From Deltaproteobacteria bacterium (GTDB taxonomy: Bacteria > Myxococcota_A > UBA9042 > DTJE01): a stretch of 64,000 nt of DNA. This document shows, piece by piece, positions 1 to 64,000 of the stretch (position 1 is its first letter; each line of letters begins with the position of its first letter). The notes below the pieces were generated by a model. It made no database searches. It saw nothing but the letters and a program-made list of their open reading frames with translations, and was not told where the DNA came from. A program made the translations under genes and the position numbers. The stretch spans positions 62,001 to 126,000 of the forward strand of contig JAKPOP010000010.1 of assembly GCA_029547805.1 (NCBI GenBank). The letters are read 5' to 3'.

Positions 1-1077
1 ATCGGGCCGGTAGGTGGAGATCGACGTCACGAACCCGCCCAGCAGATACACATCCTGGGTGCTGGTGGCCCGGATCACCGCGGACGTGTCCCCGGGAGCG
101 ACCAGGGGCTTCACGTTCACCACGTCGAGATCGACCCCTGACATGCTGCCCAGGCTGCCCGCCATCTGGGGGAGGTCACCAGCAACCGACACGGGGACTC
201 CCAGCCAGGTCCGGGTGCTGTTGAAGAAGTCATCGGATCCCGCCAGGCCGTCGTCCAGATACGTCCCGTTGAAGGCGAGCCGGTCCCCGCTGATCCCGTT
301 GTCGCCCTCGAAGGCCACCACTCCCAGTTTGGCGTCGTAGCCGGCGTTGGGCACCAGGAAACCCGAGAGGTTGGCCACGGCGGTCGTGTTCTGGTCCACC
401 AGGTCGAACCCCTCGAAGATCGCCAGGTTCCGCAGCGGATCGGTCGGATCCTGGTAGATCACCACCATCCACCAGGCGGCGTAGTGGGTCTCCTCCGTGA
501 CGCCGTTCACCGCCGCCGCCTCGACGCCGCTGACCCGGTAGGCCCCGATGCCGTGCTGCTGCACGAAGGCGGTGACGTCCGCGGCGGACTGGTAGAAGCT
601 CCGGGTCGACGAGGGCTGGGTGACGAACCAGGACTGGTCCGCCTCGACCGCCATGACCCCTCCGTCCGCCGGGAACTCGAGGGTCGCCGTCGTGTCCGCG
701 CTGGATCGAAAGGCGCTCCAGTAGAGCCGCGCATGGACCACCTCCGCTGCCGGAGGCAGGCCCAGCACCGCGGTGGAACGAGCCTGGGCGACCGCCACGG
801 CGGTGCTGGCGGTGGCCTGGCCGTTCGCCGGGCTGTCCGATCGCCACAGGACGTCGATGCCCGTATCGCTCGTGTTGGTCCCGCAGTCCCCGACCGATCC
901 GACCACCGGCAGCGGGACGCTGGCCCGGCAGTCATACCCGATCGTGTTCCCGATCAACGCGAAGTCCCCGTTCAGGTCCGCCTGATACCTCAGCACGGGA
1001 GACGCCAGTGCCCCCGGGATCGCCCATGCCAGCAGAACCAGTCCCATCACCGCCCATTGGCCAATGTCCTTTTTCAT
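1..1077 (-). CDS. Exported AgmC-like protein, 3' end outside the window
   Basis: The gene reads leftward off the window edge, so only its first 359 codons are present. The ATG at 1077 sits six bases behind a GGAGG motif. Residues 1-25 form a clean Sec signal peptide (two Lys, a hydrophobic core, cut after ALA). The mature part has two early Cys (about 50 and 65), then an all-beta-looking region with phrases such as AAWWMVVIY, GFLVPNAGYDAKLGVV and DVYLLGGFVTSIS. I recall these from myxobacterial exported proteins labelled AgmC (adventurous gliding motility). That label is a family memory and does not prove a motility role. It is divergent from the FAD enzyme gene at 1281. It is surely exported; the function is open. 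Confidence 0.75.
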   Translation of the reverse strand, partial: MKKDIGQWAVMGLVLLAWAIPGALASPVLRYQADLNGDFALIGNTIGYDCRASVPLPVVGSVGDCGTNTSDTGIDVLWRSDSPANGQATASTAVAVAQARSTAVLGLPPAAEVVHARLYWSAFRSSADTTATLEFPADGGVMAVEADQSWFVTQPSSTRSFYQSAADVTAFVQQHGIGAYRVSGVEAAAVNGVTEETHYAAWWMVVIYQDPTDPLRNLAIFEGFDLVDQNTTAVANLSGFLVPNAGYDAKLGVVAFEGDNGISGDRLAFNGTYLDDGLAGSDDFFNSTRTWLGVPVSVAGDLPQMAGSLGSMSGVDLDVVNVKPLVAPGDTSAVIRATSTQDVYLLGGFVTSISTYRPD

Positions 1078-1280
1078 CCTCGCCTCCCAAGAATCGTTTT
1101 CATTTCCGAAGGACTCCGCGGCCTTCGAGTCCGTCTTCGATCCCCATGCTCCAGGACGTGTCAATAGTGTTCCAGAAAGTAGAGCATCTGTAAACCTCTC
1201 CCCAAAAATTCCCTTGTCGCCACGCGCTCCTGTTGGGGCCTCGGTTGGGATATCCTCGGCTCGGCCTCGGAGGGACGACC

Positions 1281-2867
1281 GTGATCCGGGTCTCGGGACT
1301 GCGACTGCCACCGGATGCGGACCCGGACCAGGTCCGCCGGGCCGCCGCCAGGACCCTGGGTGTCGGCGTCCATCGCCTGGGGACCTGGCGTCTGGTCCGG
1401 CGATCCGTCGATGCCCGCCGGGGATCACTGGCAGTGGTCTGGACCATCGACCTCGAGGTCCCGGACGAGGAGGCGGTCCTCCGGCGGGCAGGACCCGGGG
1501 TTGCCCGTACGCCCGATGCCCGGTATCGCCCTCCCCAGCCCGGGGCGGCCCCATTGCCCCACCGACCGGTCATCGTGGGCACGGGTCCGGCGGGTCTCTT
1601 CGCGGGCCTGCTGCTGGCCGAGGCGGGGTTTCGGCCCATCCTGCTGGAGCGGGGGGACCCGGTGGAGGACCGGGTCCGGGCCGTGGCGCGGTTCTGGGCC
1701 TCCGGGGACCTGGACCCCGAGTCCAACGTCCAGTTCGGGGAGGGAGGTGCCGGGACCTTCAGCGACGGGAAACTGACCACCCGCATCCAGGACCCTCGCT
1801 GCGCCTTCGTTCTGGAGGCGATGGTCCAGGCCGGGGCCCCGGCGGAGATCGCCTGGTCCTGGCAGCCCCACGTGGGCACGGACCGACTCCGTGAGGTGGT
1901 GAGGCACCTACGGGAACGACTGCTGCGCCTGGGAGCCGAGGTGCGGTTCCGCCACCGGGTGACCGACCTCGTGGTGGCCGAAGACCGGATCCAGGGGGTC
2001 GTGGTGGGAGGGGGCGAGGCCATTCCCTGCGAGGCCCTGGTGCTGGCCCCTGGCCACAGCGCCCGGGACACCTTCGAGATGCTGGCCCGGCGGGGAGTGG
2101 ACCTGCAGCCCAAGCCCTTCGCCGTCGGGGCCCGCATCGAGCACCTCCAGGAGACCATCGATGCGGCCCGGTGGCACCGGTGGGCCGGGCACCCGGCCCT
2201 GGGACCCGCCTCCTACCACCTGGCGTGGCAGGCCCCGTCGGGCCGGGGATGCTACACCTTCTGCATGTGCCCCGGGGGGCAGGTGGTGGCCGCATGCAGC
2301 GATCCCGGCGGCGTGGTCACGAACGGCATGAGCCTCCATGCCCGGAACGGACGCAACGGCAATGCCGCGCTGGTCGTACAGGTCGGGCTGGAGGACTTCC
2401 AGGAACCATCCTGGCAGGGAGCCGTGGACTTCCAGCGGCGTCTGGAACGGGCGGCCCTGGACCTCGGAGGCGGCGACCACCGGGCGCCGGCCCAGCGGGT
2501 CGGGGACTTCCTGGCCCACCGACCCTCGACGTCATTTGGCCGGGTCCATCCGACCTTTTCCCGGGGCGTGCGTCCCTCCTCGCTGGACGAGGTGCTGCCC
2601 GAATGGGTGTCGGCCCACCTGCGGCAGGCCATCCCGGCCCTGGACCGCCAGATGCCAGGGTTCGGCGATCCTGACGCGGTGCTGACCGCCGTGGAGACCC
2701 GCACCTCCTCTCCGGTCCGAATCCCCCGGGACGCCGAGGGGGAGTCCTCTCTGCGGGGCCTGTTTCCCGCCGGCGAGGGGGCCGGCTGGGCCGGAGGCAT
2801 TGTCTCGGCGGCGGTGGACGGCATCCGGGTCGCCGAGACGATCCTGCGGCGGTTCCGACCGACCTGA
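1281..2867 (+). CDS. FAD-dependent dehydrogenase, COG2509 family
   Basis: A predicted soluble flavoprotein of 528 residues. I start it at GTG 1281, where a GGAGG lies seven bases upstream; the longer reading from 1233 has no such site. Residues 1-90 are a small N-terminal domain typical of this family. A dinucleotide-binding motif, VIVGTGPAGLFAGLLLAEAG, begins near residue 97, and the family signature NVQFGEGGAGTFSDGKLTTR near 149. The C-terminal FPAGEGAGWAGGI is the second FAD-contact region. Family members are NAD(P)/FAD-dependent oxidoreductases without a settled substrate, so I give no reaction. It appears to stand alone: trpS downstream is convergent. Confidence 0.9.
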   Translation: MIRVSGLRLPPDADPDQVRRAAARTLGVGVHRLGTWRLVRRSVDARRGSLAVVWTIDLEVPDEEAVLRRAGPGVARTPDARYRPPQPGAAPLPHRPVIVGTGPAGLFAGLLLAEAGFRPILLERGDPVEDRVRAVARFWASGDLDPESNVQFGEGGAGTFSDGKLTTRIQDPRCAFVLEAMVQAGAPAEIAWSWQPHVGTDRLREVVRHLRERLLRLGAEVRFRHRVTDLVVAEDRIQGVVVGGGEAIPCEALVLAPGHSARDTFEMLARRGVDLQPKPFAVGARIEHLQETIDAARWHRWAGHPALGPASYHLAWQAPSGRGCYTFCMCPGGQVVAACSDPGGVVTNGMSLHARNGRNGNAALVVQVGLEDFQEPSWQGAVDFQRRLERAALDLGGGDHRAPAQRVGDFLAHRPSTSFGRVHPTFSRGVRPSSLDEVLPEWVSAHLRQAIPALDRQMPGFGDPDAVLTAVETRTSSPVRIPRDAEGESSLRGLFPAGEGAGWAGGIVSAAVDGIRVAETILRRFRPT

Positions 2868-2925
2868 CCGGGCGAGGCGATCCCTCGGTCATGGACCTGG
2901 GGCAAGGGCCTGGCAAGACGCGCGT

Positions 2926-3909
2926 TCAGTCGTGGCGCAGGATCCCGGCAGCGTCCCGGACCCGGACCAGCGTGGCCTCGGCCACCTCTCGGGCCCGACG
3001 TCCCCCCTCCCGCAGCACGTCCCGGACCCGGTCCGGGTGGGCCCGGAGTTCCTCGTAGCGTTCCCGGGCCGGGGCAAAGGCCGTGTTGATCCACTCCCCC
3101 AGGCGCTTCTTCGCGTGACCGTACCCGTACCCTCCCCGGCGGTAGGCCTCGGCGATCTCGGCGACCTCCTCCGGGGGTGCGAACAGTTTCAGCAGCGCGA
3201 AGACGTTGCAGCGGGCCGGGTCCTTGGGGGCCTCCAGCGGCGTCGAGTCGGTGACGATCTGCACGACCCGCCGGGCCGTGGCCTTCGGGGTCTCGAAGAT
3301 CTCGATCGTGTTCCCGTAGGACTTGCTCATCTTCTGGCCGTCGATGCCGGGGACCACGGCCACGTTCTCCACGATGTAGGGCTCCGGCGACACCAGCACC
3401 TCGGCCCCCACGGCCTGGTTGAACTTGCCCACCAGGTCCCGGGTGATCTCGATGTGCTGCTTCTGGTCCGCCCCCACCGGCACCAGATGGGCATCGTAGG
3501 CCGTGATGTCCGCGGCCTGCAGCACCGGGTAGTCGAAGAGCCCGACGTTCGCCCCCATGCCCCGGGCCACCTTGTCCTTGAAGGAGGTCGCCCGTTCCAG
3601 CAGGCCCATCGGGCACACGCAGTTCAGGAACCAGGCCAGTTCGGTGACCTGGGGGACGTCGCTCTGGACGAACAGGACGCTCCGGGCGGGGTCGATCCCC
3701 AGGGCCAGGTAGGCCGCCGCGACGTGCAGGGTCGAGTCGGCCAGGCGGTCCCGGTCCACGCCGCTGGTCAGGGCGTGGTAGTTGGCCACGAAGTAGAAGC
3801 ACTGGTGGCCCTCCTCCTGGAGCGCCACGTGCTGCCGGATCGCCCCGAACCAGTTGCCCAGATGAAGTCGACCGGAGGGCTGGATGCCCGAGAGGATGCG
3901 CCGTTTCAT
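2926..3909 (-). CDS. trpS: Tryptophanyl-tRNA synthetase
   Basis: A class I aminoacyl-tRNA synthetase that charges tRNA-Trp in the cytoplasm. The HIGH-type motif PSGRLHLGN is at residues 11-19 and the KMSKS loop (KMSKSYGN) near 195. The length, 327 residues, matches bacterial TrpS. The family phrases QPSGRLHLGNWFGAI, LVPVGADQKQHIE and KFNQAVG are all present. No strong ribosome site precedes ATG 3909, but it is the only sensible start because the HIGH region follows at once. It is convergent with the FAD enzyme and divergent from uppP. Confidence 0.97.
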   Translation of the reverse strand: MKRRILSGIQPSGRLHLGNWFGAIRQHVALQEEGHQCFYFVANYHALTSGVDRDRLADSTLHVAAAYLALGIDPARSVLFVQSDVPQVTELAWFLNCVCPMGLLERATSFKDKVARGMGANVGLFDYPVLQAADITAYDAHLVPVGADQKQHIEITRDLVGKFNQAVGAEVLVSPEPYIVENVAVVPGIDGQKMSKSYGNTIEIFETPKATARRVVQIVTDSTPLEAPKDPARCNVFALLKLFAPPEEVAEIAEAYRRGGYGYGHAKKRLGEWINTAFAPARERYEELRAHPDRVRDVLREGGRRAREVAEATLVRVRDAAGILRHD

Positions 3910-4067
3910 GGGGCGGGACTCTAGCGCCTGCCCCGCTTCCGGTCAACCATCCTGGGCATCCGGGTCGGCCTTCCCCTTGCAACCCGTCGCCATCGACAAG
4001 CCAGGCGGAACATTGACCGGGACACGTGCCGGGGCTACGCTCCCGGCGGCTGCCGCGGGAAGGTCCG

Positions 4068-4892
4068 ATGAACGGAATCGAGGCGATCATCCTGGGGCTG
4101 GTGGAAGGGTTCACCGAGTTCCTGCCGGTGTCGTCCACGGGCCACCTGGTGCTGGCCCAGCGGGCACTGGGGATGCCCGGCAACGAGGCCAACGACACCT
4201 TCGCGGTGATCATCCAGGGGGGAGCGATCCTGGCGGTGCTGGGCCTCTACTGGGGGCGTTTCATGGCCATGGCCCGGGGCCTGCTGGGGCAAGATCGGAA
4301 CGGGCTGGTGACCTTCCGGAACCTCGTGGTGGCCTTCCTGCCGGCGGTGCCGGCCGGGACGATGGCCTCCCTGGTGAAGGAGCACCTCTTCCGACTGGAC
4401 GTCGTCGTCGCCGCCTGGGCCGCCGGGGGCCTGCTGCTGATCTGGCTGCACCGCCGGCGCCGGGGGATGCCCCCGGACCAGGGCCGCACGATCGAGACCC
4501 TCTCCTGGCAGGGAGCCTTGCTCATCGGCCTCTGTCAGGTGGCCTCGATCTTCTGGCCCGGGACGAGCCGGAGCCTGATGGCCCTGGTCGGCGGCCTGCT
4601 GGCCGGCCTGAGCCTGATGGCGGCGGTGGAGTTCAGTTTCCTGCTGGGCTTCGTGACGCTGCTGGCCGCGGTGGCCTATTCGGCCCTCCAGGTCGGGACC
4701 GCGATGGTTCGGGACCTGGGCACCTTCCACGTCTTCCTGGCATTCCTGGTGGCGGCCCTCTCGGCGGCGGTCTCGGTGCGATTCCTGGTGGGGACGCTGA
4801 ACCGCCACGGCCTGGGCCCCTTCGGCTGGTATCGCCTGGCCCTGGCGGCCGTCACCGGCATCCTGATGTGGAACGGGATCCTGGTCCCCTGA
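4068..4892 (+). CDS. uppP: Undecaprenyl-diphosphatase (BacA/UppP)
   Basis: An integral membrane enzyme that removes a phosphate from undecaprenyl diphosphate, recycling the lipid carrier for peptidoglycan; extra copies give bacitracin resistance. ATG 4068 follows a GGGAAGG site and gives 274 residues, the usual size. The active-site motif with Glu pair is GLVEGFTEFLP (residues 10-20), followed by VSSTGHL. The second motif reads PGTSRSLMA near 165, so the Thr that usually closes PGxSRSxxT is missing. Hydrophobic segments run the whole length, giving about eight membrane helices. Confidence 0.95.
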   Translation: MNGIEAIILGLVEGFTEFLPVSSTGHLVLAQRALGMPGNEANDTFAVIIQGGAILAVLGLYWGRFMAMARGLLGQDRNGLVTFRNLVVAFLPAVPAGTMASLVKEHLFRLDVVVAAWAAGGLLLIWLHRRRRGMPPDQGRTIETLSWQGALLIGLCQVASIFWPGTSRSLMALVGGLLAGLSLMAAVEFSFLLGFVTLLAAVAYSALQVGTAMVRDLGTFHVFLAFLVAALSAAVSVRFLVGTLNRHGLGPFGWYRLALAAVTGILMWNGILVP

Positions 4893-4908
4893 CCCCCCGG
4901 GCGTCCTC

Positions 4909-7440
4909 TCACGGGGAGTCGGGCGCCTGCAACGTCCCGGCGTAGCGGGAGGCCCAGTAGGCCAGCAGGAAGGGCATCGGGCTCTGGCGCGCCTGGGGCG
5001 AGGAGCCGTCCACCATCCGGTAGGGATTGCTGTTCCACCACATCAGGTGGATCTCGTCGTAGGGGAAGACCCGGTCCCACTGCCGGTCCTCGAAGCGGTC
5101 CACCACGTCCTCGATGGCGTCCCGCCGATGCCGGTTGTCCACCCGCACGTCCCGGTGGTCCAGCGGCATCTCCCGGAGCGTCCGGACCGCCCCTGGGAGG
5201 TCCGCGACGCCGGCCTCCGCCAGGGCCACGATGGCGGCCCAGAGGGGCTGACGCTCGGGGCGCTCGTAGTCGTACAACCCCCGCAACCCCTCCAGGTATC
5301 GCGCCCGACGCTCGGAGTCCGGCTCGTAGCGGATCAGCGTCGCGTAGGCCAGCATGGCCAGTTCGTGGTCACTGTGGTTCGCCGTCCGGGGGCTGTTCAC
5401 GGTGATGGCCTTCCGGGACCAGGTCACGACCTCGTCATAGCGATATTCCCGGACCAGCCGGTCGTAGGCGTCGTAGAAGAACCGGTCCCCGGTCATGTGC
5501 CAGGCCGCCAGCAGGTGCCCGAGGATCTCGGTGGCATTGAGCCACCCGCCGCCGTACTCGGCCTCCAGGCAGGCCTCCAGGGGATGGTCCAGGCCACAGT
5601 TCTCCAGGCCGTCCACGGTGATGGCGACCCGTTCCGGCTCCCAGTGGCCGAAGGTCGTCGGCTGGCCGTCGAGGTCCCGGAGGGTGTAGCCCCCTTCGAC
5701 GATGTACCGCGCCAGGGCCGCGGCATGTTCCGCCACCTCGGCCCGCTCGGCCTCGTCCTTCGCGCAGAGGTCGTAGTAGAGCGGGAAGCCGAAGAAGTGC
5801 CCCGTGGTCTCGTCGGAGGACGTGTCGTCCTTCCAGTAGTAGCGGTGCCCCTGGTACTCCACGAGGTGCCAGCGGTCCGGCTGCCCGGCCTTCGAGTCGA
5901 AGACCTCCCCCTCGTCCTCCCGGGCCAGGGACCGGCTGATGAAGCCCCGGGGAAGCCCTGCGGCCTGGAAGTCCACCGCCGGGACGTCGATCAGCAGGAA
6001 CATGGTTCGCATCGCCTTCCGGGCCGCCTCGTAGTACCGCTCGTCCCGGGTCACGGAGTAGGCCAGGCAGAGGGCCCCGATCCCCATCTGGGTCCAGAGC
6101 CCGTCGTTGTCCGAGTCCCCCAGGCGCCAGGTCGTGGGCGACCGGGGGGCATCGGTCCAGGCGTCGAGGGCCAGGAAGCCGTCCATGCGCCAGAAGTGGG
6201 CCATCCACTCCTCGAACAGGGTCGAGGCCTTCTGATCCAGCCGTCCCTCTCGGAACCCGATCCGGGCCAGTCCACCGGTCGTGCCCACCCAGAGGTCCGT
6301 TCCGACGGCCACCGCCGTGACGGCGTCCGAGGGAAGCCACCGCTGGGACACGTAGTGCTGGATGCCGACCCCGTCTCGCGCCGGCCAGGGGACCGCCGAG
6401 GCCCCGATGCCGTGTCCTGCCAGGACCCAGCGTTCCCCCGAGGCCACCGCAACCAGGTCCCCGGCCGGCAGCCCTCCGATCCCGGGCCTCAGGACCACCT
6501 GAACCCGGCCGTCGGAGGTCACGGCCAGCAGCCCCTCGGTGGCGGCGACCCAGACCCGGTCCGCACCCGATGAGACGGATCGCGGAGTCCCCACCTCCTC
6601 GGGGACATCCAGCGGGTCCGCCCCCAGGCGCAGAGTGCCGTCCTCGAGCAACGCCACGACCCGGTCCCCCAGCATCGCCAGGTCCCGGACCCTCCACTCC
6701 TCCGTGCCCTCCACCGGCCCGAATCCGCCCAGGAGTCCCTCGAAGACCCCGTGATCCCCGCCCGCCACGAGCATCCCGTCGGGTCGGAAGGCCGCCGAGG
6801 TCCAGAGGACCCCCGGCAGGGGTCCGAGGGTGCCCACCAGCGCCCCCTGACCATCGATCAGCCGGATCCGGTCCGGCAGCACCACCGCCAGGAGGCTCCC
6901 GTCGTCGGATCCGGCCAGGTCCACCACCGGTCCCTCCGGGTCCTCTCCCACCGGGTGCGCCTGGAAGGGCCCCTCCTCGCCCGGGCGGTGAAACAGTCCC
7001 GACGGCGTCCCGGCCCAGACCTCCGCCCCCCGGACCCACAGGGCATCCACTCGCTGATCCTCCAGGCAGGGCGCCCCGGCGCAGTCCAGCGCCTGGTCGT
7101 CCTCATAGGGGTCATCGGCCTGTCGGTCCGCATGGTCCCGGACCGCGTGAAAGAAGGCCGGGTCCGGGATCCAGGCATCGGGCCCCTGCCCGTCCTGCCC
7201 CGGGTCCGACGGCGGTTCATCCTGCCCCGGCCCATCCCCCATCCCCAGGTCCTCCGTCGGCCCGACCTCGGCCAGGTCCGGGCCGGCCACCTCTTGGACA
7301 TCGGAGCCGTTGTCCACCTCCCCGGAGGTCATGTCCCCCCCGACGAGGTCCGGCGGCGCGACGTCCCGCGGCGCCTCGTACAGTTCCCCACACCCCCAGA
7401 TCAGCGCCGCTCCCAGGCAGACCCTCCAGCGTCCCTGCAT
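4909..7440 (-). CDS. Large lipoprotein with beta-propeller and toroid-like domains
   Basis: The signal ends in the lipobox LIWGC (Cys 17), so this is a lipid-anchored envelope protein of 843 residues. The lipobox is followed by an acidic Asp/Pro/Gly linker of about 100 residues. Residues 120-390 show repeated short blocks such as VWVAATEGLLAVTSDGRV and LWVGTTGGLARIG, typical of sensor-type beta-propellers. From about 400 the sequence is helical and Trp/Tyr-rich, with short motifs like HFFGFPLYYDLCAKD, suggesting an (alpha/alpha) toroid as in six-hairpin glycosidases. I could not identify catalytic residues. It lies 26 bases behind udk on the same strand. A fragment of a relative lies at 22790-22995. 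Confidence 0.8.
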   Translation of the reverse strand: MQGRWRVCLGAALIWGCGELYEAPRDVAPPDLVGGDMTSGEVDNGSDVQEVAGPDLAEVGPTEDLGMGDGPGQDEPPSDPGQDGQGPDAWIPDPAFFHAVRDHADRQADDPYEDDQALDCAGAPCLEDQRVDALWVRGAEVWAGTPSGLFHRPGEEGPFQAHPVGEDPEGPVVDLAGSDDGSLLAVVLPDRIRLIDGQGALVGTLGPLPGVLWTSAAFRPDGMLVAGGDHGVFEGLLGGFGPVEGTEEWRVRDLAMLGDRVVALLEDGTLRLGADPLDVPEEVGTPRSVSSGADRVWVAATEGLLAVTSDGRVQVVLRPGIGGLPAGDLVAVASGERWVLAGHGIGASAVPWPARDGVGIQHYVSQRWLPSDAVTAVAVGTDLWVGTTGGLARIGFREGRLDQKASTLFEEWMAHFWRMDGFLALDAWTDAPRSPTTWRLGDSDNDGLWTQMGIGALCLAYSVTRDERYYEAARKAMRTMFLLIDVPAVDFQAAGLPRGFISRSLAREDEGEVFDSKAGQPDRWHLVEYQGHRYYWKDDTSSDETTGHFFGFPLYYDLCAKDEAERAEVAEHAAALARYIVEGGYTLRDLDGQPTTFGHWEPERVAITVDGLENCGLDHPLEACLEAEYGGGWLNATEILGHLLAAWHMTGDRFFYDAYDRLVREYRYDEVVTWSRKAITVNSPRTANHSDHELAMLAYATLIRYEPDSERRARYLEGLRGLYDYERPERQPLWAAIVALAEAGVADLPGAVRTLREMPLDHRDVRVDNRHRRDAIEDVVDRFEDRQWDRVFPYDEIHLMWWNSNPYRMVDGSSPQARQSPMPFLLAYWASRYAGTLQAPDSP

Positions 7441-7466
7441 GCGACCTCTCCCTCCAGGCCCCGGGG

Positions 7467-8156
7467 TCAGTGCCCCTCGGCCTTCCCACCGGCATTTCCT
7501 GACACCATGCCCCCGGACTCCCGCCCCGGACCTCCCCCGAGAGGCATGCCGTAGCGCAGGATCCGGAGCAGCATCTCGATGGCCGTGTTGTTGAAATCCC
7601 TCCAGGGCAGGATCAGGTCCGCGTGGCGGCGGCTCTTCTCGACGAACTCGTGGTGCATGGGTCGCACCGTCGACAGGTACTGTTCCACCACGCTGTCCAC
7701 GGTCCGGCCCCGCTCATGGATGTCGCGGCGCAGGCGCCGAATGAACCGGAGGTCGTCGTCGGTCTCCACATAGACCTTCAGGTCCAGCTGACGCCGGATC
7801 TCCTCCAGTTCCAGCACCAGAATGCCCTCGACCAGCAGGATCTCCCGGGGCTCCAGGCGCGTGCACTCCGGCAGGCGGCTGTGGGTCCGGAAGTCGTACC
7901 GGGGGGCCTCCACGGCCCTTCCGGCCTTGAGTTCCCGGACCTGATGGGCCATCAGGCCCACGTCCACCGCATCAGGATGGTCGAAGTTGGCCCTGGCCCG
8001 CTGTTCCAGGGGCAGGTGCCCCAGGTCCTTGTAGTAGCGGTCCTGGACCACCATCGTGACCCGATCCTCGCCCAGGTCCTCTGCCAGGAGGGCCGCCACG
8101 GTGGTCTTGCCCGATCCCGTGCCTCCCGCGATGCCAATGGTGATCAACGGCTTCAT
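7467..8156 (-). CDS. udk: Uridine kinase
   Basis: Phosphorylates uridine and cytidine in pyrimidine salvage. The start at ATG 8156 is preceded by GGGGAGA and gives 229 residues; the open frame extends upstream but without family sequence. The P-loop GIAGGTGSGKTT is at residues 8-19. The uridine kinase phrases DRYYKDL, FDHPDAVD, YDFRTHSR and LLVEGILVL follow in the normal order. The last 25 residues are Gly-rich and look unconserved. It is the first gene of a likely two-gene unit with the lipoprotein at 4909-7440, which probably has no metabolic link to it. Confidence 0.93.
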   Translation of the reverse strand: MKPLITIGIAGGTGSGKTTVAALLAEDLGEDRVTMVVQDRYYKDLGHLPLEQRARANFDHPDAVDVGLMAHQVRELKAGRAVEAPRYDFRTHSRLPECTRLEPREILLVEGILVLELEEIRRQLDLKVYVETDDDLRFIRRLRRDIHERGRTVDSVVEQYLSTVRPMHHEFVEKSRRHADLILPWRDFNNTAIEMLLRILRYGMPLGGGPGRESGGMVSGNAGGKAEGH

Positions 8157-8356
8157 CCGTCTCCCCTGGACCCCCTGGCGGCGATTCTGCACCGACCCGG
8201 CCCCTGCGGGAAGAGGCCGATCCTCGACCGGATCGGCCCCCGGGTCCGGGGAGGAGTTCCGCCCGAGGCATTGACGATCCCGCCCCACGCCCGTAGACTT
8301 CGCTTCCCGCTTCCGGGCGGGGTGGTTCTCTCCAGACCAGGAACACGGTTTCCAGC

Positions 8357-9772
8357 ATGACGTCACGCACCTCCCAGCAACCGGTCCGCTACCCGGCCCC
8401 CCTCCGGGAGGTCTTCGATGCCTTCGCCCGGGACGGCCGGGAGGCCTACCTCATCGGCCCCCGAGCCCGGGAACTGGCCTCGGGCATCCCCATCGACGAC
8501 GCGACCTCCTTTGACCTCACCGTCGATGCATCGATGTCCTTCCTGGAGGAGTTTGGCCGGCGCCTCTTCGGCGTGGCCCCCCAGGCCCCCAAGGAGGAAC
8601 GATCCCGTCTGTGGACCTTCAAGGTCCCTCGGGGCCCCGTCACCCTGACCTTCAACATCGGGCCCTTCCGGAACTATCTCCCGCCCCTGCGATCCCTCCG
8701 GGGCCATCGCCTCTCGGGCATCCTGCTGGACCTCGCCACCCGGGAGGTCACCATCCAGGCCTTCGGATACGACGCCTCGGGGGACCTCGTGGACCCCTTC
8801 GGAGGCACCGCGGATTTCGCCGAGGGCCTGATTCGCCCCGTCTTCCCCGTCGAGACCCTCTTCCGGGAAAGCGCCTCCTGGCTGCTGAAGGTGGCCCGCT
8901 ACGTGGCCCGGTACGGGATGGATGCCGCCCGGGAGGTCCGCCAGGCCGCGGACCGGGACGCCGCCGGCATCCTCGACGTGCCTCGGGAGATCTGGCGCAA
9001 GGAGATGGAGAAGGTCCTCTGCGGCGCCTGGCCCGCCAAGGGACTGCAGTTCCTGCACGATACCCGCGTCCTGGCCCTGGTCCTCCCCGAGGTCAGTGCC
9101 CTCACCTGGCTCCGGGAGACTGGCGAAGACCTCCACAAGGACGTCTGGGCCCACACCAAGCAGGTCGTCACCAACGCCGACCCCGTCCCCGTGGTCCGAT
9201 GGGCGGCCCTCTGCCACGACATCGGCAAGGTCTGGACCCGGCAGATCACCGGGACCAAGGTCCACTTCTTCCGCCACGAGGACATGGGGGCGATGCTGTG
9301 GGACGCCATCGGGGCCCGGTTCGAGTTCCCCCCCGAGGACCACCGGCGCATCCACTACATCATCCAGAACCACAGCCGGGTGAACCTCTACCGGGACGAC
9401 TGGACCGACAGCGCCGTGCGCCGCCTGATCCGGGAGGTCGGGGACTCCCTGGACGACCTGATCGCCTTCAGCCGGGCCGACCTGACCTCCAAGCGGGCCG
9501 AGCGGGTCGAGATGATCCAGGGACTGCTGGTGGACCTTCAGCGTCGCATCCAGGACATTCGGGAACAGGACGCCCGGGAGAGCCCCCTGCCCAAGGGGAT
9601 CGGCAACCTCATCATGGAACGCTTCGGGATCCCGGCGGGACCCGAGGTGGGAAGGCTCCGGGACCTGCTGCTCCACGCCATCGAGAGCGGACAACTGGCC
9701 ACTCCCGTGAACCCGGAGCAATGCCTCGACTTCCTGGTCCCCCACCTGGCCGACGGGGAACCCGAGGAATGA
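8357..9772 (+). CDS. CCA-adding-enzyme-like protein with HD domain, degenerate nucleotidyltransferase site
   Basis: This 471-residue protein has the layout of a tRNA CCA nucleotidyltransferase: a poly(A)-polymerase head (residues 20-150), an RNA-binding middle and an HD phosphohydrolase domain (residues 255-400). The HD site looks whole (DVWAHTKQVV, LCHDIGK, FFRHEDMG, IIQNHSRV). The head is altered: the usual GGxVRD is IGPRARELA, and the metal-binding DxD is SFD, so the first catalytic Asp is Ser. Loss of these residues argues against CCA addition, although the fold is kept. The likely activity is the HD phosphohydrolase. It is opposite udk, and no strong ribosome site is seen before ATG 8357. 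Confidence 0.85.
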   Translation: MTSRTSQQPVRYPAPLREVFDAFARDGREAYLIGPRARELASGIPIDDATSFDLTVDASMSFLEEFGRRLFGVAPQAPKEERSRLWTFKVPRGPVTLTFNIGPFRNYLPPLRSLRGHRLSGILLDLATREVTIQAFGYDASGDLVDPFGGTADFAEGLIRPVFPVETLFRESASWLLKVARYVARYGMDAAREVRQAADRDAAGILDVPREIWRKEMEKVLCGAWPAKGLQFLHDTRVLALVLPEVSALTWLRETGEDLHKDVWAHTKQVVTNADPVPVVRWAALCHDIGKVWTRQITGTKVHFFRHEDMGAMLWDAIGARFEFPPEDHRRIHYIIQNHSRVNLYRDDWTDSAVRRLIREVGDSLDDLIAFSRADLTSKRAERVEMIQGLLVDLQRRIQDIREQDARESPLPKGIGNLIMERFGIPAGPEVGRLRDLLLHAIESGQLATPVNPEQCLDFLVPHLADGEPEE

Positions 9773-9803
9773 GACGGGGCCCGGCCGCCGACCGGCGCCC
9801 GGA

Positions 9804-10610
9804 CTAGCGCCCCAGCAGCAAGACCATCACGTCATAGAGGAAGTGGGTCCAGGCGGCCACCGCAAATCCCCGGCCCAGGAAGATGCCCGAAAGGACCACC
9901 CCTGCCCCGAACCGGTACCAGAACAGGTAGGGGTCCGGGGCCTCCTCCGCACCCAGGTGGTGCATCGCCGAGAAGATCGCCGACGACGCCGCGACAGCCA
10001 GCAGGGAGACGATTCCCAGCACCAGCACCCGCCGAGCCCCCGACGGCGGAGCCAGGCGCCGGGCGATCGCCAGGGGTCCCCCGACGAGGCCCAGGCGGAA
10101 GACCGCCTCCTCCCACCAGCCGGCCCCGGCAGCGATGATCAGCACCTGGGCCAGGGGCAGCCGGGCCGCCTCCCGGGCGACCTTCGCCCCCGTCTCGATC
10201 CCCTCCCGGGCATGGGACAGGACCTGGCCGGCGACCTGCCCCGCAACCTGCCCGGCCTCTTCCCTGAGGTCCATCAGGTGGGCCTGCCCCAGGGCATAGT
10301 GGACCGCCAGGGCCATGGCCACCCCGTAGAGAGCCCCCTCCAACACCAGGCCGATCCACCAGGTCCACCGGAGACCGCCCCTCCGGAAGGCCCAGAACAC
10401 CATCACGAGGGCGGCCAGCAGCAGCCCTGCATCGATGTACCGCAGGGCGGTCCAGCCCAGCGTCCGTGGCACCAGGTGGGTCAGCAGGTCCACCGCGTTG
10501 ATGTCCTGGTTGCCCGCCAGCAGGATGCCGACGTTGTGCAGCGCCAGCAGGGGCAGCGTCACCGCGAGGCCCACCAGGGTCGTCCGGGTCCCTGCCCAGT
10601 AGCCCTTCAC
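9804..10610 (-). CDS. CPBP-family intramembrane metalloprotease
   Basis: A multi-pass membrane protein with the three CPBP (CAAX/Rce1-like) motifs: the Glu-Glu-x3-Arg motif WWEEAVFR near 165, FSAMHHLG near 214 and WTHFLYD near 253. Family members cleave membrane or prenylated proteins, and some give bacteriocin immunity. I chose GTG 10610 because it overlaps the TGA of the upstream metallophosphoesterase gene, a coupling arrangement. An ATG at 10652 would add 14 basic residues and is a fair alternative. A GQVAGQVAGQV repeat lies in the central soluble loop. Substrate unknown. Confidence 0.85.
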   Translation of the reverse strand: MKGYWAGTRTTLVGLAVTLPLLALHNVGILLAGNQDINAVDLLTHLVPRTLGWTALRYIDAGLLLAALVMVFWAFRRGGLRWTWWIGLVLEGALYGVAMALAVHYALGQAHLMDLREEAGQVAGQVAGQVLSHAREGIETGAKVAREAARLPLAQVLIIAAGAGWWEEAVFRLGLVGGPLAIARRLAPPSGARRVLVLGIVSLLAVAASSAIFSAMHHLGAEEAPDPYLFWYRFGAGVVLSGIFLGRGFAVAAWTHFLYDVMVLLLGR

Positions 10611-11470
10611 TCCCGAAGGGCCTCGAACCGACCGTCTTCCCGGACCTGCCATCGTTCCACCCGCACCTGCCCCCCGGACAGGTCATAGAGATGAAACCGC
10701 CCCAGCCGTCCCCGGGCCGGGTCGAACCGGGCCGTCGAACCGCACCCGATGACCGGTATCGCCTGCCCGTCGGCCCCCGGCACGACGAAGGCATGGGGAT
10801 GGTGGTCGTGCCCGTGGATCACCAGCCCGACCCCCGAGTGGCGCAGCATGGCCAGCAGGTCCCCGCGGTCCCGCAGGAAGCCCGTCACCTCCCGGAAGGT
10901 CCACCGGAGGTGGAGGTGATGGTGCAGCGCCAGCACGACCAGGCGACCCTCCGCCCTTCCCTGCCGGGCCAGGGTGTCGATCGCCTGCAACTGGTCCCGT
11001 CCCAGCCACCCGTGGGCCATCAAGGGCAGGGTCCGGGTGGCGCTCCGGGCCAGGATCAGCCGGACCCCGCCCGGCAGGTCCGCGACCCGAGGCCAGTCCT
11101 CTCCCTCGCCCAGGCAGTCCCGGAAGGCCTCCTCGAAACGTCGCTGATCGATGGACTCGGGGGTGTAGAAGTCGTGGTTGCCTGGAACGATCCGGAAGCG
11201 GCCGGTGCGGCAGAGGGGCTCCAGGACCTCCCGGGCCAACTGGAACTCCCGGGGAAGGGCCAGGTTCACCACGTCGCCGGTGCAGACGATGACATCGGGC
11301 TCCTGGGCCAGAATGGCCTGGACGGCCGCCTCGACCACGCCCCGCTGCAGGGTCGCCTTCCGGGTCCACCAGAGGTTTGCCGCCCCTGCCAGGCGTCGCC
11401 CCAGCAGGGCCTGGACCGGCACGAACCCCGAGGGCCAGAGGTGCAGGTCGCTGAGGTGTGCCAGGCGCAT
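10607..11470 (-). CDS. Calcineurin-like metallophosphoesterase
   Basis: A soluble 287-residue phosphoesterase of the calcineurin superfamily. All five metal-site motifs are present: SDLH (Asp 8, His 10), TGD near 65, GNHD near 97, the His of ALHHHLH and GHDHH near 219. The fold matches proteins acting on cyclic nucleotides, UDP-diacylglucosamine or phosphodiesters, and nothing in the sequence decides between them. It is the first gene of a pair with the CPBP protease gene, which overlaps its stop codon. Confidence 0.9.
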   Translation of the reverse strand: MRLAHLSDLHLWPSGFVPVQALLGRRLAGAANLWWTRKATLQRGVVEAAVQAILAQEPDVIVCTGDVVNLALPREFQLAREVLEPLCRTGRFRIVPGNHDFYTPESIDQRRFEEAFRDCLGEGEDWPRVADLPGGVRLILARSATRTLPLMAHGWLGRDQLQAIDTLARQGRAEGRLVVLALHHHLHLRWTFREVTGFLRDRGDLLAMLRHSGVGLVIHGHDHHPHAFVVPGADGQAIPVIGCGSTARFDPARGRLGRFHLYDLSGGQVRVERWQVREDGRFEALRE

Positions 11471-11557
11471 GTCCCCCCCTCACCGGCGGAGGATACCACG
11501 CCCCTTCCGGGCCCCGGAAACTCCCGGCCGCGACAGGATGCGGCCCGGACGATCGGT

Positions 11558-12520
11558 TCAGTCCTCCCAGTCCAGCAGGCGGCGCTGGCCGGTCATGGCC
11601 TGGATGGCCCCGATGCGCTGGGTGACCTCCAGGACCCCCAGGTACTCTCCCTGCTCGTTCCGCACCGGGAAGTACTGGATCAGGACCTTGTCCCCGGCGA
11701 AGTCGATCCAGAACTCGGCCTTGTCCTTCCTCCCGGCCCGGAAGGCATCGACGATGCGGTTCACCACATCGACGCTCTTCTCCGGGTGGCACTTCTGCAC
11801 CTTGCGGCCGATCACGGACCGGGTCCGGACGAAGATCTTCTCCCGGTCCAGGCGGTTGAAGTAGCTCACCTGGTCATTGGCGTCCACGAAGGTCACCTCG
11901 ACGGGCAGGGCCTCCAGGATGCCGTGGATCTGCTCCATCGTGAGGTTCTCGACCAGTCGCTTCCGGGCGCCGCTTCCCGCCTCGATCTCGGCCACCATGC
12001 GGGCAAACTGGTCCTGGGCCCCCTCGCCGTAGGTCTCCCGGTCGATCCCGTTGAAGGCCGCCAGCAACTCGGCATTGTCCTGGTCCGTGAGAACCTGCCG
12101 GCCCATCGCGTAGAGGATGTCGTTCTCCTTCCAGATGTGCTCCGCCCGGACCTGCAGATACTCCTCGCCGTCCCGGGCGAACTTCCGCCGGGCCTCGGGG
12201 GAGAGGGTTCCGAGGCCTGGCAGCACCCGCTGCATCTCCGCCAGCAGGCCTCGCTCCGCCTCGTGCTCCATCAGCATCACCCCGATGGGGCCCATCCGGG
12301 GAATGCCCCGCTGCTCCATCCGGGGGAAGAGGGCCTCCTCCTCCTTGCGGTTGTGGATGCGGTCCCCGAACTCCAGCAGGAAGTCCACGGCCCGGCCCAG
12401 CCGAAAGGCATCGTGGTCCCCTGCCGGGACCTTTCCCAGTTCCCCCCGCAGCACCGCCATCGCCCGTTCGATCCACTCGTGCTCCGCCACCAGCCACTCG
12501 TCCCAGCGCTCAAATGCCAT
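11558..12520 (-). CDS. DUF438-type hemerythrin and PAS domain protein
   Basis: This 320-residue soluble protein joins a hemerythrin-like four-helix domain (residues 1-150) with a PAS domain (residues 200-310). Likely iron ligands are visible as AEHEWIE, IHNRKEEEALFPR, MEHEAE and RAEHIWKE. The PAS part contains VTFVDANDQVSYFNR and RKVQKCHPEKSVDVV, which is typical of DUF438 proteins. It probably senses oxygen, nitric oxide or redox state, but no output domain is present. ATG 12520 is chosen because a GGAGG lies six bases upstream. It is divergent from the phosphofructokinase gene. Confidence 0.9.
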   Translation of the reverse strand: MAFERWDEWLVAEHEWIERAMAVLRGELGKVPAGDHDAFRLGRAVDFLLEFGDRIHNRKEEEALFPRMEQRGIPRMGPIGVMLMEHEAERGLLAEMQRVLPGLGTLSPEARRKFARDGEEYLQVRAEHIWKENDILYAMGRQVLTDQDNAELLAAFNGIDRETYGEGAQDQFARMVAEIEAGSGARKRLVENLTMEQIHGILEALPVEVTFVDANDQVSYFNRLDREKIFVRTRSVIGRKVQKCHPEKSVDVVNRIVDAFRAGRKDKAEFWIDFAGDKVLIQYFPVRNEQGEYLGVLEVTQRIGAIQAMTGQRRLLDWED

Positions 12521-12644
12521 GCCAGCCTCCATCGACAGTCGGTTTTCCAGGTGTCCCGCCCTGGAGATGGAGGCTACCATAGGGATGGGCCGGGGAGTTG
12601 TCCATATTGAAGAGTCAGAATGTTGGTATTTGCAGGGGGCTGCG

Positions 12645-13724
12645 GTGAAACGCATCGGGATCCTGACGGCCGGTGGGGACTGTCCGGGACTCAACGCCGT
12701 GATCCGGGTGGTCGGCAAGGCCGCCCACCAGGGCGGACTGGAAGTCGTGGGCGTGGAGGATGGCTATCTGGGTCTCTGCGAGGGGCGCATGCGCGTCCTC
12801 GGCCCCGAGGACCTCAGCGGCATCCTGACCCGGGGCGGGACGATCCTCGGGTCCAACAACAAGACCGACCCCGCCGCCTGCCGGGTCCGGGAAGGCGACC
12901 GGGTCGTCGTGAAGGACCTCCGGGACGAAATCGTTGCCCGGTGCCGGGACATGGGCATCGAGGTGATGGTCGTCATCGGGGGCGACGGGACGATGGCCGG
13001 GGCCGCCTCTCTGTGCCAGCGGGGACTGCCCATCGTCGGGGTCCCCAAGACCATCGACAATGACCTCTGGTCCACGGACATCACCTTTGGACACGACACC
13101 GCCGTGACCACCGCCGCCGAGGCCCTGGACAAGGTCCACGACACGGCCAGCGCCCACCACCGGGTCCTGGTCGTGGAACTGATGGGGCGCCACGCCGGAT
13201 GGATCGCCCTCTCGGCCGGCGTCGCCAGCGGCGCCGACGTGATCCTGATCCCGGAGATCCCCTTCCGTATGGAGGCGGTCGCCGAGAAGTGCCTCCAGCG
13301 CAACGCCCACGGCAAGCGCTTCACGGTCATCTCGGTCGGCGAGGGGGCGATCCCCGTGGGGGGCCAGGAATTCGTGGACCGGGTGGACCCCGACTCCCCG
13401 GACCCCATCCGACTGGGAGGCGTCGGGCGCTTCGTGGCCCAGGAGGTCGAGCGCCTCACGGGACTCGAGGCCCGGAGCATCGTGCTGGGCCACGTCCAGC
13501 GGGGGGGCACGCCGACGCCACGGGACCGGATGCTGGCCACCGAGTTCGGTCACCACGCCTTCGAACTCCTCCAGGCCGGCCAGTGGAACCGCCTCGTGGT
13601 CCAGCGGGAGGGCCGCACAGGCTCCGTCCCCATCGAGGAGGTCGCCGGCAAGGTCCGCACGGTCCCCGTCGATCACCCCCTGATCCGGGCCGCCCGGGGG
13701 ATTGGAACCTCCTTCGGTGATTGA
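12645..13724 (+). CDS. pfkA: 6-phosphofructokinase
   Basis: Catalyses phosphorylation of fructose 6-phosphate in glycolysis. GTG 12645 follows AGGGGG by about six bases and opens with the conserved RIGILTAGGDCPGLNAVI; 359 residues is normal. The nucleotide motif is GGDGT near 112 and the substrate loop PKTIDND near 133. In this family a Gly after GGD favours ATP, while the Lys in PKTIDND is typical of pyrophosphate enzymes and of the actinobacterial ATP group (group III). I therefore expect an ATP enzyme of the long/group III type, with pyrophosphate use not excluded. Confidence 0.93.
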   Translation: MKRIGILTAGGDCPGLNAVIRVVGKAAHQGGLEVVGVEDGYLGLCEGRMRVLGPEDLSGILTRGGTILGSNNKTDPAACRVREGDRVVVKDLRDEIVARCRDMGIEVMVVIGGDGTMAGAASLCQRGLPIVGVPKTIDNDLWSTDITFGHDTAVTTAAEALDKVHDTASAHHRVLVVELMGRHAGWIALSAGVASGADVILIPEIPFRMEAVAEKCLQRNAHGKRFTVISVGEGAIPVGGQEFVDRVDPDSPDPIRLGGVGRFVAQEVERLTGLEARSIVLGHVQRGGTPTPRDRMLATEFGHHAFELLQAGQWNRLVVQREGRTGSVPIEEVAGKVRTVPVDHPLIRAARGIGTSFGD

Positions 13725-13757
13725 CTTTCCGCAGCCCCTGGAGCACGATTCCGCCCC

Positions 13758-15176
13758 ATGGCGGGCAGCGACCGCGACAACGGGACCCAACTGGACTGGC
13801 GCGACGGGCGACCCGCCACGCTGCGCCTCTCCCGGATCAAGTTGATGGTCGAGGACCCCGTGGGAGGCCTGCGGGAATACATCTTCGACCAGGACCGCGT
13901 GACCCTGGGTTCGGACCCCTCCAACGACGTGGTGATCGAGGACCCCCGCGTGAGCCGGGAGCACTGCCGGATCCTCCATGGTCCCTCGGGCTACCTGGTG
14001 GAGGACCTCGCCAGCACCAACGGGACCACCGTGAACCGGGTCCGGGTCCGGGAGGCCTGGCTCCGAAGCGGGGCGGTCATCGGGCTCGGCAGCGTCGAGG
14101 TGCGCTTCCAGACCTTCGACGAGCGCCTGGAACTCACCCCGTCCACCCGGGACTCCTTCGGCCCCCTGGTGGGCCGCAGCCGGCGCATGCGAGAGGTCTT
14201 CGGGGTGCTGGAGCGCATCTCCCGGACCAATGCCACGGTGGTGCTGGAGGGGGAGACGGGCACCGGCAAGGAGGTGGTGGCCCGGGCGATCCACAGCAAG
14301 AGCCCCCGGGCCCGGGAGTCCTTCGTGGTCTTTGACTGCGGCGCCGTGCCCCGGGAACTGATCGAGAGCGAACTGTTCGGCCACGAGCGGGGGTCCTTCA
14401 CCGGGGCGGTTCAGACCCGCCAGGGCCTCTTCGAGATGGCCAACGGGGGCACCCTCTTCCTGGACGAGATCGGGGAGTTGTCGCTGGACCTCCAGCCCAA
14501 GCTGCTCCGGGCCCTGGAGCACCGGGAGATTCGCCGGGTGGGCAGCAACCGGCCCATCAAGGTGGACGTCCGGCTGATCGCCGCGACCAACCGGAACCTG
14601 GAGGTGGAGGTCCGCAACGGCCGGTTCCGGGAGGACCTCTACTACCGGCTCTCGGTGGTCCGGATCTCGCTGCCGGGGCTCCGGGAACGCCGGGAGGACA
14701 TCCCGCTGCTGGCCCGCCATTTCCTGCGTCAGGCCCCCTTCAACCGGGGCCCGGACGGGGAGCCCCGGGTCAAGGGCCTCTCGGAGGAGGCCGCGAACGT
14801 CCTCATGGAGTACCACTGGCCGGGCAATGTCCGGGAACTGCTCAACGTGGTCGAACGGGCCACCTCCTTCGCCGAGGGCGACCTGATCGAGGTCGATGAC
14901 CTGCCCCCGCACCTGGTGGCGTCCCTCCGGCGCCCCGCGCACCGCAGCGAGCGGACGGAGCCCTCGATCCCCCAGGGCACCCTCTTCCGGTCCTTTCGGG
15001 AGGCGAAGGAGGCCGCCCTGGAGCGCTTCGAGCGGGAGTACCTGGAGGCCCTGCTGGCCAGGAACAAGGGGAGCCTCTCGGCAGCGGCCCGGGACGCGGA
15101 CCTGGACCGGAAGCACCTGCGGAAACTGGTGAGGAAGCACGGTCTCGCCGGACGACCCGACGAGCCCGACGAGTGA
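13758..15176 (+). CDS. Sigma-54-dependent activator with FHA sensor domain
   Basis: A 472-residue transcription activator. Residues 40-115 form an FHA domain ([22 protein letters not shown], with the STNGT strand after it), which binds phosphothreonine. Residues 137-370 are the AAA+ sigma-54 contact domain: Walker A GETGTGKE, the loop GSFTGA (usually GAFTGA) and Walker [10 protein letters not shown]. Residues 425-465 are a Fis-type helix-turn-helix. FHA in place of a response-regulator domain points to control by a Ser/Thr kinase, an arrangement common in myxobacteria. Its target genes cannot be read from this window. Confidence 0.95.
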
Positions 15177-15204
15177 ACCGAGTCATCCCTGGAGGCGCAG
15201 CGTC

Positions 15205-16185
15205 ATGTCAGCGAAGAAGGCGAACCGGACCGTGAAGACCCAGGCAAGCCCCGGTGCAACCACCACCCGCAAGGGAGTCCTCTGGAAGAAGTTCCTCGAC
15301 GACTGGGGACGGCTGGTAATCCCCCTGGTGGCCCTGGGAGTCCCCCTGGGTCTCCATGGCATCTCCCTGCTGAATGCCCTGGCCACCGGCCTGATCCTGG
15401 GCCTGGAACTGCTGCTGGGCCTCGCCGTGGCCTTCGGGTTCCTGCTTCGGGAGACCGGCATCCCGCAGAAGGCCCAGCGCCTGGCCATCGGCGCGGCGGT
15501 GCTGTACCTGGCCGGCGCGGTGTTCCCCTTCGTCGAGACGATCTACCCCGGGCAGCCCGCGGCGACCACGCTGATCAGCAAGGAGTCCGGGGAGGTCCCC
15601 CTGTCGGGGATCTCCGGCACCTGGGCCCGGGTGGACGTCCATGCCGAGTCCTTCGCCAGTGCCGAGAACCGCCTCGGGCAGGGCCAGTACAAACTGGTCC
15701 TGGGAGACCGGGAACTGAAGGGAGAGTTCAGCGACGCGATGCGATCGGTCCGGGGCCGGCGGGGTCGGACCACCCAGGTCGAGGACCGCCACTACCTCGA
15801 CTCCTATCTGGTGCGCCTCCCCGGCGGCGACATCACCTTGAAGGCCGTCCGGATCGACACCGCCATCGGCCCCGACCTCCGGGTGTCGGTCTATCCCAAG
15901 ATGGTGCCCCCCTGGATCCTCTACGGGCTGCTGGGGGTGGTGGCCCTCTTCGCGATGGGCCTCGACGGCCTCTACCAGCAGGCCACATGGCGGTGGCGCT
16001 TCACGCCCTGGGTCGGGGCCGCGGCGGCCTTCCTGGCGGTCTTCAACGCCTCCTACGAGCCGGCGAAGATGCCCGGGACCGCCATCTGGTCGGGGATCTT
16101 CGGCGGGATCGGGGGCTTCCTGGTCGGCTGGTTGCTGTCGCTGCTGGCCCGCAAGGTCCTGGGACGACTCCGCACCCGCATCTGA
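15205..16185 (+). CDS. Polytopic membrane protein of unknown function
   Basis: ATG 15205 follows GGAGG by nine bases. The 326-residue protein has a basic cytosolic start, three hydrophobic segments (about 35-60, 62-85, 92-112), a soluble part of about 130 residues, then three more segments (about 232-255, 268-285, 290-320). The soluble part (YKLVLGDRELKGEFSDAM, RLPGGDITLKAVRID) has no motif I recognise. It follows the FHA activator by 28 bases and could be transcribed with it. Confidence 0.75.
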   Translation: MSAKKANRTVKTQASPGATTTRKGVLWKKFLDDWGRLVIPLVALGVPLGLHGISLLNALATGLILGLELLLGLAVAFGFLLRETGIPQKAQRLAIGAAVLYLAGAVFPFVETIYPGQPAATTLISKESGEVPLSGISGTWARVDVHAESFASAENRLGQGQYKLVLGDRELKGEFSDAMRSVRGRRGRTTQVEDRHYLDSYLVRLPGGDITLKAVRIDTAIGPDLRVSVYPKMVPPWILYGLLGVVALFAMGLDGLYQQATWRWRFTPWVGAAAAFLAVFNASYEPAKMPGTAIWSGIFGGIGGFLVGWLLSLLARKVLGRLRTRI

Positions 16186-16235
16186 ATCAACCACCTGCCC
16201 CGAGACCTGCCCGGACCCCCGGAGCCGGCGGCTGG

Positions 16236-17093
16236 TCAGCCGACCTGGAAGGTGCGACCCAGCTGGAGTTCCTTGGACCCGTGCACGAGCAGTACCGCGG
16301 CCATTCCCTGAAGGAATGCCCGGGAGACGGCCACCCGATCCAGGCGGTCCAGCCACGGGACCGTCCGCCGGGCCAGGGAGGCCAGGGGGTCCGGACCGGC
16401 CACCGCCAGGGTCCCGGCCAGCGGCGCCAGCAGGTGCATCGGGGTCACCGCCTCCACCCGGAAGACCTCCCCCACCTGGGCCAGCAGGTCCCGGTGCCCC
16501 GGAATCTCGGTCCAGGCCTGGATCGCCGGGACCCGCCGGACCCCCTCCGCGATCCGCGAGACCAGCCGGTCCATCGCCGGCCATCGGGCCAGGACCTGTC
16601 GCACCCGATCCGCCGAGGGGCGGACAGGGATGCGGAAGGCGATCCGCCCCCCGACCCGCAACTCCCGGGCGGCCTTGCGCAGCACGACCAGCGGCTCGTT
16701 GTAGCGGCCCAGCACCGCCGGGAAGAAGGCGGCGTCGAATCCCCCCGCCTGGAACTCCCGCTTCATGTAGTCACAGGCGATGGCATGGAGCCGGAGGTCG
16801 CACCGGGCCTCCCGGGCCCGCTGCTGGAGGGACTCCACGGCCCCCCCGTCCGGGTCCACCGCCGTCACGAACCGGCCATTTCGGAGGAGATCCAGGGCCG
16901 CCTCGCCACCGTCCTCCAGTCCCGCCACCAGCACCCGGCGGGTCCCGTCCTGCAGGAAGTCCATCGTGCGGGACCACTCGGCCCCCTCCAGGACCCCTCG
17001 CAGCGCGGCATCGCCGATCCAGCGGTCCAGGCCCGGCCCCCGGACCTGGTGCACCCGGGCCTCCTCCTCGATGGATCTGAGCGTCCGAACCAT
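16236..17093 (-). CDS. SAM-dependent methyltransferase-like protein
   Basis: A 285-residue soluble protein. The central part matches a class I methyltransferase: strand and loop VLVAGLEDGGEAALDLL (a loose form of GxGxG), acidic strand end FVTAVDPDGGAVESL, and motif IV region FDAAFFPAVLGRYNEPL followed by ELRVGGRIAFRIP. The glycine loop is less regular than usual, so SAM binding is likely but not certain. ATG 17093 has GGAGG twelve bases upstream. It ends convergently with the membrane protein gene and follows thrS on the same strand by 32 bases. Confidence 0.7.
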   Translation of the reverse strand: MVRTLRSIEEEARVHQVRGPGLDRWIGDAALRGVLEGAEWSRTMDFLQDGTRRVLVAGLEDGGEAALDLLRNGRFVTAVDPDGGAVESLQQRAREARCDLRLHAIACDYMKREFQAGGFDAAFFPAVLGRYNEPLVVLRKAARELRVGGRIAFRIPVRPSADRVRQVLARWPAMDRLVSRIAEGVRRVPAIQAWTEIPGHRDLLAQVGEVFRVEAVTPMHLLAPLAGTLAVAGPDPLASLARRTVPWLDRLDRVAVSRAFLQGMAAVLLVHGSKELQLGRTFQVG

Positions 17094-17125
17094 GTCCCTG
17101 CCTCCCTGGGGTCTTCGATCGGCGT

Positions 17126-19036
17126 CTAGGCCCGGCGGTTCCGCTCGTCCTGCAGGCGGGCCACGAAGTCCGGGACCCCCATGGCCCCCAGGTCCTCGCC
17201 CGCCCGGGTCCGGACGGCCACGGCGCCCGTCTCTGCCTCCCGGCCTCCGCAGATGGCCTGGTAGTTCACGCGGGCCAGCTGGGCATCCCGGACCTTCCGG
17301 CCCAGTTTCTCCGGCCTGAGGTCGATCTCGGACCGAAGCCCCGCGTCCAGCAGGGCCTGGTGAACGGTCCGGGCGTAGTCCGCGAACTTCTCGCTGACCG
17401 GCAGCACCTTCACCTGGGTCGGGTTCAGCCAGAGGGGGAACTTGCCGCCGTGGTGCTCGATCAGGATGCCGATGAAGCGCTCCAGGCTGCCGAGGATCGC
17501 CCGGTGGATCATCACCGGGGTCTTCCGGGTCCCGTCCTCGGCCTCGTAGGTCGCGTGGAACCGGTCAGGCATGCTGAAGTCCACCTGGATCGTGCCGCAC
17601 TGCCACGACCGATTCATGCAGTCCCGGATGTGGAAGTCGATCTTCGGGCCGTAGAAGGCCCCGTCGCCGGGGTTCAACTGGTAGTCGATCCCCCGGGCCT
17701 TCAGGGCCTGGTGCAGTCCCGCCTCGGCCTTCTCCCAGACCTCGTCGGACCCGATGCTGCCCGTGAATGGCCGCGTCGAGAGTTCCACGTGGACGTCCTG
17801 GAACCCGAAGGTGCGGTAGATCTCGAAGACCATGCCGATGGTCTCCTCGACCGCCTGGGCAACCTGCTCCGGAGTGCAGAAGATGTGGGCGTCGTCCTGG
17901 GTGAAGGCCCGGACCCGGAACAGCCCGTGGAGGACCCCCGACAGTTCATGGCGGTGCACCAGCCCCAGTTCCGCCACCCGGAGGGGGAACTCCCGGTAGG
18001 AGTGGAGGCGGGACTTGTAGACCAGCAGGCCCCCGGGGCAGTTCATGGGCTTGATGGCGTGGGGCACGTCGTCGATCTGGGTCACGTACATGTTCTTGCG
18101 GTAGTGGTCGTAGTGCCCGGAGGTCCGCCAGAGGGACATGTTGAGGATCGTCGGGGTCTGGATCTCGTGGTAGCCGTAGGCCCGGTGCACCTCCCGCCAG
18201 TAGTTCACCACCTCGTTGCGAAGCACCATGCCCCGGGCATGCCAGAAGGGGAATCCGGTCCCCTCGTCGTGGAAACTGAAGAGGTCCATCTCCTGGCCGA
18301 TGCGCCGGTGATCCCGTTCCCGGGCCTCCTCCAGGGCCTTCAGGTGGGCCTCCAGTTGCGAGGCCTCCGGGAACGAGACGCCGTAGATCCGCTGCAACTG
18401 GACGTTGTTCTGGTCCCCGCGCCAGTAGGCCCCGGCGACCTTGGTCAGGGAGAAGGCCCGGATCAGGCCGGTCCGGGGCACATGGGGCCCCCGGCAGAGG
18501 TCCAGGAATTCCCCCTGGCGATAGGCGGTGATGACCGCCTCGTCGGGCATCTCCCGGATCAGTTCCACCTTGAAGGGATTGTCCCGGAAGGCCTCGAGGG
18601 CCTCCTCCCGGGAGAGTTCCATGCGCTCCACCGGGAGGTCCTCGGCGACGATCCGGGCCATCTCCTGCTGGATCCGCTCCAGGTCCTCGGGGGTGAAGGG
18701 GTCTGCGGCGAAGTCGTAGTAGAAGCCCTCCTCGACGACGGGTCCGATGGTCGGCTTCACCTTCGGAAACAACCGGGTCACCGCCTGGGCCATCAGGTGC
18801 GTGGAGGAGTGCCGGAAGACCTCGACACCCTCCTCCTGGGCAAAGGTCAGGAACCGGACCCGGGCAGGCCCCGTCACCTTCCGGCTCAGGTCCACCGGAA
18901 CCCCATCCACCTGGACCGCCAGCACGGAGTCCGGGTCGTCCAGCCCGGCGATCCCCAGCACGGTCCTCCAGTCGGCCCCTGCCGGGACCTCCACGGGCCC
19001 CCGGCCCTCCACGTCCACGACCCAGGTCTCATTCAT
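17126..19036 (-). CDS. thrS: Threonyl-tRNA synthetase
   Basis: A 636-residue class II synthetase with all expected parts. The TGS domain is residues 1-62, the editing domain begins with HSSTHLMAQAV near 76 and includes CRGPHVPRTG, and the catalytic core has MNCPGGLLVYK, FRVRAFTQDDAHIF and the anticodon domain after about 530. The zinc ligands (a Cys and two His in the core) appear to be present. ATG 19036 opens the TGS domain directly. Leaderless or riboswitch control is not evident. Confidence 0.97.
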   Translation of the reverse strand: MNETWVVDVEGRGPVEVPAGADWRTVLGIAGLDDPDSVLAVQVDGVPVDLSRKVTGPARVRFLTFAQEEGVEVFRHSSTHLMAQAVTRLFPKVKPTIGPVVEEGFYYDFAADPFTPEDLERIQQEMARIVAEDLPVERMELSREEALEAFRDNPFKVELIREMPDEAVITAYRQGEFLDLCRGPHVPRTGLIRAFSLTKVAGAYWRGDQNNVQLQRIYGVSFPEASQLEAHLKALEEARERDHRRIGQEMDLFSFHDEGTGFPFWHARGMVLRNEVVNYWREVHRAYGYHEIQTPTILNMSLWRTSGHYDHYRKNMYVTQIDDVPHAIKPMNCPGGLLVYKSRLHSYREFPLRVAELGLVHRHELSGVLHGLFRVRAFTQDDAHIFCTPEQVAQAVEETIGMVFEIYRTFGFQDVHVELSTRPFTGSIGSDEVWEKAEAGLHQALKARGIDYQLNPGDGAFYGPKIDFHIRDCMNRSWQCGTIQVDFSMPDRFHATYEAEDGTRKTPVMIHRAILGSLERFIGILIEHHGGKFPLWLNPTQVKVLPVSEKFADYARTVHQALLDAGLRSEIDLRPEKLGRKVRDAQLARVNYQAICGGREAETGAVAVRTRAGEDLGAMGVPDFVARLQDERNRRA

Positions 19037-19156
19037 CGCAAGCGCCTCATGTCGTCCAGGGAATGGCCTTTCAAAAGGCCGGGCGCATTGTAAGCCCCCG
19101 GGGCCCTCCCGGCAAGGGACCCGGTGTGTCGCGGCGGTCCCTGGGGCGAAGGCGGT

Positions 19157-21307
19157 TCAGGTCCCGGGGCGGTGGGTGCCCCGGGCCACGAAGTCCGACA
19201 GGACCTGGAACAGGCGAGTCTGGACCTCCGGGTCCTCCAGGGGACGGCGCTCGCCGGGATCGGTCACCACGTCGTAGAGCAGCAGTTCGTCGGACGACAT
19301 GTCCCACATCAACTTGTACGGCCCCTGGTAGATCGCCTTGCGGTACCGGAGGATCCCCTCGTTGTTCACCATCAGTTCAGTGAAGATCGGGCGGTTCGGG
19401 AAGGGATCCTGCCGATCGAGGTAGTGGAACAGGCTGTATCCCTGGGGTTTCGGTTCCTCGGGGCGCAGCCCCAGGGCATCCATCAGCGTCGGGAAGACGT
19501 CAATCAGGGAGACCCGGGTCTTCACCCGCCGGGGCTCCTGGCCCGGGATCCGGACAACCAGCGGGATCCGCACGCTCTCGGCATGGAGCGTCCGGCTGTG
19601 CTGGCTGCCCCCGTGCTCCTGGAACTCCTCGCCGTGGTCCCCGAAGACCACCACGATGGTGTCGTCCATCAGTCCCTCGGTCTGCAGGTACTCCAGCAGC
19701 AGCCCCACGTATCGATCGGCATAGGCCAGTTCCTGGTCGTAGAGGTCCGAGGGGCGGTTGCCGAAGGACTGGAAGCCGTCGTGGGGCACGTAGGGGTAGT
19801 GGGCCGCCTCGAAGTGGGCATAGAGCAGGAAGGGACGTTTGGAGTCGCGTTGCATGAGTTTCTGGACGGCATCGAACAGCGTGAAGGGTCCGGCCTTCTG
19901 GCCGTATTCCCGCCAGTGGCCCAGGCCGTAGGCCACGTCCATCTTCTGGAACCCCCGCATGACCGTCGGCAGGAACTTCAGCAGCCACTCGTCGGCCACG
20001 GCCAGGGTCTGCCAGCCGGCGTTGAGCAGGACCTCCGCCAGCAGGCCCTGGGAGACCGAGACCTGCCGGACTCGCGCCTCGCCCTCCCAGGCGATCCCCG
20101 AGTCGTAGCGCCCGGTGAAGAACGGCGGGATGGACTCCCGGGTGGTCGAGGAGGGAGCGATCACGTTCTCGAACACCCAGGAGGTGCGGGCCAGGGCCTC
20201 GATGTTCGGGGTGGTCTTTCGTCCGTACCCCAGAAACGAGGCCCGGTCCGCCCGGAAGGCATCGACGCAGATCAGGACCACGTTGAGCCGCCTGCCCTCC
20301 TCGGGGGTCAGCGCGTAGGAGGAGGCCGTCTGAGCCTCCGCCTGCCCCGCATCCTCTCCGTCGCAGTTCTGGTCCACCCCGTCGCCGGGGTCGTCCACCG
20401 CGCCGGGATACCGGAGGTAGTCCAGGTCGTCGCAGTCCCCGCCGCCCAGGATCGGGCTCGCCCGGTCCCCGTCCAGGTCCACCAGATCCCGGATCTTCAT
20501 GAGTACCTGGGCGGCGAAGGAGGCCCGCCCGGCGGCCCATCGCACCCCGGCCGGATCCAGGCGGGAGGTCCCCTCGGCCAGGGCCAGGGAGACCAGCGGA
20601 ATCCCCACCCCCAGGGCCAGCCACCGGGTCCAGAGCCGGAGCCCCAGGCGCAATGCCGTGGGCCACGCAGGCCATGCCAGGCCCAGGGCCGGAAGAAGCA
20701 GCAGCAACGTCCCGACGGCGGTCCACGGCAGGAGCCCCTGAAGCCCCCCCGCGCGGAACCGCCAGGACAGGAAGGTCCCCCAGGCGATCAGGACCCCGGC
20801 GTCCAGGAGGCCCAGCAGCCGGGACGCCCCCCACGAGGACCCGAGGCCCAGGCGTCCCGCCACGGAGACCAGCAGCGCCCCGGCCACCCCGCCGGCAGCC
20901 AGCAGTCCCATCGCCCCGGTGGCCAGCAGCAGGCTCCGGAGGCTCGGGTCCGTCACCCGCTCCAGGGCGGGGGCCCCCAGGGCGATCCCCAGGGCCAGGG
21001 TCGGCAGCACCGCCAGCAGCCACAGCAGCGGTGCGTTCCAGGTCCACGGGGAGACCCGGGACTGCAACCTCGTCGTCTGGGAGACCCCCATCGCGAGGAC
21101 CAGCCCCAGGGGAAATCCCCAGACCAGGTGCAGCAGCAGGCTGATCAGAATTCCCGATGCGGCGCCCGGGGTCCCATCCCCCAGAAGACCCGGGATCGCC
21201 CCCAGGTCCAGAGCCCCCGTGGCCAGAGAGGCCGCCATCACCCAGGCCAACGGCCCGCCCATGCCCCCGCCGTCGTTCCCGGTGGCCTGTGGTCGCCCTT
21301 GTGTCAC
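19157..21307 (-). CDS. Membrane-anchored sulfatase-fold enzyme
   Basis: An alkaline-phosphatase-superfamily enzyme of 716 residues. I start at GTG 21307, behind GGAGG; upstream ATGs (21349, 21332) lack one. Residues 15-270 hold about seven membrane segments. Near 289 comes an acidic metal-motif (GGGDCDDLDYLRYPGAVDD and DGVDQNCDGED) like MopE repeats. The catalytic domain (residues 340-700) has metal ligands VLICVDAFRAD and FGDHGEEFQEHGG. The nucleophile region is APSSTTRESIPPFFTG and lacks the Cys/Ser-x-Pro-x-Arg needed for formylglycine. A Ser or Thr nucleophile, as in lipoteichoic-acid or phosphoethanolamine transferases, is more likely than a true sulfatase. Confidence 0.87.
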   Translation of the reverse strand: MTQGRPQATGNDGGGMGGPLAWVMAASLATGALDLGAIPGLLGDGTPGAASGILISLLLHLVWGFPLGLVLAMGVSQTTRLQSRVSPWTWNAPLLWLLAVLPTLALGIALGAPALERVTDPSLRSLLLATGAMGLLAAGGVAGALLVSVAGRLGLGSSWGASRLLGLLDAGVLIAWGTFLSWRFRAGGLQGLLPWTAVGTLLLLLPALGLAWPAWPTALRLGLRLWTRWLALGVGIPLVSLALAEGTSRLDPAGVRWAAGRASFAAQVLMKIRDLVDLDGDRASPILGGGDCDDLDYLRYPGAVDDPGDGVDQNCDGEDAGQAEAQTASSYALTPEEGRRLNVVLICVDAFRADRASFLGYGRKTTPNIEALARTSWVFENVIAPSSTTRESIPPFFTGRYDSGIAWEGEARVRQVSVSQGLLAEVLLNAGWQTLAVADEWLLKFLPTVMRGFQKMDVAYGLGHWREYGQKAGPFTLFDAVQKLMQRDSKRPFLLYAHFEAAHYPYVPHDGFQSFGNRPSDLYDQELAYADRYVGLLLEYLQTEGLMDDTIVVVFGDHGEEFQEHGGSQHSRTLHAESVRIPLVVRIPGQEPRRVKTRVSLIDVFPTLMDALGLRPEEPKPQGYSLFHYLDRQDPFPNRPIFTELMVNNEGILRYRKAIYQGPYKLMWDMSSDELLLYDVVTDPGERRPLEDPEVQTRLFQVLSDFVARGTHRPGT

Positions 21308-21491
21308 ACCGCCTCCACGGGACGGAAGCATAGGACACGGAACCGTCATCTTCAAGGTAGGATTGGCCGACCTGCTCCCGGAGGACCCCGATGGACCTGA
21401 ACCTCTACCGCCGCTGGTTCGCCCTGCCCCGAACTTGTGCCTCAGGCAAGTCGAACCTACACTCGGGGCCGATCCCTTGAAGGATGCATCG

Positions 21492-22757
21492 ATGCGGTCC
21501 CTCGCGATTCCCCAGCACCGTTCCAGGATGTCCCCCGGGTGGGCTCTGGCGGCCGCCCTCGGAATGGCGGTCGTGCCGTCCCCGGGATGCGAACCCGGGG
21601 ACTCGGGGGCGGCGGACCCGGGCCGTGGGACCGATCCACCCGGGACCTGCGAACCGGCCCCGGCCACCTGCGAGGAAGACGAGGTCGTCGCCTGCATCGA
21701 CGGCGCGGTGCAGCGGACCGACTGCGGCGCCGAGGCCTACTGCAACGGGGGCCGCTGCGAGCCAACCTCCATCCGGTTTCCCCGGGACGCGGGAATCCAC
21801 GCCGAGCGCACCGAGTGGTGGTACTACACGGGACACCTGCGGGACGGGAACCGGGAGTGGGGCTTCCAGGTCACCATCTTCCAGTATGACTTCACCGAGA
21901 TGTTCGGCACCCCGGGGCTCGGCTGGATGTGCCACGTGGGGGTCGTGGACCTCGAGGCCGGGGAGCACTTCCACGCCGACACGATCTCCCTGGCCCCTGC
22001 GACCTGGAGCCAGGACCCCATCGACCTCCAGGTCGATTTCTGCCGCCTGGAGATCGGGGGTGATGGCCGGGACCGGATCCGGGGCGAGATTCCCCAGGGC
22101 AAGGAAAAGGACGGCAAGGCGTCCCCCTGGGCCTTCGACCTGGTCCTGGAGCCGCGGAAGCGCCCGGCCCGCCACGGAACCGACGGGATCATCCCGATGG
22201 CCGACAGCGGCGGGACCAGCTGGTACTACTCGTTCACCCGGCTTCAGGCCCAGGGCACGCTGTCCACGCCCTCGGGCGAACACGCCGTGACCGGCCAGGC
22301 CTGGATGGACCACCAGTGGGGCGACTTCGACATGCAGGACTTCAAGGGCTGGGACTGGTGGAGCATGCAGTTCGACGACGGCTGGGAGGTCATGCTCTTC
22401 CAGTTCACCGACTGGGATGGGGTCCTGTGCCTGAAGGCCGGGACGCTGGTGGCCCCCGACGGGACCCTGACGCCCCTGGAAGGCATGGACGCCTTCACGA
22501 TCACCCCCCGGCGCCACTGGACGAGCCCCCACTCGGGAGGCATCTACCCGCTGGACTGGGACGTGGTGATCCCCCAGGGGGACTGGCGCATCTCGGTGGT
22601 GACCTCTGTGGAAGACCAGGAGATGCATAACCTCGCCCAGAACTACTGGGAGGGACAGACCCGCCTGTCGGGCACTGCCGGAGGACGGGTGCTGTCCGGG
22701 GAGGGCTACACCGAGTTGACCGGCTACGCGGTGGACGCCCTGGACCCGCCCCGGTGA
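21492..22757 (+). CDS. AttH/CrtC-like lipocalin-fold lipoprotein
   Basis: ATG 21492 follows GAAGGA by seven bases. Residues 1-33 look like a lipoprotein signal, ending SPGC (a weak lipobox), followed by a short Cys-rich segment. From about 95 the protein matches the carotenoid-hydratase/AttH family: RTEWWYYTGHLR, WGFQVTIFQY and MDHQWGDFDMQDF are the usual landmarks. These double-lipocalin proteins bind hydrophobic ligands; only CrtC is proven to hydrate carotenoids, and no carotenoid genes lie here. I therefore expect lipid or hydrophobic-ligand handling in the envelope. It is divergent from the sulfatase-fold gene. Confidence 0.85.
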   Translation: MRSLAIPQHRSRMSPGWALAAALGMAVVPSPGCEPGDSGAADPGRGTDPPGTCEPAPATCEEDEVVACIDGAVQRTDCGAEAYCNGGRCEPTSIRFPRDAGIHAERTEWWYYTGHLRDGNREWGFQVTIFQYDFTEMFGTPGLGWMCHVGVVDLEAGEHFHADTISLAPATWSQDPIDLQVDFCRLEIGGDGRDRIRGEIPQGKEKDGKASPWAFDLVLEPRKRPARHGTDGIIPMADSGGTSWYYSFTRLQAQGTLSTPSGEHAVTGQAWMDHQWGDFDMQDFKGWDWWSMQFDDGWEVMLFQFTDWDGVLCLKAGTLVAPDGTLTPLEGMDAFTITPRRHWTSPHSGGIYPLDWDVVIPQGDWRISVVTSVEDQEMHNLAQNYWEGQTRLSGTAGGRVLSGEGYTELTGYAVDALDPPR

Positions 22758-22789
22758 GGCATCGCGGGCCCGGTGTCTCCCTGTTTCGG

Positions 22790-22995
22790 CCTGCATGTCC
22801 GGCGTGATCAGGCCGTGGTGGCGCCCGATCCAGTACGCCAGCAGGTAGTCCTCCGGGGACTCGACGTGGCGGAGGTCCTCCACATCCCGCTCCATCTCGT
22901 AGGGATTTCGGAACCAGAGGAGGTGGTCCACCGCGTGGTGGTGCCTGGACTCCGGGAAGGCCTTCATCACGCAGAGGGCATCGGCGGCCGCCCGG
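22790..22995 (-). pseudogene. Fragment of a relative of the lipoprotein at 4909-7440
   Basis: Between two intact genes the minus strand encodes HAVDHLLWFRNPYEME and EDYLLAYWIGRHHGL, matching the C-terminal IHLMWWNSNPYRM and PFLLAYWASRYAGTL of the large lipoprotein at 4909-7440. No start codon, signal or stop fits, and only about 70 residues remain. It lies directly behind the porin-like gene's stop codon, so a larger copy was probably lost by deletion. Confidence 0.65.
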
Positions 22996-23026
22996 TGGAC
23001 GCCGGCCCGTCCAGATCGTCGGCGTT

Positions 23027-24481
23027 TCAGAAGGACCAGGAGGTCCGGGCGACCACGCGGAGGTTCCCATTGGTCACGGCGTCGTCCAGATAGGCCGTCC
23101 GGGTATAGGACACCTCGGCCCCGACCCGCCAGGCCCCTCCAATGGCGTAGTGGGCCGCCCCGTAGGCCTGGAGGTTCCAGGTCCGGGGCGGGGCCTTCGG
23201 ATTCGGCAGCAGGTCCCGAGAGTCCGGGTGGTCGATCCCGGCACCCACGTAGATCCGCAGGTCCTGGAAGGGCTTGCCGGTCACCTGGCCCCACCCCCCC
23301 ATCGTCCGGATGGAACGGACCTGGAAGTCCACGGGCGTCGTCTCGGTCGCCGGGCTCGCCGTGATGGAGACTCCCTGGAGCACCCCCGCGAAGAAACTGT
23401 TCACGTTGGCCCCGGCGAAGAACTCCCCCATCACGTCCACGTAGGCGGAGGTCAGTTTCAGGTCCAGGTTCGCCATCCAGATGGGCACGACCCGGGAGTG
23501 CCACTCCCCGGCGTCGGTCCGGGCCAGCACCTTCCCGGTGGCCGGATCGACGACCCGCCGGACCTTCTCCCGGCCATAGACCCCCGAGGCCCCCCAGGCC
23601 AGAGAGACCCCCCGGCCCAGGTCGTGGCTTCCCCCGATCCGCCCCATCAGGAAGGGCATGTTGCTCCACTCCCCGTCGCTGACGTGGTCATTCACCGTGT
23701 CCGTCAGCACCTCGTTGCTGCCCATCGGGCGATTGGCCGACAGGTCCAGTTGCAGCCCGGCCGCCCGGAGCGTCAGGCGGACCTGGGGGAGCCGGATCCA
23801 GGGATTGCCCGAGGTGCCCAGGGCGATCCAGTTGGCCGTGTCGGGAAACAGGGGACCGAAGACCCCGAAGTGCTGCCCGGCCAGGATGGTCACGTGGGGG
23901 CTGTCCAGGCTGACCCAGGCCTGCTTGAGCCGCATCAGCGGCGAGTAGGCGCTGCTGCCGCCCGTGACGAACCCCCCGACGAAGTCCACCTCGACCCGGG
24001 CATTCAGGGCCATCGAGCCCGCGACCCGGGGGACCGTGAAGTGCATCCCCACCGGCGAGGCCCGGACCGACATGCTGAAGGAGTCCTCGTCGCCGTTGTA
24101 GGACCCCTTCGGTTCCACCCAGGCCAGCCAGTCGCTGATGGCCGGCGTGGTGGTGTCGTAGTAGCCGACCAGTTCCAGTTTCCCGAACAGCCGCAGGGTC
24201 GCCCCGTTCCGGAACGCGAAGGTGAAGGGGTCCTGGAGCCGGGCCCAGGGCTCCGCCCGGATCTGCTCCACCGCCCTGAGGGCCGCCTCGCAGGCCTCGC
24301 AGCACGATCCGGAGGGTGCCGTCGCCTGCCCCGTCCCCGGCGAGGACTCGGCGGGCGCCCGGGCGGCGCAGGGGCACCCCTGGCGACCCGCGTCCGCCTC
24401 CGGTGGTGCGGGCCCACCGGGGTCCGCCCAGGCCACCGACGCCACCGCCACCAGGCAACCCGTGATCACCCCGACCCGCAT
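23027..24481 (-). CDS. Outer-membrane porin-like beta-barrel protein
   Basis: A 484-residue exported protein. ATG 24481 has GCAGGAGGT upstream. The signal peptide ends near 19 (VAWA). A short Cys-rich and helical segment (residues 35-80, with SCCEACEAALRAVEQIRA) follows, as in some trimeric porins. The remainder alternates short amphipathic strands (LRLFGKLELVGYYDT, NARVEVDFVGGF, LRVVARTSW) and ends in Phe, the outer-membrane barrel signal. The best match in layout is a DcaP/phosphate-porin type. Substrate not visible. Confidence 0.75.
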   Translation of the reverse strand: MRVGVITGCLVAVASVAWADPGGPAPPEADAGRQGCPCAARAPAESSPGTGQATAPSGSCCEACEAALRAVEQIRAEPWARLQDPFTFAFRNGATLRLFGKLELVGYYDTTTPAISDWLAWVEPKGSYNGDEDSFSMSVRASPVGMHFTVPRVAGSMALNARVEVDFVGGFVTGGSSAYSPLMRLKQAWVSLDSPHVTILAGQHFGVFGPLFPDTANWIALGTSGNPWIRLPQVRLTLRAAGLQLDLSANRPMGSNEVLTDTVNDHVSDGEWSNMPFLMGRIGGSHDLGRGVSLAWGASGVYGREKVRRVVDPATGKVLARTDAGEWHSRVVPIWMANLDLKLTSAYVDVMGEFFAGANVNSFFAGVLQGVSITASPATETTPVDFQVRSIRTMGGWGQVTGKPFQDLRIYVGAGIDHPDSRDLLPNPKAPPRTWNLQAYGAAHYAIGGAWRVGAEVSYTRTAYLDDAVTNGNLRVVARTSWSF

Positions 24482-24651
24482 GGGACCTCCTGCCAGGAGA
24501 TGGCGCCCATCCTATCCGGGACCCGTCTCGGATCCAACGACTCCCTTCCGGGTTCCAAGGACCGGAAATGCCTGCCCTCCCCCGGCTTGTCCGACCCCCG
24601 GGAGACGGGCCTTGATGTACACTGCGCCACCCGTCTTTCGGGGGAACCGGG

Positions 24652-25089
24652 ATGGCCTCGGACCGATGGACCCTCCAGGTGGGACCCGACCTGCCCGTCG
24701 AGGGGGTGCTGGCCCTGTACCGCGCGGCCGGGTGGTGGCAGGAGGGCGAGGACCCCTCGGCCATCCCGGCCATCCTCGGCGGTTCCGTGGTGGTCGTCTC
24801 GGCCTGGATCGGCGACGGACTGGTGGGCATGGGACGGGCCCTCGGAGATGGGACCTCCGACGCCTACATCCAGGACGTCGTCGTGCTGCCGGCACACCGG
24901 GGCCAGGGCATCGGCCGCGCCCTGGTGGCCCGACTCCGGGACGAGTGCCTGGCCCGGGGGATCCGGTGGATCGCCCTGGTGGCCGAGCCGGGCACCGTCC
25001 CCTTCTATGAGTCCCTGGGCTTCCGGCCGATGGAGGGCCACGTCCCGATGCGGTGGCGCCCATCTGAGGACGGAGGGACGACTCCATGA
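24652..25089 (+). CDS. GNAT-family N-acetyltransferase
   Basis: A 145-residue single-domain acetyltransferase. The acetyl-CoA loop RGQGIGRALV is near 83-92, after the strand AYIQDVVVLPAHR, and the C-terminal VPFYESLGF is typical. The acceptor (an amine on a protein or small molecule) cannot be deduced. Its TGA overlaps the ATG of the DUF2156 gene, so the two are co-translated. Confidence 0.9.
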   Translation: MASDRWTLQVGPDLPVEGVLALYRAAGWWQEGEDPSAIPAILGGSVVVVSAWIGDGLVGMGRALGDGTSDAYIQDVVVLPAHRGQGIGRALVARLRDECLARGIRWIALVAEPGTVPFYESLGFRPMEGHVPMRWRPSEDGGTTP

Positions 25090-25994
25090 CCGGCCAGGAC
25101 CTCGCCGCCGCCCCCTGGGCCCCCTTCCGGCCCGAGGATCGGGACCTCCTGGCCCCCCGGTTCCGGACTCCGGGCCATCCCCTGTGCGAGTACACCTTCG
25201 CGACCCAGTTCTGCTGGCAGGGGTGGAACCACAGCCTGTGGGCCCTCGTGGAGGATTTCCTGTTCGTCCGCTACGTGGAACGGGGACGGCTGGGCCTGAT
25301 TTGCCCCTGCGGGTCCGGCGACCTGGCCAGGGCCCTCGATGCGACGATGCAGTTCCTGGAGCGGGAGGGCCACGAACCCCGGGTGGACTTCGTGCCGGCC
25401 TCCGTGGCCAGGCAGCCCGCCATCGCCGAGCGGTTCGTCGCCGAGGACCATCCCGACGATGCGGACTACTGGTATCGCCGGGAGGACCTCGCGGAACTCC
25501 CGGGCCGGCGCTATGCCGACAAGCGAAACCACATCGCCCGGTTCCTCCGGGCCGGGTTCGACTGGCGCTTCGAGCCGGCGTGCCTGAGCGACCCCGCCGA
25601 GGCGATGGCCTTTCTGCAGGAGTGGTGCCGCAGTCACGACTGCCAGGGCGACCCGCGGCTCGACTTCGAGGTCCAGGCCCTGGGGACCTGCCTTGCGCAC
25701 CGGGAGGTCCTGGGTCAGCGCTGCTGGCTGCTCCGGGTGGACGGCCGGGTGGTCGGGCTGGTCCTCGGGGAGTTTCTGGACTCCCAGTCCTTCGTCGTGC
25801 ACTACGAGAAGGCCTTCCAGGACATCCCGGGGGCCTACGCGATGCTGGTCCGGGAGACGGCTCGGGCCCTGGCTCCCGAGGGCGTCCTCTGGATCGACCG
25901 CGAGCAGGACATGGGCATCCCGGGCCTCCGGCGGAGCAAGCAGTCCTGGAACCCCGTCCGCCTCGAGATGGCCTGCGTGCTGCGGCCCCGGTAG
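25086..25994 (+). CDS. DUF2156 (LPG synthetase C-terminal-like) acyltransferase protein
   Basis: This 302-residue protein resembles the catalytic domain of lysyl-phosphatidylglycerol synthetases (two GNAT folds). Landmarks are DYWYRREDLAELPGRR, KRNHIARFLR and the C-terminal DREQDMGIPGLRRSKQSW. Stand-alone forms without membrane helices are common, and their substrate is not settled. It is translationally coupled to the GNAT gene by an ATGA overlap. The hsdR gene begins 174 bases later, across the border of the accessory island. Confidence 0.85.
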   Translation: MTGQDLAAAPWAPFRPEDRDLLAPRFRTPGHPLCEYTFATQFCWQGWNHSLWALVEDFLFVRYVERGRLGLICPCGSGDLARALDATMQFLEREGHEPRVDFVPASVARQPAIAERFVAEDHPDDADYWYRREDLAELPGRRYADKRNHIARFLRAGFDWRFEPACLSDPAEAMAFLQEWCRSHDCQGDPRLDFEVQALGTCLAHREVLGQRCWLLRVDGRVVGLVLGEFLDSQSFVVHYEKAFQDIPGAYAMLVRETARALAPEGVLWIDREQDMGIPGLRRSKQSWNPVRLEMACVLRPR

Positions 25995-26168
25995 GTTCCG
26001 GGGGACTCCCATTTCTTTCTCCCCTTTTCCCACAGGGCGACATGCGGTAGAAAACCCCACGAGGAGGAAGCCCTTGCCCTTGACGCAGCGTGGATGGAGC
26101 CGGCGCTTCGATGGCCCGCCCACGGCGTCCCTGGGCCGCGACCGGTGGGCTTTCTCCGGAGAGGTGAG

Positions 26169-29066
26169 ATGGTGATCCCGTCCCTCACCCCCGAACAACT
26201 GGCCCGCGAGAAGATCGACGCCATGCTCGCCGCCTCCGGCTGGGTTGTTCAGGACCGCGCCGAGATGAACCTTTCGGCGGGCGCGGGCGTCGCGGTGCGG
26301 GAGTTCCCCCTGGCCACGGGCGAGGCCGACTACCTGCTGTTCGTGAACGGCAAGGCGGTCGGCGCGCTGGAGGCCAAGAAGATCGGACACACCCTGAAGG
26401 GGGTCGAGGTCCAGTCGGGCAAGTACTCGGTCGGTCTGCCACCGGGCCTCAACCCGCCCGTGACCCCGTTGCCCTTCCTGTACGAGTCCACCGGCGTCGA
26501 GACCCAGTTCACGAACCTGCTCGACCCGGACCCCCGCAGCCGCCCGGTCTTCGCGGTCCACCGTCCCGAGACGCTGGTCGAGTGGCTCGCCGCCGACACC
26601 CTCGACGCATGGGTGAAGGCCCTGCACGCGGAGGGCTCCGGCCTGTACACGACCGCCGACGATACCCGGCCATCGTCCCTGCGGTCCCGTCTTCGGGCCA
26701 TGCCGCCGCTCACCCAGCCCAAGGAGGGCGCCGGCTGGCGGCTCTACCCGAACCAGATCCAGGCCATCGAGAACCTCGAACAGTCGCTGAAGAAGGACCG
26801 GCCCCGTGCGCTCATCCAGATGGCCACGGGGTCTGGCAAGACCCTGATGGCGATCACGGCCATCTACCGGATGATCAAGTTCGGGGGTGCCCGCCGCGTC
26901 CTGTTCCTCGTGGACCGCACCAACCTGGGCGAGCAGGCCGAGAAGGAGTTCCAGAACTACCGCACGCCGGACGACAACCGGAAGTTCACCGAGTTGTACA
27001 GGGTGCAGCGGCTCACCTCGAACTCCATCGGGGCCTCGTCCAAGGTGGTCATCACGACCGTGCAGCGGTTGTACTCCATGCTGCGCGGGGAGGCCGAGTT
27101 CGACCCGGTCCAGGAGGAAGGTTCGGCGTTCGAGTCGCCCGACCCCTTGATGAAGGAGCCCTTCCCGGTCACCTACAACCCGGCCTACCCGCCGGAGACC
27201 TTCGACGTCGTCTTCGTGGACGAGTGCCACCGCTCCATCTACACCCTGTGGCGGCAGGTGCTGGAGTACTTCAGTATGCCCGACGGGGGCGAGGCGTTCC
27301 TCGTGGGCCTGACCGCGACCCCCGCAAAGCACACCTTCGGGTTCTTCAACCAGAACCTGGTGATGGAGTACCCCCACGAGCAGGCCGTGGCCGACGGCGT
27401 GAACGTGGACTTCGAGGTCTACCGCATCCGCACCCGCATCACCGAGCAGGGCTCGACCATCGAGGCGTGCAACGAGCCCATCGTGGGCCTGCGGAACCGG
27501 AAGACCCACCAGATGCGATGGCAGGCCCCGGACGAGCCGATCACCTACACCGGGGACGACCTCGACCGCGCCGTGGTGGCCAAGGACCAGATCCGCACCG
27601 TCGTCCGCACCTTCCGGGACCGCCTGTTCACCGACCTGTTCCCGGGCCGGACCGAGGTGCCCAAGACCCTCGTCTTCTGCAAGGACGACGCCCATGCCGA
27701 GGACGTGGTCGGCATCATTCGGGAGGAGTTCGGCTGGGGGAACGCCCGGTGCCAGAAGATCACCTACCGGACGACCGGCAAGAAGCCCGCCGACCTGATT
27801 CAGGAGTTCCGCAACTCCTACGACCCCCGCATCGCGGTGACCGTGGACATGATCGCCACCGGCACCGATATCAAGCCGGTCGAGATCGTGATGTTCTTGC
27901 GTCCGGTCAAGTCCCGCGTGCTGTTCGAGCAGATGAAGGGCCGGGGCGTGCGCGTCATCGACCCGACCGAGTTGAAGGCCGTCACGCCCGACGCCACGGC
28001 CAAGACCCACTTCGTCATCGTGGACTGCGTGGGCGTGGTCGAGTCGGGCCTCTCGGACACCTACCCGTTGGAGAGGAAGAAGTCGGTGCCGTTGAAGTCG
28101 CTGCTGGAGCACGTGGCGATGGGCGGAACGGACCCTGACGTGCTGTCCTCGCTCGCCTCCCGGCTGGCCCGGCTCGACAAGGAGTGCGGCCCGGAGGAGG
28201 ACCAGAAGATCAAGGCGGCCTCAGGCGGGGTGACGCTGCCGGACATCTGCCACCGCATCATCGACGCCCTCGACCCCGACCGGCAGGCCCAGGCCGCGCG
28301 GGTCCAGTTCGGGATCGTGGGCGACGCGGAGCCCACGGAGAAGCAGGTCGCGCAGGCCGCCGAGGCCCTCTGCAAGGCCGCCGTGGCCCCGCTGGCGAAC
28401 AACCCGGGCCTGCGGCAGACCCTCCTCGACCTGAAGGCCGCCCTGGAGCAGGTGATCGATGAGGTCTCCAAGGACGAGGTGGTCTTCGCCGGGGCCTCGC
28501 CCGAGGCCAAGGACAAGGCCCGCGCCCTGGTGGCCTCCTTCGAGGCGTTCCTCGCGGAGCACCACGAGGAGATCGACGCCCTCCAGTTCTTCTACTCGCA
28601 GCCGTACTCGAGGCGACTGCGCTACCGGGACGTGAAGGCCCTGGCGGAGGTCATCAAGGCCCCGCCCCGGTCGTGGACCCCCGAGGTGCTGTGGCGGGCC
28701 TACGAACTGCTGGAGAAGGACCGGGTGCGGGGGGCGTCGGGACGCCGCCTGCTGACCGACATCGTGTCGCTCGTCCGGTTCGCCCTGCACCAGCAGCCCG
28801 TGCTGGAGCCCTTCGGGGAGCAGGTCCGGGTGCGGTTCCAGAACTGGATGGCCCAGCAGGAGATGCGGGGCAGGCGGTTCACCCCCGAGCAGGTTCGGTG
28901 GCTGGAGATGATGCGGGACCACGTGGCCGCGAACGTCGAGATCGAGGTCGAGGATTTCGACCTGAACCCCTTCGCGCAGGAGGGCGGGCTCGGCCGCGCG
29001 TCTCAGGTGTTTGGTAGTGAACTGCCGGTCGTGCTGAAGGAACTGAACGAGGCGTTGGCGGCATGA
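26169..29066 (+). CDS. hsdR: Type I restriction enzyme subunit R
   Basis: The translocating and cleaving subunit of a type I restriction-modification complex; it cuts unmodified DNA at a distance. ATG 26169 follows GGAGAGG and gives 965 residues, normal for the family. The PD-(D/E)XK nuclease is near 52-70 (EADYLLF, then ALEAKK). The helicase follows with Walker A MATGSGKT (217-224), the DECH box VFVDECH (348-354), SAT-like LVGLTATPAK, and the arginine motifs TGTDIKPVE and MKGRGVRVID. The C-terminal part (from about 640) is the helical region that joins HsdM. It is the first gene of a tightly overlapping row. Confidence 0.95.
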   Translation: MVIPSLTPEQLAREKIDAMLAASGWVVQDRAEMNLSAGAGVAVREFPLATGEADYLLFVNGKAVGALEAKKIGHTLKGVEVQSGKYSVGLPPGLNPPVTPLPFLYESTGVETQFTNLLDPDPRSRPVFAVHRPETLVEWLAADTLDAWVKALHAEGSGLYTTADDTRPSSLRSRLRAMPPLTQPKEGAGWRLYPNQIQAIENLEQSLKKDRPRALIQMATGSGKTLMAITAIYRMIKFGGARRVLFLVDRTNLGEQAEKEFQNYRTPDDNRKFTELYRVQRLTSNSIGASSKVVITTVQRLYSMLRGEAEFDPVQEEGSAFESPDPLMKEPFPVTYNPAYPPETFDVVFVDECHRSIYTLWRQVLEYFSMPDGGEAFLVGLTATPAKHTFGFFNQNLVMEYPHEQAVADGVNVDFEVYRIRTRITEQGSTIEACNEPIVGLRNRKTHQMRWQAPDEPITYTGDDLDRAVVAKDQIRTVVRTFRDRLFTDLFPGRTEVPKTLVFCKDDAHAEDVVGIIREEFGWGNARCQKITYRTTGKKPADLIQEFRNSYDPRIAVTVDMIATGTDIKPVEIVMFLRPVKSRVLFEQMKGRGVRVIDPTELKAVTPDATAKTHFVIVDCVGVVESGLSDTYPLERKKSVPLKSLLEHVAMGGTDPDVLSSLASRLARLDKECGPEEDQKIKAASGGVTLPDICHRIIDALDPDRQAQAARVQFGIVGDAEPTEKQVAQAAEALCKAAVAPLANNPGLRQTLLDLKAALEQVIDEVSKDEVVFAGASPEAKDKARALVASFEAFLAEHHEEIDALQFFYSQPYSRRLRYRDVKALAEVIKAPPRSWTPEVLWRAYELLEKDRVRGASGRRLLTDIVSLVRFALHQQPVLEPFGEQVRVRFQNWMAQQEMRGRRFTPEQVRWLEMMRDHVAANVEIEVEDFDLNPFAQEGGLGRASQVFGSELPVVLKELNEALAA

Positions 29067-30607
29067 CCGAGTTCGAGCAAAGCGAGCACTACCCCATCGA
29101 CCTCGACCACCTCCCGAAAGGTTGGGAAGTAGCGTGGGTGGGTGACCTCTGCCAGTCCATCCAGTCGGGCTTCGCCAGCGGCGAGCACAACTCGGACGGC
29201 ATTGGGGTGCCTCATCTACGACCGATGAACGTGGATCGCGGCGGTCGCCTCAACCTTACCGAGGTGAAGCACGTCCTACCGTCGAGCGACGCTCGTAGGT
29301 TGGCCCGGGGGGATGTGCTGTTCAACAACACGAACAGCCCAGTGTTGATCGGGAAGACCTGCCCCATCATGACCGACCGGGAACTGGCGTTCTCGAACCA
29401 CATGACGCGATTGCGCCCCGGGGAGGGGATCGACACCCGGTTCCTCGCGCACGAACTTCACTACCTCTGGATGGCTGGGTTCTTCCTCCACAAGTGCCAG
29501 AAGCACGTGAATCAGGCAAGCATCTCGACCGACGTGCTGGCCTCGACCGTTCCCCTCGCGGTGCCGCCGACTCCCGAGCAGCAGCGCATCGTGGCGGCCA
29601 TCGAGGACTACTTCTCGCGGCTGGACCAGGCGGTGGCCCTGCTGGAGCGGGTGCAGCGGAACCTGAAACGTTACCGGGCCTCGGTCCTGAAGGCCGCCGT
29701 GGAGGGCCGGTTGGTGCCCACAGAGGCCGAACTCGCCCGTGCCGAGGGTCGGGACTACGAGCCCGCCAGCGTGCTGCTCCAGCGCATCTTGGAGGAGCGC
29801 CGCCGCCGCTGGAAGGCCGAGGGTCGCCGGGGCACCTACAAGGAGCCAGTGGCCCCGGACACCTCCAACCTCCCCGAGTTGCCCGAGGGCTGGTGCTGGG
29901 CCTCCCTTCCCCAACTGGGTGAACTAAATCGGGGCAAGTCGAGGCATCGGCCTAGAAACGACGCCCGGCTTCTTGGTGGTCCCTACCCGTTCATCCAGAC
30001 GGGCGAGGTCCGGCGGTCTGAAGGATTCATCGAGACCCACGATGCCACCTACTCGGAGTTCGGACTTGCCCAGAGTCGGCTTTGGCCGAAGGGAACCCTC
30101 TGCATCACCATCGCAGCGAACATCGCCGCGACGGGCATCCTGAAGTTCGACGCCTGCTTCCCGGATAGTGTGGTTGGCTTCCTGAACACGGAGGAACCGC
30201 TGCTTACTCGGTACTTGGAGTTGTTCATCCGCACCGAACGCGATGAACTTACTCGCTTCGCTCCGGCAACGGCCCAGAAGAACATCAACCTAGAGACCCT
30301 CCGGGACGTTGCGGTTCCGCTCCCCCCCGCTGCTGAGCAAGTGCGACTGGTCGGGGAGATTGATCGTCAACTCTCGGTAATCCGACAACTGGAAGCCTCC
30401 GCCGAGTTGGGAATCGCCCGGATTGCCCGCACCCGCCAGTCCATCCTGAAGTGGGCCTTCGAGGGCCGCCTCGTGGACCAGGACCCGACCGACGAGCCCG
30501 CCCACGTCCTGTTGGACCGCATCCGGGCAGAGCGCGCGACGCGGCAGGGGGCTCCATCCCGAAGGAAGGCCGGTCGTGGGCCGACTCGTCGAGCCGAGGT
30601 CGGGTAA
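29063..30607 (+). CDS. hsdS: Type I restriction enzyme specificity subunit S
   Basis: This subunit reads the two-part DNA target for both methylation and cleavage. Its start overlaps the hsdR stop (ATGA). Two target-recognition domains are seen, each opened by a PxGW phrase (LPKGWEVAWV near 17 and LPEGWCWASL near 273) and each closed by a conserved helical spacer (TPEQQRIVAAIEDYFSRLD near 170; AEQVRLVGEIDRQLS near 415). Fourteen-residue basic tail. The two domains differ from each other, so the target is not a repeat. It precedes the cyclase-like gene with no gap. Confidence 0.95.
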   Translation: MTEFEQSEHYPIDLDHLPKGWEVAWVGDLCQSIQSGFASGEHNSDGIGVPHLRPMNVDRGGRLNLTEVKHVLPSSDARRLARGDVLFNNTNSPVLIGKTCPIMTDRELAFSNHMTRLRPGEGIDTRFLAHELHYLWMAGFFLHKCQKHVNQASISTDVLASTVPLAVPPTPEQQRIVAAIEDYFSRLDQAVALLERVQRNLKRYRASVLKAAVEGRLVPTEAELARAEGRDYEPASVLLQRILEERRRRWKAEGRRGTYKEPVAPDTSNLPELPEGWCWASLPQLGELNRGKSRHRPRNDARLLGGPYPFIQTGEVRRSEGFIETHDATYSEFGLAQSRLWPKGTLCITIAANIAATGILKFDACFPDSVVGFLNTEEPLLTRYLELFIRTERDELTRFAPATAQKNINLETLRDVAVPLPPAAEQVRLVGEIDRQLSVIRQLEASAELGIARIARTRQSILKWAFEGRLVDQDPTDEPAHVLLDRIRAERATRQGAPSRRKAGRGPTRRAEVG

Positions 30608-31555
30608 ATGGGTGAGACCCGCGTCACCGTCCAGGCTACGATTCGCGGCTACCTGACGGCCTTCGTGGACCTGCTCGGGATCTCGAACCGGCTGGAGGCA
30701 CTCGACCGGGGTGCCCTCGACGGCGAACTCGACCCCGCCCTGAAGCACCAAATCGCCCTGATTATTTTCGCGCTTGATCAGTTCCGCAAGGCATTCTCGA
30801 AGTTCTACACTGCGTTGGTGCCGCTGACCGCGATGGACTTGGCCGCGTCCCTGGCCCCGGGTGCTGCGACCCCGGAGGTGGTGCAGTTCCTCCAGAGCAT
30901 CGCCCCCCCCGCGCCACTCATCCACACGTTCACGGACACGGTGGTCGTATCGGTCCACCTTGAAGGGGCGAAGATCGCCTCGATGTACAGCGCGCTATAC
31001 CGGCTCGTCATGGGGTGTGCGGCAGCGTCATGGACGATGCTGGGGTTCGGCATCCCCGTCAGGGGAGGCATCTCGCTTGGGTACGGGCTCGTGCTCGACT
31101 CGGGCGAAGTGATCGGGGCCGGACTCGTTCGCGCCCATCGGCTGGAGGCCAAGTTCGCGCACGTCCCACGCATCGTCGTGGACCCCCGCCTGCTGACAGA
31201 CTTCCAGCCCCGGAACGTGAAGCCCGATGCTCCGGTGGCGGAGCGGTACTCCAAGGCTATCTGGGAGGAGACTCTGGGTCTGCTGACCCGAGACGCCAGG
31301 GACGGGCAGGTGTTCGTGGACTTCCTCGGACCCAAGGCGTTCGAGTTGGCCACCAACGGCACCGGCAAGATCGGCTCCACAGACATGATCGGGGCCATCG
31401 ACCGGGCCATCAGCGAGCGCATCCCGGCCCCGGTACGGGGCGAGTCCGAGGACCAGTGGCGGGTGCGGTCCAAGTGGGAGTGGCTCGATGCCTACTGGAA
31501 GAGGAATCGGGCCTTGATCATGGCCCACAAAAACGATGGGCAGGTGAACCAATGA
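30608..31555 (+). CDS. Class III nucleotidyl-cyclase-like protein
   Basis: A 315-residue protein of unknown function. The start abuts the hsdS stop and the end overlaps hsdM (ATGA). Its features fit a class III cyclase fold: a first acidic strand AFVDLLGIS with Asp 21, a second acidic strand HTFTDTVVV with Asp 110, then RGGISLGYG (Arg 152) and GAGLVRAHRLEAKFAH leading to PRIVVDPR. These two Asp residues align with the metal-binding pair of adenylate and guanylate cyclases. The family of small bacterial proteins with FVD-LG and RGG motifs is mostly uncharacterised, and some cyclases act in the Pycsar anti-phage systems. No recognised nucleotide-sensing effector is beside it. The fold assignment is by pattern; the activity is inference. 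Confidence 0.7.
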   Translation: MGETRVTVQATIRGYLTAFVDLLGISNRLEALDRGALDGELDPALKHQIALIIFALDQFRKAFSKFYTALVPLTAMDLAASLAPGAATPEVVQFLQSIAPPAPLIHTFTDTVVVSVHLEGAKIASMYSALYRLVMGCAAASWTMLGFGIPVRGGISLGYGLVLDSGEVIGAGLVRAHRLEAKFAHVPRIVVDPRLLTDFQPRNVKPDAPVAERYSKAIWEETLGLLTRDARDGQVFVDFLGPKAFELATNGTGKIGSTDMIGAIDRAISERIPAPVRGESEDQWRVRSKWEWLDAYWKRNRALIMAHKNDGQVNQ

Positions 31556-33069
31556 GCGACCTCTCGAACCGCATCGTCCAGAAACTGCGGTCCTACTGCA
31601 ACGTGCTCCGGGACGACGGCCTCTCCTATCAGGACTACCTCGAACAGTTGACCTTCCTGCTGTTCCTGAAGATGGCTGACGAGCGCGCCCGGCTCACGGG
31701 CATCCCGCAGCCCATCCCCGACGGCTATCGCTGGGACGACCTCGCCAATCCGCAGATGGAGGGCGCTCGCCTGGAGGAGCACTACCGGGACACGCTCCGC
31801 AGGCTGGGCGAGGCGGGCGGGATGCTGGGCCTCATCTTTCGCAAGGCCCAGAACAAGATCCAGGACCCGGCCAAGTTGCGCCAGTTGATCGTGGAGTTGA
31901 TCGGCAAGGAGGACTGGCTCTCGATGTCGGCCGACGTGAAGGGCGACGCCTACGAGGGACTGCTGGAGAAGAACGCCCAGGACGTGAAGGGCGGCGCGGG
32001 GCAGTATTTCACCCCGAGGCCGCTCATCCAGGCCATCGTGGAATGCATCCAGCCGAGGCCCGGCGAGGTCATCATGGACCCGGCCTGCGGCACGGGCGGG
32101 TTCCTGCTGGCGGCCCACGAGTACCTCGCGCGGTACGACCTCGACCGGGACCAGAAGAAGCACCTGCGGTACGAGGCCCTGCGCGGCGTCGAACTGGTGG
32201 ACGGGGTCGCCCGCCTGTGCGCGATGAATCTCTTCCTGCACGGCATCGGGCCGGACGACGACAGCCGGGAGCCCCCGATCAAGACCGACGACGCCCTGCG
32301 GAACGAGCCCTCGGCCCATGCGGACGTGGTGATCACCAACCCGCCGTTTGGCAAGAAGTCGAGCATCACGGTGGTCAACGAGGCCGGCGACACCGACCGC
32401 GAGACCATCACCTACAACCGGCCGGACTTCTGGACGACGACCTCGAACAAGCAGTTGAACTTCGTCCAGCACGTGAAGTCCCTGTTGAAGATTCACGGCC
32501 GGGCCGCCGTCGTGGTGCCCGACAACGTGCTGTTCGAGGGCGGGGCCGGGGAGGTGGTCCGCCGCCATCTCCTGCACGAGTGCGAGGTCCACACCCTGCT
32601 GCGGCTCCCGACCGGGATCTTCTACGCGCAGGGGGTCAAGGCGAACGTGGTCTTCTTCGACCGCAAGCCCGGGGCCAAGGAGCCGTGGACCAGGCAGGTC
32701 TGGGTGTACGACCTGCGGACCAACAAGCACTTCACCCTGAAGACCCGGCGGCTTGTCCGGGCCGACCTCGATGAGTTCGTGGCCTGCTACAAGCCGGGCG
32801 AGCGGCACAAGAGGACGGCGACGTGGACCCCGGAGACCCCCGATGGCCGCTGGCGTCCATACACCTATGAGGAGATCCTGGCCAGGGACAAAGTCAGCAT
32901 GGACCTGTTCTGGCTGCGGGACGAGGCATTGGAGGACAGCGCGAACCTGCCCGACCCCCACGTCCTGGCCCAGGAGATCGCGGACGACCTGCGCGCCGCG
33001 CTGGAGCAAATCGAGGACATCCTGGGGGACTTGCAGGAGAGGGCGGCCAGCAACGGGAGGGCAGAATGA
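31552..33069 (+). CDS. hsdM: Type I restriction enzyme methylase subunit M
   Basis: Adenine-N6 methyltransferase of the type I complex. ATG 31552 overlaps the upstream TGA. The 505-residue protein begins with the four-helix N-terminal domain (LRDDGLSYQDYLEQLTFLLFL), followed by the SAM site DPACGTGGFLLAAHEY near 176 and the catalytic NPPFGKK near 263. The spacing and order are normal. Together with HsdR and HsdS this should be a complete enzyme, although the gene order R-S-x-M is unusual. Its stop overlaps the next start. Confidence 0.96.
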   Translation: MSDLSNRIVQKLRSYCNVLRDDGLSYQDYLEQLTFLLFLKMADERARLTGIPQPIPDGYRWDDLANPQMEGARLEEHYRDTLRRLGEAGGMLGLIFRKAQNKIQDPAKLRQLIVELIGKEDWLSMSADVKGDAYEGLLEKNAQDVKGGAGQYFTPRPLIQAIVECIQPRPGEVIMDPACGTGGFLLAAHEYLARYDLDRDQKKHLRYEALRGVELVDGVARLCAMNLFLHGIGPDDDSREPPIKTDDALRNEPSAHADVVITNPPFGKKSSITVVNEAGDTDRETITYNRPDFWTTTSNKQLNFVQHVKSLLKIHGRAAVVVPDNVLFEGGAGEVVRRHLLHECEVHTLLRLPTGIFYAQGVKANVVFFDRKPGAKEPWTRQVWVYDLRTNKHFTLKTRRLVRADLDEFVACYKPGERHKRTATWTPETPDGRWRPYTYEEILARDKVSMDLFWLRDEALEDSANLPDPHVLAQEIADDLRAALEQIEDILGDLQERAASNGRAE

Positions 33070-33983
33070 GCCACGGCAAGACCATCCGCATCTATCTGGC
33101 CGATGGATCGCCAACCGGCATTCGACATGCCGAACTGGTCAACTGGACCGGGCAGGCCATTGTGTGCCCCCGGGCCCGCATCGGGGAACTGGCCGCGTGG
33201 GAGGAGAGCAAGCGCCCTGGTGTCTATGTCCTGTTCGGGGAGGACGAAACCGCCACGAAGCCCCGCGCCTACATCGGAGAGGCCGAGAACGTGCTCGACA
33301 GGCTCCAGAGCCACATCAAGAACAAGGACTTCTGGGACAGGGTGGTCCTGTTCACCAGCAAGGACGCCAATCTCACCAAGGCCCACGTGAAGTACCTGGA
33401 GGCCCGGTTCATCCAACTGGCCATCGAGGCCGCTCGCATGGTCTTGGAAAACGGCAACGCCCCACAACTCCCGGCACTCCCGAGGCCCGACCGGGACGCG
33501 ATGGAGGATTTTCTGGAACCCGCGCGGATCCTGCTCAGTGCCCTGGGGTTCCCGTTGCTTCAGCCACTCGTCAAGAAGGCGTCGATCGAGACGTCCGGGA
33601 AGGCCGGTCCGCTTGCCAGCATCCGGCTCTTCTTCAAGGTGCCGAAACTCGGAGTGGACGCCCAGGGGGCGGCGACCGACGAGGGATTCGTTGTCTTCGC
33701 AGGGTCTCTGGGAGCCGCCAGGATTCAGGACTACCTGAACCAGGGCTGGAAGGACCGACGAGAAGAACTCCAGGCGGACGGCAGCCTCGTGGTCGAAAGG
33801 GACAACGTCCGGTTCACGCGGGATGTCCTGTTTTCCAGCGCCTCGGCGGCCGCCGCCATCGTGTGCGGGGGCAGCCGCAACGGCCGCGAGGTCTGGAAGA
33901 CCAAGACCGGCAAGACGTTGAAAGTCCTGGAGGAGGAACTCACAGGGGCGGAGCCCGGGAAGGCACAAACGTCTGACGGGTAA
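33066..33983 (+). CDS. GIY-YIG nuclease-family protein with DUF4357
   Basis: A 305-residue protein overlapping hsdM by four bases. The GIY-YIG pair reads GVYVLFG (near 52) and AYIGEAENV (near 70), with the Arg and His of DRLQSHIKN and a conserved Glu in YLEARFIQLA. The C-terminal 35 residues (SSASAAAAIVCGGSRNGREVW) match DUF4357. This combination is frequent beside type I restriction genes. It may cut foreign DNA or modulate the complex; neither is shown. Confidence 0.85.
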   Translation: MSHGKTIRIYLADGSPTGIRHAELVNWTGQAIVCPRARIGELAAWEESKRPGVYVLFGEDETATKPRAYIGEAENVLDRLQSHIKNKDFWDRVVLFTSKDANLTKAHVKYLEARFIQLAIEAARMVLENGNAPQLPALPRPDRDAMEDFLEPARILLSALGFPLLQPLVKKASIETSGKAGPLASIRLFFKVPKLGVDAQGAATDEGFVVFAGSLGAARIQDYLNQGWKDRREELQADGSLVVERDNVRFTRDVLFSSASAAAAIVCGGSRNGREVWKTKTGKTLKVLEEELTGAEPGKAQTSDG

Positions 33984-34015
33984 CACCGAACGGACGAGGG
34001 CACAAGGAGGCGCTC

Positions 34016-35266
34016 ATGGGTCGGAACGACCTGCTGTTCTACAGGGGAGACCTCCGAGCAGAGATGGAAAACCGCGTCCACCAGATGTTCGCGGAGATCG
34101 ATCGCCTTGATACCGACTACGTCTTGCTAACGGCGCAGGATGCCCTGTGCGACTTCTTCGAGGAGAAGTACCGCCTGCCGCCGCCAGTCTTGCTGGAGGA
34201 CCAGATTAGGGTCGAGCAGCGCGAGGCACAGGTGGACGTGAGCCACGACCCGAGGCGCGCGATCTTCGACCGCAGCGAACCGTTCTTCATCGCGGGTACC
34301 GAAGTCATCTACCACGTGCCCTTCGAGGGCGATGGGAAGGTCTTCGGCCTTCAGCCCTCCAGTTTCACGCTGAACCCACCGAGGGGGCAGGTTCATGGGA
34401 ACGAGTTGCTGCTGCGGTTCAGCCGAACCGACCACGACCCGACGGTGATCAAGTCAGACTTCGACCAGCAACTCCGGTACGTGAAGGACTACTTGCGGTC
34501 CGCGACGGCCGATCTGAAGCCCTTCAACGAGGGTATCCGGGCGCAGGCAGCCGGCAGGTTGGCCACACGACGGTCGAAGTTGCTCGCGGACCGGCAACTG
34601 GTGGAGGCCCTCGGCTTCCCGCTGGTGAAGCGTACCGACCCTCCTGCCGTGGCCGTCGGCATCAAGAAGAAGATCACTTTGCCGAAGCCCACGACTGCCA
34701 GCGGCACGCGGGGGTTCAGGCCTGAACCGGCCATCGACGGAGCGGTCTACGACGACATCCTCGGGGTGTGCCGCAACATGGCTCTTTCGATGGAGCGGAG
34801 CCCCTCGACCTTCTGGTCGTTGGACGAGGAGCAGATTCGGGACATGTTCCTGGTCAGCCTGAACGGGGTCTTCGAGGGCAAGGCCACCGGGGAGACGTTC
34901 AACAAGACGGGCAAGACCGACATCCTTATCCGTGAAGGTAACAGGAACTTGTTCATCGCGGAGTGCAAGTTCTGGCACGGCGCGAAGGGCCTCTCTGACA
35001 CCATCGACCAGATCCTCGGGTACGCCCAGTGGCGCGACTGCAAGTTGGCGATCCTTCTGTTCAACAAGAACAAGGACTTTTCATCGGTGCTGGTGAAGGT
35101 GGCCGAGGGGCTGAGAGGGCACCGCCTCTACCGCCGGTCCCGGGACTACGGCGACCAGACCTGCTTCCGGTGCCAGTTCCAGCATCCCGATGATGCCCAG
35201 CGCGAGGTGACGCTTACGCTACTCGCGTTCGAGGTTCCCCAGCCCCCCGTCGGAGCGACCGCATGA
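34016..35266 (+). CDS. Protein with C-terminal PD-(D/E)XK nuclease-like domain
   Basis: A 416-residue protein. The C-terminal part shows a restriction-nuclease core: GKTDILI (Asp 302), then NLFIAECKFW with Glu 316 and Lys 318, followed by the helix TIDQILGYAQWRD. The first 290 residues are not recognised; they include FNEGIRAQAAGRLATRR. Start ATG 34016 has AAGGAGG ten bases upstream. Its stop overlaps the protease remnant start. It may be a helper nuclease of the restriction operon. Confidence 0.75.
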   Translation: MGRNDLLFYRGDLRAEMENRVHQMFAEIDRLDTDYVLLTAQDALCDFFEEKYRLPPPVLLEDQIRVEQREAQVDVSHDPRRAIFDRSEPFFIAGTEVIYHVPFEGDGKVFGLQPSSFTLNPPRGQVHGNELLLRFSRTDHDPTVIKSDFDQQLRYVKDYLRSATADLKPFNEGIRAQAAGRLATRRSKLLADRQLVEALGFPLVKRTDPPAVAVGIKKKITLPKPTTASGTRGFRPEPAIDGAVYDDILGVCRNMALSMERSPSTFWSLDEEQIRDMFLVSLNGVFEGKATGETFNKTGKTDILIREGNRNLFIAECKFWHGAKGLSDTIDQILGYAQWRDCKLAILLFNKNKDFSSVLVKVAEGLRGHRLYRRSRDYGDQTCFRCQFQHPDDAQREVTLTLLAFEVPQPPVGATA

Positions 35267-36086
35267 AAGTGAACGACTCCCTGTCCTCACGGGTCCTGTT
35301 CACCACGGTTCGCCTGGAGTTCCGCAGCGGCTCAGTCGGGACTGGCTTCTTCTTCGACTTCCCCGCGAGCGGGGGACGAGTCGTACCAACGCTCGTGACC
35401 AACTGGCACGCCATCGAGGACGAGGATGGGGGGTGATTCGTCATGCACGAACAGGGTCAGGACGGCGAGATCCTCGACACGCGGCTTCGCGTTGAACTGC
35501 CTGAGTGCGGCCGTCGCTGGATTCGTCATCCGTCGGAGGATTTGGTCGCACTGCCCGTGCTGCCCGAGTTGGAAGCCCTAAGGCGGAGAGGTAAGAACCC
35601 GTACCGCCGCTCCTTCTCAATCGGGAACGTCCCGTCCGATGCGAATCTGCAATCGTTGTTCACGGTTGAGGATGTCACGATTGCTGGCTACCCCTTCGGC
35701 GCGTGGGACGAGTTCAACAACTTCCCGATCCTGCATCTTGGAGTGACGGCATCGGCCCCGGTCGCAGACTACAACTGGCAGTCAGCCGGGATCGTAGACA
35801 TCGCCACGTTCCCGGGATGCTCTTGTTCGCCCGTGATGGTGCTCAACGACGGGGTGTGGATCGACGCCCAAGGTCTGAAGGCCGGGCCTCAGGCAGGCTG
35901 CTCCTTCTCGGGGTGTTGACCGAGAGCATGACCGAGGACATGGACGGCAAGATCGTCGTCAAGGAGATCCCGTGCCAGTTGTCGGAATGCGCGAGTACCG
36001 CCGTCCACGTCCACCTCGGGCTGTACATCAAGGGCCGCGAGTTGTTGGTGCTGGGGGAGACGGTTTTGAAGCAGGTATGCGCGTAG
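35263..36086 (+). pseudogene. Trypsin-like serine protease gene with in-frame stop and frameshift
   Basis: The start ATG overlaps the upstream TGA. The frame encodes a protease start with GTGFFFDF and the catalytic-His strand LVTNWHAIE (His 49), then TGA at 35434-35436. The same frame goes on with FVMHEQGQDGE, the catalytic-Asp region RHPSEDLVALPV and the catalytic-Ser region FPGCSCSPVMVL. Near 35880-35915 the coding frame moves by -1, giving LLLLGVLTESM up to TAG 36084-36086. The TGA may come from CGA by one transition. Even the Ser motif is altered (GCSCS for GxSGS). Two lesions suggest an inactive gene; sequencing errors are the other reading. Confidence 0.8.
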
Positions 36087-36087
36087 G

Positions 36088-37287
36088 ATGACGAAGGCCG
36101 TGAGAACCCTGGACGACGCCCTGCGGGGCGACCCCACCTACGAGAGGATCACGTCCGGGCGCTGGGCCGAAGACTGCTGGCTGCTCCAACCGGACGCGCT
36201 GAAGGAACTGGGCCGCGACCTCTCCGAGGCCGAGGTCCGGGCCAGCGTCGGGGAGTTGATGCGGTTGTACCCCCGCGAGGTCTGCGCCCGGCCGCTGGAA
36301 GACCGGACCCTGCCGACCGTCACGGTCGGGTTGTTCTTCCCCGGCATGTACTGGCACGCATGGCCGCCCCTGTACCTGGGCCTCGACCTGACCAAGTGCC
36401 CTGGATGGGAGTCGGACAAGAACCTCGTGGGCGACCTTCGCCGCGACTTGAAGTACTGGCAGCGCCGGGTCGAGGTGGGCGTCTGGGCGGGGTTGAACCG
36501 GAAGGGCCTGGGCGTGCAACGCCTGGAGGCATCCGGCGCTCGGACGCCGGACTTCCTCGTGAACGTCTCGGGGCAGGAGATCGTGGTCGAGGTGAAGACC
36601 CTCGGGACGAGCGCCGAGGACGATGCCGCCGCCGAGGTGTCCAAGGCGTTCACCGACCCGATGTACTTCGGCCACGGTGCAGGCGTCGGCCTGACCCGGG
36701 GCATGGGCAAGCGGGTCTTCCTGCGTCTAAACCGCGATCTCGCGGAGGGCCTTGCGGGAACTGACGCGGAGCGGGATGCAGCGAGGTCGCAACTACTGGC
36801 CCTCATTCCGATGGCATCGGAGCGGACCCTCTGGGCCTTGGGTGGCGACAACTACCCCTTCGACTTCGACATCCCCGGGCTCGGGCACGTCCGCATCGAG
36901 ATCGGTGAGCGGGCCGACTCGTTCGAGCCCCAGATCGTCAACCTGCCCGAGACCCCGTTCAAGAAGCAGGTCGAGCGGGCGCTCAGGTCGCTCAGGAGCG
37001 CGGCGGGGCAGTGCCGTGACGGGCACCCGCTGGTCGCGGTCCTGCACTCGTTCCGCTACGTCCTGCCCGCCGCCCCGGCCCGAGAGTTGCTCGCCAGGCA
37101 GATGCTCCGCGACCCGGACCGTTTCCGGGGCATCGATGCCGTGCTGCTCCACAACCACTACAGGGACTACGAGCGGGGGGATAGGATGGTCCACGCGGTC
37201 GTGTCGTGGACGCCGCCATGGTCCACCATGAAGGTCCTTCCCCGAGTCTTGGAGCAGGGCGTCCGGGCCTGGACCAGCCGGCTGTGA
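36088..37287 (+). CDS. Second PD-(D/E)XK nuclease-like protein
   Basis: A 399-residue protein that starts one base after the protease remnant. A nuclease-like core lies at RTPDFLVNV (Asp 155) and EIVVEVKTLG (Glu 168, Lys 170). The rest (a Trp-rich region near 90, and VLHSFRYVLP near 328) is not recognised. Such proteins with an isolated EVK core occur in defence islands. Intact frame, unlike its neighbours on both sides. Confidence 0.7.
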   Translation: MTKAVRTLDDALRGDPTYERITSGRWAEDCWLLQPDALKELGRDLSEAEVRASVGELMRLYPREVCARPLEDRTLPTVTVGLFFPGMYWHAWPPLYLGLDLTKCPGWESDKNLVGDLRRDLKYWQRRVEVGVWAGLNRKGLGVQRLEASGARTPDFLVNVSGQEIVVEVKTLGTSAEDDAAAEVSKAFTDPMYFGHGAGVGLTRGMGKRVFLRLNRDLAEGLAGTDAERDAARSQLLALIPMASERTLWALGGDNYPFDFDIPGLGHVRIEIGERADSFEPQIVNLPETPFKKQVERALRSLRSAAGQCRDGHPLVAVLHSFRYVLPAAPARELLARQMLRDPDRFRGIDAVLLHNHYRDYERGDRMVHAVVSWTPPWSTMKVLPRVLEQGVRAWTSRL

Positions 37288-37296
37288 GGGGGCAGC

Positions 37297-37831
37297 GTGA
37301 CCGTCAACTACCGCTTCACAGAGGCCGTCACGTTGGCCTTGATCGCGGACATCATGCGCCGCCGCGAGGCCACGTCGGACCTGCGGGTCATCGAGACCCA
37401 CCCGGGCGGCGGCCAGTAAGACTGCCAGACCGTCCTCCAGCCCACGGCCACAGGCTTCGGCCCGCACGTCCATTTCAACTTGCAGTCGGGGAACGCGGCC
37501 TGCTTCGGGATGTTCGGGCCGCGCCGCGCGGTCGAACGCACGCACTGGGCCGGGGAGGACCAAGGCCCCGACCGGCTGGTCTACGTCGAGGCCGTCTTGC
37601 AAGCCGACCACCGGATGGAGGTGGTCAACTTCATCGAGGCCATGCTCGGCCTGCCGTCCCCGACGCGGAGCCCGACCACGACCCGGCACGCGCTGTGCAA
37701 CAGGGTGATGGCGGAAATCGCGGCCCGGTCGATGCTCGACGGCCCCATCGTCCGGTGGGAGGATGCTCGACGGCCCCATCGTCCGGTGGGAGAACGGCCC
37801 GGGAGGACACCTCGGGGTACGAGCCGTCTGA
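37297..37831 (+). pseudogene. Decayed hypothetical gene with in-frame TAA and internal duplication
   Basis: GTG 37297 follows GAGGGGG. The frame reads through THPGGGQ to TAA 37417-37419, then continues in the same frame with DCQTVLQ and NLQSGNAACFGMFGP for a further 100 codons. A perfect 31-base tandem duplication (37731-37792) then shifts the frame; removing one copy restores a frame ending at TGA 37829-37831. The stop before DCQ probably replaces Tyr (TAC or TAT), as in GGGQYDC. Two lesions mean it is not functional. Function unknown. Confidence 0.7.
37731..37792. repeat. Perfect 31-base tandem duplication
   Basis: Two identical 31-base copies lie end to end, 37731-37761 and 37762-37792. 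Since 31 is not a multiple of three, the extra copy breaks the host frame. The identity of the copies suggests a recent event or an assembly artefact. Confidence 0.9.
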
Positions 37832-38114
37832 TCCCATCCGGTCCCCGCTCCGGCGCGTCCCCGAGATCGCCCGTCGGCTTGCCGAGCCCGGCGCGAAGCG
37901 GCCCCGCACCCCGGCCAACGCGGCGGGCTATCCCTACTGGATCTTGACGACCCGGAAGGAGGTCCACGGCGACCCTGACCCCATCGCCATCGTGGACGCG
38001 CTCGACGGCCTCCTATACCGCCTCTACGGGCAGGGCGAGCCACTCGACCTGCTCGGGGGCTACAACGAGGTCGGGCGGGACGTGCGGCGGTTGGTGGACA
38101 TGTTGAACGGGTAG
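37832..38114 (+). pseudogene. Gene remnant without a start codon
   Basis: A frame ending at TAG 38112-38114 encodes a natural-looking protein with PANAAGYPYWIL, DALDGLLYRLYGQG and EVGRDVRRLVDMLNG. No ATG, GTG or TTG opens it near the end of the preceding gene; the first in-frame TTG lies inside the conserved-looking part. It probably was coupled to the upstream gene and lost its start. No function recognised. Confidence 0.45.
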
Positions 38115-38399
38115 CCGGAGAACCAGGCGTCCTTGATGACGTGCCGAAACTCGGTCGCGGCCAAGTCACTGTGGCCGTTCGCCAAGCACTAGTCCACCGC
38201 GCCCTTGACCGACAGCCGCCGGATCTTGCAGCCCTCGGTGCGCCGGCCTTCCTCGGCATGGTTGTGGTAGGCCGCGCAAGGGCCGCCGGTGATGGCAAGT
38301 GAGTTGCACCCGGTTTCCCTGGACACGAACCTGGAGTCATGGCTCCGAGGGAGGAGGGTCATGGAGATGGGAAAGAGGACGAGGGACCAGCAAAACCGG
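38115..38399. other. Intergenic stretch at the island's right border
   Basis: About 285 bases without a gene I can support. A minus-strand open frame (38189-38410) includes a Cys/His-containing run near its end, but it has no recognisable family, no ribosome site, and could be debris of an earlier insertion. No repeat or attachment site was seen. Confidence 0.4.
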
Positions 38400-39158
38400 A
38401 ACCGCGGCAATCATCCGGGTGAAAGAGAAGGTAATCTCGGCCACCGAAAAGGCATCCAATCGGCCACCGGACACGGATCCACCTGCAGGGCGCCACGCGG
38501 GGCGATTGCCCGCCGGCCGTGCACCGCGCCAGTTTCAGGAACTGGTCCGCGGAGTCGATATCGGTGATCCAGGGCGGTCCGTCGGGGGCCAGCGCCAGGG
38601 AGAGGGCCTTCTCGGTGTGAATCCAGTCCGTGGCGTCCACGGTCTGCAACGACCACAATCCGTCCGATCCGCGAACACCGGAACGCAGTTCGAGGGGGCG
38701 GAAAAAGGCAACGTTGGCTCGGCCTTGGGAGTCCGTCGCGAGGACGAATCGCTGCCGGAAGTTCGGTCGGGGACGTCCACCCGTTCGCTGCTCCAGTCCG
38801 TCCCGTCCCCAATCAGGTACCGCAACTGGTAGTACGCGGTCTCCGTGCCGCTTTCCATGAATGTGACATGGACCCCACCCCGCTCGTCCCGGGCGTCCGC
38901 GATCCAGGCACCGAAGGCGCGGCCGTCCCCGCCGAACCCGGACACCGTCGTGTTCGTGTCTCCCACCGGGCCCAGCGAGGTGATCGTCCAGGCGGTGCAA
39001 CCCAGAGGCGTCACGGCCCCATCTTCCGTCGTGCCCGGGTCCGGCAGCCCCGGGTCCCCAGGCAGGTCTTCCGAGTTCGCGCCCGGATCCCCGTCCCCGG
39101 ACTGGTCCGATGCCGGATCGGCGCCGGGATCCTGCATGCCGTTCCCAAACAGTTCCAC
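38400..39158 (-). pseudogene. Broken Asp/Pro-rich lipoprotein gene
   Basis: The minus strand encodes the acidic linker typical of the lipoproteins here (DPGADPASDQSGDGDPGAN), then GCTAWTITSLGPVGDTN and GGVHVTFMESGTETAYYQLR. Near 38765-38775 the coding moves to another frame that continues with FVLATDSQGRANVAFF and LSLALAPDGPPWITDID. No signal peptide or lipobox precedes the linker, and the protein-like sequence fades near 38520. It is thus truncated at both ends and frameshifted. The repeated L-x-L-A-x-D-x-x-G phrases suggest a secreted beta-propeller protein. Confidence 0.65.
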
Positions 39159-39456
39159 AGGGACACCCGGATCACCGAGGTCTTCGCTGGCAGGCCTTCA
39201 CCCGCGTCGGAAAATCGGTTGACAGGCCCTCCACCCCTGAGCAGCATCGACCGGGCGGCCCGATTCGTGGAGGGACGTTCCCGTTGGCCGGCAAGGGCCT
39301 CTTGGGGTTCAGACCAACGATCCCTGGGCCGAGGGCGATCCAGCGACGTGGGACGCCATCGCGCAGGCATTCTTCACCTCCGAGAGGCGATGGCGGCCGC
39401 CGGTGCCCGGACGTCGCTGCCGTGATCGGGCGCCCGTGGTGCAGGAGGGGACCGAG
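39159..39456. other. Intergenic stretch, nothing recognised
   Basis: About 300 bases between the broken lipoprotein gene and the glycoside hydrolase gene. Open frames on both strands have the composition of shadow frames. I see no promoter pair, RNA gene or repeat worth naming. Confidence 0.4.
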
Positions 39457-41334
39457 ATGAGAGTCCGTGAAGGGGGAGACCGGGTGATGGCGAGGCTGGT
39501 CCTGCGACGGGTCTGCCTGCTGGTGGCTGGCCTGCTGGTGGCCGGGTGCGGCCGGGAGGACGGCGGGGGCGATCCACTGGTGCCCCTGTCCCTGGACGGC
39601 GCCTGGCAGTTCCGGATGGCCAGCAGCGGAGAGGGCGAGGCGGAGGGCTGGTACCTCCCCGGGAACAACGGCCCGTGGACCACCGTGACCGTCCCCTCTG
39701 CCTTCAACGTTGCCCCCAACCCGCCGCCCCCGGTGGCCTCCGAGGGCCCCCACTGGACCGTGGGCCAGGGCTGGTACCGCCGGGAGGTAATCATCCCTGG
39801 CGACTGGCCGGCCGGCACCCGGGCCTCGGTGCGCCTGGACGGCGTGCTGTTGCGGGCGCGGGTCTGGTGGGACGGCGTGCTCGTGGGCGACAACCGCTTC
39901 GGCCATGTGCCGGCCACGCTGGACCTGGGCCCGGTGGACCCGGGGACGCGGCACCTGCTGGTGGTGGAGGCCGACAACACGATCCTGCCGAAGGCCATTC
40001 CGGACCCCGAGTGGGACGGCTGGTGGAACCACGGAGGCATCACGCGGTCGGTCACGCTGGAGGGGCGCCCGGGAGTGGGGCGCGTCGCGTCGCTGTGGAT
40101 CGAGACCGCCCTGGCGGGTGACGCGTGGGACACCGCGATCTTCGTGGCCACGGAGGGGGCCGAGGCCGGGACGCCCATCGACGTGTCCCTGGCCGCGGCC
40201 GACGGCACCGTCATCTGGTCCGGCACCCTGGAGGTTCCCGCGACGGGCGGCCCGGCGTCATCCCAGGTACACCTGGCCGGCGTGTCGCCCTGGTCGCCCG
40301 ACACGCCCGTGCTCTACCGCCTGTCGGCCTCGGTGGATGGCCACCGGGCGTCGGTCCGGGTGGGGTTCCGGGAGGTCCGGGTGGAGGGGACGCGCCTGCT
40401 GCTGAACGGCCGCCCGGTGCGCCTGCTGGGCCTGAATCGCCACGAGGACGTCCCGGGCACCGGGCCCGTGGTACCCCTGGATCAGGCCCGGGCGGACCTG
40501 CTGGACTTCAAGGCCCTGGGCGCCAACACCCTGCGCATGGCCCACTACCCCGACGACCCCCGGGTCTTCGACCTGTGCGACGAACTGGGCCTTCTGGTCT
40601 GGTCCGAGATCCCGGCCTGGCACACGGCCGAGCACGTGCTGGCCGACCCCGAGGTGCAGGAGCAGTGGGGCGAGGGCTGGCTGGCGGCCATGATCGGCGC
40701 CCACAGGCACCACCCCTCCGTGATTTTCTGGAGCGTGGGCAACGAGTTCCCCTCCCACACGCCGGGGGCCGAGTCCTACTGCCGGCGGACGATGACCTTC
40801 GCCCGGGCCCTGGATCCCACCCGCCCCGTCGTCTACGCCAGCGACAAGCACGAACTGGCCACGATGGGCCTCCAGATGGACCTGTGTCTGCCCCTGGCGG
40901 ACCTGGTCGCGATCAACGAGTACTACGGCTGGTACTACGGCACCGTCGGGGAGGTGGGTGCCGTGCTGGACGCCCTCCACGACCTGCTGCCCGGCGTGCC
41001 GGTGCTCGTCAGTGAGTTCGGGTCCGAGGCGCCCCCCGGCGTCCACGTAGACCCCATCCCGGAGGTCTGGGGCAAGGGCCAGGAATACAGCGAGGAGTTC
41101 CAGGCGGCGTTCCTGCGGACCCACCTGGAGGCCATCCTGGACCCGGCCCGGAAGGACTGGATCCTGGGGGCCCTGGTCTGGGTCTACGCGGACTTCCCGG
41201 ACCCCCACCGGGTGGGCTGGACGCACCCGCCAGAGTGGAACTACCAGAACAACAAGGGCGTCGTCTCCCGGGCCCGGGTCCCGAAACTGGGCTGGGAGGT
41301 GGTGCGGAAGGCCTTCGGGGGACCGGGGCGCTGA
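39457..41334 (+). CDS. Family 2 glycoside hydrolase lipoprotein
   Basis: A lipid-anchored sugar hydrolase. ATG 39457 has AGGAGGGG seven bases upstream; a second ATG at 39487, also with a purine-rich site, would give a shorter signal. The lipobox LVAGC puts the anchor at Cys 31. The sandwich domain (residues 50-200), immunoglobulin-like domain (210-310) and TIM barrel (from 315) are in the family order. The acid/base is Glu 430 in VGNEFPSHT and the nucleophile Glu 520 in VSEFGSEA. Members hydrolyse beta-galactosides, glucuronides or mannosides; RMAHYPDDP and the barrel are closest to beta-glucuronidase types, but the substrate is open. Confidence 0.9.
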   Translation: MRVREGGDRVMARLVLRRVCLLVAGLLVAGCGREDGGGDPLVPLSLDGAWQFRMASSGEGEAEGWYLPGNNGPWTTVTVPSAFNVAPNPPPPVASEGPHWTVGQGWYRREVIIPGDWPAGTRASVRLDGVLLRARVWWDGVLVGDNRFGHVPATLDLGPVDPGTRHLLVVEADNTILPKAIPDPEWDGWWNHGGITRSVTLEGRPGVGRVASLWIETALAGDAWDTAIFVATEGAEAGTPIDVSLAAADGTVIWSGTLEVPATGGPASSQVHLAGVSPWSPDTPVLYRLSASVDGHRASVRVGFREVRVEGTRLLLNGRPVRLLGLNRHEDVPGTGPVVPLDQARADLLDFKALGANTLRMAHYPDDPRVFDLCDELGLLVWSEIPAWHTAEHVLADPEVQEQWGEGWLAAMIGAHRHHPSVIFWSVGNEFPSHTPGAESYCRRTMTFARALDPTRPVVYASDKHELATMGLQMDLCLPLADLVAINEYYGWYYGTVGEVGAVLDALHDLLPGVPVLVSEFGSEAPPGVHVDPIPEVWGKGQEYSEEFQAAFLRTHLEAILDPARKDWILGALVWVYADFPDPHRVGWTHPPEWNYQNNKGVVSRARVPKLGWEVVRKAFGGPGR

Positions 41335-41445
41335 GGCCTGTCAGGAGGGCTTCCCCGCTGAACGCAGTGGCCTCCGCAGGCCGACCGTCTGGTCCCGCCC
41401 ATGGGCCTATGCGGTCCAGGGGGACCCCGACCGATGCATGAAGAG

Positions 41446-41789
41446 TGGAGGCGGGGGGAGTCGAACCCCCGTCCGAAGATGCTCGGAAACGGACATGCTA
41501 CGTGCGTAGCCTCGTGAACCTTCGGACCTCCCGGACTGGGCACGGGCACCCGCCCGGGCGGCCTTCCCCCGACATCTCGCGCCGGCGCGGGGGGGAGCCC
41601 CGCCGGATCGCCAGCCCGAGTAACAACCCGCATCGTGAGGCTTACGGGCGCCCCCTCACGACACGTCACGGTCAAGCCGCGAGAGCCAAGTTGTCGTTGG
41701 CAGTTGAACCGTTCCTGTTTGCTGACCGGGTCCAGGCCCCGGACACGCAGTCCGCCCCCTCGTCATCCCGTCGAAACCGGATCGCCCCC
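41446..41789 (-). ncRNA. ssrA: Transfer-messenger RNA (tmRNA)
   Basis: A one-piece tmRNA of 344 bases, which frees stalled ribosomes and tags the unfinished protein. The 5' end GGGGGCGATCCGGTTTCGAC and the 3' T-arm region GGGGGTTCGACTCCCCC are typical. The first seven bases pair with CGCCTCC before the discriminator A; the CCA end is not encoded. The tag frame begins at GCA (41720-41722), ends at TGA (41672-41674), and encodes ANRNGSTANDNLALAA, whose LALAA end is the usual ClpXP signal. A minus-strand promoter lies just upstream. Confidence 0.97.
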
Positions 41790-41833
41790 TTGTCAAGGAA
41801 CTCCGGAACCCGAAAGGTCCCTCGGCAAGCCTC

Positions 41834-41862
41834 ATTGTAGGGCCTCGGGACCGTCCCGGCAA
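41834..41862 (-). promoter_or_regulatory. Housekeeping promoter of ssrA
   Basis: On the minus strand, TTGCCG (41862-41857) and TACAAT (41839-41834) are separated by 17 bases. Initiation would fall near 41827, leaving a leader of about 38 bases to be removed by RNase P. The spacing and both boxes are close to the sigma-70 consensus. Confidence 0.75.
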
Positions 41863-41959
41863 CCTCCCCCGCCCCTCCGACCTGATCGGGTCCCTGGACC
41901 CTCGAGGCGCCGATGTCGGGACGTGGCACTCCCGGCGGCAGTTGCGCTATTCTTGCCCC

Positions 41960-42847
41960 ATGTCGTGGGACCCCCAGACCGTCCACCACCTGATCGAGGC
42001 CGCCGAGGACCTCTCCCGGCCGCCGCTGATCATGGGCATCCTGAACGTCACGCCGGACTCGTTCTCCGACGGTGGCCGCTTCCTGGACCCGGACCAGGCC
42101 GTGGAACAGGGTCGCCGGATGGCGGCGGCCGGCGCGGACCTGATCGACGTGGGCGGCGAGTCCACCCGCCCGGGCAGCACGCCGGTCTCCCCCGTCGAAG
42201 AGGCCCGCCGCGTCCTGCCGGTGATCCAGCGCCTCGCCCAGGAGGTCCCCATCGCCCTCTCGATCGACACCCGCCGGGCCGCCGTCGCCGAGGCGGCCCT
42301 GGAGGCCGGCGCCTCGGTGGTCAACGACGTGTCGGGCTTCACCTTCGATCCCGACATGCCGGCGCTGCTGGCCCGCAGAACCCCCATCGCCATCGCGATG
42401 CACATGCGGAGCACGCCGGACCGGATGCAGTCCCAGGCCCGCTACCGGAGCCTCCTGGGGGAGGTGATCGAGGAACTCTGGCAGCGTGCCCGGAAGGCCC
42501 TCGACGCAGGCCTGCCGCCGCGGCACCTCTGGATCGACCCGGGCATCGGGTTCGCGAAGACGGCCGACCAGAACGTGCGCCTGCTGGCCCACCTGGAGAC
42601 CCTGGGCGCCCTCGGCCGCCCGCTGGTGGTCGGTGTCTCGCGCAAGTCCTTTCTCGGGGCCTTGACGGGCATCGAACGCCCCGACGAACGCCTGTTCCCC
42701 ACCGTCGCGGCGGTCACGGCCGCCGTCCTCGGAGGGGCCCGGGTCCTCCGGGTCCACGACGTGGCCGAGGTCCGGCAGGCCATCCTGGTCGCCCACGCGA
42801 TCCTCCGGGCCCGGCAGGCCGCCCTCTTCCGGGAGGGCGACGCATGA
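41960..42847 (+). CDS. folP: Dihydropteroate synthase
   Basis: Joins p-aminobenzoate to the pterin in folate synthesis; the sulfonamide target. Family motifs are GILNVTPDSFSDGG (near 28), DVGGESTRPG (near 67), SIDTRR, VVNDVSGF and LWIDPGIGFAKT, and the protein has 295 residues. I use ATG 41960; the ATG at 41942 adds six residues and has no better ribosome site. No clear ribosome site precedes either. A TATTCT hexamer ends about six bases before ATG 41960, which could mean a leaderless message, but no convincing -35 box goes with it. First gene of a row with cdaA, cdaR and glmM. Confidence 0.95.
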   Translation: MSWDPQTVHHLIEAAEDLSRPPLIMGILNVTPDSFSDGGRFLDPDQAVEQGRRMAAAGADLIDVGGESTRPGSTPVSPVEEARRVLPVIQRLAQEVPIALSIDTRRAAVAEAALEAGASVVNDVSGFTFDPDMPALLARRTPIAIAMHMRSTPDRMQSQARYRSLLGEVIEELWQRARKALDAGLPPRHLWIDPGIGFAKTADQNVRLLAHLETLGALGRPLVVGVSRKSFLGALTGIERPDERLFPTVAAVTAAVLGGARVLRVHDVAEVRQAILVAHAILRARQAALFREGDA

Positions 42848-43653
42848 GCACGTTCTTCCGGACCCTGTCGGACCTGTCGTTCCTGGAACTGCTCGCCGCC
42901 GCCGTGGACATCCTGATCGTCTACTACCTGATCTACCGGACGATGCTGCTGCTCCGGGGCACCCGGGCGATCCAGATGCTGGTGGGCATCGTCTTCGCCC
43001 TGGCGCTGTTCCTGCTGTCCCAGGAGAACCTGCTGAACCTCACGACCGTGAACTGGATCCTGGAGAAGTTCGTCAGCAGTTTCATCCTGGTGCTGATCGT
43101 GCTGTTCGCGCCGGACATCCGGCGGGCCCTCTCGGAGGTGGGCAAGAATCCGCTGTTCGTGGGCATCGCCCGTCACGGCACGCCCTCGCTCTACGACGAG
43201 GTGATCCAGGCGGTCACCCGGTTGTCCTCGAAGCGCATCGGGGCCCTGATCGTCCTGGCACGGGAGGCGGACCTCACCAGTTACACCGAGGAGGCCATCC
43301 CCCTCGATGCCCGGGTCACCCACGAGGCCCTCTTCTCGATCTTCATCCCGAGCCACGAGAACCCCCTCCACGACGGCGCGGTGATCATCAGCGAGGGGCG
43401 GATCAGCCATGCGGCCTGCTTCCTGCCCCTGACCGAGAACCCGAGCCTGGACAAGTCCCTGGGAACCCGCCACCGGGCCGGCATCGGCCTCACCGAGTCC
43501 ACCGATGCCGTCGTGATCATCGTCTCGGAGGAGACGGGGATCATCTCGCTGGCGGAGCACGGGGAACTGAAACGGAACCTGGACGGCAACTTGCTACGGA
43601 GCGAGTTGCTGCGACTCTTCGGGCCGAAGGCACGGAAGGAACGCGATGGCTGA
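42844..43653 (+). CDS. cdaA: Diadenylate cyclase CdaA
   Basis: A membrane enzyme making the second messenger cyclic di-AMP from two ATP. Its start overlaps folP's stop (ATGA). The 269-residue protein has three membrane helices in the first 85 residues and then a DAC domain with the catalytic LHDGAVII (DGA) and GTRHRAGIGL (RHR) motifs. Cyclic di-AMP controls potassium and osmotic balance and cell-wall homeostasis. It shares the row with cdaR and glmM, the well-known CdaA-CdaR-GlmM arrangement of Firmicutes, with folP in front. Confidence 0.97.
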   Translation: MSTFFRTLSDLSFLELLAAAVDILIVYYLIYRTMLLLRGTRAIQMLVGIVFALALFLLSQENLLNLTTVNWILEKFVSSFILVLIVLFAPDIRRALSEVGKNPLFVGIARHGTPSLYDEVIQAVTRLSSKRIGALIVLAREADLTSYTEEAIPLDARVTHEALFSIFIPSHENPLHDGAVIISEGRISHAACFLPLTENPSLDKSLGTRHRAGIGLTESTDAVVIIVSEETGIISLAEHGELKRNLDGNLLRSELLRLFGPKARKERDG

Positions 43654-44704
43654 CGATCGGAACCGACACCCGCCGTCCGGGACATCCGCCTCGACCGTCA
43701 GCCGAACGGTTCGACGGCCCGGGGCCCTGCGCCGGGCCCTGACGGAACACCTGGGCCTCAAGGCCCTGTCGATGGCCATCGCCATTGCCCTCTTCGTCTT
43801 CGTCCGGGAGGACAAGGGCAAGGAGGTCGAGATCGAGATCCCGGTCACCCTGTCCAACCTGGACGACAACTCCGTCTTCGTCGGGGACATCCCGTCGTCG
43901 GTCCGGGTCCGGATCCGGGACCGCTGGAGCCGCCTGGTGCGGGTGCTGGAGAAGAAGCCGGCCCCGTATCTGGTGGACCTCCGGGGCTACCGGGATGGGG
44001 CCATGTTCGCCTTCGACCGGACCCAGGTCGAGCGTGTGCTGGGGGTGTCCGGACTCTCGATCCTGTCCATCTCCCCCGCCGAGTTCACCGTGGCCCTGGA
44101 GCCCAAGGCCGAACGCATGGTCCCCGTGCGTCCGAGCCTCGTGGGCCAGCCTCCCGAGGGATACGTCGTCCTCCGGGAGAAGGTCCGGGTGATCCCGGGA
44201 CAGGTCCGGGTCTGGGGATCCCGGAGCGCGCTGAAGGGGTTCGAGGCGCTGGCGACGCTGCCGGTGGACGTCTCGGCGATGGAGCGGGACTCCCGGGTCC
44301 AGGTGCAGGTCCAGAAGCCGGCCATCCCGTTCTTCTACGTCGAGGACGTGCCGGTCCAGATGGAGGTGCCGATCCAGGTGGCCCAGGGACGGGACGTGCG
44401 GAACCGGGTGGAGGTCGAGGTGTTGAACTGCCCCCAGGACCTCCAGTGCCAGGTCGATCCGCCGGTCGTGGACGTGACGCTGACGGGACCGGTCCCGACG
44501 CTCCGGAAGGTCAGCCAGCAGGTGCTGCCGGTCTCCGTCGTGCTGGACATCGCGGACCTGGACACGAAGGTCTCCCGGCACGATGGACTGCGGCCCTTCT
44601 GCAAGCGCCCCGAGGACCTGCTCTGCACGATGACGCCCCGCTCCGTGTCGCTGATCCTGTCGGGCCCGGGAGTGGAGGAACGCCGGCGCCCCAAGGGACG
44701 CTGA
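43646..44704 (+). CDS. cdaR: YbbR-domain regulator of diadenylate cyclase (CdaR)
   Basis: A 352-residue single-pass membrane protein overlapping cdaA by eight bases. A basic N-terminus and one helix (LKALSMAIAIALFVFV, near 37-53) anchor it; the rest is outside the membrane and has repeated YbbR-type blocks, recognisable by PxxVRVxGxxxxL phrases such as IPSSVRVRIRDRWSRL and GQVRVWGSRSALKG. In known systems CdaR modulates CdaA. The position here supports the assignment. C-terminal tail is Arg-rich. Confidence 0.9.
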   Translation: MADDRNRHPPSGTSASTVSRTVRRPGALRRALTEHLGLKALSMAIAIALFVFVREDKGKEVEIEIPVTLSNLDDNSVFVGDIPSSVRVRIRDRWSRLVRVLEKKPAPYLVDLRGYRDGAMFAFDRTQVERVLGVSGLSILSISPAEFTVALEPKAERMVPVRPSLVGQPPEGYVVLREKVRVIPGQVRVWGSRSALKGFEALATLPVDVSAMERDSRVQVQVQKPAIPFFYVEDVPVQMEVPIQVAQGRDVRNRVEVEVLNCPQDLQCQVDPPVVDVTLTGPVPTLRKVSQQVLPVSVVLDIADLDTKVSRHDGLRPFCKRPEDLLCTMTPRSVSLILSGPGVEERRRPKGR

Positions 44705-44730
44705 GACTCGTGGAAGGAAGGAGTCCCCCG

Positions 44731-46092
44731 ATGGCCGAGAGAAGACTGTTCGGTACGGACGGGATCCGGGGCGTGGCCAACGTCGCCCCGATGACCCCGG
44801 ACATGGCCCTGGCGCTCGGGAAGGCCGCCGCGGCGATGTTCGCGGGCCGGAAGGGCCGCAAGCGCATCCTGATCGGCAAGGACACCCGCCTGTCGGGATA
44901 CATGTTCGAGACGGCGATGGCCGCCGGGATCGTCTCGACCGGGGCCGACGTGCTGCTGTCGGGGCCGATCCCGACCCCAGGGATCGCCTACCTGACCGTC
45001 GGGATGCGGGCCGACGCGGGGGTCGTGATCTCGGCCTCCCACAACCCCTTCGAGGACAACGGCATCAAGTTCTTCGGGGCCGACGGCTTCAAACTGCCCG
45101 ACGAGGTCGAGGCCCGGATCGAGCGACTGATGGACCACCCGGAGGAACTGCCTCCCCCGGCCACCGGCAAGGACTTTGGCCGGGCCCATCGCATCGACGA
45201 CGCCGTCGGGCGCTACTGCGTGCACCTGAAGTCCACGTTCCCGAGGCACCTCTCGCTGACGGGATTGCGGATCGCCGTGGACTGCGCCCACGGAGCGGCC
45301 TACCGGGTCGCGCCGCTGGTCTTCGAGGAACTGGGAGCCGAGGTGGTCCTGCTGGGGGCGGCCCCTGACGGGACCAACATCAACGAGAACTGCGGGGCCC
45401 TGCATCCGGAGATGCTGGCCCGGAAGGTGCTGGAGCACCGGTGCGACCTGGGTCTGGCCCTGGACGGTGACGGGGACCGGGCCATCCTGGTGGACGAACG
45501 GGGAGAGGTCGTGGACGGCGACGCCATCCTGGCCCTCTGCGCGGTCCACATGAACCGCCATGGGGCCCTGAAGGGCGGCGGCGTGGTGGGCACCGTGATG
45601 AGCAACTTCGGCCTGGAACTGGCCCTCCAGCAGATGGGCCTGCGCCTGGTCCGGACCGACGTGGGGGACCGCTACGTGGTCGAGGAGATGACCCGGGGCG
45701 GATACAACCTGGGCGGCGAGCAGTCGGGCCACCTGCTGTTCCTGGACCATGCCACCACCGGCGACGGCATCCTGTCGGCGCTGCGAGTGCTGGAGGTCAT
45801 GCTGCTGGAGGACCGGAGGCTGTCGGACCTGGCCTCCTCGTTCCAGCGTTTTCCCCAGGTCGTCCTCTCGGGGAAGGTGCGGGAGAAGCCACCGCTGGAG
45901 ACCCTGGGGCGCGTGCAGGCGGTCTGCCGGGAGGCCGAGGCGACGCTGGCGGGGCGGGGACGGGTCAACGTCCGCTACTCGGGCACCTCGGCCCTGATCC
46001 GGGTGATGGTGGAGGGCGAGGACAAGGGCATCGTGGAGGAATGGGCCCGGCGCATCCTGGAGGCGGCGGGGGAGGACGGGATCCTGGCCTGA
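44731..46092 (+). CDS. glmM: Phosphoglucosamine mutase
   Basis: Converts glucosamine 6-phosphate to glucosamine 1-phosphate for UDP-GlcNAc, the precursor of peptidoglycan and lipopolysaccharide. The 453-residue protein starts at ATG 44731 behind GGAAGGAAGGAG. The active Ser is in [16 protein letters not shown], the metal loop is [13 protein letters not shown], the sugar loop GGEQSGHLL, and the phosphate loop [13 protein letters not shown]. It completes the cdaA-cdaR-glmM unit; GlmM is known to bind and inhibit CdaA in some bacteria. Confidence 0.97.
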
Positions 46093-46118
46093 GGCCGGGA
46101 CCGGGAAGGGGAGCGGAC

Positions 46119-46862
46119 ATGCGGCGCATCCGACTGGGCGTGAACATCGATCACGTGGCGACCCTGCGACAGGCCCGGGACACCCGGTACCCGGACCCGG
46201 TGCTCGCGGCGGCTCTGGTGGAACTGGCTGGAGCGGACCAGGTGACGGTGCACCTCCGGGAGGACCGCAGGCACATCCAGGACCGGGACCTCCGGATCCT
46301 GCGGCAGACGGTCCAGACCTCCCTGAACCTGGAGATGGCCTCCTCGGAGGACGTGGTGGCGATTGCCTGCGAGGTCCGGCCCGACATGGCGACCCTGGTC
46401 CCGGAGCGCCGCGAGGAGCGCACCACCGAGGGGGGCCTCCAGGTCCTGGGGCGCGAGCGGGAGGTCGCCGCCGTGGTCCGGCGGCTGCAGGATGCGGGGA
46501 TCCGGGTCAGCCTGTTCCTGAACCCGGACCCCGAGTCGGTGCGGGCAGCCGTCGAGATGGGATGCTCCCAGGTGGAGATCCACACGGGGTTCTATGCCGA
46601 CGCCGACGAGGCGTCGCGAGACGCACAGCTGCGTCGCGTCCGGGCCGCGGTGGCCGAGGGGGCCCGCCGGGGAATCGCGGTGGCCGCGGGGCACGGACTG
46701 GACTACCGCAATGTCCGGGCCATCGCCCGCATCCCCCAGGTGGAGGAACTGAACATCGGCCATTCCATCGTCAGCCGGGCGGTCTTCGTGGGGCTGGAGG
46801 CGGCGGTCCGGGAGATGCGGGCCGTGCTGGCCGAGGAGGAGCGACGGCGGGTCTCCCGGTAG
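46119..46862 (+). CDS. pdxJ: Pyridoxine 5'-phosphate synthase
   Basis: Condenses deoxyxylulose 5-phosphate with aminoacetone phosphate in vitamin B6 synthesis. The 247-residue TIM barrel begins [15 protein letters not shown], and [29 protein letters not shown] and [11 protein letters not shown] are all family phrases. ATG 46119 has GGGAAGGGGAG upstream. It probably is the last gene of the folP-cdaA-cdaR-glmM-pdxJ row, 26 bases after glmM. Confidence 0.97.
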
Positions 46863-46875
46863 CGCTCCGGGAGGC

Positions 46876-48288
46876 CTAGGGAGTCCCGAGACAGCGCACC
46901 GGGGCCTGCACGCGGCACGCATTCTCCACCGGAATCCCCTGCAGCCGGTCGGCCATCCACCGCTTCTGCTCCCCCAGGGACCAGAGGGACCCCTGCTGGT
47001 GGGTCGCCCCCGCGCACTCCAGCATCACCAGCGACTCCCCCTGGCGGCAGAGGTCCTGGAACGCCTCGCGCTCGGCGGCGGTGTGGACCAGGGAGTCGTT
47101 CTCCGCCAGCACGAAGAGGATCGGCACCGGCGTCCCCGGCGGGACCGTGGTCCGGTTCAGACTGTTCCGCGACAGGAAGCAGTCCCAGGGGGCCGGGAAC
47201 GTCCCCTGCCGAAGCGCTTCCAGAAAGGCCGGTTCGAACACGTCCCCGGAGGAGGCCCCCTCCAGAGGCGCCCAGAAGTCGCACCGCTGCCGCACCGCCT
47301 CGGGGAACGCAGCACGGAAATGGTCCGGGTCCTGGTCGGTGAAGACCGTCTGGAGGGCCTCGTCCTGCCGGTACCAGTCGGCGGCGCTGACCAGGAAGGC
47401 CGCGACGTTCGGCAGGCCGGCCCGATCCTCGAGGATCGCATCCCGGGTCTCGACCAGCAGGTCCGCCGGCGGCGTCGAGGCCACGACCGTCGCGACCTCG
47501 TATTCCGGGGCGTACCACCGGGCCAGCCGATGGCCCCAGAGGGCCCCGTGGCCTCCCTGGGAGGCCCCCCAGAGCACGACGCGACGGCCGGCAGGCCGCG
47601 CCGGTTCATCGGCGATCGCCCCCCCCAGCAACTCCTCCGCCGCCCGGAGGGCATCCCATGCGGCGATGGCCGTCGGCTCCCCGACCAGATAGGGATGGAT
47701 CCGCCCCGAGGGATCACCGAACCCGTTCATGCCCAGGTAGTCCGGCGCCACCGTGATGTAGCCGGCGGCGGCCCAGATCGCCGCCAGACTGGTCCCCTCG
47801 ATGGACCGGGACGGGGCGCAGGAGTCGTTCATGCCGGTCGTCCAGTGGAACGACAGCATGATCGGGTAGGTCCCGGGGCCACCGTCCTCAGGCTGAGGCA
47901 CCGCCACCAGGGCCGTGGCCTCCACCGGCGTCCCCCGGTCCTGGGTGAGGTACCGCATCCGGTACACCCGGGTGCCGAAATCCAGCGGGGCGATGGCCCC
48001 GAAACCGGCCCCGATCAGGGCCCCCTCCAGGACCTCCCGGGGCTGGGCCCACATGGGGTCCTCCTCCCAGGAGACCAGCCTTCCCACCTCGGGAGGCATC
48101 CTCCAGACATAGGGTTCGAGTCCGCAGCCCCCCGGGGACGGCGGGGTCTCGGGGACATCGCCGGTGTCCCTGGCGTCCGGCGTCGGGACGTCCCCGGCAG
48201 GGACGTCGGTCCCGCCCCCTCCCGCCGAGGTGCAGGCGGCCCACCACAAGCACCCCCAGATCCACCCCGACATCGACCCGCGGGCCAT
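46876..48288 (-). CDS. Secreted lipase-like alpha/beta-hydrolase lipoprotein
   Basis: The 470-residue protein starts at ATG 48288 behind GGAGGGG. A short signal ends in WWAAC (Cys 19), followed by an acidic linker of about 35 residues. The hydrolase fold has the nucleophile elbow LWGASQGGHGALW, the acid region VLAENDSLVH and the base His of AGATHQQGS. The phrases VAPDYLGMNGFG and HPYLVGEPTA match the secretory lipase family (PF03583). Substrate not known. It is divergent from the MopE-like gene. Confidence 0.85.
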   Translation of the reverse strand: MARGSMSGWIWGCLWWAACTSAGGGGTDVPAGDVPTPDARDTGDVPETPPSPGGCGLEPYVWRMPPEVGRLVSWEEDPMWAQPREVLEGALIGAGFGAIAPLDFGTRVYRMRYLTQDRGTPVEATALVAVPQPEDGGPGTYPIMLSFHWTTGMNDSCAPSRSIEGTSLAAIWAAAGYITVAPDYLGMNGFGDPSGRIHPYLVGEPTAIAAWDALRAAEELLGGAIADEPARPAGRRVVLWGASQGGHGALWGHRLARWYAPEYEVATVVASTPPADLLVETRDAILEDRAGLPNVAAFLVSAADWYRQDEALQTVFTDQDPDHFRAAFPEAVRQRCDFWAPLEGASSGDVFEPAFLEALRQGTFPAPWDCFLSRNSLNRTTVPPGTPVPILFVLAENDSLVHTAAEREAFQDLCRQGESLVMLECAGATHQQGSLWSLGEQKRWMADRLQGIPVENACRVQAPVRCLGTP

Positions 48289-48439
48289 CGGGACCCCTCC
48301 CCTTCCGGTCGCCGGGAGTCTAGCGGGATTCCGCGGCCAGTCCAACGGGATTTCCGTGGTTTCGTTGTGTTTTCCCCAACGGGGCCCTATCCTTGACCCT
48401 GGCACGCAAGGCAAGAGGCACCATTTGCAGGAGCCGCCG

Positions 48440-51400
48440 ATGAAGCAAGGACTCCGATGGATCGTCTTCTGTCTGCCCTGGTGGATCGCCTGCGAGGGCG
48501 GCCAGGGCCCCCTGTCCCTCGAGTTGTGGTGCCTGTCAGACCACGGGATGCCCGGAGACGTCCAGGGAGACCCCGGGATGCCCCCCGACGGCGAGAGTCC
48601 CGACGGGCGCCCGGATCCGGCGAACCCCGACGAGACCGTGTCGGAGACCGGGGAGGTCCCGCCGTCCCCCGGGACGACCGGCGCGCCCTGCCAGTCCAAC
48701 AACGACTGCATCAGCGGCTACTGCATCGAGGGCGTGGACGGATTCGTGTGCACCCAGGTCTGTGTGACCGAGTGCCCCGAGGGCTGGTACTGTCGGACCT
48801 ACACGGTGGGGTCCGATGTCCAGTCCCTGTGCTCCCCAGCCGGGGCGAACCTCTGCCGGGCATGCCGCAACGACCTCCAGTGCGGCGACGGCGTCTGCCT
48901 GGAACTGGACGAGGGGCGGTTCTGCGGCCGGGACTGCTCCGGTGCTGCCTGCCCGGACGGCTACGACTGCGTGACGACGACCCGGGAAGGGGGCCAGGAG
49001 ACCCGCCAGTGCCGACCGAGCAACGGCACCTGCTCGTGCAGGCCCCTCACCGACGGTCAGGCGCGGCCCTGCGTCCGCCAGAACGCCATCGGGACCTGCC
49101 TGGGGTTCGAGACCTGCGACCCCGCCGCGGGCTGGGTGGGCTGCACCGCCCGGGAGCCGGCCCCGGAGACCTGCAACGGGATCGACGATGACTGCAACGG
49201 CGTGGCCGACGACCAGCCGGTGCCCCCGGAGGCGACCTGCCGCAACGAGGTCCCGGGGGTGGGGTCCTGTCCGGGAACCCCGGTCTGCCGGGGAGAGGAC
49301 GGATGGGTCTGCATCGGGCGGATGCCCTCCCCGGAGACCTGCAACTACCTGGACGACGACTGCGACGACCTCGTGGACGAGGACTTCGTGGACCCCCAGG
49401 GCCGCTACGTGACGATGGACCACTGTGGCGCCTGCAACAACTCCTGCGAGGGAAGGATTCCCTTCGCCCAGGAGGTCTTCTGCGCCGCCGAGAGCGACCC
49501 TCCCAGTTGCCAGGTGGCCCGGTGCCAGGACGGCTACATCAAGGTGGCCCCGTCGGTCTGCTCGCCGGCCCTCAGCAACCTGTGTCTGCCCTGCACCGAG
49601 GATGCCAACTGCGGCTTCGGAACGGACCGGTGCCTCACCTTTGGAGAGCAGCGCTTCTGCGGGCGGGACTGCTCCCCGGAGGCGCCGCAAGGCACGGAAT
49701 GCCCGACGGGGTACGAGTGCCTGGACCTGGAACCGGGCGTCGCACAGTGCGTGCCCCTCAGCCGCAGTTGCGACTGCACGCAGGCCAGCGCCGGGTCCCA
49801 GCGGGTCTGCCGCCTGGTCAACGCCTTCGGGACGTGCAGCGGCGTCGAGACCTGCGACCCCTCGACAGGGTGGGTGGGATGCACCGCCCGCACCCCGGCC
49901 CCCGAGTCCTGCAACGGGCTCGACGACAACTGCGATGGCTTCACCGACGAGGACTGGCCGGCCCTGGGTTCCGTCTGCACGGTCGGCCAGGGGGCCTGCT
50001 CGGCCACCGGGACCTGGCAGTGCGACCCGTCGGGGTCCGGAGTCCGCTGCGGCGCAACGCCCCGGTCTCCCTCCGAGGAGCGGTGCAACGGCATCGACGA
50101 TGACTGCAACGGCCGGATCGACGAGAACTGGCCGGACCAGGGGAAGCCCTGCTTCCGGGGACTGGGGGAGTGCCGGGTCCCCGGGGTCTTCACCTGCACC
50201 GAGGACGGCCTGGACCTGCAGTGCGACGCCCCGGTCATCCCACCGAGGGAGGAGGTCTGCAACGACCGCGACGACGACTGCGACGGCCAGATCGACGAGG
50301 ACTGGCCGACCCGGGGACAGGCGTGCGTGGTCGGACAGGGGACCTGCCGTCGAAACGGGGTGGTCGCCTGCCGCGAAGACGGGTCCGGCACCGAGTGCAA
50401 TGCGACCCCCGGCATCCCGGTCGCCGAGTCCTGCAACGACCTCGACGACGACTGCAACGGCCTGACAGACGAGGACTGGCCCCAGAAGGGCAGCGTCTGC
50501 ACCGCAGGCCAGGGCCTGTGCCTCCAGACCGGGACCTGGGCCTGCGCCGAGACCGGCCTCGGGGTGTCCTGCAACGCGGTCCCTGGAAGCCCCCGGCAGG
50601 AGGTCTGCAACTATCTGGACGACGACTGCAATGGCCTCACCGATGACGGCTTTGTGCAGGATGGCAAGTACTGGCGGGACACGGCCTGCGGCAACTGCTT
50701 CACGGACTGCACGGCCCTCTATGCCCTTCCCAACGCCTACGGCCTCTGCGACTCGGGGCCGGCGACCCCCCAGTGCCGATTCCAGTGCCGAGACGGGGCC
50801 TTCAACCTGAACGGCGTGCTGGAGGACGGGTGCGAGTTCGTGCCGGACCCCCTGGCCGTCCACGTCTCGACGCCAGCCAACGGGGGCATCGACGACCCCT
50901 CCTGCGGGGCCTTCACAACCCCCTGCGCCTCCATCGGGTACGGCATCGCCCGGGCCCAGGCCGGCGCCAGGGACAAGGTGCTCGTCTCCAGCGGCCTCTA
51001 CGCCGAGAGTGTCACGCTGGTCCCGGGCATCTCGCTGGCAGGCGGCTACAACGCCATCACCTGGGAACGGGATCCGTCCATCCACGTCACCGTGATCCGG
51101 GGCCAGGACCCCACGCCGATCGCCCCCGGGGCCGTCAACGCCATCGGGATCACCGGCACCCCCGGGTCCACCGTGCTGGAGGGCTTCACGATCCTCGGCA
51201 GGAACGTCCTGACGGTCGGGGCCAGCAGCTACGCGCTGTACATCCGCAACAGCACTGATGCCCTGGTGGTCTCCGGCAACATCCTGGAGGGCGGCGTCGG
51301 GGGCCCAGGAACCCGGGGCGCCGACGGCGTCAATGGGACCGATGGGATTGCCGGGAGCGCCGGCGCTCCGTCGTTCGGGACCACGGTGACCAACTGCGCC

Positions 51401-52372
51401 AACATCGTCCCGGCCCTGCCTCGGCCTGGTGCGGCCGGAGGGGCCCTGGCCTGCGGGGCCGTGTCCGTCAGCGGCGGGGCCGGCGGAGGCAACACCTGTC
51501 CGCCGGTGTACAACGCCGCTCCGGTGGCCTACGAGAACGGCGCCCCCGGCAACGGGCCCGGCGCCGGGTCGGGAGGCCTGGGAGGCTATGACCGGGAGGC
51601 CTGGGCCTGCAACACGATTCCCCCCGACGGGGAGTGTCACCAGCCGTCGGCCGGCAGCGAGGTCGGAAACCGGGGGCGGGACGGGGCCGACGGGACCGAC
51701 GGGGCGAGCCCCGGGTCGAACGGGTGCGCCATCGCCGGAAGCGTGACCGGGGGCCTGTGGGTGCCCGGGAGCGGGGTGCCTGGCATCGCCGGCAGCCCCG
51801 GTTCCGGGGGTGGCGGCGGCGGAGCCGGCGGAGGGGCACGGAATGCCTCGTCCTGCTCCGCCAGGACCCAGATTGGCGGCACCGGGGGCGGTGGCGGGTC
51901 CGGCGGGTGCGGAGGTCTCGGCGGAGGGGGCGGCGGGTCAGGAGGAGGGTCCTTCGGGGTCTTCCTGACCTGGGACAGTCCCCCCGCCTCGGTACCGGTG
52001 CTGACCGGCAACCTGATCCGGGGCGGCCTGGGAGGCAATGGCGGGTCCGGGGGCAACGGCGGGTCCGGAGGCCCCGGGGGCCGAGGAGGCGACGGCGGGG
52101 CCTGGGACTACGTGACCGCCAAGTGTGCCGCCCCGGGAGGCGCCGGAGGCAACGGCGGCGCCGGGGGCCACGGGGAGGGCGGCGGCGGTGGCTGCGGGGG
52201 CCCGTCCTACGGCATCTTTGCCTCGGGGCAGGGTCCGGTGAGCCTCGCAGCCTATGTCGCGCAGAACACCGTGCTGGTCGGTTCCCCCGGGACCGGAGGG
52301 TCCGGTGGCGCGTCGATCGGAAACCCGGGCACGGCGGGGACCGACGGCATCGCCGCGGCGACGAACTTCTGA
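48440..52372 (+). CDS. MopE-like multi-motif metal-binding lipoprotein with Gly-rich tail
   Basis: ATG 48440 has AGGAG eight bases upstream; 1310 residues. The signal ends in WWIAC (Cys 18), followed by an acidic linker and Cys-rich modules. Seven copies of a CNxxDDDCNGxxDE-type motif lie between residues 240 and 740 (for example CNGIDDDCNGVADD and CNDLDDDCNGLTDED). These are annotated as metal-binding (MopE class) by family. Residues 800-950 resemble a parallel beta-helix (DKVLVSSGLYAESVTL, LEGFTILGRN), and the last third is dominated by Gly with Ser, Asn and Ala (GGNGGSGGNGGSGGPGG). Likely a large surface protein; its function is unknown. Confidence 0.9.
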   Translation: MKQGLRWIVFCLPWWIACEGGQGPLSLELWCLSDHGMPGDVQGDPGMPPDGESPDGRPDPANPDETVSETGEVPPSPGTTGAPCQSNNDCISGYCIEGVDGFVCTQVCVTECPEGWYCRTYTVGSDVQSLCSPAGANLCRACRNDLQCGDGVCLELDEGRFCGRDCSGAACPDGYDCVTTTREGGQETRQCRPSNGTCSCRPLTDGQARPCVRQNAIGTCLGFETCDPAAGWVGCTAREPAPETCNGIDDDCNGVADDQPVPPEATCRNEVPGVGSCPGTPVCRGEDGWVCIGRMPSPETCNYLDDDCDDLVDEDFVDPQGRYVTMDHCGACNNSCEGRIPFAQEVFCAAESDPPSCQVARCQDGYIKVAPSVCSPALSNLCLPCTEDANCGFGTDRCLTFGEQRFCGRDCSPEAPQGTECPTGYECLDLEPGVAQCVPLSRSCDCTQASAGSQRVCRLVNAFGTCSGVETCDPSTGWVGCTARTPAPESCNGLDDNCDGFTDEDWPALGSVCTVGQGACSATGTWQCDPSGSGVRCGATPRSPSEERCNGIDDDCNGRIDENWPDQGKPCFRGLGECRVPGVFTCTEDGLDLQCDAPVIPPREEVCNDRDDDCDGQIDEDWPTRGQACVVGQGTCRRNGVVACREDGSGTECNATPGIPVAESCNDLDDDCNGLTDEDWPQKGSVCTAGQGLCLQTGTWACAETGLGVSCNAVPGSPRQEVCNYLDDDCNGLTDDGFVQDGKYWRDTACGNCFTDCTALYALPNAYGLCDSGPATPQCRFQCRDGAFNLNGVLEDGCEFVPDPLAVHVSTPANGGIDDPSCGAFTTPCASIGYGIARAQAGARDKVLVSSGLYAESVTLVPGISLAGGYNAITWERDPSIHVTVIRGQDPTPIAPGAVNAIGITGTPGSTVLEGFTILGRNVLTVGASSYALYIRNSTDALVVSGNILEGGVGGPGTRGADGVNGTDGIAGSAGAPSFGTTVTNCANIVPALPRPGAAGGALACGAVSVSGGAGGGNTCPPVYNAAPVAYENGAPGNGPGAGSGGLGGYDREAWACNTIPPDGECHQPSAGSEVGNRGRDGADGTDGASPGSNGCAIAGSVTGGLWVPGSGVPGIAGSPGSGGGGGGAGGGARNASSCSARTQIGGTGGGGGSGGCGGLGGGGGGSGGGSFGVFLTWDSPPASVPVLTGNLIRGGLGGNGGSGGNGGSGGPGGRGGDGGAWDYVTAKCAAPGGAGGNGGAGGHGEGGGGGCGGPSYGIFASGQGPVSLAAYVAQNTVLVGSPGTGGSGGASIGNPGTAGTDGIAAATNF
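51290..52340 (+). repeat. Gly-rich low-complexity coding region
   Basis: Inside the MopE-like gene, long runs of GGC/GGG codons encode GGSGG, GGNGG and GGAGG blocks, with breaks of hydrophobic strands such as SYGIFASGQG. The composition recalls PE-PGRS and collagen-like proteins, but with no regular period, so this is not a CRISPR or tandem array. Confidence 0.8.
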
Positions 52373-52402
52373 TTCCGGTCCGTCCCCGATCCCAGGGCGG
52401 TC

Positions 52403-53638
52403 CTACCCGGAGCCCTCCCGGCGTTCCGGCGACACCGCCTGCCGGAAGCGGGCCATCTCCGCCGCCGTGAGCAGTCGCCATCGCTGCCGGGTCTCCTTCC
52501 GTCGATCCTCCCCCGGACTTCGGACGATGCTGGTGACGTGGCGACCGTCAACGGTGAAGACGTGGGTACGACCCCTGGGCCCCAGCACGACGACCGTCTC
52601 CCGATCCTGGTCCCAGCGGAGCCGGTCCTCCGAGGCCTCCCGGGCGTCGGCCAGGGCCAGGGCCGTCGGCCGGTCCCCGTCCAGGTGTCTCCTGCGGGCA
52701 TGGCGGGTGCGGGCGGCATCGCCGCCCCAGGCCTGTTCCATCTCGGCCCGGACCCGTTCCAGCAGGGCCGACACCGCCCCCTCGACGTCCATCGCGCCCC
52801 CCCGGCGCCTCTCCCGGGCGGCCCGGCGCCCCAGGTCATCGAGGCGCCCCTGCATGCCCCGGACCAGTCGCCGGACCCGCTCCTCCGAGTCCCGCCCAGT
52901 GGCCTTCCCCCAGGACGACAGCACCTCGACGTCGGCGCCCAGCACGTTCAACCGCAGTCGGGTTCTCCCCTCGGACGACCGAGTCTCCACCACCTGGAGG
53001 CTCAGCACGAACCGGTCCCGGCCCTCCCCCTCCAGGAGGTCGTCCCGATCCAGCGGTCCGGCGCAGACCTGCCCCAGGATCCGGACCGGGACGTCCGGCG
53101 GAGGAGGCGACAGGAGGTCCCGGTGCAGGTCCTGGGCATCCAGCCGCAGCACGACCACCCGGGGCCGATCCCCGAAGAGGGACCCGGCCCGAGGGTCCCC
53201 TCGATCCAGCAGCAGGTGCGCGAACTCCAGGAACCGGGGCTTTCCCGACGGCCCGTATCCGGAAAGGACCATCGTGTCGGACCCGGGGGCTCCGTGAGGG
53301 CAATCGGAGGTCCCGCACTGCAGGCAGTGGACCCTTCCCGGGCGAAAGGCCAGGAACTCCCGGACCGTCCCCTGGACGGCACGGGCCACGTCCTGGACCA
53401 GGGAGGTCGCCTCGACCCCCACCGTCGTCTCGACCGGGTCCAGGGGAAGCGAGAGGGAGAGGCGGATCGGGGCCTCCGGGAGGCGCTCGCCGGGACTCAG
53501 TCCCGCCTCGACTGCCGCCCGTCGGGCCAGCAGGCGGAGGTCCCGAATCACCCGGGCGGCCACCCGCTGCGGGTCCTCCTCGCCGGGGGAACCCCCGGTT
53601 CCACCCCTTCGGACCTCCCCGTTCCCTCGCGGGTCCAC
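52403..53638 (-). CDS. Hypothetical protein with a Cys cluster
   Basis: A 411-residue soluble protein I do not recognise. It contains a compact possible metal site, HCLQCGTSDCPHGAPGSD, near 102-120, and the phrases TMVLSGYGPSGKPRFLEF and VVVLRLDAQDLHRDLL. The C-terminal third is Arg-rich and helical. It follows the ceramidase-like gene by nine bases on the same strand, so the two are probably co-transcribed. It ends convergently with the MopE-like gene. Confidence 0.65.
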   Translation of the reverse strand: MDPRGNGEVRRGGTGGSPGEEDPQRVAARVIRDLRLLARRAAVEAGLSPGERLPEAPIRLSLSLPLDPVETTVGVEATSLVQDVARAVQGTVREFLAFRPGRVHCLQCGTSDCPHGAPGSDTMVLSGYGPSGKPRFLEFAHLLLDRGDPRAGSLFGDRPRVVVLRLDAQDLHRDLLSPPPPDVPVRILGQVCAGPLDRDDLLEGEGRDRFVLSLQVVETRSSEGRTRLRLNVLGADVEVLSSWGKATGRDSEERVRRLVRGMQGRLDDLGRRAARERRRGGAMDVEGAVSALLERVRAEMEQAWGGDAARTRHARRRHLDGDRPTALALADAREASEDRLRWDQDRETVVVLGPRGRTHVFTVDGRHVTSIVRSPGEDRRKETRQRWRLLTAAEMARFRQAVSPERREGSG

Positions 53639-53647
53639 GAAGCCCCC

Positions 53648-54877
53648 TCAGGCCAGGCGCCCGATGACGGCCCGGGCCGCCTCCAAGGCCTCTTCGCCGG
53701 TCCTGCGGCCGAAGAAGTTCATCGCGTTTTCGTACACCGCCATGCCCCGGTGACTCTCGGGGGGCGCATGGCGGTAGTCCTCGGCCCGGTGAAGGTAGCC
53801 GAGGTACCCGTCGGTCTGGGAGGCCGCGATGGGGAACCGGATCCCCCGTTCCCGGGCCATCCGCTTCACCTCCAGCCCGATGGAGACCCCCAGGTCCGCC
53901 TGGAATCCCACCACCCCGAAGCCGCCGACCCGGAGGCCCTGAACCCGTCCCCTCCGGGGCACCGCTGCCACCAGTCGCCTGAGCAGCCATCGCAACGGGA
54001 GGTCCACCCGGGCCTGCCACTGGTCCTCAAAGAACGGCCGCGGGTCCACCGGGCCCGGGGTCCACTCCTGGGACTCCCAGCGAAGCGTTTCCCCGACCGG
54101 CTCCGCCCCCCGGGCCAGGGTCGTTGCCGCGGTGGCCAGCGGCGAGGCCATCCGTTGCAGGTTGTCGTCGGCCGAGACAGCCGGATCGTCCGGGAACAGG
54201 ACGTCCACGCCCCCGAGGCTCCCCTGGACGAAGACGGCGAAGTCCCAGTCCTGCCGCAGCATCCGGACCACCTCTCCCGGGAAGTCCGCCGAGATTCGAT
54301 GATGGTCCCGCTCGGCCACGATGACCGGGTGCGCGGGATAGGACACCAGGATTCCGTCGCTGTCGCGGCGCCGCAGCCGCAGCACCGTGATCTCCTCGTC
54401 CTTGGGACCGGCGGGGTCCCGGCGGTTGCCGTTGAGCCCCGGGAGGACCGCCGACGCCGCCAGGGCCTCGGCGGGCTCCAGGTTCCCGAGGGCGGCCCGG
54501 GCGGCCCGCTCCCCGGCATCCAGCAGCATCCGGACGATCCCCGGGTCGTAGGTCCCCAGGAAGCGCCGTGCCAGGAACGAGTTCCAGAACCCCCCGACCG
54601 AGGAGTGGGTGTGGGTCCCGTGGACCATGACCCGGGCACCGGTGTCCGCCAGGCGCGATCGGACCCCCTGGTAGAGGTCCTCGGTCACCATCAACAGGTC
54701 ATAGGCCACCAGCACGACGGTGATCCCGTTTCCCCGGAGCGCCAGAGCCCGGGCGAAGAGGGGGTCCCGGACCCCCGTGGACATGCGGTCCTTCCAGTGG
54801 GTGTACCCCGCCAGGGGCACCGGACCTGCCGGCGTGAACTCCGCCTCTCCGAACCCTGCCTCCAGGTGCTCCTCCAT
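53648..54877 (-). CDS. Neutral ceramidase-like hydrolase
   Basis: A 409-residue relative of neutral/alkaline nonlysosomal ceramidases. ATG 54877 has GGGAGAAGGAG upstream. The metal and catalytic landmark is VHGTHTHSSVGGF (family HTHSGPGG), with GYTHWKDRMSTGVRDP before it and YPAHPVIV and VFVQGSLGGVD after it. No signal peptide is seen, whereas classical ceramidases are secreted, and it is about 250 residues shorter. So the domain is recognised but ceramide as the substrate is a guess. It may act inside the cell on an amide lipid. Confidence 0.75.
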   Translation of the reverse strand: MEEHLEAGFGEAEFTPAGPVPLAGYTHWKDRMSTGVRDPLFARALALRGNGITVVLVAYDLLMVTEDLYQGVRSRLADTGARVMVHGTHTHSSVGGFWNSFLARRFLGTYDPGIVRMLLDAGERAARAALGNLEPAEALAASAVLPGLNGNRRDPAGPKDEEITVLRLRRRDSDGILVSYPAHPVIVAERDHHRISADFPGEVVRMLRQDWDFAVFVQGSLGGVDVLFPDDPAVSADDNLQRMASPLATAATTLARGAEPVGETLRWESQEWTPGPVDPRPFFEDQWQARVDLPLRWLLRRLVAAVPRRGRVQGLRVGGFGVVGFQADLGVSIGLEVKRMARERGIRFPIAASQTDGYLGYLHRAEDYRHAPPESHRGMAVYENAMNFFGRRTGEEALEAARAVIGRLA

Positions 54878-55107
54878 CTCCTTCTCCCGGATCGACCCGT
54901 CCAATGCTACCTCATTGGGGACGCTCACCCATGGATCGCGATCATCCCCCCGAATCCACGAACGTTTCACCAGGTGCAGGAAGGCCACCACGACCGGGAG
55001 GCCGCAATCGACGCCCCGGGGAAGGGCACGCCGCGACCGGTGTGCGGCGCGGGGCGAGAAGCGAAGCCCCTCCCCTCGTCCAGGGGAGTCAGACGCAGCC
55101 GGGCGCC

Positions 55108-55136
55108 TTGCACAATGGAGCCCCCTTTGCTAGGGT
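55108..55136 (+). promoter_or_regulatory. Housekeeping promoter of tig
   Basis: TTGCAC (55108-55113) and TAGGGT (55131-55136) are 17 bases apart. Transcription would begin near 55143, giving a leader of about 47 bases. It likely serves tig, clpP and the lipoprotein gene. Confidence 0.65.
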
Positions 55137-55156
55137 AGGCCGCTCTTTGCCAGGGT
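55125..55156 (+). repeat. Direct repeat across the tig start region
   Basis: CTTTGCTAGGGT (55125-55136) and CTTTGCCAGGGT (55145-55156) differ at one base and start 20 bases apart, about two helix turns. The first includes the -10 box. A regulator bound here could block tig; this is inference. Confidence 0.6.
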
Positions 55157-55189
55157 GCAGGGAGCCTTTCCCAGAAAGGATGGCCAGGC

Positions 55190-56695
55190 ATGAAGATCGA
55201 GGTGCAGCAGCAGGGACAGCAGCGGGTCCGGATCGAGGGACGGTTCGAGGCCGACGAGGTGCGGAAGGAGCGGATGCGCCTGGGGCGGGAGTACGCGGGC
55301 CGGGTCTCGATCCCGGGTTTCCGTCCTGGCAAGGCCCCGGTGGACCTGGTGATCCGCCGCCTTGGAGAAGATTTCGACCAGGAGGTCCGGGATCACCTGG
55401 TCCAGTCGGCCCTGGACACGGCGATGAAGGACCACTCACTCCACCCCTCCACCTCCCTGGATCCGGACGTCGGGAAACCTGCTCCCGATGGGTCCTTCTC
55501 CTTCACGGTGGAGTTCGAGACCTTCCCCCACATCGAGGTGAAGGACTACCTCGGTGTCGAGGTCCCGGAGCCCGACCTGCCCCTCGTGGACGATGGCCTG
55601 GTCGAGGGAAGCCTCGACAATCTCCGGGAACGGCTTGCCCGCTTCGAGGGAAAGGAGGAGGCCGCCGAGGCTCACGAAGGCGACCTCGCCGTCTGCCAGG
55701 TCGCCCTCCTGGACCCGGAGACCGGCGCCCCCCTGATCGACCCCTTCGAGACCCGCATCCAGGTCGGCCTTGATGACGAGCCGGTGGCCGATGCCGCCCG
55801 ATCCCTGCTGGGCCAGAAGGCTGGCGATGCGGTCGAGGTCGAGGGGGCCGTCGGCCGGATCACCGCCCGACGCCTCCCGGAGGAACCCAAGCCCGCCGCC
55901 GAGCACGAACCTGCCGAGGCAACTCCCGAGTCCGAGGCAGCCCCCGAGGCGGAGCCGCCGAAGCCCCGCATCGTGAAGGCCCGCATCGAGGTCCGCCAAC
56001 TGCTGGAACGCCGGGTGCCCGCCGCCAACGACGACCTCGCCAGGCGCCTCGGCCATCCGGATCTGGCCTCCCTGAAGGCCGACCTCCGGAAACGCCTGGA
56101 AGAGGAGCGGCAGACGGCCCGGAAGGACCAGATCCTGGAGAGCGTGCTGCTGAAACTGGAAGAACAGCACCCCATCGACCTGGGGGAACAGACCCTCGAG
56201 AAGGCCATCGTCGACGAGAACCGTCGCATCTTGATGAAGGCCCTCGGTCCCTCGAACCTGCACCTCGCGGACCAGTTGTCGGGCATTGAACTCCCGCGGG
56301 AGAAGACCGAGCCGGCGGCCCGCCGGTCCCTCCACCGGGCCTGGATCATCGAGAACATCGCCCGCCAGGAACACATCGAGGTCACCTCCCAGGACATCGC
56401 CGAGGAGATCGGCCGGATGGCCGAGGAGACCCGGCAGTCGGCGGAGGAGATCTACCGCTACTACACCCAGAACCGCACCCGCCAGCAGGAACTGTTCACC
56501 CAGGTCCGGATCCGGAAGGTGCTGGACCTGCTGACCCGCTACGCCGTGGTCCAGGCCCCGGCCGCCCCGGCGCCAGTGACGTCGGGAGAAACGGCGGAAC
56601 CCGCCGCCACGGAACCGGCACCCGAGGCCACCGAGCGCTCCGGGAGCCCCGAGGCGATCCCGGAGGACAATGCCTCCGCGGAGGTCACCCCATGA
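55190..56695 (+). CDS. tig: Trigger factor
   Basis: A ribosome-bound chaperone that shields emerging chains. The ribosome signature is [14 protein letters not shown] (near 43). The prolyl isomerase domain (about 150-225) and the long C-terminal arms follow. Two additions are unusual: an acidic, Pro/Ala-rich insert at about 228-262 ([19 protein letters not shown]) and a Pro/Glu tail of about 45 residues, making 501 residues against the usual 430-450. Its stop overlaps clpP's start (ATGA). Confidence 0.95.
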
Positions 56696-57276
56696 GCCTC
56701 CTGATCCCCACCGTCATCGAGCAGACCCCCCATGGCGAGCGGGAGTGGACAGTCTTCTCCCGTCTGCTGAAGGAGCGGATCATCTTCCTGGGGACCCCCA
56801 TCGACGACCTGGTGGCCAGCACCGTCGTCGCCCAGTTGCTGTTCCTCGAGAGCGAGGCGGTGGACAAGGACGTCTTCCTTTACATCAACTCCCCGGGGGG
56901 CTATGCCCACTCGGGATTCGCCATCTACGACACGATGCAGTACGTCCGCTGCCCGGTCTCGACCCTCTGTCTGGGCCAGGCCTCGGGGTTCGCGGCACTG
57001 CTCTGCGCCGCCGGCACCCCCGGGAAGCGCTTCGCCCTGCCCCACGCCCGGTTCCTGCTGCACCAGCCCCTGGGATCCTTCAGCGGCCAGGCGGCGGACG
57101 TGGACATCCGGGCCCGGGAGATCCTCCACCTGAAGCAGCAGTTCAATGAACTGATGTCCCGACACACCGGCAAGGCCATCGAGCAGATCGCCCGGGACTC
57201 GGACCGGGACTTCTACCTGGGGGCCGAAAACGCCAGGGAATACGGCGTCATCGATGGCGTGATCGAACGCCATTGA
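56692..57276 (+). CDS. clpP: ATP-dependent Clp protease proteolytic subunit
   Basis: The 194-residue peptidase ring subunit. The catalytic Ser is in [11 protein letters not shown] (usually GQAASMGA), the His in [15 protein letters not shown], and the Asp in [36 protein letters not shown] is typical. The Ser loop and the presence of GF after Ser mark a divergent member. It is coupled to tig and stands two genes before clpX. Confidence 0.95.
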
Positions 57277-57287
57277 GGGAGGTTCCG

Positions 57288-57821
57288 ATGCACCGGCAGT
57301 GGCTGCTCCTGGCTGCGATCCCCATCGGTCTGGCCGCCTGTTCCGGGCGTCCCTCCCCTTCCGACGCGTTCCGGTCCTGGCTCGGACAGGTGGAGCAGTG
57401 TCACCTGGACGGGATGAAGGCGGCCCTGAGCCAGGAGAGCCTCCGGCAGGTGGAGGCCCTCAGCAACGCGCTGCGGGGCATGGTCCCGAAGGACCGCCAG
57501 GGGACCTTCCACATCCTCACCGAACTCTGCCGAGGGTACCAGAAGGGGTCGATGGAGGTCCTCGACGAGCACGTCGACGGGGACCAGGCGACCCTGCGCG
57601 TGAAGACTCGGGACAAGACCGTGGAGGCCCGACTGGTCCGGGAGGAGGGCGCCTGGAAACTGGACTTCGCCTCCCTCATGCGCCAGGCCGTCTCGGGGTC
57701 CTTCGGCCTGAGGCCCCCGGAGCAGACCCCCTCCAGGAACCCCGGGACCTCCGCGGAAGCGGCCCCATCCACCCGGGCCCCCGGGGGCGACGGATCAGGG
57801 ACCGAGGCCCCGGTTCGTTGA
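57288..57821 (+). CDS. Small lipoprotein, NTF2-like
   Basis: ATG 57288 follows GGGAGG. The signal ends LAAC (Cys 18). The short middle domain (residues 25-140; LRVKTRDKTVEARLVREEG and GAWKLDF) resembles DUF4878/NTF2-type lipoproteins, which fold around a ligand pocket. The tail is Pro/Gly-rich. Its place between clpP and clpX is unusual and may reflect shared transcription only. Confidence 0.75.
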   Translation: MHRQWLLLAAIPIGLAACSGRPSPSDAFRSWLGQVEQCHLDGMKAALSQESLRQVEALSNALRGMVPKDRQGTFHILTELCRGYQKGSMEVLDEHVDGDQATLRVKTRDKTVEARLVREEGAWKLDFASLMRQAVSGSFGLRPPEQTPSRNPGTSAEAAPSTRAPGGDGSGTEAPVR

Positions 57822-57823
57822 TT

Positions 57824-57853
57824 TTGACGCGGCCTCCCTCCAGGTCGTAGGAT
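57824..57853 (+). promoter_or_regulatory. Housekeeping promoter of clpX
   Basis: TTGACG (57824-57829) and TAGGAT (57848-57853) are 18 bases apart. The start would fall near 57860, about 22 bases before ATG 57882. It would let clpX be made independently of the tig-clpP unit. Confidence 0.65.
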
Positions 57854-57881
57854 CCTTTCTGCTGGTGCGTTGGAGTCCCCG

Positions 57882-59000
57882 ATGACCACCCTGACCCGGG
57901 AACTGCCCAAGAGGTTGGTCCCTGCGGAGATCAAGGCCGAACTGGACCGATACGTGATCGGGCAGCACCGGGCCAAGAAGGCCCTGGCCGTCGCCGCCTA
58001 CAATCACCTGAAACGCATCCGGGCACGGATGCTCGGGACCCCGATGACCGGGGTCCGCAAGTCCAACGTCCTGATGATCGGTCCGACCGGATGCGGCAAG
58101 ACCCACCTGGCCCGCACCCTGTCCCGGTTCCTGGACCTGCCCTTCGTGATCGCCGATGCCACCGAGTACACCGAGGCGGGCTACTACGGCAAGGACGTGG
58201 AGGTGATGATCGGCGAGCTGCTGCTCCAGGCGGACATGGACGTCTCCCGGGCGGAACAGGGCATCGTCTTCGTGGACGAGGTGGACAAGATCGCCCGGCG
58301 AAGCCAGTGGGCCGTGACCGGTGCCGGAAACCGGGACATCGGTGGGGAGGGGGTCCAGCAGGCGATGCTGAAACTGCTGGAGGGACGACAGGTCTTCGTG
58401 CCGACCAACGTGACCCAGCACTGGTCCAAGCACGACTTCGTCCCCGTGGACACCACCGACATCCTGTTCCTCTGCGCCGGGACCTTCAGCGACCTGCACC
58501 TCTACCAGCGGCGGCGGAACGCGCCGGGCTTCTCGGCGACAGACCGTGCCGCCGCGCCGGACCCGGCCCCGGCCATCACGGAGCGGGACCTGCTGCGCTA
58601 CGGCATGCTGGCCGAGTTCCTGGGACGCCTGCCGGTCCGGGTCCAGTTGGGGGCCCTCACGGAAGACGAACTGCTGGACGTGCTGGTGAAGCCGCCGGAC
58701 AGCGCGATCCGGGAGTACACGGACCTGCTCCGCCAGGACGGCGTGACGCTCCAGTGCGAGGAGTCCGGGCTCCGGGCCATCGTCCGACGGGCACTGGAAC
58801 ACGACACCGGCGCCCGGGGCATGCGGACGATCCTCGAGGACGTCCTCCAGGAGACCCTGTTCCGGGCACCGGAACTGGCCGGCAGGACCATCGTGCTGGA
58901 TGCGGACTTCGTGGAGGCCGCGTTGCAGGCATCGACGGGCGCCCCGGAGGAGGACCGTCCTCCCCCGGGAGACCCGGTCACTCGTACTCCGCGTCGATGA
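57882..59000 (+). CDS. clpX: ClpX-type unfoldase without zinc domain
   Basis: The AAA+ partner of ClpP, 372 residues. The start ATG 57882 follows GGAG. The P-loop is GPTGCGKTH, Walker [12 protein letters not shown], and sensor 2 [12 protein letters not shown]. The usual N-terminal zinc-binding domain of about 55 residues is absent, and no zinc domain is encoded upstream. The pore loop, normally GYVG, reads GYYG, and the ClpP-docking loop that is IGF in E. coli reads PGF. The core is otherwise clpX-like (EFLGRLPV), not HslU. It should work with ClpP but with changed substrate or adaptor use. The 3' end overlaps dnaK's on the other strand by 23 bases. Confidence 0.92.
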
Positions 59001-60888
59001 CGTCCCCGTCCTTGGAGGCGGAGGAAGACGCCCCGCTGCCGTCCCCGCCGCCCGCGGCCGAATCGCTGCCCGAGCCGTTTCCCGGGGTCCCCGTCTGGCG
59101 ATAGACGGCCTCCCCGATGCGGTACATGGCCTGGGAAAGGCTGTCATTGCAGGCCCGGATGGCCGCCACGTCGTTCTTCTGGAGGGCCTCCTTCGCCTTC
59201 GCGATCTCGGCCTCCGCCGCGTTGAGGTCCGCCACCGGAATCCGTTCCCGGTGCTCCTTCAGCAGTTTCTCGGCCTGGTAGATCTGGGTGTCCAGGCGGT
59301 TGCGCTGCTCGATCTCCTCCCGGCGCCGCTTGTCCTCCGCCTCGTGGTTCCGGGCCTCCTCGACCATCCGCTGGACCTCGGCCTCGCTGAGCCCCGAGGA
59401 GGCGGTCACGGTGATCTTCTGCTCCTTGCCGGTGGCCTTGTCCTTCGCGTGGACGCTCAGGATGCCGTTCGCGTCGATGTCGAAGGTCACCTCGATCTGG
59501 GGCACCCCTCGCGGCGCGGGAGGAATCCCGTCGAGCACGAACCGTCCCAGCGTCCGGTTGTCGGCAGCCATCTCCCGCTCGCCCTGGAGCACGTGGATCT
59601 CCACCTGGGTCTGGCCGTCCGAGGCGGTGCTGAAGACCTCGGTCTTCTTGCAAGGGATCGTCGTGTTCCGCTCGATCAGGCGGGTGTTCACGCCACCGAG
59701 GGTCTCGATCCCCAGGGACAGAGGCGTCACGTCCAGCAGCAGCACGTCCTTCACCGTCCCGCTCAGCACGGCGCCCTGGATCGCGGCCCCCACCGCCACC
59801 ACCTCGTCGGGATTCACCGACTTGTTGGGCTCCTTCCCGAAGAACTTCCGGACCGTCTCCTGGACCAGGGGAATCCGGGTGGATCCGCCCACCAGGATCA
59901 CCTCGTCGATGTCCGACGGCTCCAGTTTCGCGTCCTTCAGGGCCTGCCGGCAGGGCCCGATGCTCCGCTCCACCAGGTCCGCCATCATCTGCTCCAGCCG
60001 GGCCCGGGTCAGCTTGATGTTGAGGTGCTTGGGCCCCGTCGCATCGGCGGTCAGGAAGGGCAGGTTCACCTCGGTCTCCAGCATCGCCGAGAGCTCGATC
60101 TTGGCCTTCTCGGCCGCGTCCTTGAGCCGCTGGAGGACCATCTTGTCGTTCGAGACGTCGATGCCCGCCTCCTTCTTGAACTCGGCGATCAGCCACTCGA
60201 TGATCCGCTGGTCGATGTTGTCGCCACCGAGGTGGGTGTCGCCGTTGGTGGACTTCACCTCCACGACGTTGTCCCCGACCTCGAGAATCGAGATGTCGAA
60301 GGTGCCGCCACCAAAGTCATAGACCGCGATGGTCTGGTCCTTCTTCTTGTCCATGCCATAGGCCAGCGCGGCGGCGGTCGGCTCGTTGATGATCCGCATC
60401 ACCTCGAGCCCTGCGATCCTCCCCGCCTCCTTGGTCGCCTGGCGCTGGGCGTCATTGAAGTACGCCGGAACCGTGATCACGGCCTTCGAGACCGGCCCGC
60501 CCAGGTAGTCCTCGGCGGCCTTCTTCAGTTTCATCAGGATCCGGGCCGAGACCTCCGGCGGGGTCACCACCTTGCCCCGGACCTGCACCCCGACGTTGTC
60601 CTCCCCCTGGCGCACCACCTTGTAGGGGACCAGGCGCATCTCGTTCTCCACCTCGTGGAGGCGCCGTCCCATGAACCGCTTGATGGAGAAGATCGTGTTC
60701 TCGGGGTTCGTGATGGCCTGGCGCTTGGCGATCTGCCCCACGAGGACGTTGCCCTTGTCGTCGTAGGCCACCACCGAGGGAGTGGTCCGGCCGCCCTCCT
60801 CGTTCTGAAGCACCTTGACCTCGTTCCCTTCCATCACGGCGACCACGGAGTTCGTGGTGCCGAGGTCGATCCCGATGATGCGCTCCAT
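58978..60888 (-). CDS. dnaK: Chaperone DnaK (Hsp70)
   Basis: The 636-residue Hsp70 has the ATPase start [16 protein letters not shown], phosphate loops and the linker region before the substrate domain ([26 protein letters not shown]). It ends [10 protein letters not shown], near the usual C-terminus. I use ATG 60888, with AGGAAGAGG upstream; the frame extends to 60921 without conserved sequence. No dnaJ or grpE adjoins it. It converges with clpX with a 23-base overlap of coding ends. Confidence 0.97.
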
Positions 60889-60954
60889 CGCCTCTTCCTC
60901 CCTCTCTGAATCCCGGTTCATCCGCCGCCTCTCGGCGGCCGCTCAACCCGCCAG

Positions 60955-60982
60955 AACCTAATCACTCCCGGAGCGCCGTCAA
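60955..60982 (-). promoter_or_regulatory. Likely promoter of dnaK
   Basis: On the minus strand, TTGACG (60982-60977) and TAGGTT (60960-60955) lie 16 bases apart. The start would be near 60948, about 60 bases ahead of dnaK. No CIRCE repeat or clear heat-shock sigma boxes were found. Confidence 0.55.
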
Positions 60983-61154
60983 TGCCGGCACGGGGTAAGA
61001 TCGCCCCGCTTTCCGATCCCGCTGGACGTCACCCGATTCCGGCGCCCTCGTTCGGCTTCCCTGTCCTGATCCGGCGTCGTCACCAGGCGCGGGGCTCGTT
61101 GACAAGATCGCGGCCTTTTGCGACGCTTTGCCAGGCCTGCTGGCGGGGGAATCC

Positions 61155-62855
61155 ATGAGACGGCTGGCATCGATCCTGGTCCTGATGACGGGACTCTCCT
61201 GCGGCTCCGGGTCCGTCGCGACCGACGACGGGACCCCCCTTGCGGATGCGCCGTCGGACGCCACGGTGCCCCTGGACCCGTCGACCGATTCCGTCCCGCC
61301 GGAAGACCTGGTGGCCGATCCGGGGCAGCCGGAGGACCCCGGCGAGGCCGACGAGGCCCCGGCGGACCAGGGAACGCCCGGCGAGGTCGTGCGGGATACC
61401 ACGCCGCCGACGGTGGTCCGGAGCGATCCGGCCAACGACGCCACCGACGTCCCGATCCCCTTCCTGGTGAAGGTCACCTTCAGCGAACCGATCCGGTTCG
61501 AGCAGACCGTGGACGCGGACACCTTCCAGGTGAAGGACTTCCAGGGCAACCCGATCCAGGGGACCCGGACCTACGACCCGACCACCTGGACCGTGACCTT
61601 CACCCCGGCCCCCACCACGGTCTACTACCCCGCCTCTCCGTACCAGGTGGTGTTGTCGAGCATCATCCAGGACCTGGCCGGAAACCGCTTGAACCAGACC
61701 GAGATCCGGTTCAGCACCGCCGCGGGAGTCCTGGAGGACTACGAGGCCCTGGCGGCCCGGTACGCCCCTCTGATCTACCAGTCGGTGAACCCCCAGGCCC
61801 CGCAGTTCGACTACCCGACCTCCTTCGACTTCGATGGGGACTGGAAGGCCCAGAACAACGACCAGAACCTGCTCCGGGCCACCCGTCTTCCGGCGACCCT
61901 CTACTGGGACGTCGTCGAGACGCGGTCCCACCTGTTCCTGCGGTATGCCTGGTTCTATCCGCGGCACGTCGAGGGAACGTCCTCCTTCGGCAACGAGGTG
62001 GCCGGGTCCATCGTCGTCGTGGCCAAGCAGCCCTCCGAGGAGCCCATCGCCGTCGAGACCTACTTCGGCGCCGCCTCGAAGGAAGACGTCCGGTCCTTCG
62101 TCACTGTGGAGTCGGGCATCGTGAAGGACGGCGCCGCCGGGGAGAGCGGGGAGCCCGACGGGAACCTCAACGACAAGGATCGAAAGTACTTCGGCGTCAA
62201 CTGGGTCTTCCCGAAGGCCACCCTGTTCCCCGGAGGCCATTACCAGGCGTACCTCACGAAGGGGACCCACGAGTCCTGCGCCTGGGTCCAGACCAACAAG
62301 GAGAGCACGCTGGACTTCCGCTGCCAGTTGAACGAGGGCGTTCTGTCGGGCCTGTCGATCCTGCACTTCGCCTTCGTGGACGGCGTGGCGACGGAGATCC
62401 AGAAGGGGGCCCAGGGCTGGCCGGTGACCAACGATCCCGGCAATCCCATCGGATATGGCCTGAAGTCCGTGCTCCGGGATTGGTGGAGCCGCCGGGACCG
62501 TCTGGCGGACCTCTATGGCAGCCAGTTCACCTACGAGGCCCCTGCCGGGCGCCCCGGAGGGGGCATCGTGGCGCCGACGTCGTTCCAGAACACGACGGAC
62601 CCCCAGATGCCCGGCGGGCGGCCGCCCTGGGCCTGGTCCTGGAAGCCCACGGTGGCGGACCCGGACTTCTACTACAAGCAGATGCCCCAGGGGTCCCTGT
62701 TCTTCGACCCGGCCTGGTACTTCTCCGAGCGCCACCGAATCCCCATGACGGCGGGCAGCGAGGGCTTCTCCTCGACCTACTGCTTCCATCCCTACCTGCG
62801 CATCGATCGGCGGGGCGCCGATCCGGACTGCCCGGCCCGGCAGGCGGCCCCATGA
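61155..62855 (+). CDS. Lipoprotein with Ig-like domain and Vps62-like region
   Basis: ATG 61155 follows GGGGGA. The signal ends GLSC (Cys 16), followed by an acidic linker (DPGQPEDPGEADEAPADQG). Residues 90-205 match a bacterial Ig-like domain (Big_5): VVRSDPANDATDVPIPF and TYDPTTWTVTFTPAP. The C-terminal half (YAPLIYQSVNPQAPQFDYP, WYFSERHRIP) recalls Vps62-related secreted proteins, which I recall only weakly. Its TGA overlaps the next ATG. It is opposite dnaK. Confidence 0.75.
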   Translation: MRRLASILVLMTGLSCGSGSVATDDGTPLADAPSDATVPLDPSTDSVPPEDLVADPGQPEDPGEADEAPADQGTPGEVVRDTTPPTVVRSDPANDATDVPIPFLVKVTFSEPIRFEQTVDADTFQVKDFQGNPIQGTRTYDPTTWTVTFTPAPTTVYYPASPYQVVLSSIIQDLAGNRLNQTEIRFSTAAGVLEDYEALAARYAPLIYQSVNPQAPQFDYPTSFDFDGDWKAQNNDQNLLRATRLPATLYWDVVETRSHLFLRYAWFYPRHVEGTSSFGNEVAGSIVVVAKQPSEEPIAVETYFGAASKEDVRSFVTVESGIVKDGAAGESGEPDGNLNDKDRKYFGVNWVFPKATLFPGGHYQAYLTKGTHESCAWVQTNKESTLDFRCQLNEGVLSGLSILHFAFVDGVATEIQKGAQGWPVTNDPGNPIGYGLKSVLRDWWSRRDRLADLYGSQFTYEAPAGRPGGGIVAPTSFQNTTDPQMPGGRPPWAWSWKPTVADPDFYYKQMPQGSLFFDPAWYFSERHRIPMTAGSEGFSSTYCFHPYLRIDRRGADPDCPARQAAP

Positions 62856-63997
62856 CCCGTGCCCGGTGGCACCGGCCCCTCCGGTCCCGACGCCCTGGCC
62901 CTGGTCGCTGGTGCGGAATCCTGCTCGCGGCCATCCTGGGAGGGTGTGCCGCAGGGAAGCCCATGGAGACCTGGACCGGGGAGGGGGAACCGCCCCGCCT
63001 GTCCTTGTCCGACCAGCCCCTGTGGACCGGTCTGGGGTCCGGGGAGGCGGTGGTCGCGGAGGTGGGAGGACTGCCCATCCCGGCCTCGCGGTATCGCCGG
63101 GCCCTGCTGGAGGCCGGCCCCGAGGCCGATCCCAGGACGGTCCTCCAGACCCTGATCGACCGGGAGGCCCTCGCCCAGAAGGCGGCCCAGGGCACCCCGG
63201 AGGGGGTCCTGGGAGCCTCCCGGGAGACCTTCCGCCAGGCCCTGGTGATGCGCCTGCTCCAGGACCGCCTGGACGAGTCCCTCCCGCCGGACGCGATCCC
63301 CTTGGCCCAGTTGGAACAGTGGTTTCGGGTCCCGGCGGTCTGGACGCGCTTCCATCACCACCGGATCCTCCGCGTGCGGGACTACCAGTGGATCTGCTGT
63401 GCCGGGGACCCGGCGGGATGCTCCACGCCGGACGCCCAGGCCTGCTTCCAGGAGGGGGCCCAGGCGATGCCCCGCCTGCTGGAGCGGGTCCGGGTCGAAC
63501 CCATGGACCCCGAGGACATCCCCCTGATGACCGAACGATGGCGGTCCATTGCCCCACGGCTGACCTACCAGGCCTACGACTTCGCCTGGGACGAGGAGCG
63601 GCGACTCCAGAAGGGGTCGATCCTCTTCGACGACGCGGTGGTCGAGACGGTGGTGGCGACGCCCCCGGGACAGTTCGCCGCAAGGCCGGTCCGAAGCCGC
63701 TATGGCTGGCACGTCCTGTTCGTCGCCGCCAGCGAGCCCCCGGAACAGAAGGGCCTGGAGGACCCCGCGGTCCGGAGGGAGGTGGCCCGAACCTTCCGGG
63801 TGCGCTACCAGCAACAGCGCCTGATCGAACTGCTGATCTCCCTGATCCCGGTCCAGGGCTTCCGATCCCTCGAGCAGGCCTTCCCCTTGGGACCGCCCCC
63901 GGGAACGCGCCCCCGTTGGGCCGCCCGGGTGGACGGGATCACCCTTGCGGAGGCCATTGCCGTGACCGATCGGGAGAAGGAGGACCAGGGCTTCTGA
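62852..63997 (+). CDS. SurA/parvulin-like lipoprotein
   Basis: Overlaps the preceding lipoprotein gene (ATGA). The long basic start ends ILGGC (Cys 32). The next part (VVAEVGGLPIPASRYRRALL, LIDREALAQKAA) is the SurA-type N-terminal region, and the parvulin end is seen in GQFAARPVRSRYGWHVLFV. The isomerase middle is weak (a Cys-rich insert WICCAGDPAGCS near 178), so it may act as a chaperone only. It probably helps fold secreted or lipid-anchored proteins. The gene ends three bases from the window edge. Confidence 0.8.
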   Translation: MTRARWHRPLRSRRPGPGRWCGILLAAILGGCAAGKPMETWTGEGEPPRLSLSDQPLWTGLGSGEAVVAEVGGLPIPASRYRRALLEAGPEADPRTVLQTLIDREALAQKAAQGTPEGVLGASRETFRQALVMRLLQDRLDESLPPDAIPLAQLEQWFRVPAVWTRFHHHRILRVRDYQWICCAGDPAGCSTPDAQACFQEGAQAMPRLLERVRVEPMDPEDIPLMTERWRSIAPRLTYQAYDFAWDEERRLQKGSILFDDAVVETVVATPPGQFAARPVRSRYGWHVLFVAASEPPEQKGLEDPAVRREVARTFRVRYQQQRLIELLISLIPVQGFRSLEQAFPLGPPPGTRPRWAARVDGITLAEAIAVTDREKEDQGF

Positions 63998-64000
63998 CCG

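Follow-up and report, generated by a model that had tools for sequence, protein, structure and literature searches.

The gene at 19157-21307 of the window (the whole stretch of 64,000 nucleotides of DNA that was analysed) encodes a membrane enzyme of the alkaline phosphatase (AP) superfamily with a predicted threonine nucleophile, a sulfatase-like scaffold and a MopE-type juxtamembrane hairpin, its chemistry being probably familiar. The protein is an ordinary member of a group with both hairpin and enzyme domain, and this group is a widespread uncharacterised myxobacterial family. The function that we favour, with a probability of about 0.55, is that of an inner-membrane transferase of phospho-head-groups, working by a ping-pong mechanism and with its catalytic domain outside the cytoplasmic membrane.

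The gene is a minus-strand frame that begins with a GTG codon at 21307, with a GGAGG sequence four bases upstream, and the frame remains open upstream as far as an ATG at 21697. Both the GTG and the GGAGG were kept in the orthologue L003, which is 82% identical, and the GTG was taken as the start because of this conserved context. In the protein, about seven predicted transmembrane helices (residues 18-248) come first; two short helices, the MopE-type hairpin (277-319) and a linker follow, and a PF00884 domain ending in an SGSH_C-type part (339-716) closes the chain (Table 1). Strong purifying selection acts on the enzyme domain (dN/dS against L003 of 0.047/0.483). The corresponding values were 0.076/0.23 for the hairpin segment and 0.24/0.521 for the membrane part, which is under much weaker constraint and is the least constrained part of the protein.

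Table 1. Features of the gene and of the encoded protein, with their positions in the window.
Feature	Position	Strand	Basis
Complete gene, 716 aa, GTG start, stop 19159-19157	19157..21307	minus	Open frame; GGAGG-GTG context kept in orthologue L003
Putative ribosome-binding site GGAGG	21312..21316	minus	Sequence; same in L003
Membrane part, residues 18-248, about 7 predicted helices	20564..21256	minus	Models; low confidence, block pLDDT about 45-73
MopE-type Asp/Cys hairpin, residues 277-319, with C292 and C315	20351..20479	minus	PF11617; in 44/110 family proteins
AP-superfamily catalytic domain, residues 339-716	19160..20293	minus	PF00884, PF16347; fold matches
D349, predicted metal ligand	20261..20263	minus	Among 110 family rows D 102, E 6, gap 2; EptA, OpgE and OpgB have E
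T389, predicted nucleophile	20141..20143	minus	T 105, S 3, M 1, gap 1 of 110 family rows
H503, predicted phosphate-binding His	19799..19801	minus	H in 109/110 family rows
D557-H558, predicted metal ligands	19634..19639	minus	Each kept in 109/110 family rows
H570, predicted phosphate-binding His	19598..19600	minus	H in 109/110; 13 residues past D557, cf. D465 to H478 in MCR-1

The PF00884 (Sulfatase) model matched residues 342-613 with 143.5 bits (E 1.1e-41), and the SGSH_C-type C-terminal part was also found. To this domain 110 AP domains of the family, the one of the window included, were aligned together with six proteins of E. coli K-12. T389, the second Thr of the segment APSSTTRES, fell in the column of the Thr of E. 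coli EptA, OpgE and OpgB, which is also that of the Ser of AslA (SSPTR) and of the Cys of YidJ (CTPAR). As this column holds both the sulfatase Ser or Cys and the Thr of EptA, OpgE and OpgB, the predicted nucleophile is in place and it is a threonine. The Thr-type site is complete in the window protein (D349, T389, H503, D557, H558 and H570, that is, DTHDHH), its six residues are all intact in the orthologues L003-L006, and the set D/E-T-H-D-H-H is intact in 43 of the 44 hairpin proteins. In the work on MCR-1 (PMC8593676), that enzyme uses T285, E246, D465 and H466, and H395 and H478 lie near the phosphate in a docking model.

On this arrangement of residues a mechanism may be proposed. A metal coordinated by D349, D557 and H558 would activate T389, which, assisted by H503 and H570, would attack a lipid phosphodiester, for example that of phosphatidylethanolamine or phosphatidylglycerol. 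A phospho-threonine intermediate would then form, and the phospho-head-group would be passed to a second envelope molecule, a ping-pong scheme as postulated for MCR-1. The hairpin, which follows the last helix and precedes the enzyme domain, is most likely a spacer stiffened by a disulfide and by a divalent metal, perhaps calcium, which would hold the domain over the membrane. Sequence alone does not separate a transferase from a hydrolase, nor phosphoglycerol from phosphoethanolamine as the group handled.

The original prediction had described a seven-helix membrane part. A part with several helices was indeed found; the number seven is that of the structure model, which places helices at residues 18-42, 48-80, 87-116, 121-152, 158-186, 195-211 and 224-248, with best 19-residue hydropathy means of 1.5-2.3, whereas a plain hydropathy scan (19-residue windows, threshold 1.6) gave four helices only. 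Folded alone, the N-terminal part reached a pLDDT of 67 and its best PDB match (E 2.7) was not significant. If all the seven modelled helices span the membrane, the topology would be N-in/C-out and the catalytic domain would lie outside the cytoplasmic membrane. A membrane part of 4-9 predicted helices, as in membrane transferases with lipid donors, was found in 23 of the 24 hairpin-bearing loci among the best 80 of 312 related loci; the remaining one, L050, starts at a contig edge.

The main rival to the transferase, which we consider possible rather than probable, is a membrane-anchored phosphodiesterase or phosphatase of the Thr type, with the same phospho-Thr chemistry and water as the second acceptor. 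The multi-helix membrane part of the hairpin-bearing loci speaks against it, but 39 of the 56 hairpin-less loci in the same set of 80 have one or no predicted transmembrane helix, which fits hydrolases. The fold of the enzyme domain points in the same direction. The AlphaFold model of the window protein had a mean pLDDT of 76.8, most of the enzyme domain being above 85, and its best 50 fold matches (Z 34.4-41.0) lay nearly all inside residues 335-716. The first of them was the S1 sulfatase 6hr5 (Z 41.0, rmsd 2.6, 351 aligned residues); the phosphonate monoester hydrolases 4uph (Z 36.5) and 2vqr (35.0), a Vibrio AP-superfamily protein (3lxq, 35.8) and YejM (6vc7, 34.4) followed lower down. EptA and LtaS were not among the best 50 matches listed, an absence that proves nothing. 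At the sequence level, the best PDB match was also a sulfatase (7ebp, E 1.9e-19), ahead of the LTA primase (5.8e-10) and LtaS (2.9e-9), so S1 sulfatases and phosphonate monoester hydrolases resemble the scaffold more closely than LtaS does. In addition, PF01663 (Phosphodiest) matched the window protein and 32 of the 38 members of one alignment (A2). The SGSH_C-type C-terminal part, the low confidence of the transmembrane model and the weak constraint on the membrane part also count against the transferase, as does the gene neighbourhood, in which no family suggests a lipid or glycan pathway.

The neighbourhood was compared in 30 loci by crude gene calls clustered by BLAST, and none of the neighbour families obtained names a substrate. 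In the window, the gene is followed on the same strand by that of threonyl-tRNA synthetase (thrS) and preceded by a divergent gene for a CrtC/lipocalin-type protein. The widest neighbour family besides the enzyme occurred in 6 of the 30 loci; the three members tested are protein kinases by Pfam, two of them above the PF00069 cut-off. The thrS gene was present in 5/30 loci, directly downstream in the window and in G001 and farther off in L122, L037 and L048. Another family was found in five loci (L044, L046 and L123-L125), and the four members tested matched Dicty_CTDC repeats; in L123 (6958-8598), L124 (13071-14705) and L125 (2159-3727), all on the minus strand, these genes lie 0.5-1.3 kb downstream of the orthologue and on the other strand. 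The remaining families occurred in at most 4 of the 30 loci. About 4 kb from the studied gene, the window also contains a plus-strand frame (25086-25994) with an LPG_synthase_C domain (PF09924), of the aminoacyl-phospholipid synthase type, with a GNAT gene (24652-25089) just upstream of it. Two adjacent plus-strand frames at 26094-30607 read, by eye from their translations, like HsdR and HsdS of a type I restriction system.

That the protein is a catalytically dead regulator like YejM/LapC is very unlikely. YejM is also an AP-superfamily domain in a membrane protein and, as said, appeared among the fold matches, but E. coli LapC no longer has the ligand set (DTNGRH against DTHDHH), and the intact six residues of the window protein and of L003-L006 argue for an active enzyme. 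Loss of the site has taken place within the family: the hairpin-bearing member at L049:9350-11578, from the Myxococcales MAG NP1036, has D-M-Q-T-R-gap in place of DTHDHH, T389 being lost together with the D-H-H set, and is likely a pseudoenzyme comparable to YejM/LapC.

A sulfatase working without formylglycine is a still poorer candidate, in spite of the PF00884 and SGSH_C matches and of a fold nearest to S1 sulfatases. The window protein resembles S1 sulfatases and phosphonate monoester hydrolases in overall fold and C-terminal part, and differs from them in its Thr nucleophile and in the lack of the formylglycine motif, of the +4 Arg and of GKWH. The original prediction had noted that APSSTTRESI falls outside C/S-x-P-x-R and had concluded that the protein should be no sulfatase, and the alignment bore this out: [CS]xPxR was found in none of the 110 family rows (L031 being gapped there), 105 of them having Thr in the nucleophile column, and the window protein reads T389-R-E-S-I. 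The column of the +4 Arg holds I, L, V, M or F in 43 of the 44 hairpin proteins. Of the Lys and His of the GKWH of YidJ and AslA, the first is D in the window protein and the second falls in a column gapped in 110/110 rows, the letters GKW being present in L050 only. After the first ligand Asp, AslA has an Asp where the window protein has Ala350. Judged by the absence of [CS]xPxR together with the complete Thr-type site, the window protein is not a formylglycine sulfatase. The SulfAtlas authors found Thr at the nucleophile place in 30 of 59 PF00884 seed proteins, stated that no case of formylglycine derived from Thr has ever been demonstrated, and held that uncharacterised Thr-type PF00884 proteins of the TXNXE type cannot be counted as functional sulfatases without experiment (PMC5066984). 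As the motif of the window protein is TRESI and not TXNXE, this verdict carries over by analogy only.

Kinship with the known transferases was examined in a quick tree, in which 44 of 111 inner branches were open, the six E. coli rows were long branches, L031 had been dropped beforehand and LtaS was not included. One fork (support 88) united the 44 hairpin proteins, 18 further proteins and OpgB, the place of OpgB within this larger clade being unsure because of its very long branch. The forks of EptA with OpgE (97) and of AslA with YidJ (92) stood apart from it. The clade of the window protein consisted of five orthologues (support 100). The only other protein of the same genome above the PF00884 cut-off, L002 on contig C15, is also of the Thr type (E-T-H-D-H-H); it joined L028 and L030 (support 85) within a fork of five rows (90) that also holds L029 and LapC, the latter on a long branch. 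All the 19 NCBIfam matches of the window protein were far under the cut-offs (P_eth_NH2_trans, 24.2 bits against 500; LtaS, 48.1 against 970).

EptA and OpgE of E. coli have membrane helices ahead of the enzyme domain, five in number against about seven in the window protein. They share with it the Thr in the nucleophile column, E/D-T-D-H metal ligands and two further His. The window protein differs from both in its first ligand, which is Asp and not Glu, in its separate tree branch, in the MopE hairpin, in having C347 as the only Cys of the enzyme domain and in a host with no lipid A pathway found. LtaS also has a Thr nucleophile, and LtaS and OpgB are membrane-anchored; with the window protein they share the AP-superfamily fold, and OpgB the Thr in the same column, while OpgB has a gap at the column of H570. 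The window protein is thus not an EptA orthologue, with sequence and fold nearest to S1 sulfatases and a position outside the EptA/OpgE branch. Taken together, sequence, fold, tree position and sub-cut-off NCBIfam scores indicate a membrane-anchored protein in which a transferase-like active site is set in a scaffold like that of sulfatases. These results uphold in part the original prediction of a phosphoglycerol or phosphoethanolamine transferase: the Thr nucleophile fits the phospho-transferase type, but membership of the EptA group is not supported, either by the quick tree with its long branches or by the search for a lipid A pathway, which found none, and S1 sulfatases matched the sequence better than LtaS did.

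The acidic Cys/Asp segment that had been compared with MopE calcium motifs does match the model PF11617 (Cu-binding_MopE), at residues 291-319. The match is borderline, with 26.6 bits in hmmscan, just below the cut-off of 27 bits, and 32.0 bits, above the cut-off, in a six-frame search of the genome. In the family, hairpins were identified by a regular expression that demands D.D.D, a Cys and D..C.G, so that in alignments A3 and A4 the invariance of most hairpin positions follows from the selection itself. The expression makes no demand on the residue preceding the first Cys, which was Asp in 44/44 hairpin proteins. Alignment A1 (14 rows) was also chosen with the motif, by a looser expression. 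L050 was left out of A3, and L038, L047, L049, L050 and L099 were left out of A4; L007 and L112-L114 are absent from the alignments. The only PDB match of the hairpin up to E 10 was MopE* (chain residues 6-50, E 1.6e-4). In sequence the hairpin is like MopE of Methylococcus capsulatus; in the window protein it occurs once and is joined to an enzyme. In two reports on MopE*, its 46 N-terminal residues are invisible in the crystal and weak Cu(II) binding is linked to residues among the first 24 (PMC3423442, PMC3912023); calcium protected the protein from proteolysis (PMC3423442), and the calcium site of CorA and MopE* was considered to have a stabilising, structural role (PMC3912023). As these 46 residues are missing from the crystal structure, the sites for Cu(I) and calcium seen in it should lie outside the hairpin-like part of MopE*.

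At least 143 PF11617 matches were found in the genome of the window, often several in one large frame, and none in 14 control genomes; these come from 150 scored of 242 candidates with E up to 0.001, and not all are above the cut-off. Contigs C4, C12, C19, C23, C25, C31 and C32, among others, carry them. By these matches the PF11617 motif is a common module of this lineage. The DxDxD run and the two cysteines suggest a small spacer stabilised by metal and disulfide, and a structural spacer, perhaps binding calcium, seems likelier than a sensor, metal binding being predicted. A built-in metal sensor, as had been proposed, found no backing: the hairpin is at a fixed site between the membrane part and the enzyme domain, the same motif is repeated throughout the genome, often within one frame, and nothing points to sensing.

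The junction of hairpin and enzyme start was searched across the phylum as one profile, counting matches that run from position 10 or earlier to position 130 or later. It was found at full length in at least 57 of 140 sampled genomes, a lower bound, from 18 families and with several copies in some genomes; named carriers include Myxococcales, Polyangiaceae, Kofleriaceae and Lujinxingia. The 80 related loci mentioned above are the best of 312 from a scan in which the hairpin pattern was one of two baits, so their 24 hairpins give no unbiased rate. A search with protein only found hairpins by the regular expression in 19 of 28 loci (L003-L031, without L007, whose frame is cut) and by a looser expression in 22; L013 and L019 have shortened versions. 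No description of a hairpin-enzyme fusion was found in the literature searched, whose coverage was incomplete.

With regard to the acceptor, no LpxC was found in the genome of the window (96.7% complete), nor in 51 of the 52 genomes of the class, this one included, nor in 32 of the 33 of them with a completeness of 90% or more and a contamination of 5% or less. LpxB was likewise absent from this genome and from 50/52 of the class. The same LpxC search was positive in 65 of the 140 genomes of the phylum, so the method works in this group. The lineage is probably without lipid A, and the missing LpxC speaks against lipid A as acceptor, which is unlikely. Least likely of all is a lipid A phosphoethanolamine transferase with EptA function, since the shared nucleophile and ligand pattern, the sub-cut-off NCBIfam matches to EptA/MCR models and the presence of LpxC in 17 of the 57 junction genomes are set against NCBIfam scores so far under their cut-offs, an EptA and OpgE branch (on long branches) away from the clade of the window protein, and the missing LpxC and LpxB.

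For the transferase that we favour, a possible donor is phosphatidylethanolamine, which is probably made, as the genome encodes a phosphatidylserine decarboxylase. The acceptor may be, as a guess, an outer-membrane lipid or glycan taking the place of LPS; Sorangium cellulosum is reportedly a myxobacterium lacking LPS, to go by the title of a 2011 article by Keck et al. Across the phylum, LpxC was missing from 40 of the 57 junction genomes and from 35 of the other 83, in which it was present in 48 (Fisher p 0.002, uncorrected for kinship and genome completeness, the junction list being a lower bound). A bolder reading, which we hold to be a long shot, is a Myxococcota-wide family that puts phospho-head-groups on non-LPS outer-membrane lipids or glycans in lineages without lipid A, its activity or position being controlled by metal binding to the hairpin. 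The 40 junction genomes without LpxC fit this reading, and the 17 with LpxC fit it poorly.

In conclusion, the label 'sulfatase' that PF00884 gives to this protein is contradicted by its active site, a known weakness of annotation by this model. Since a MopE-type hairpin is here joined to a membrane enzyme, the protein would also allow a concrete test of the role of this widespread motif. Finally, if it is truly a transferase, the protein would be a candidate for envelope decoration in diderm bacteria without lipid A.
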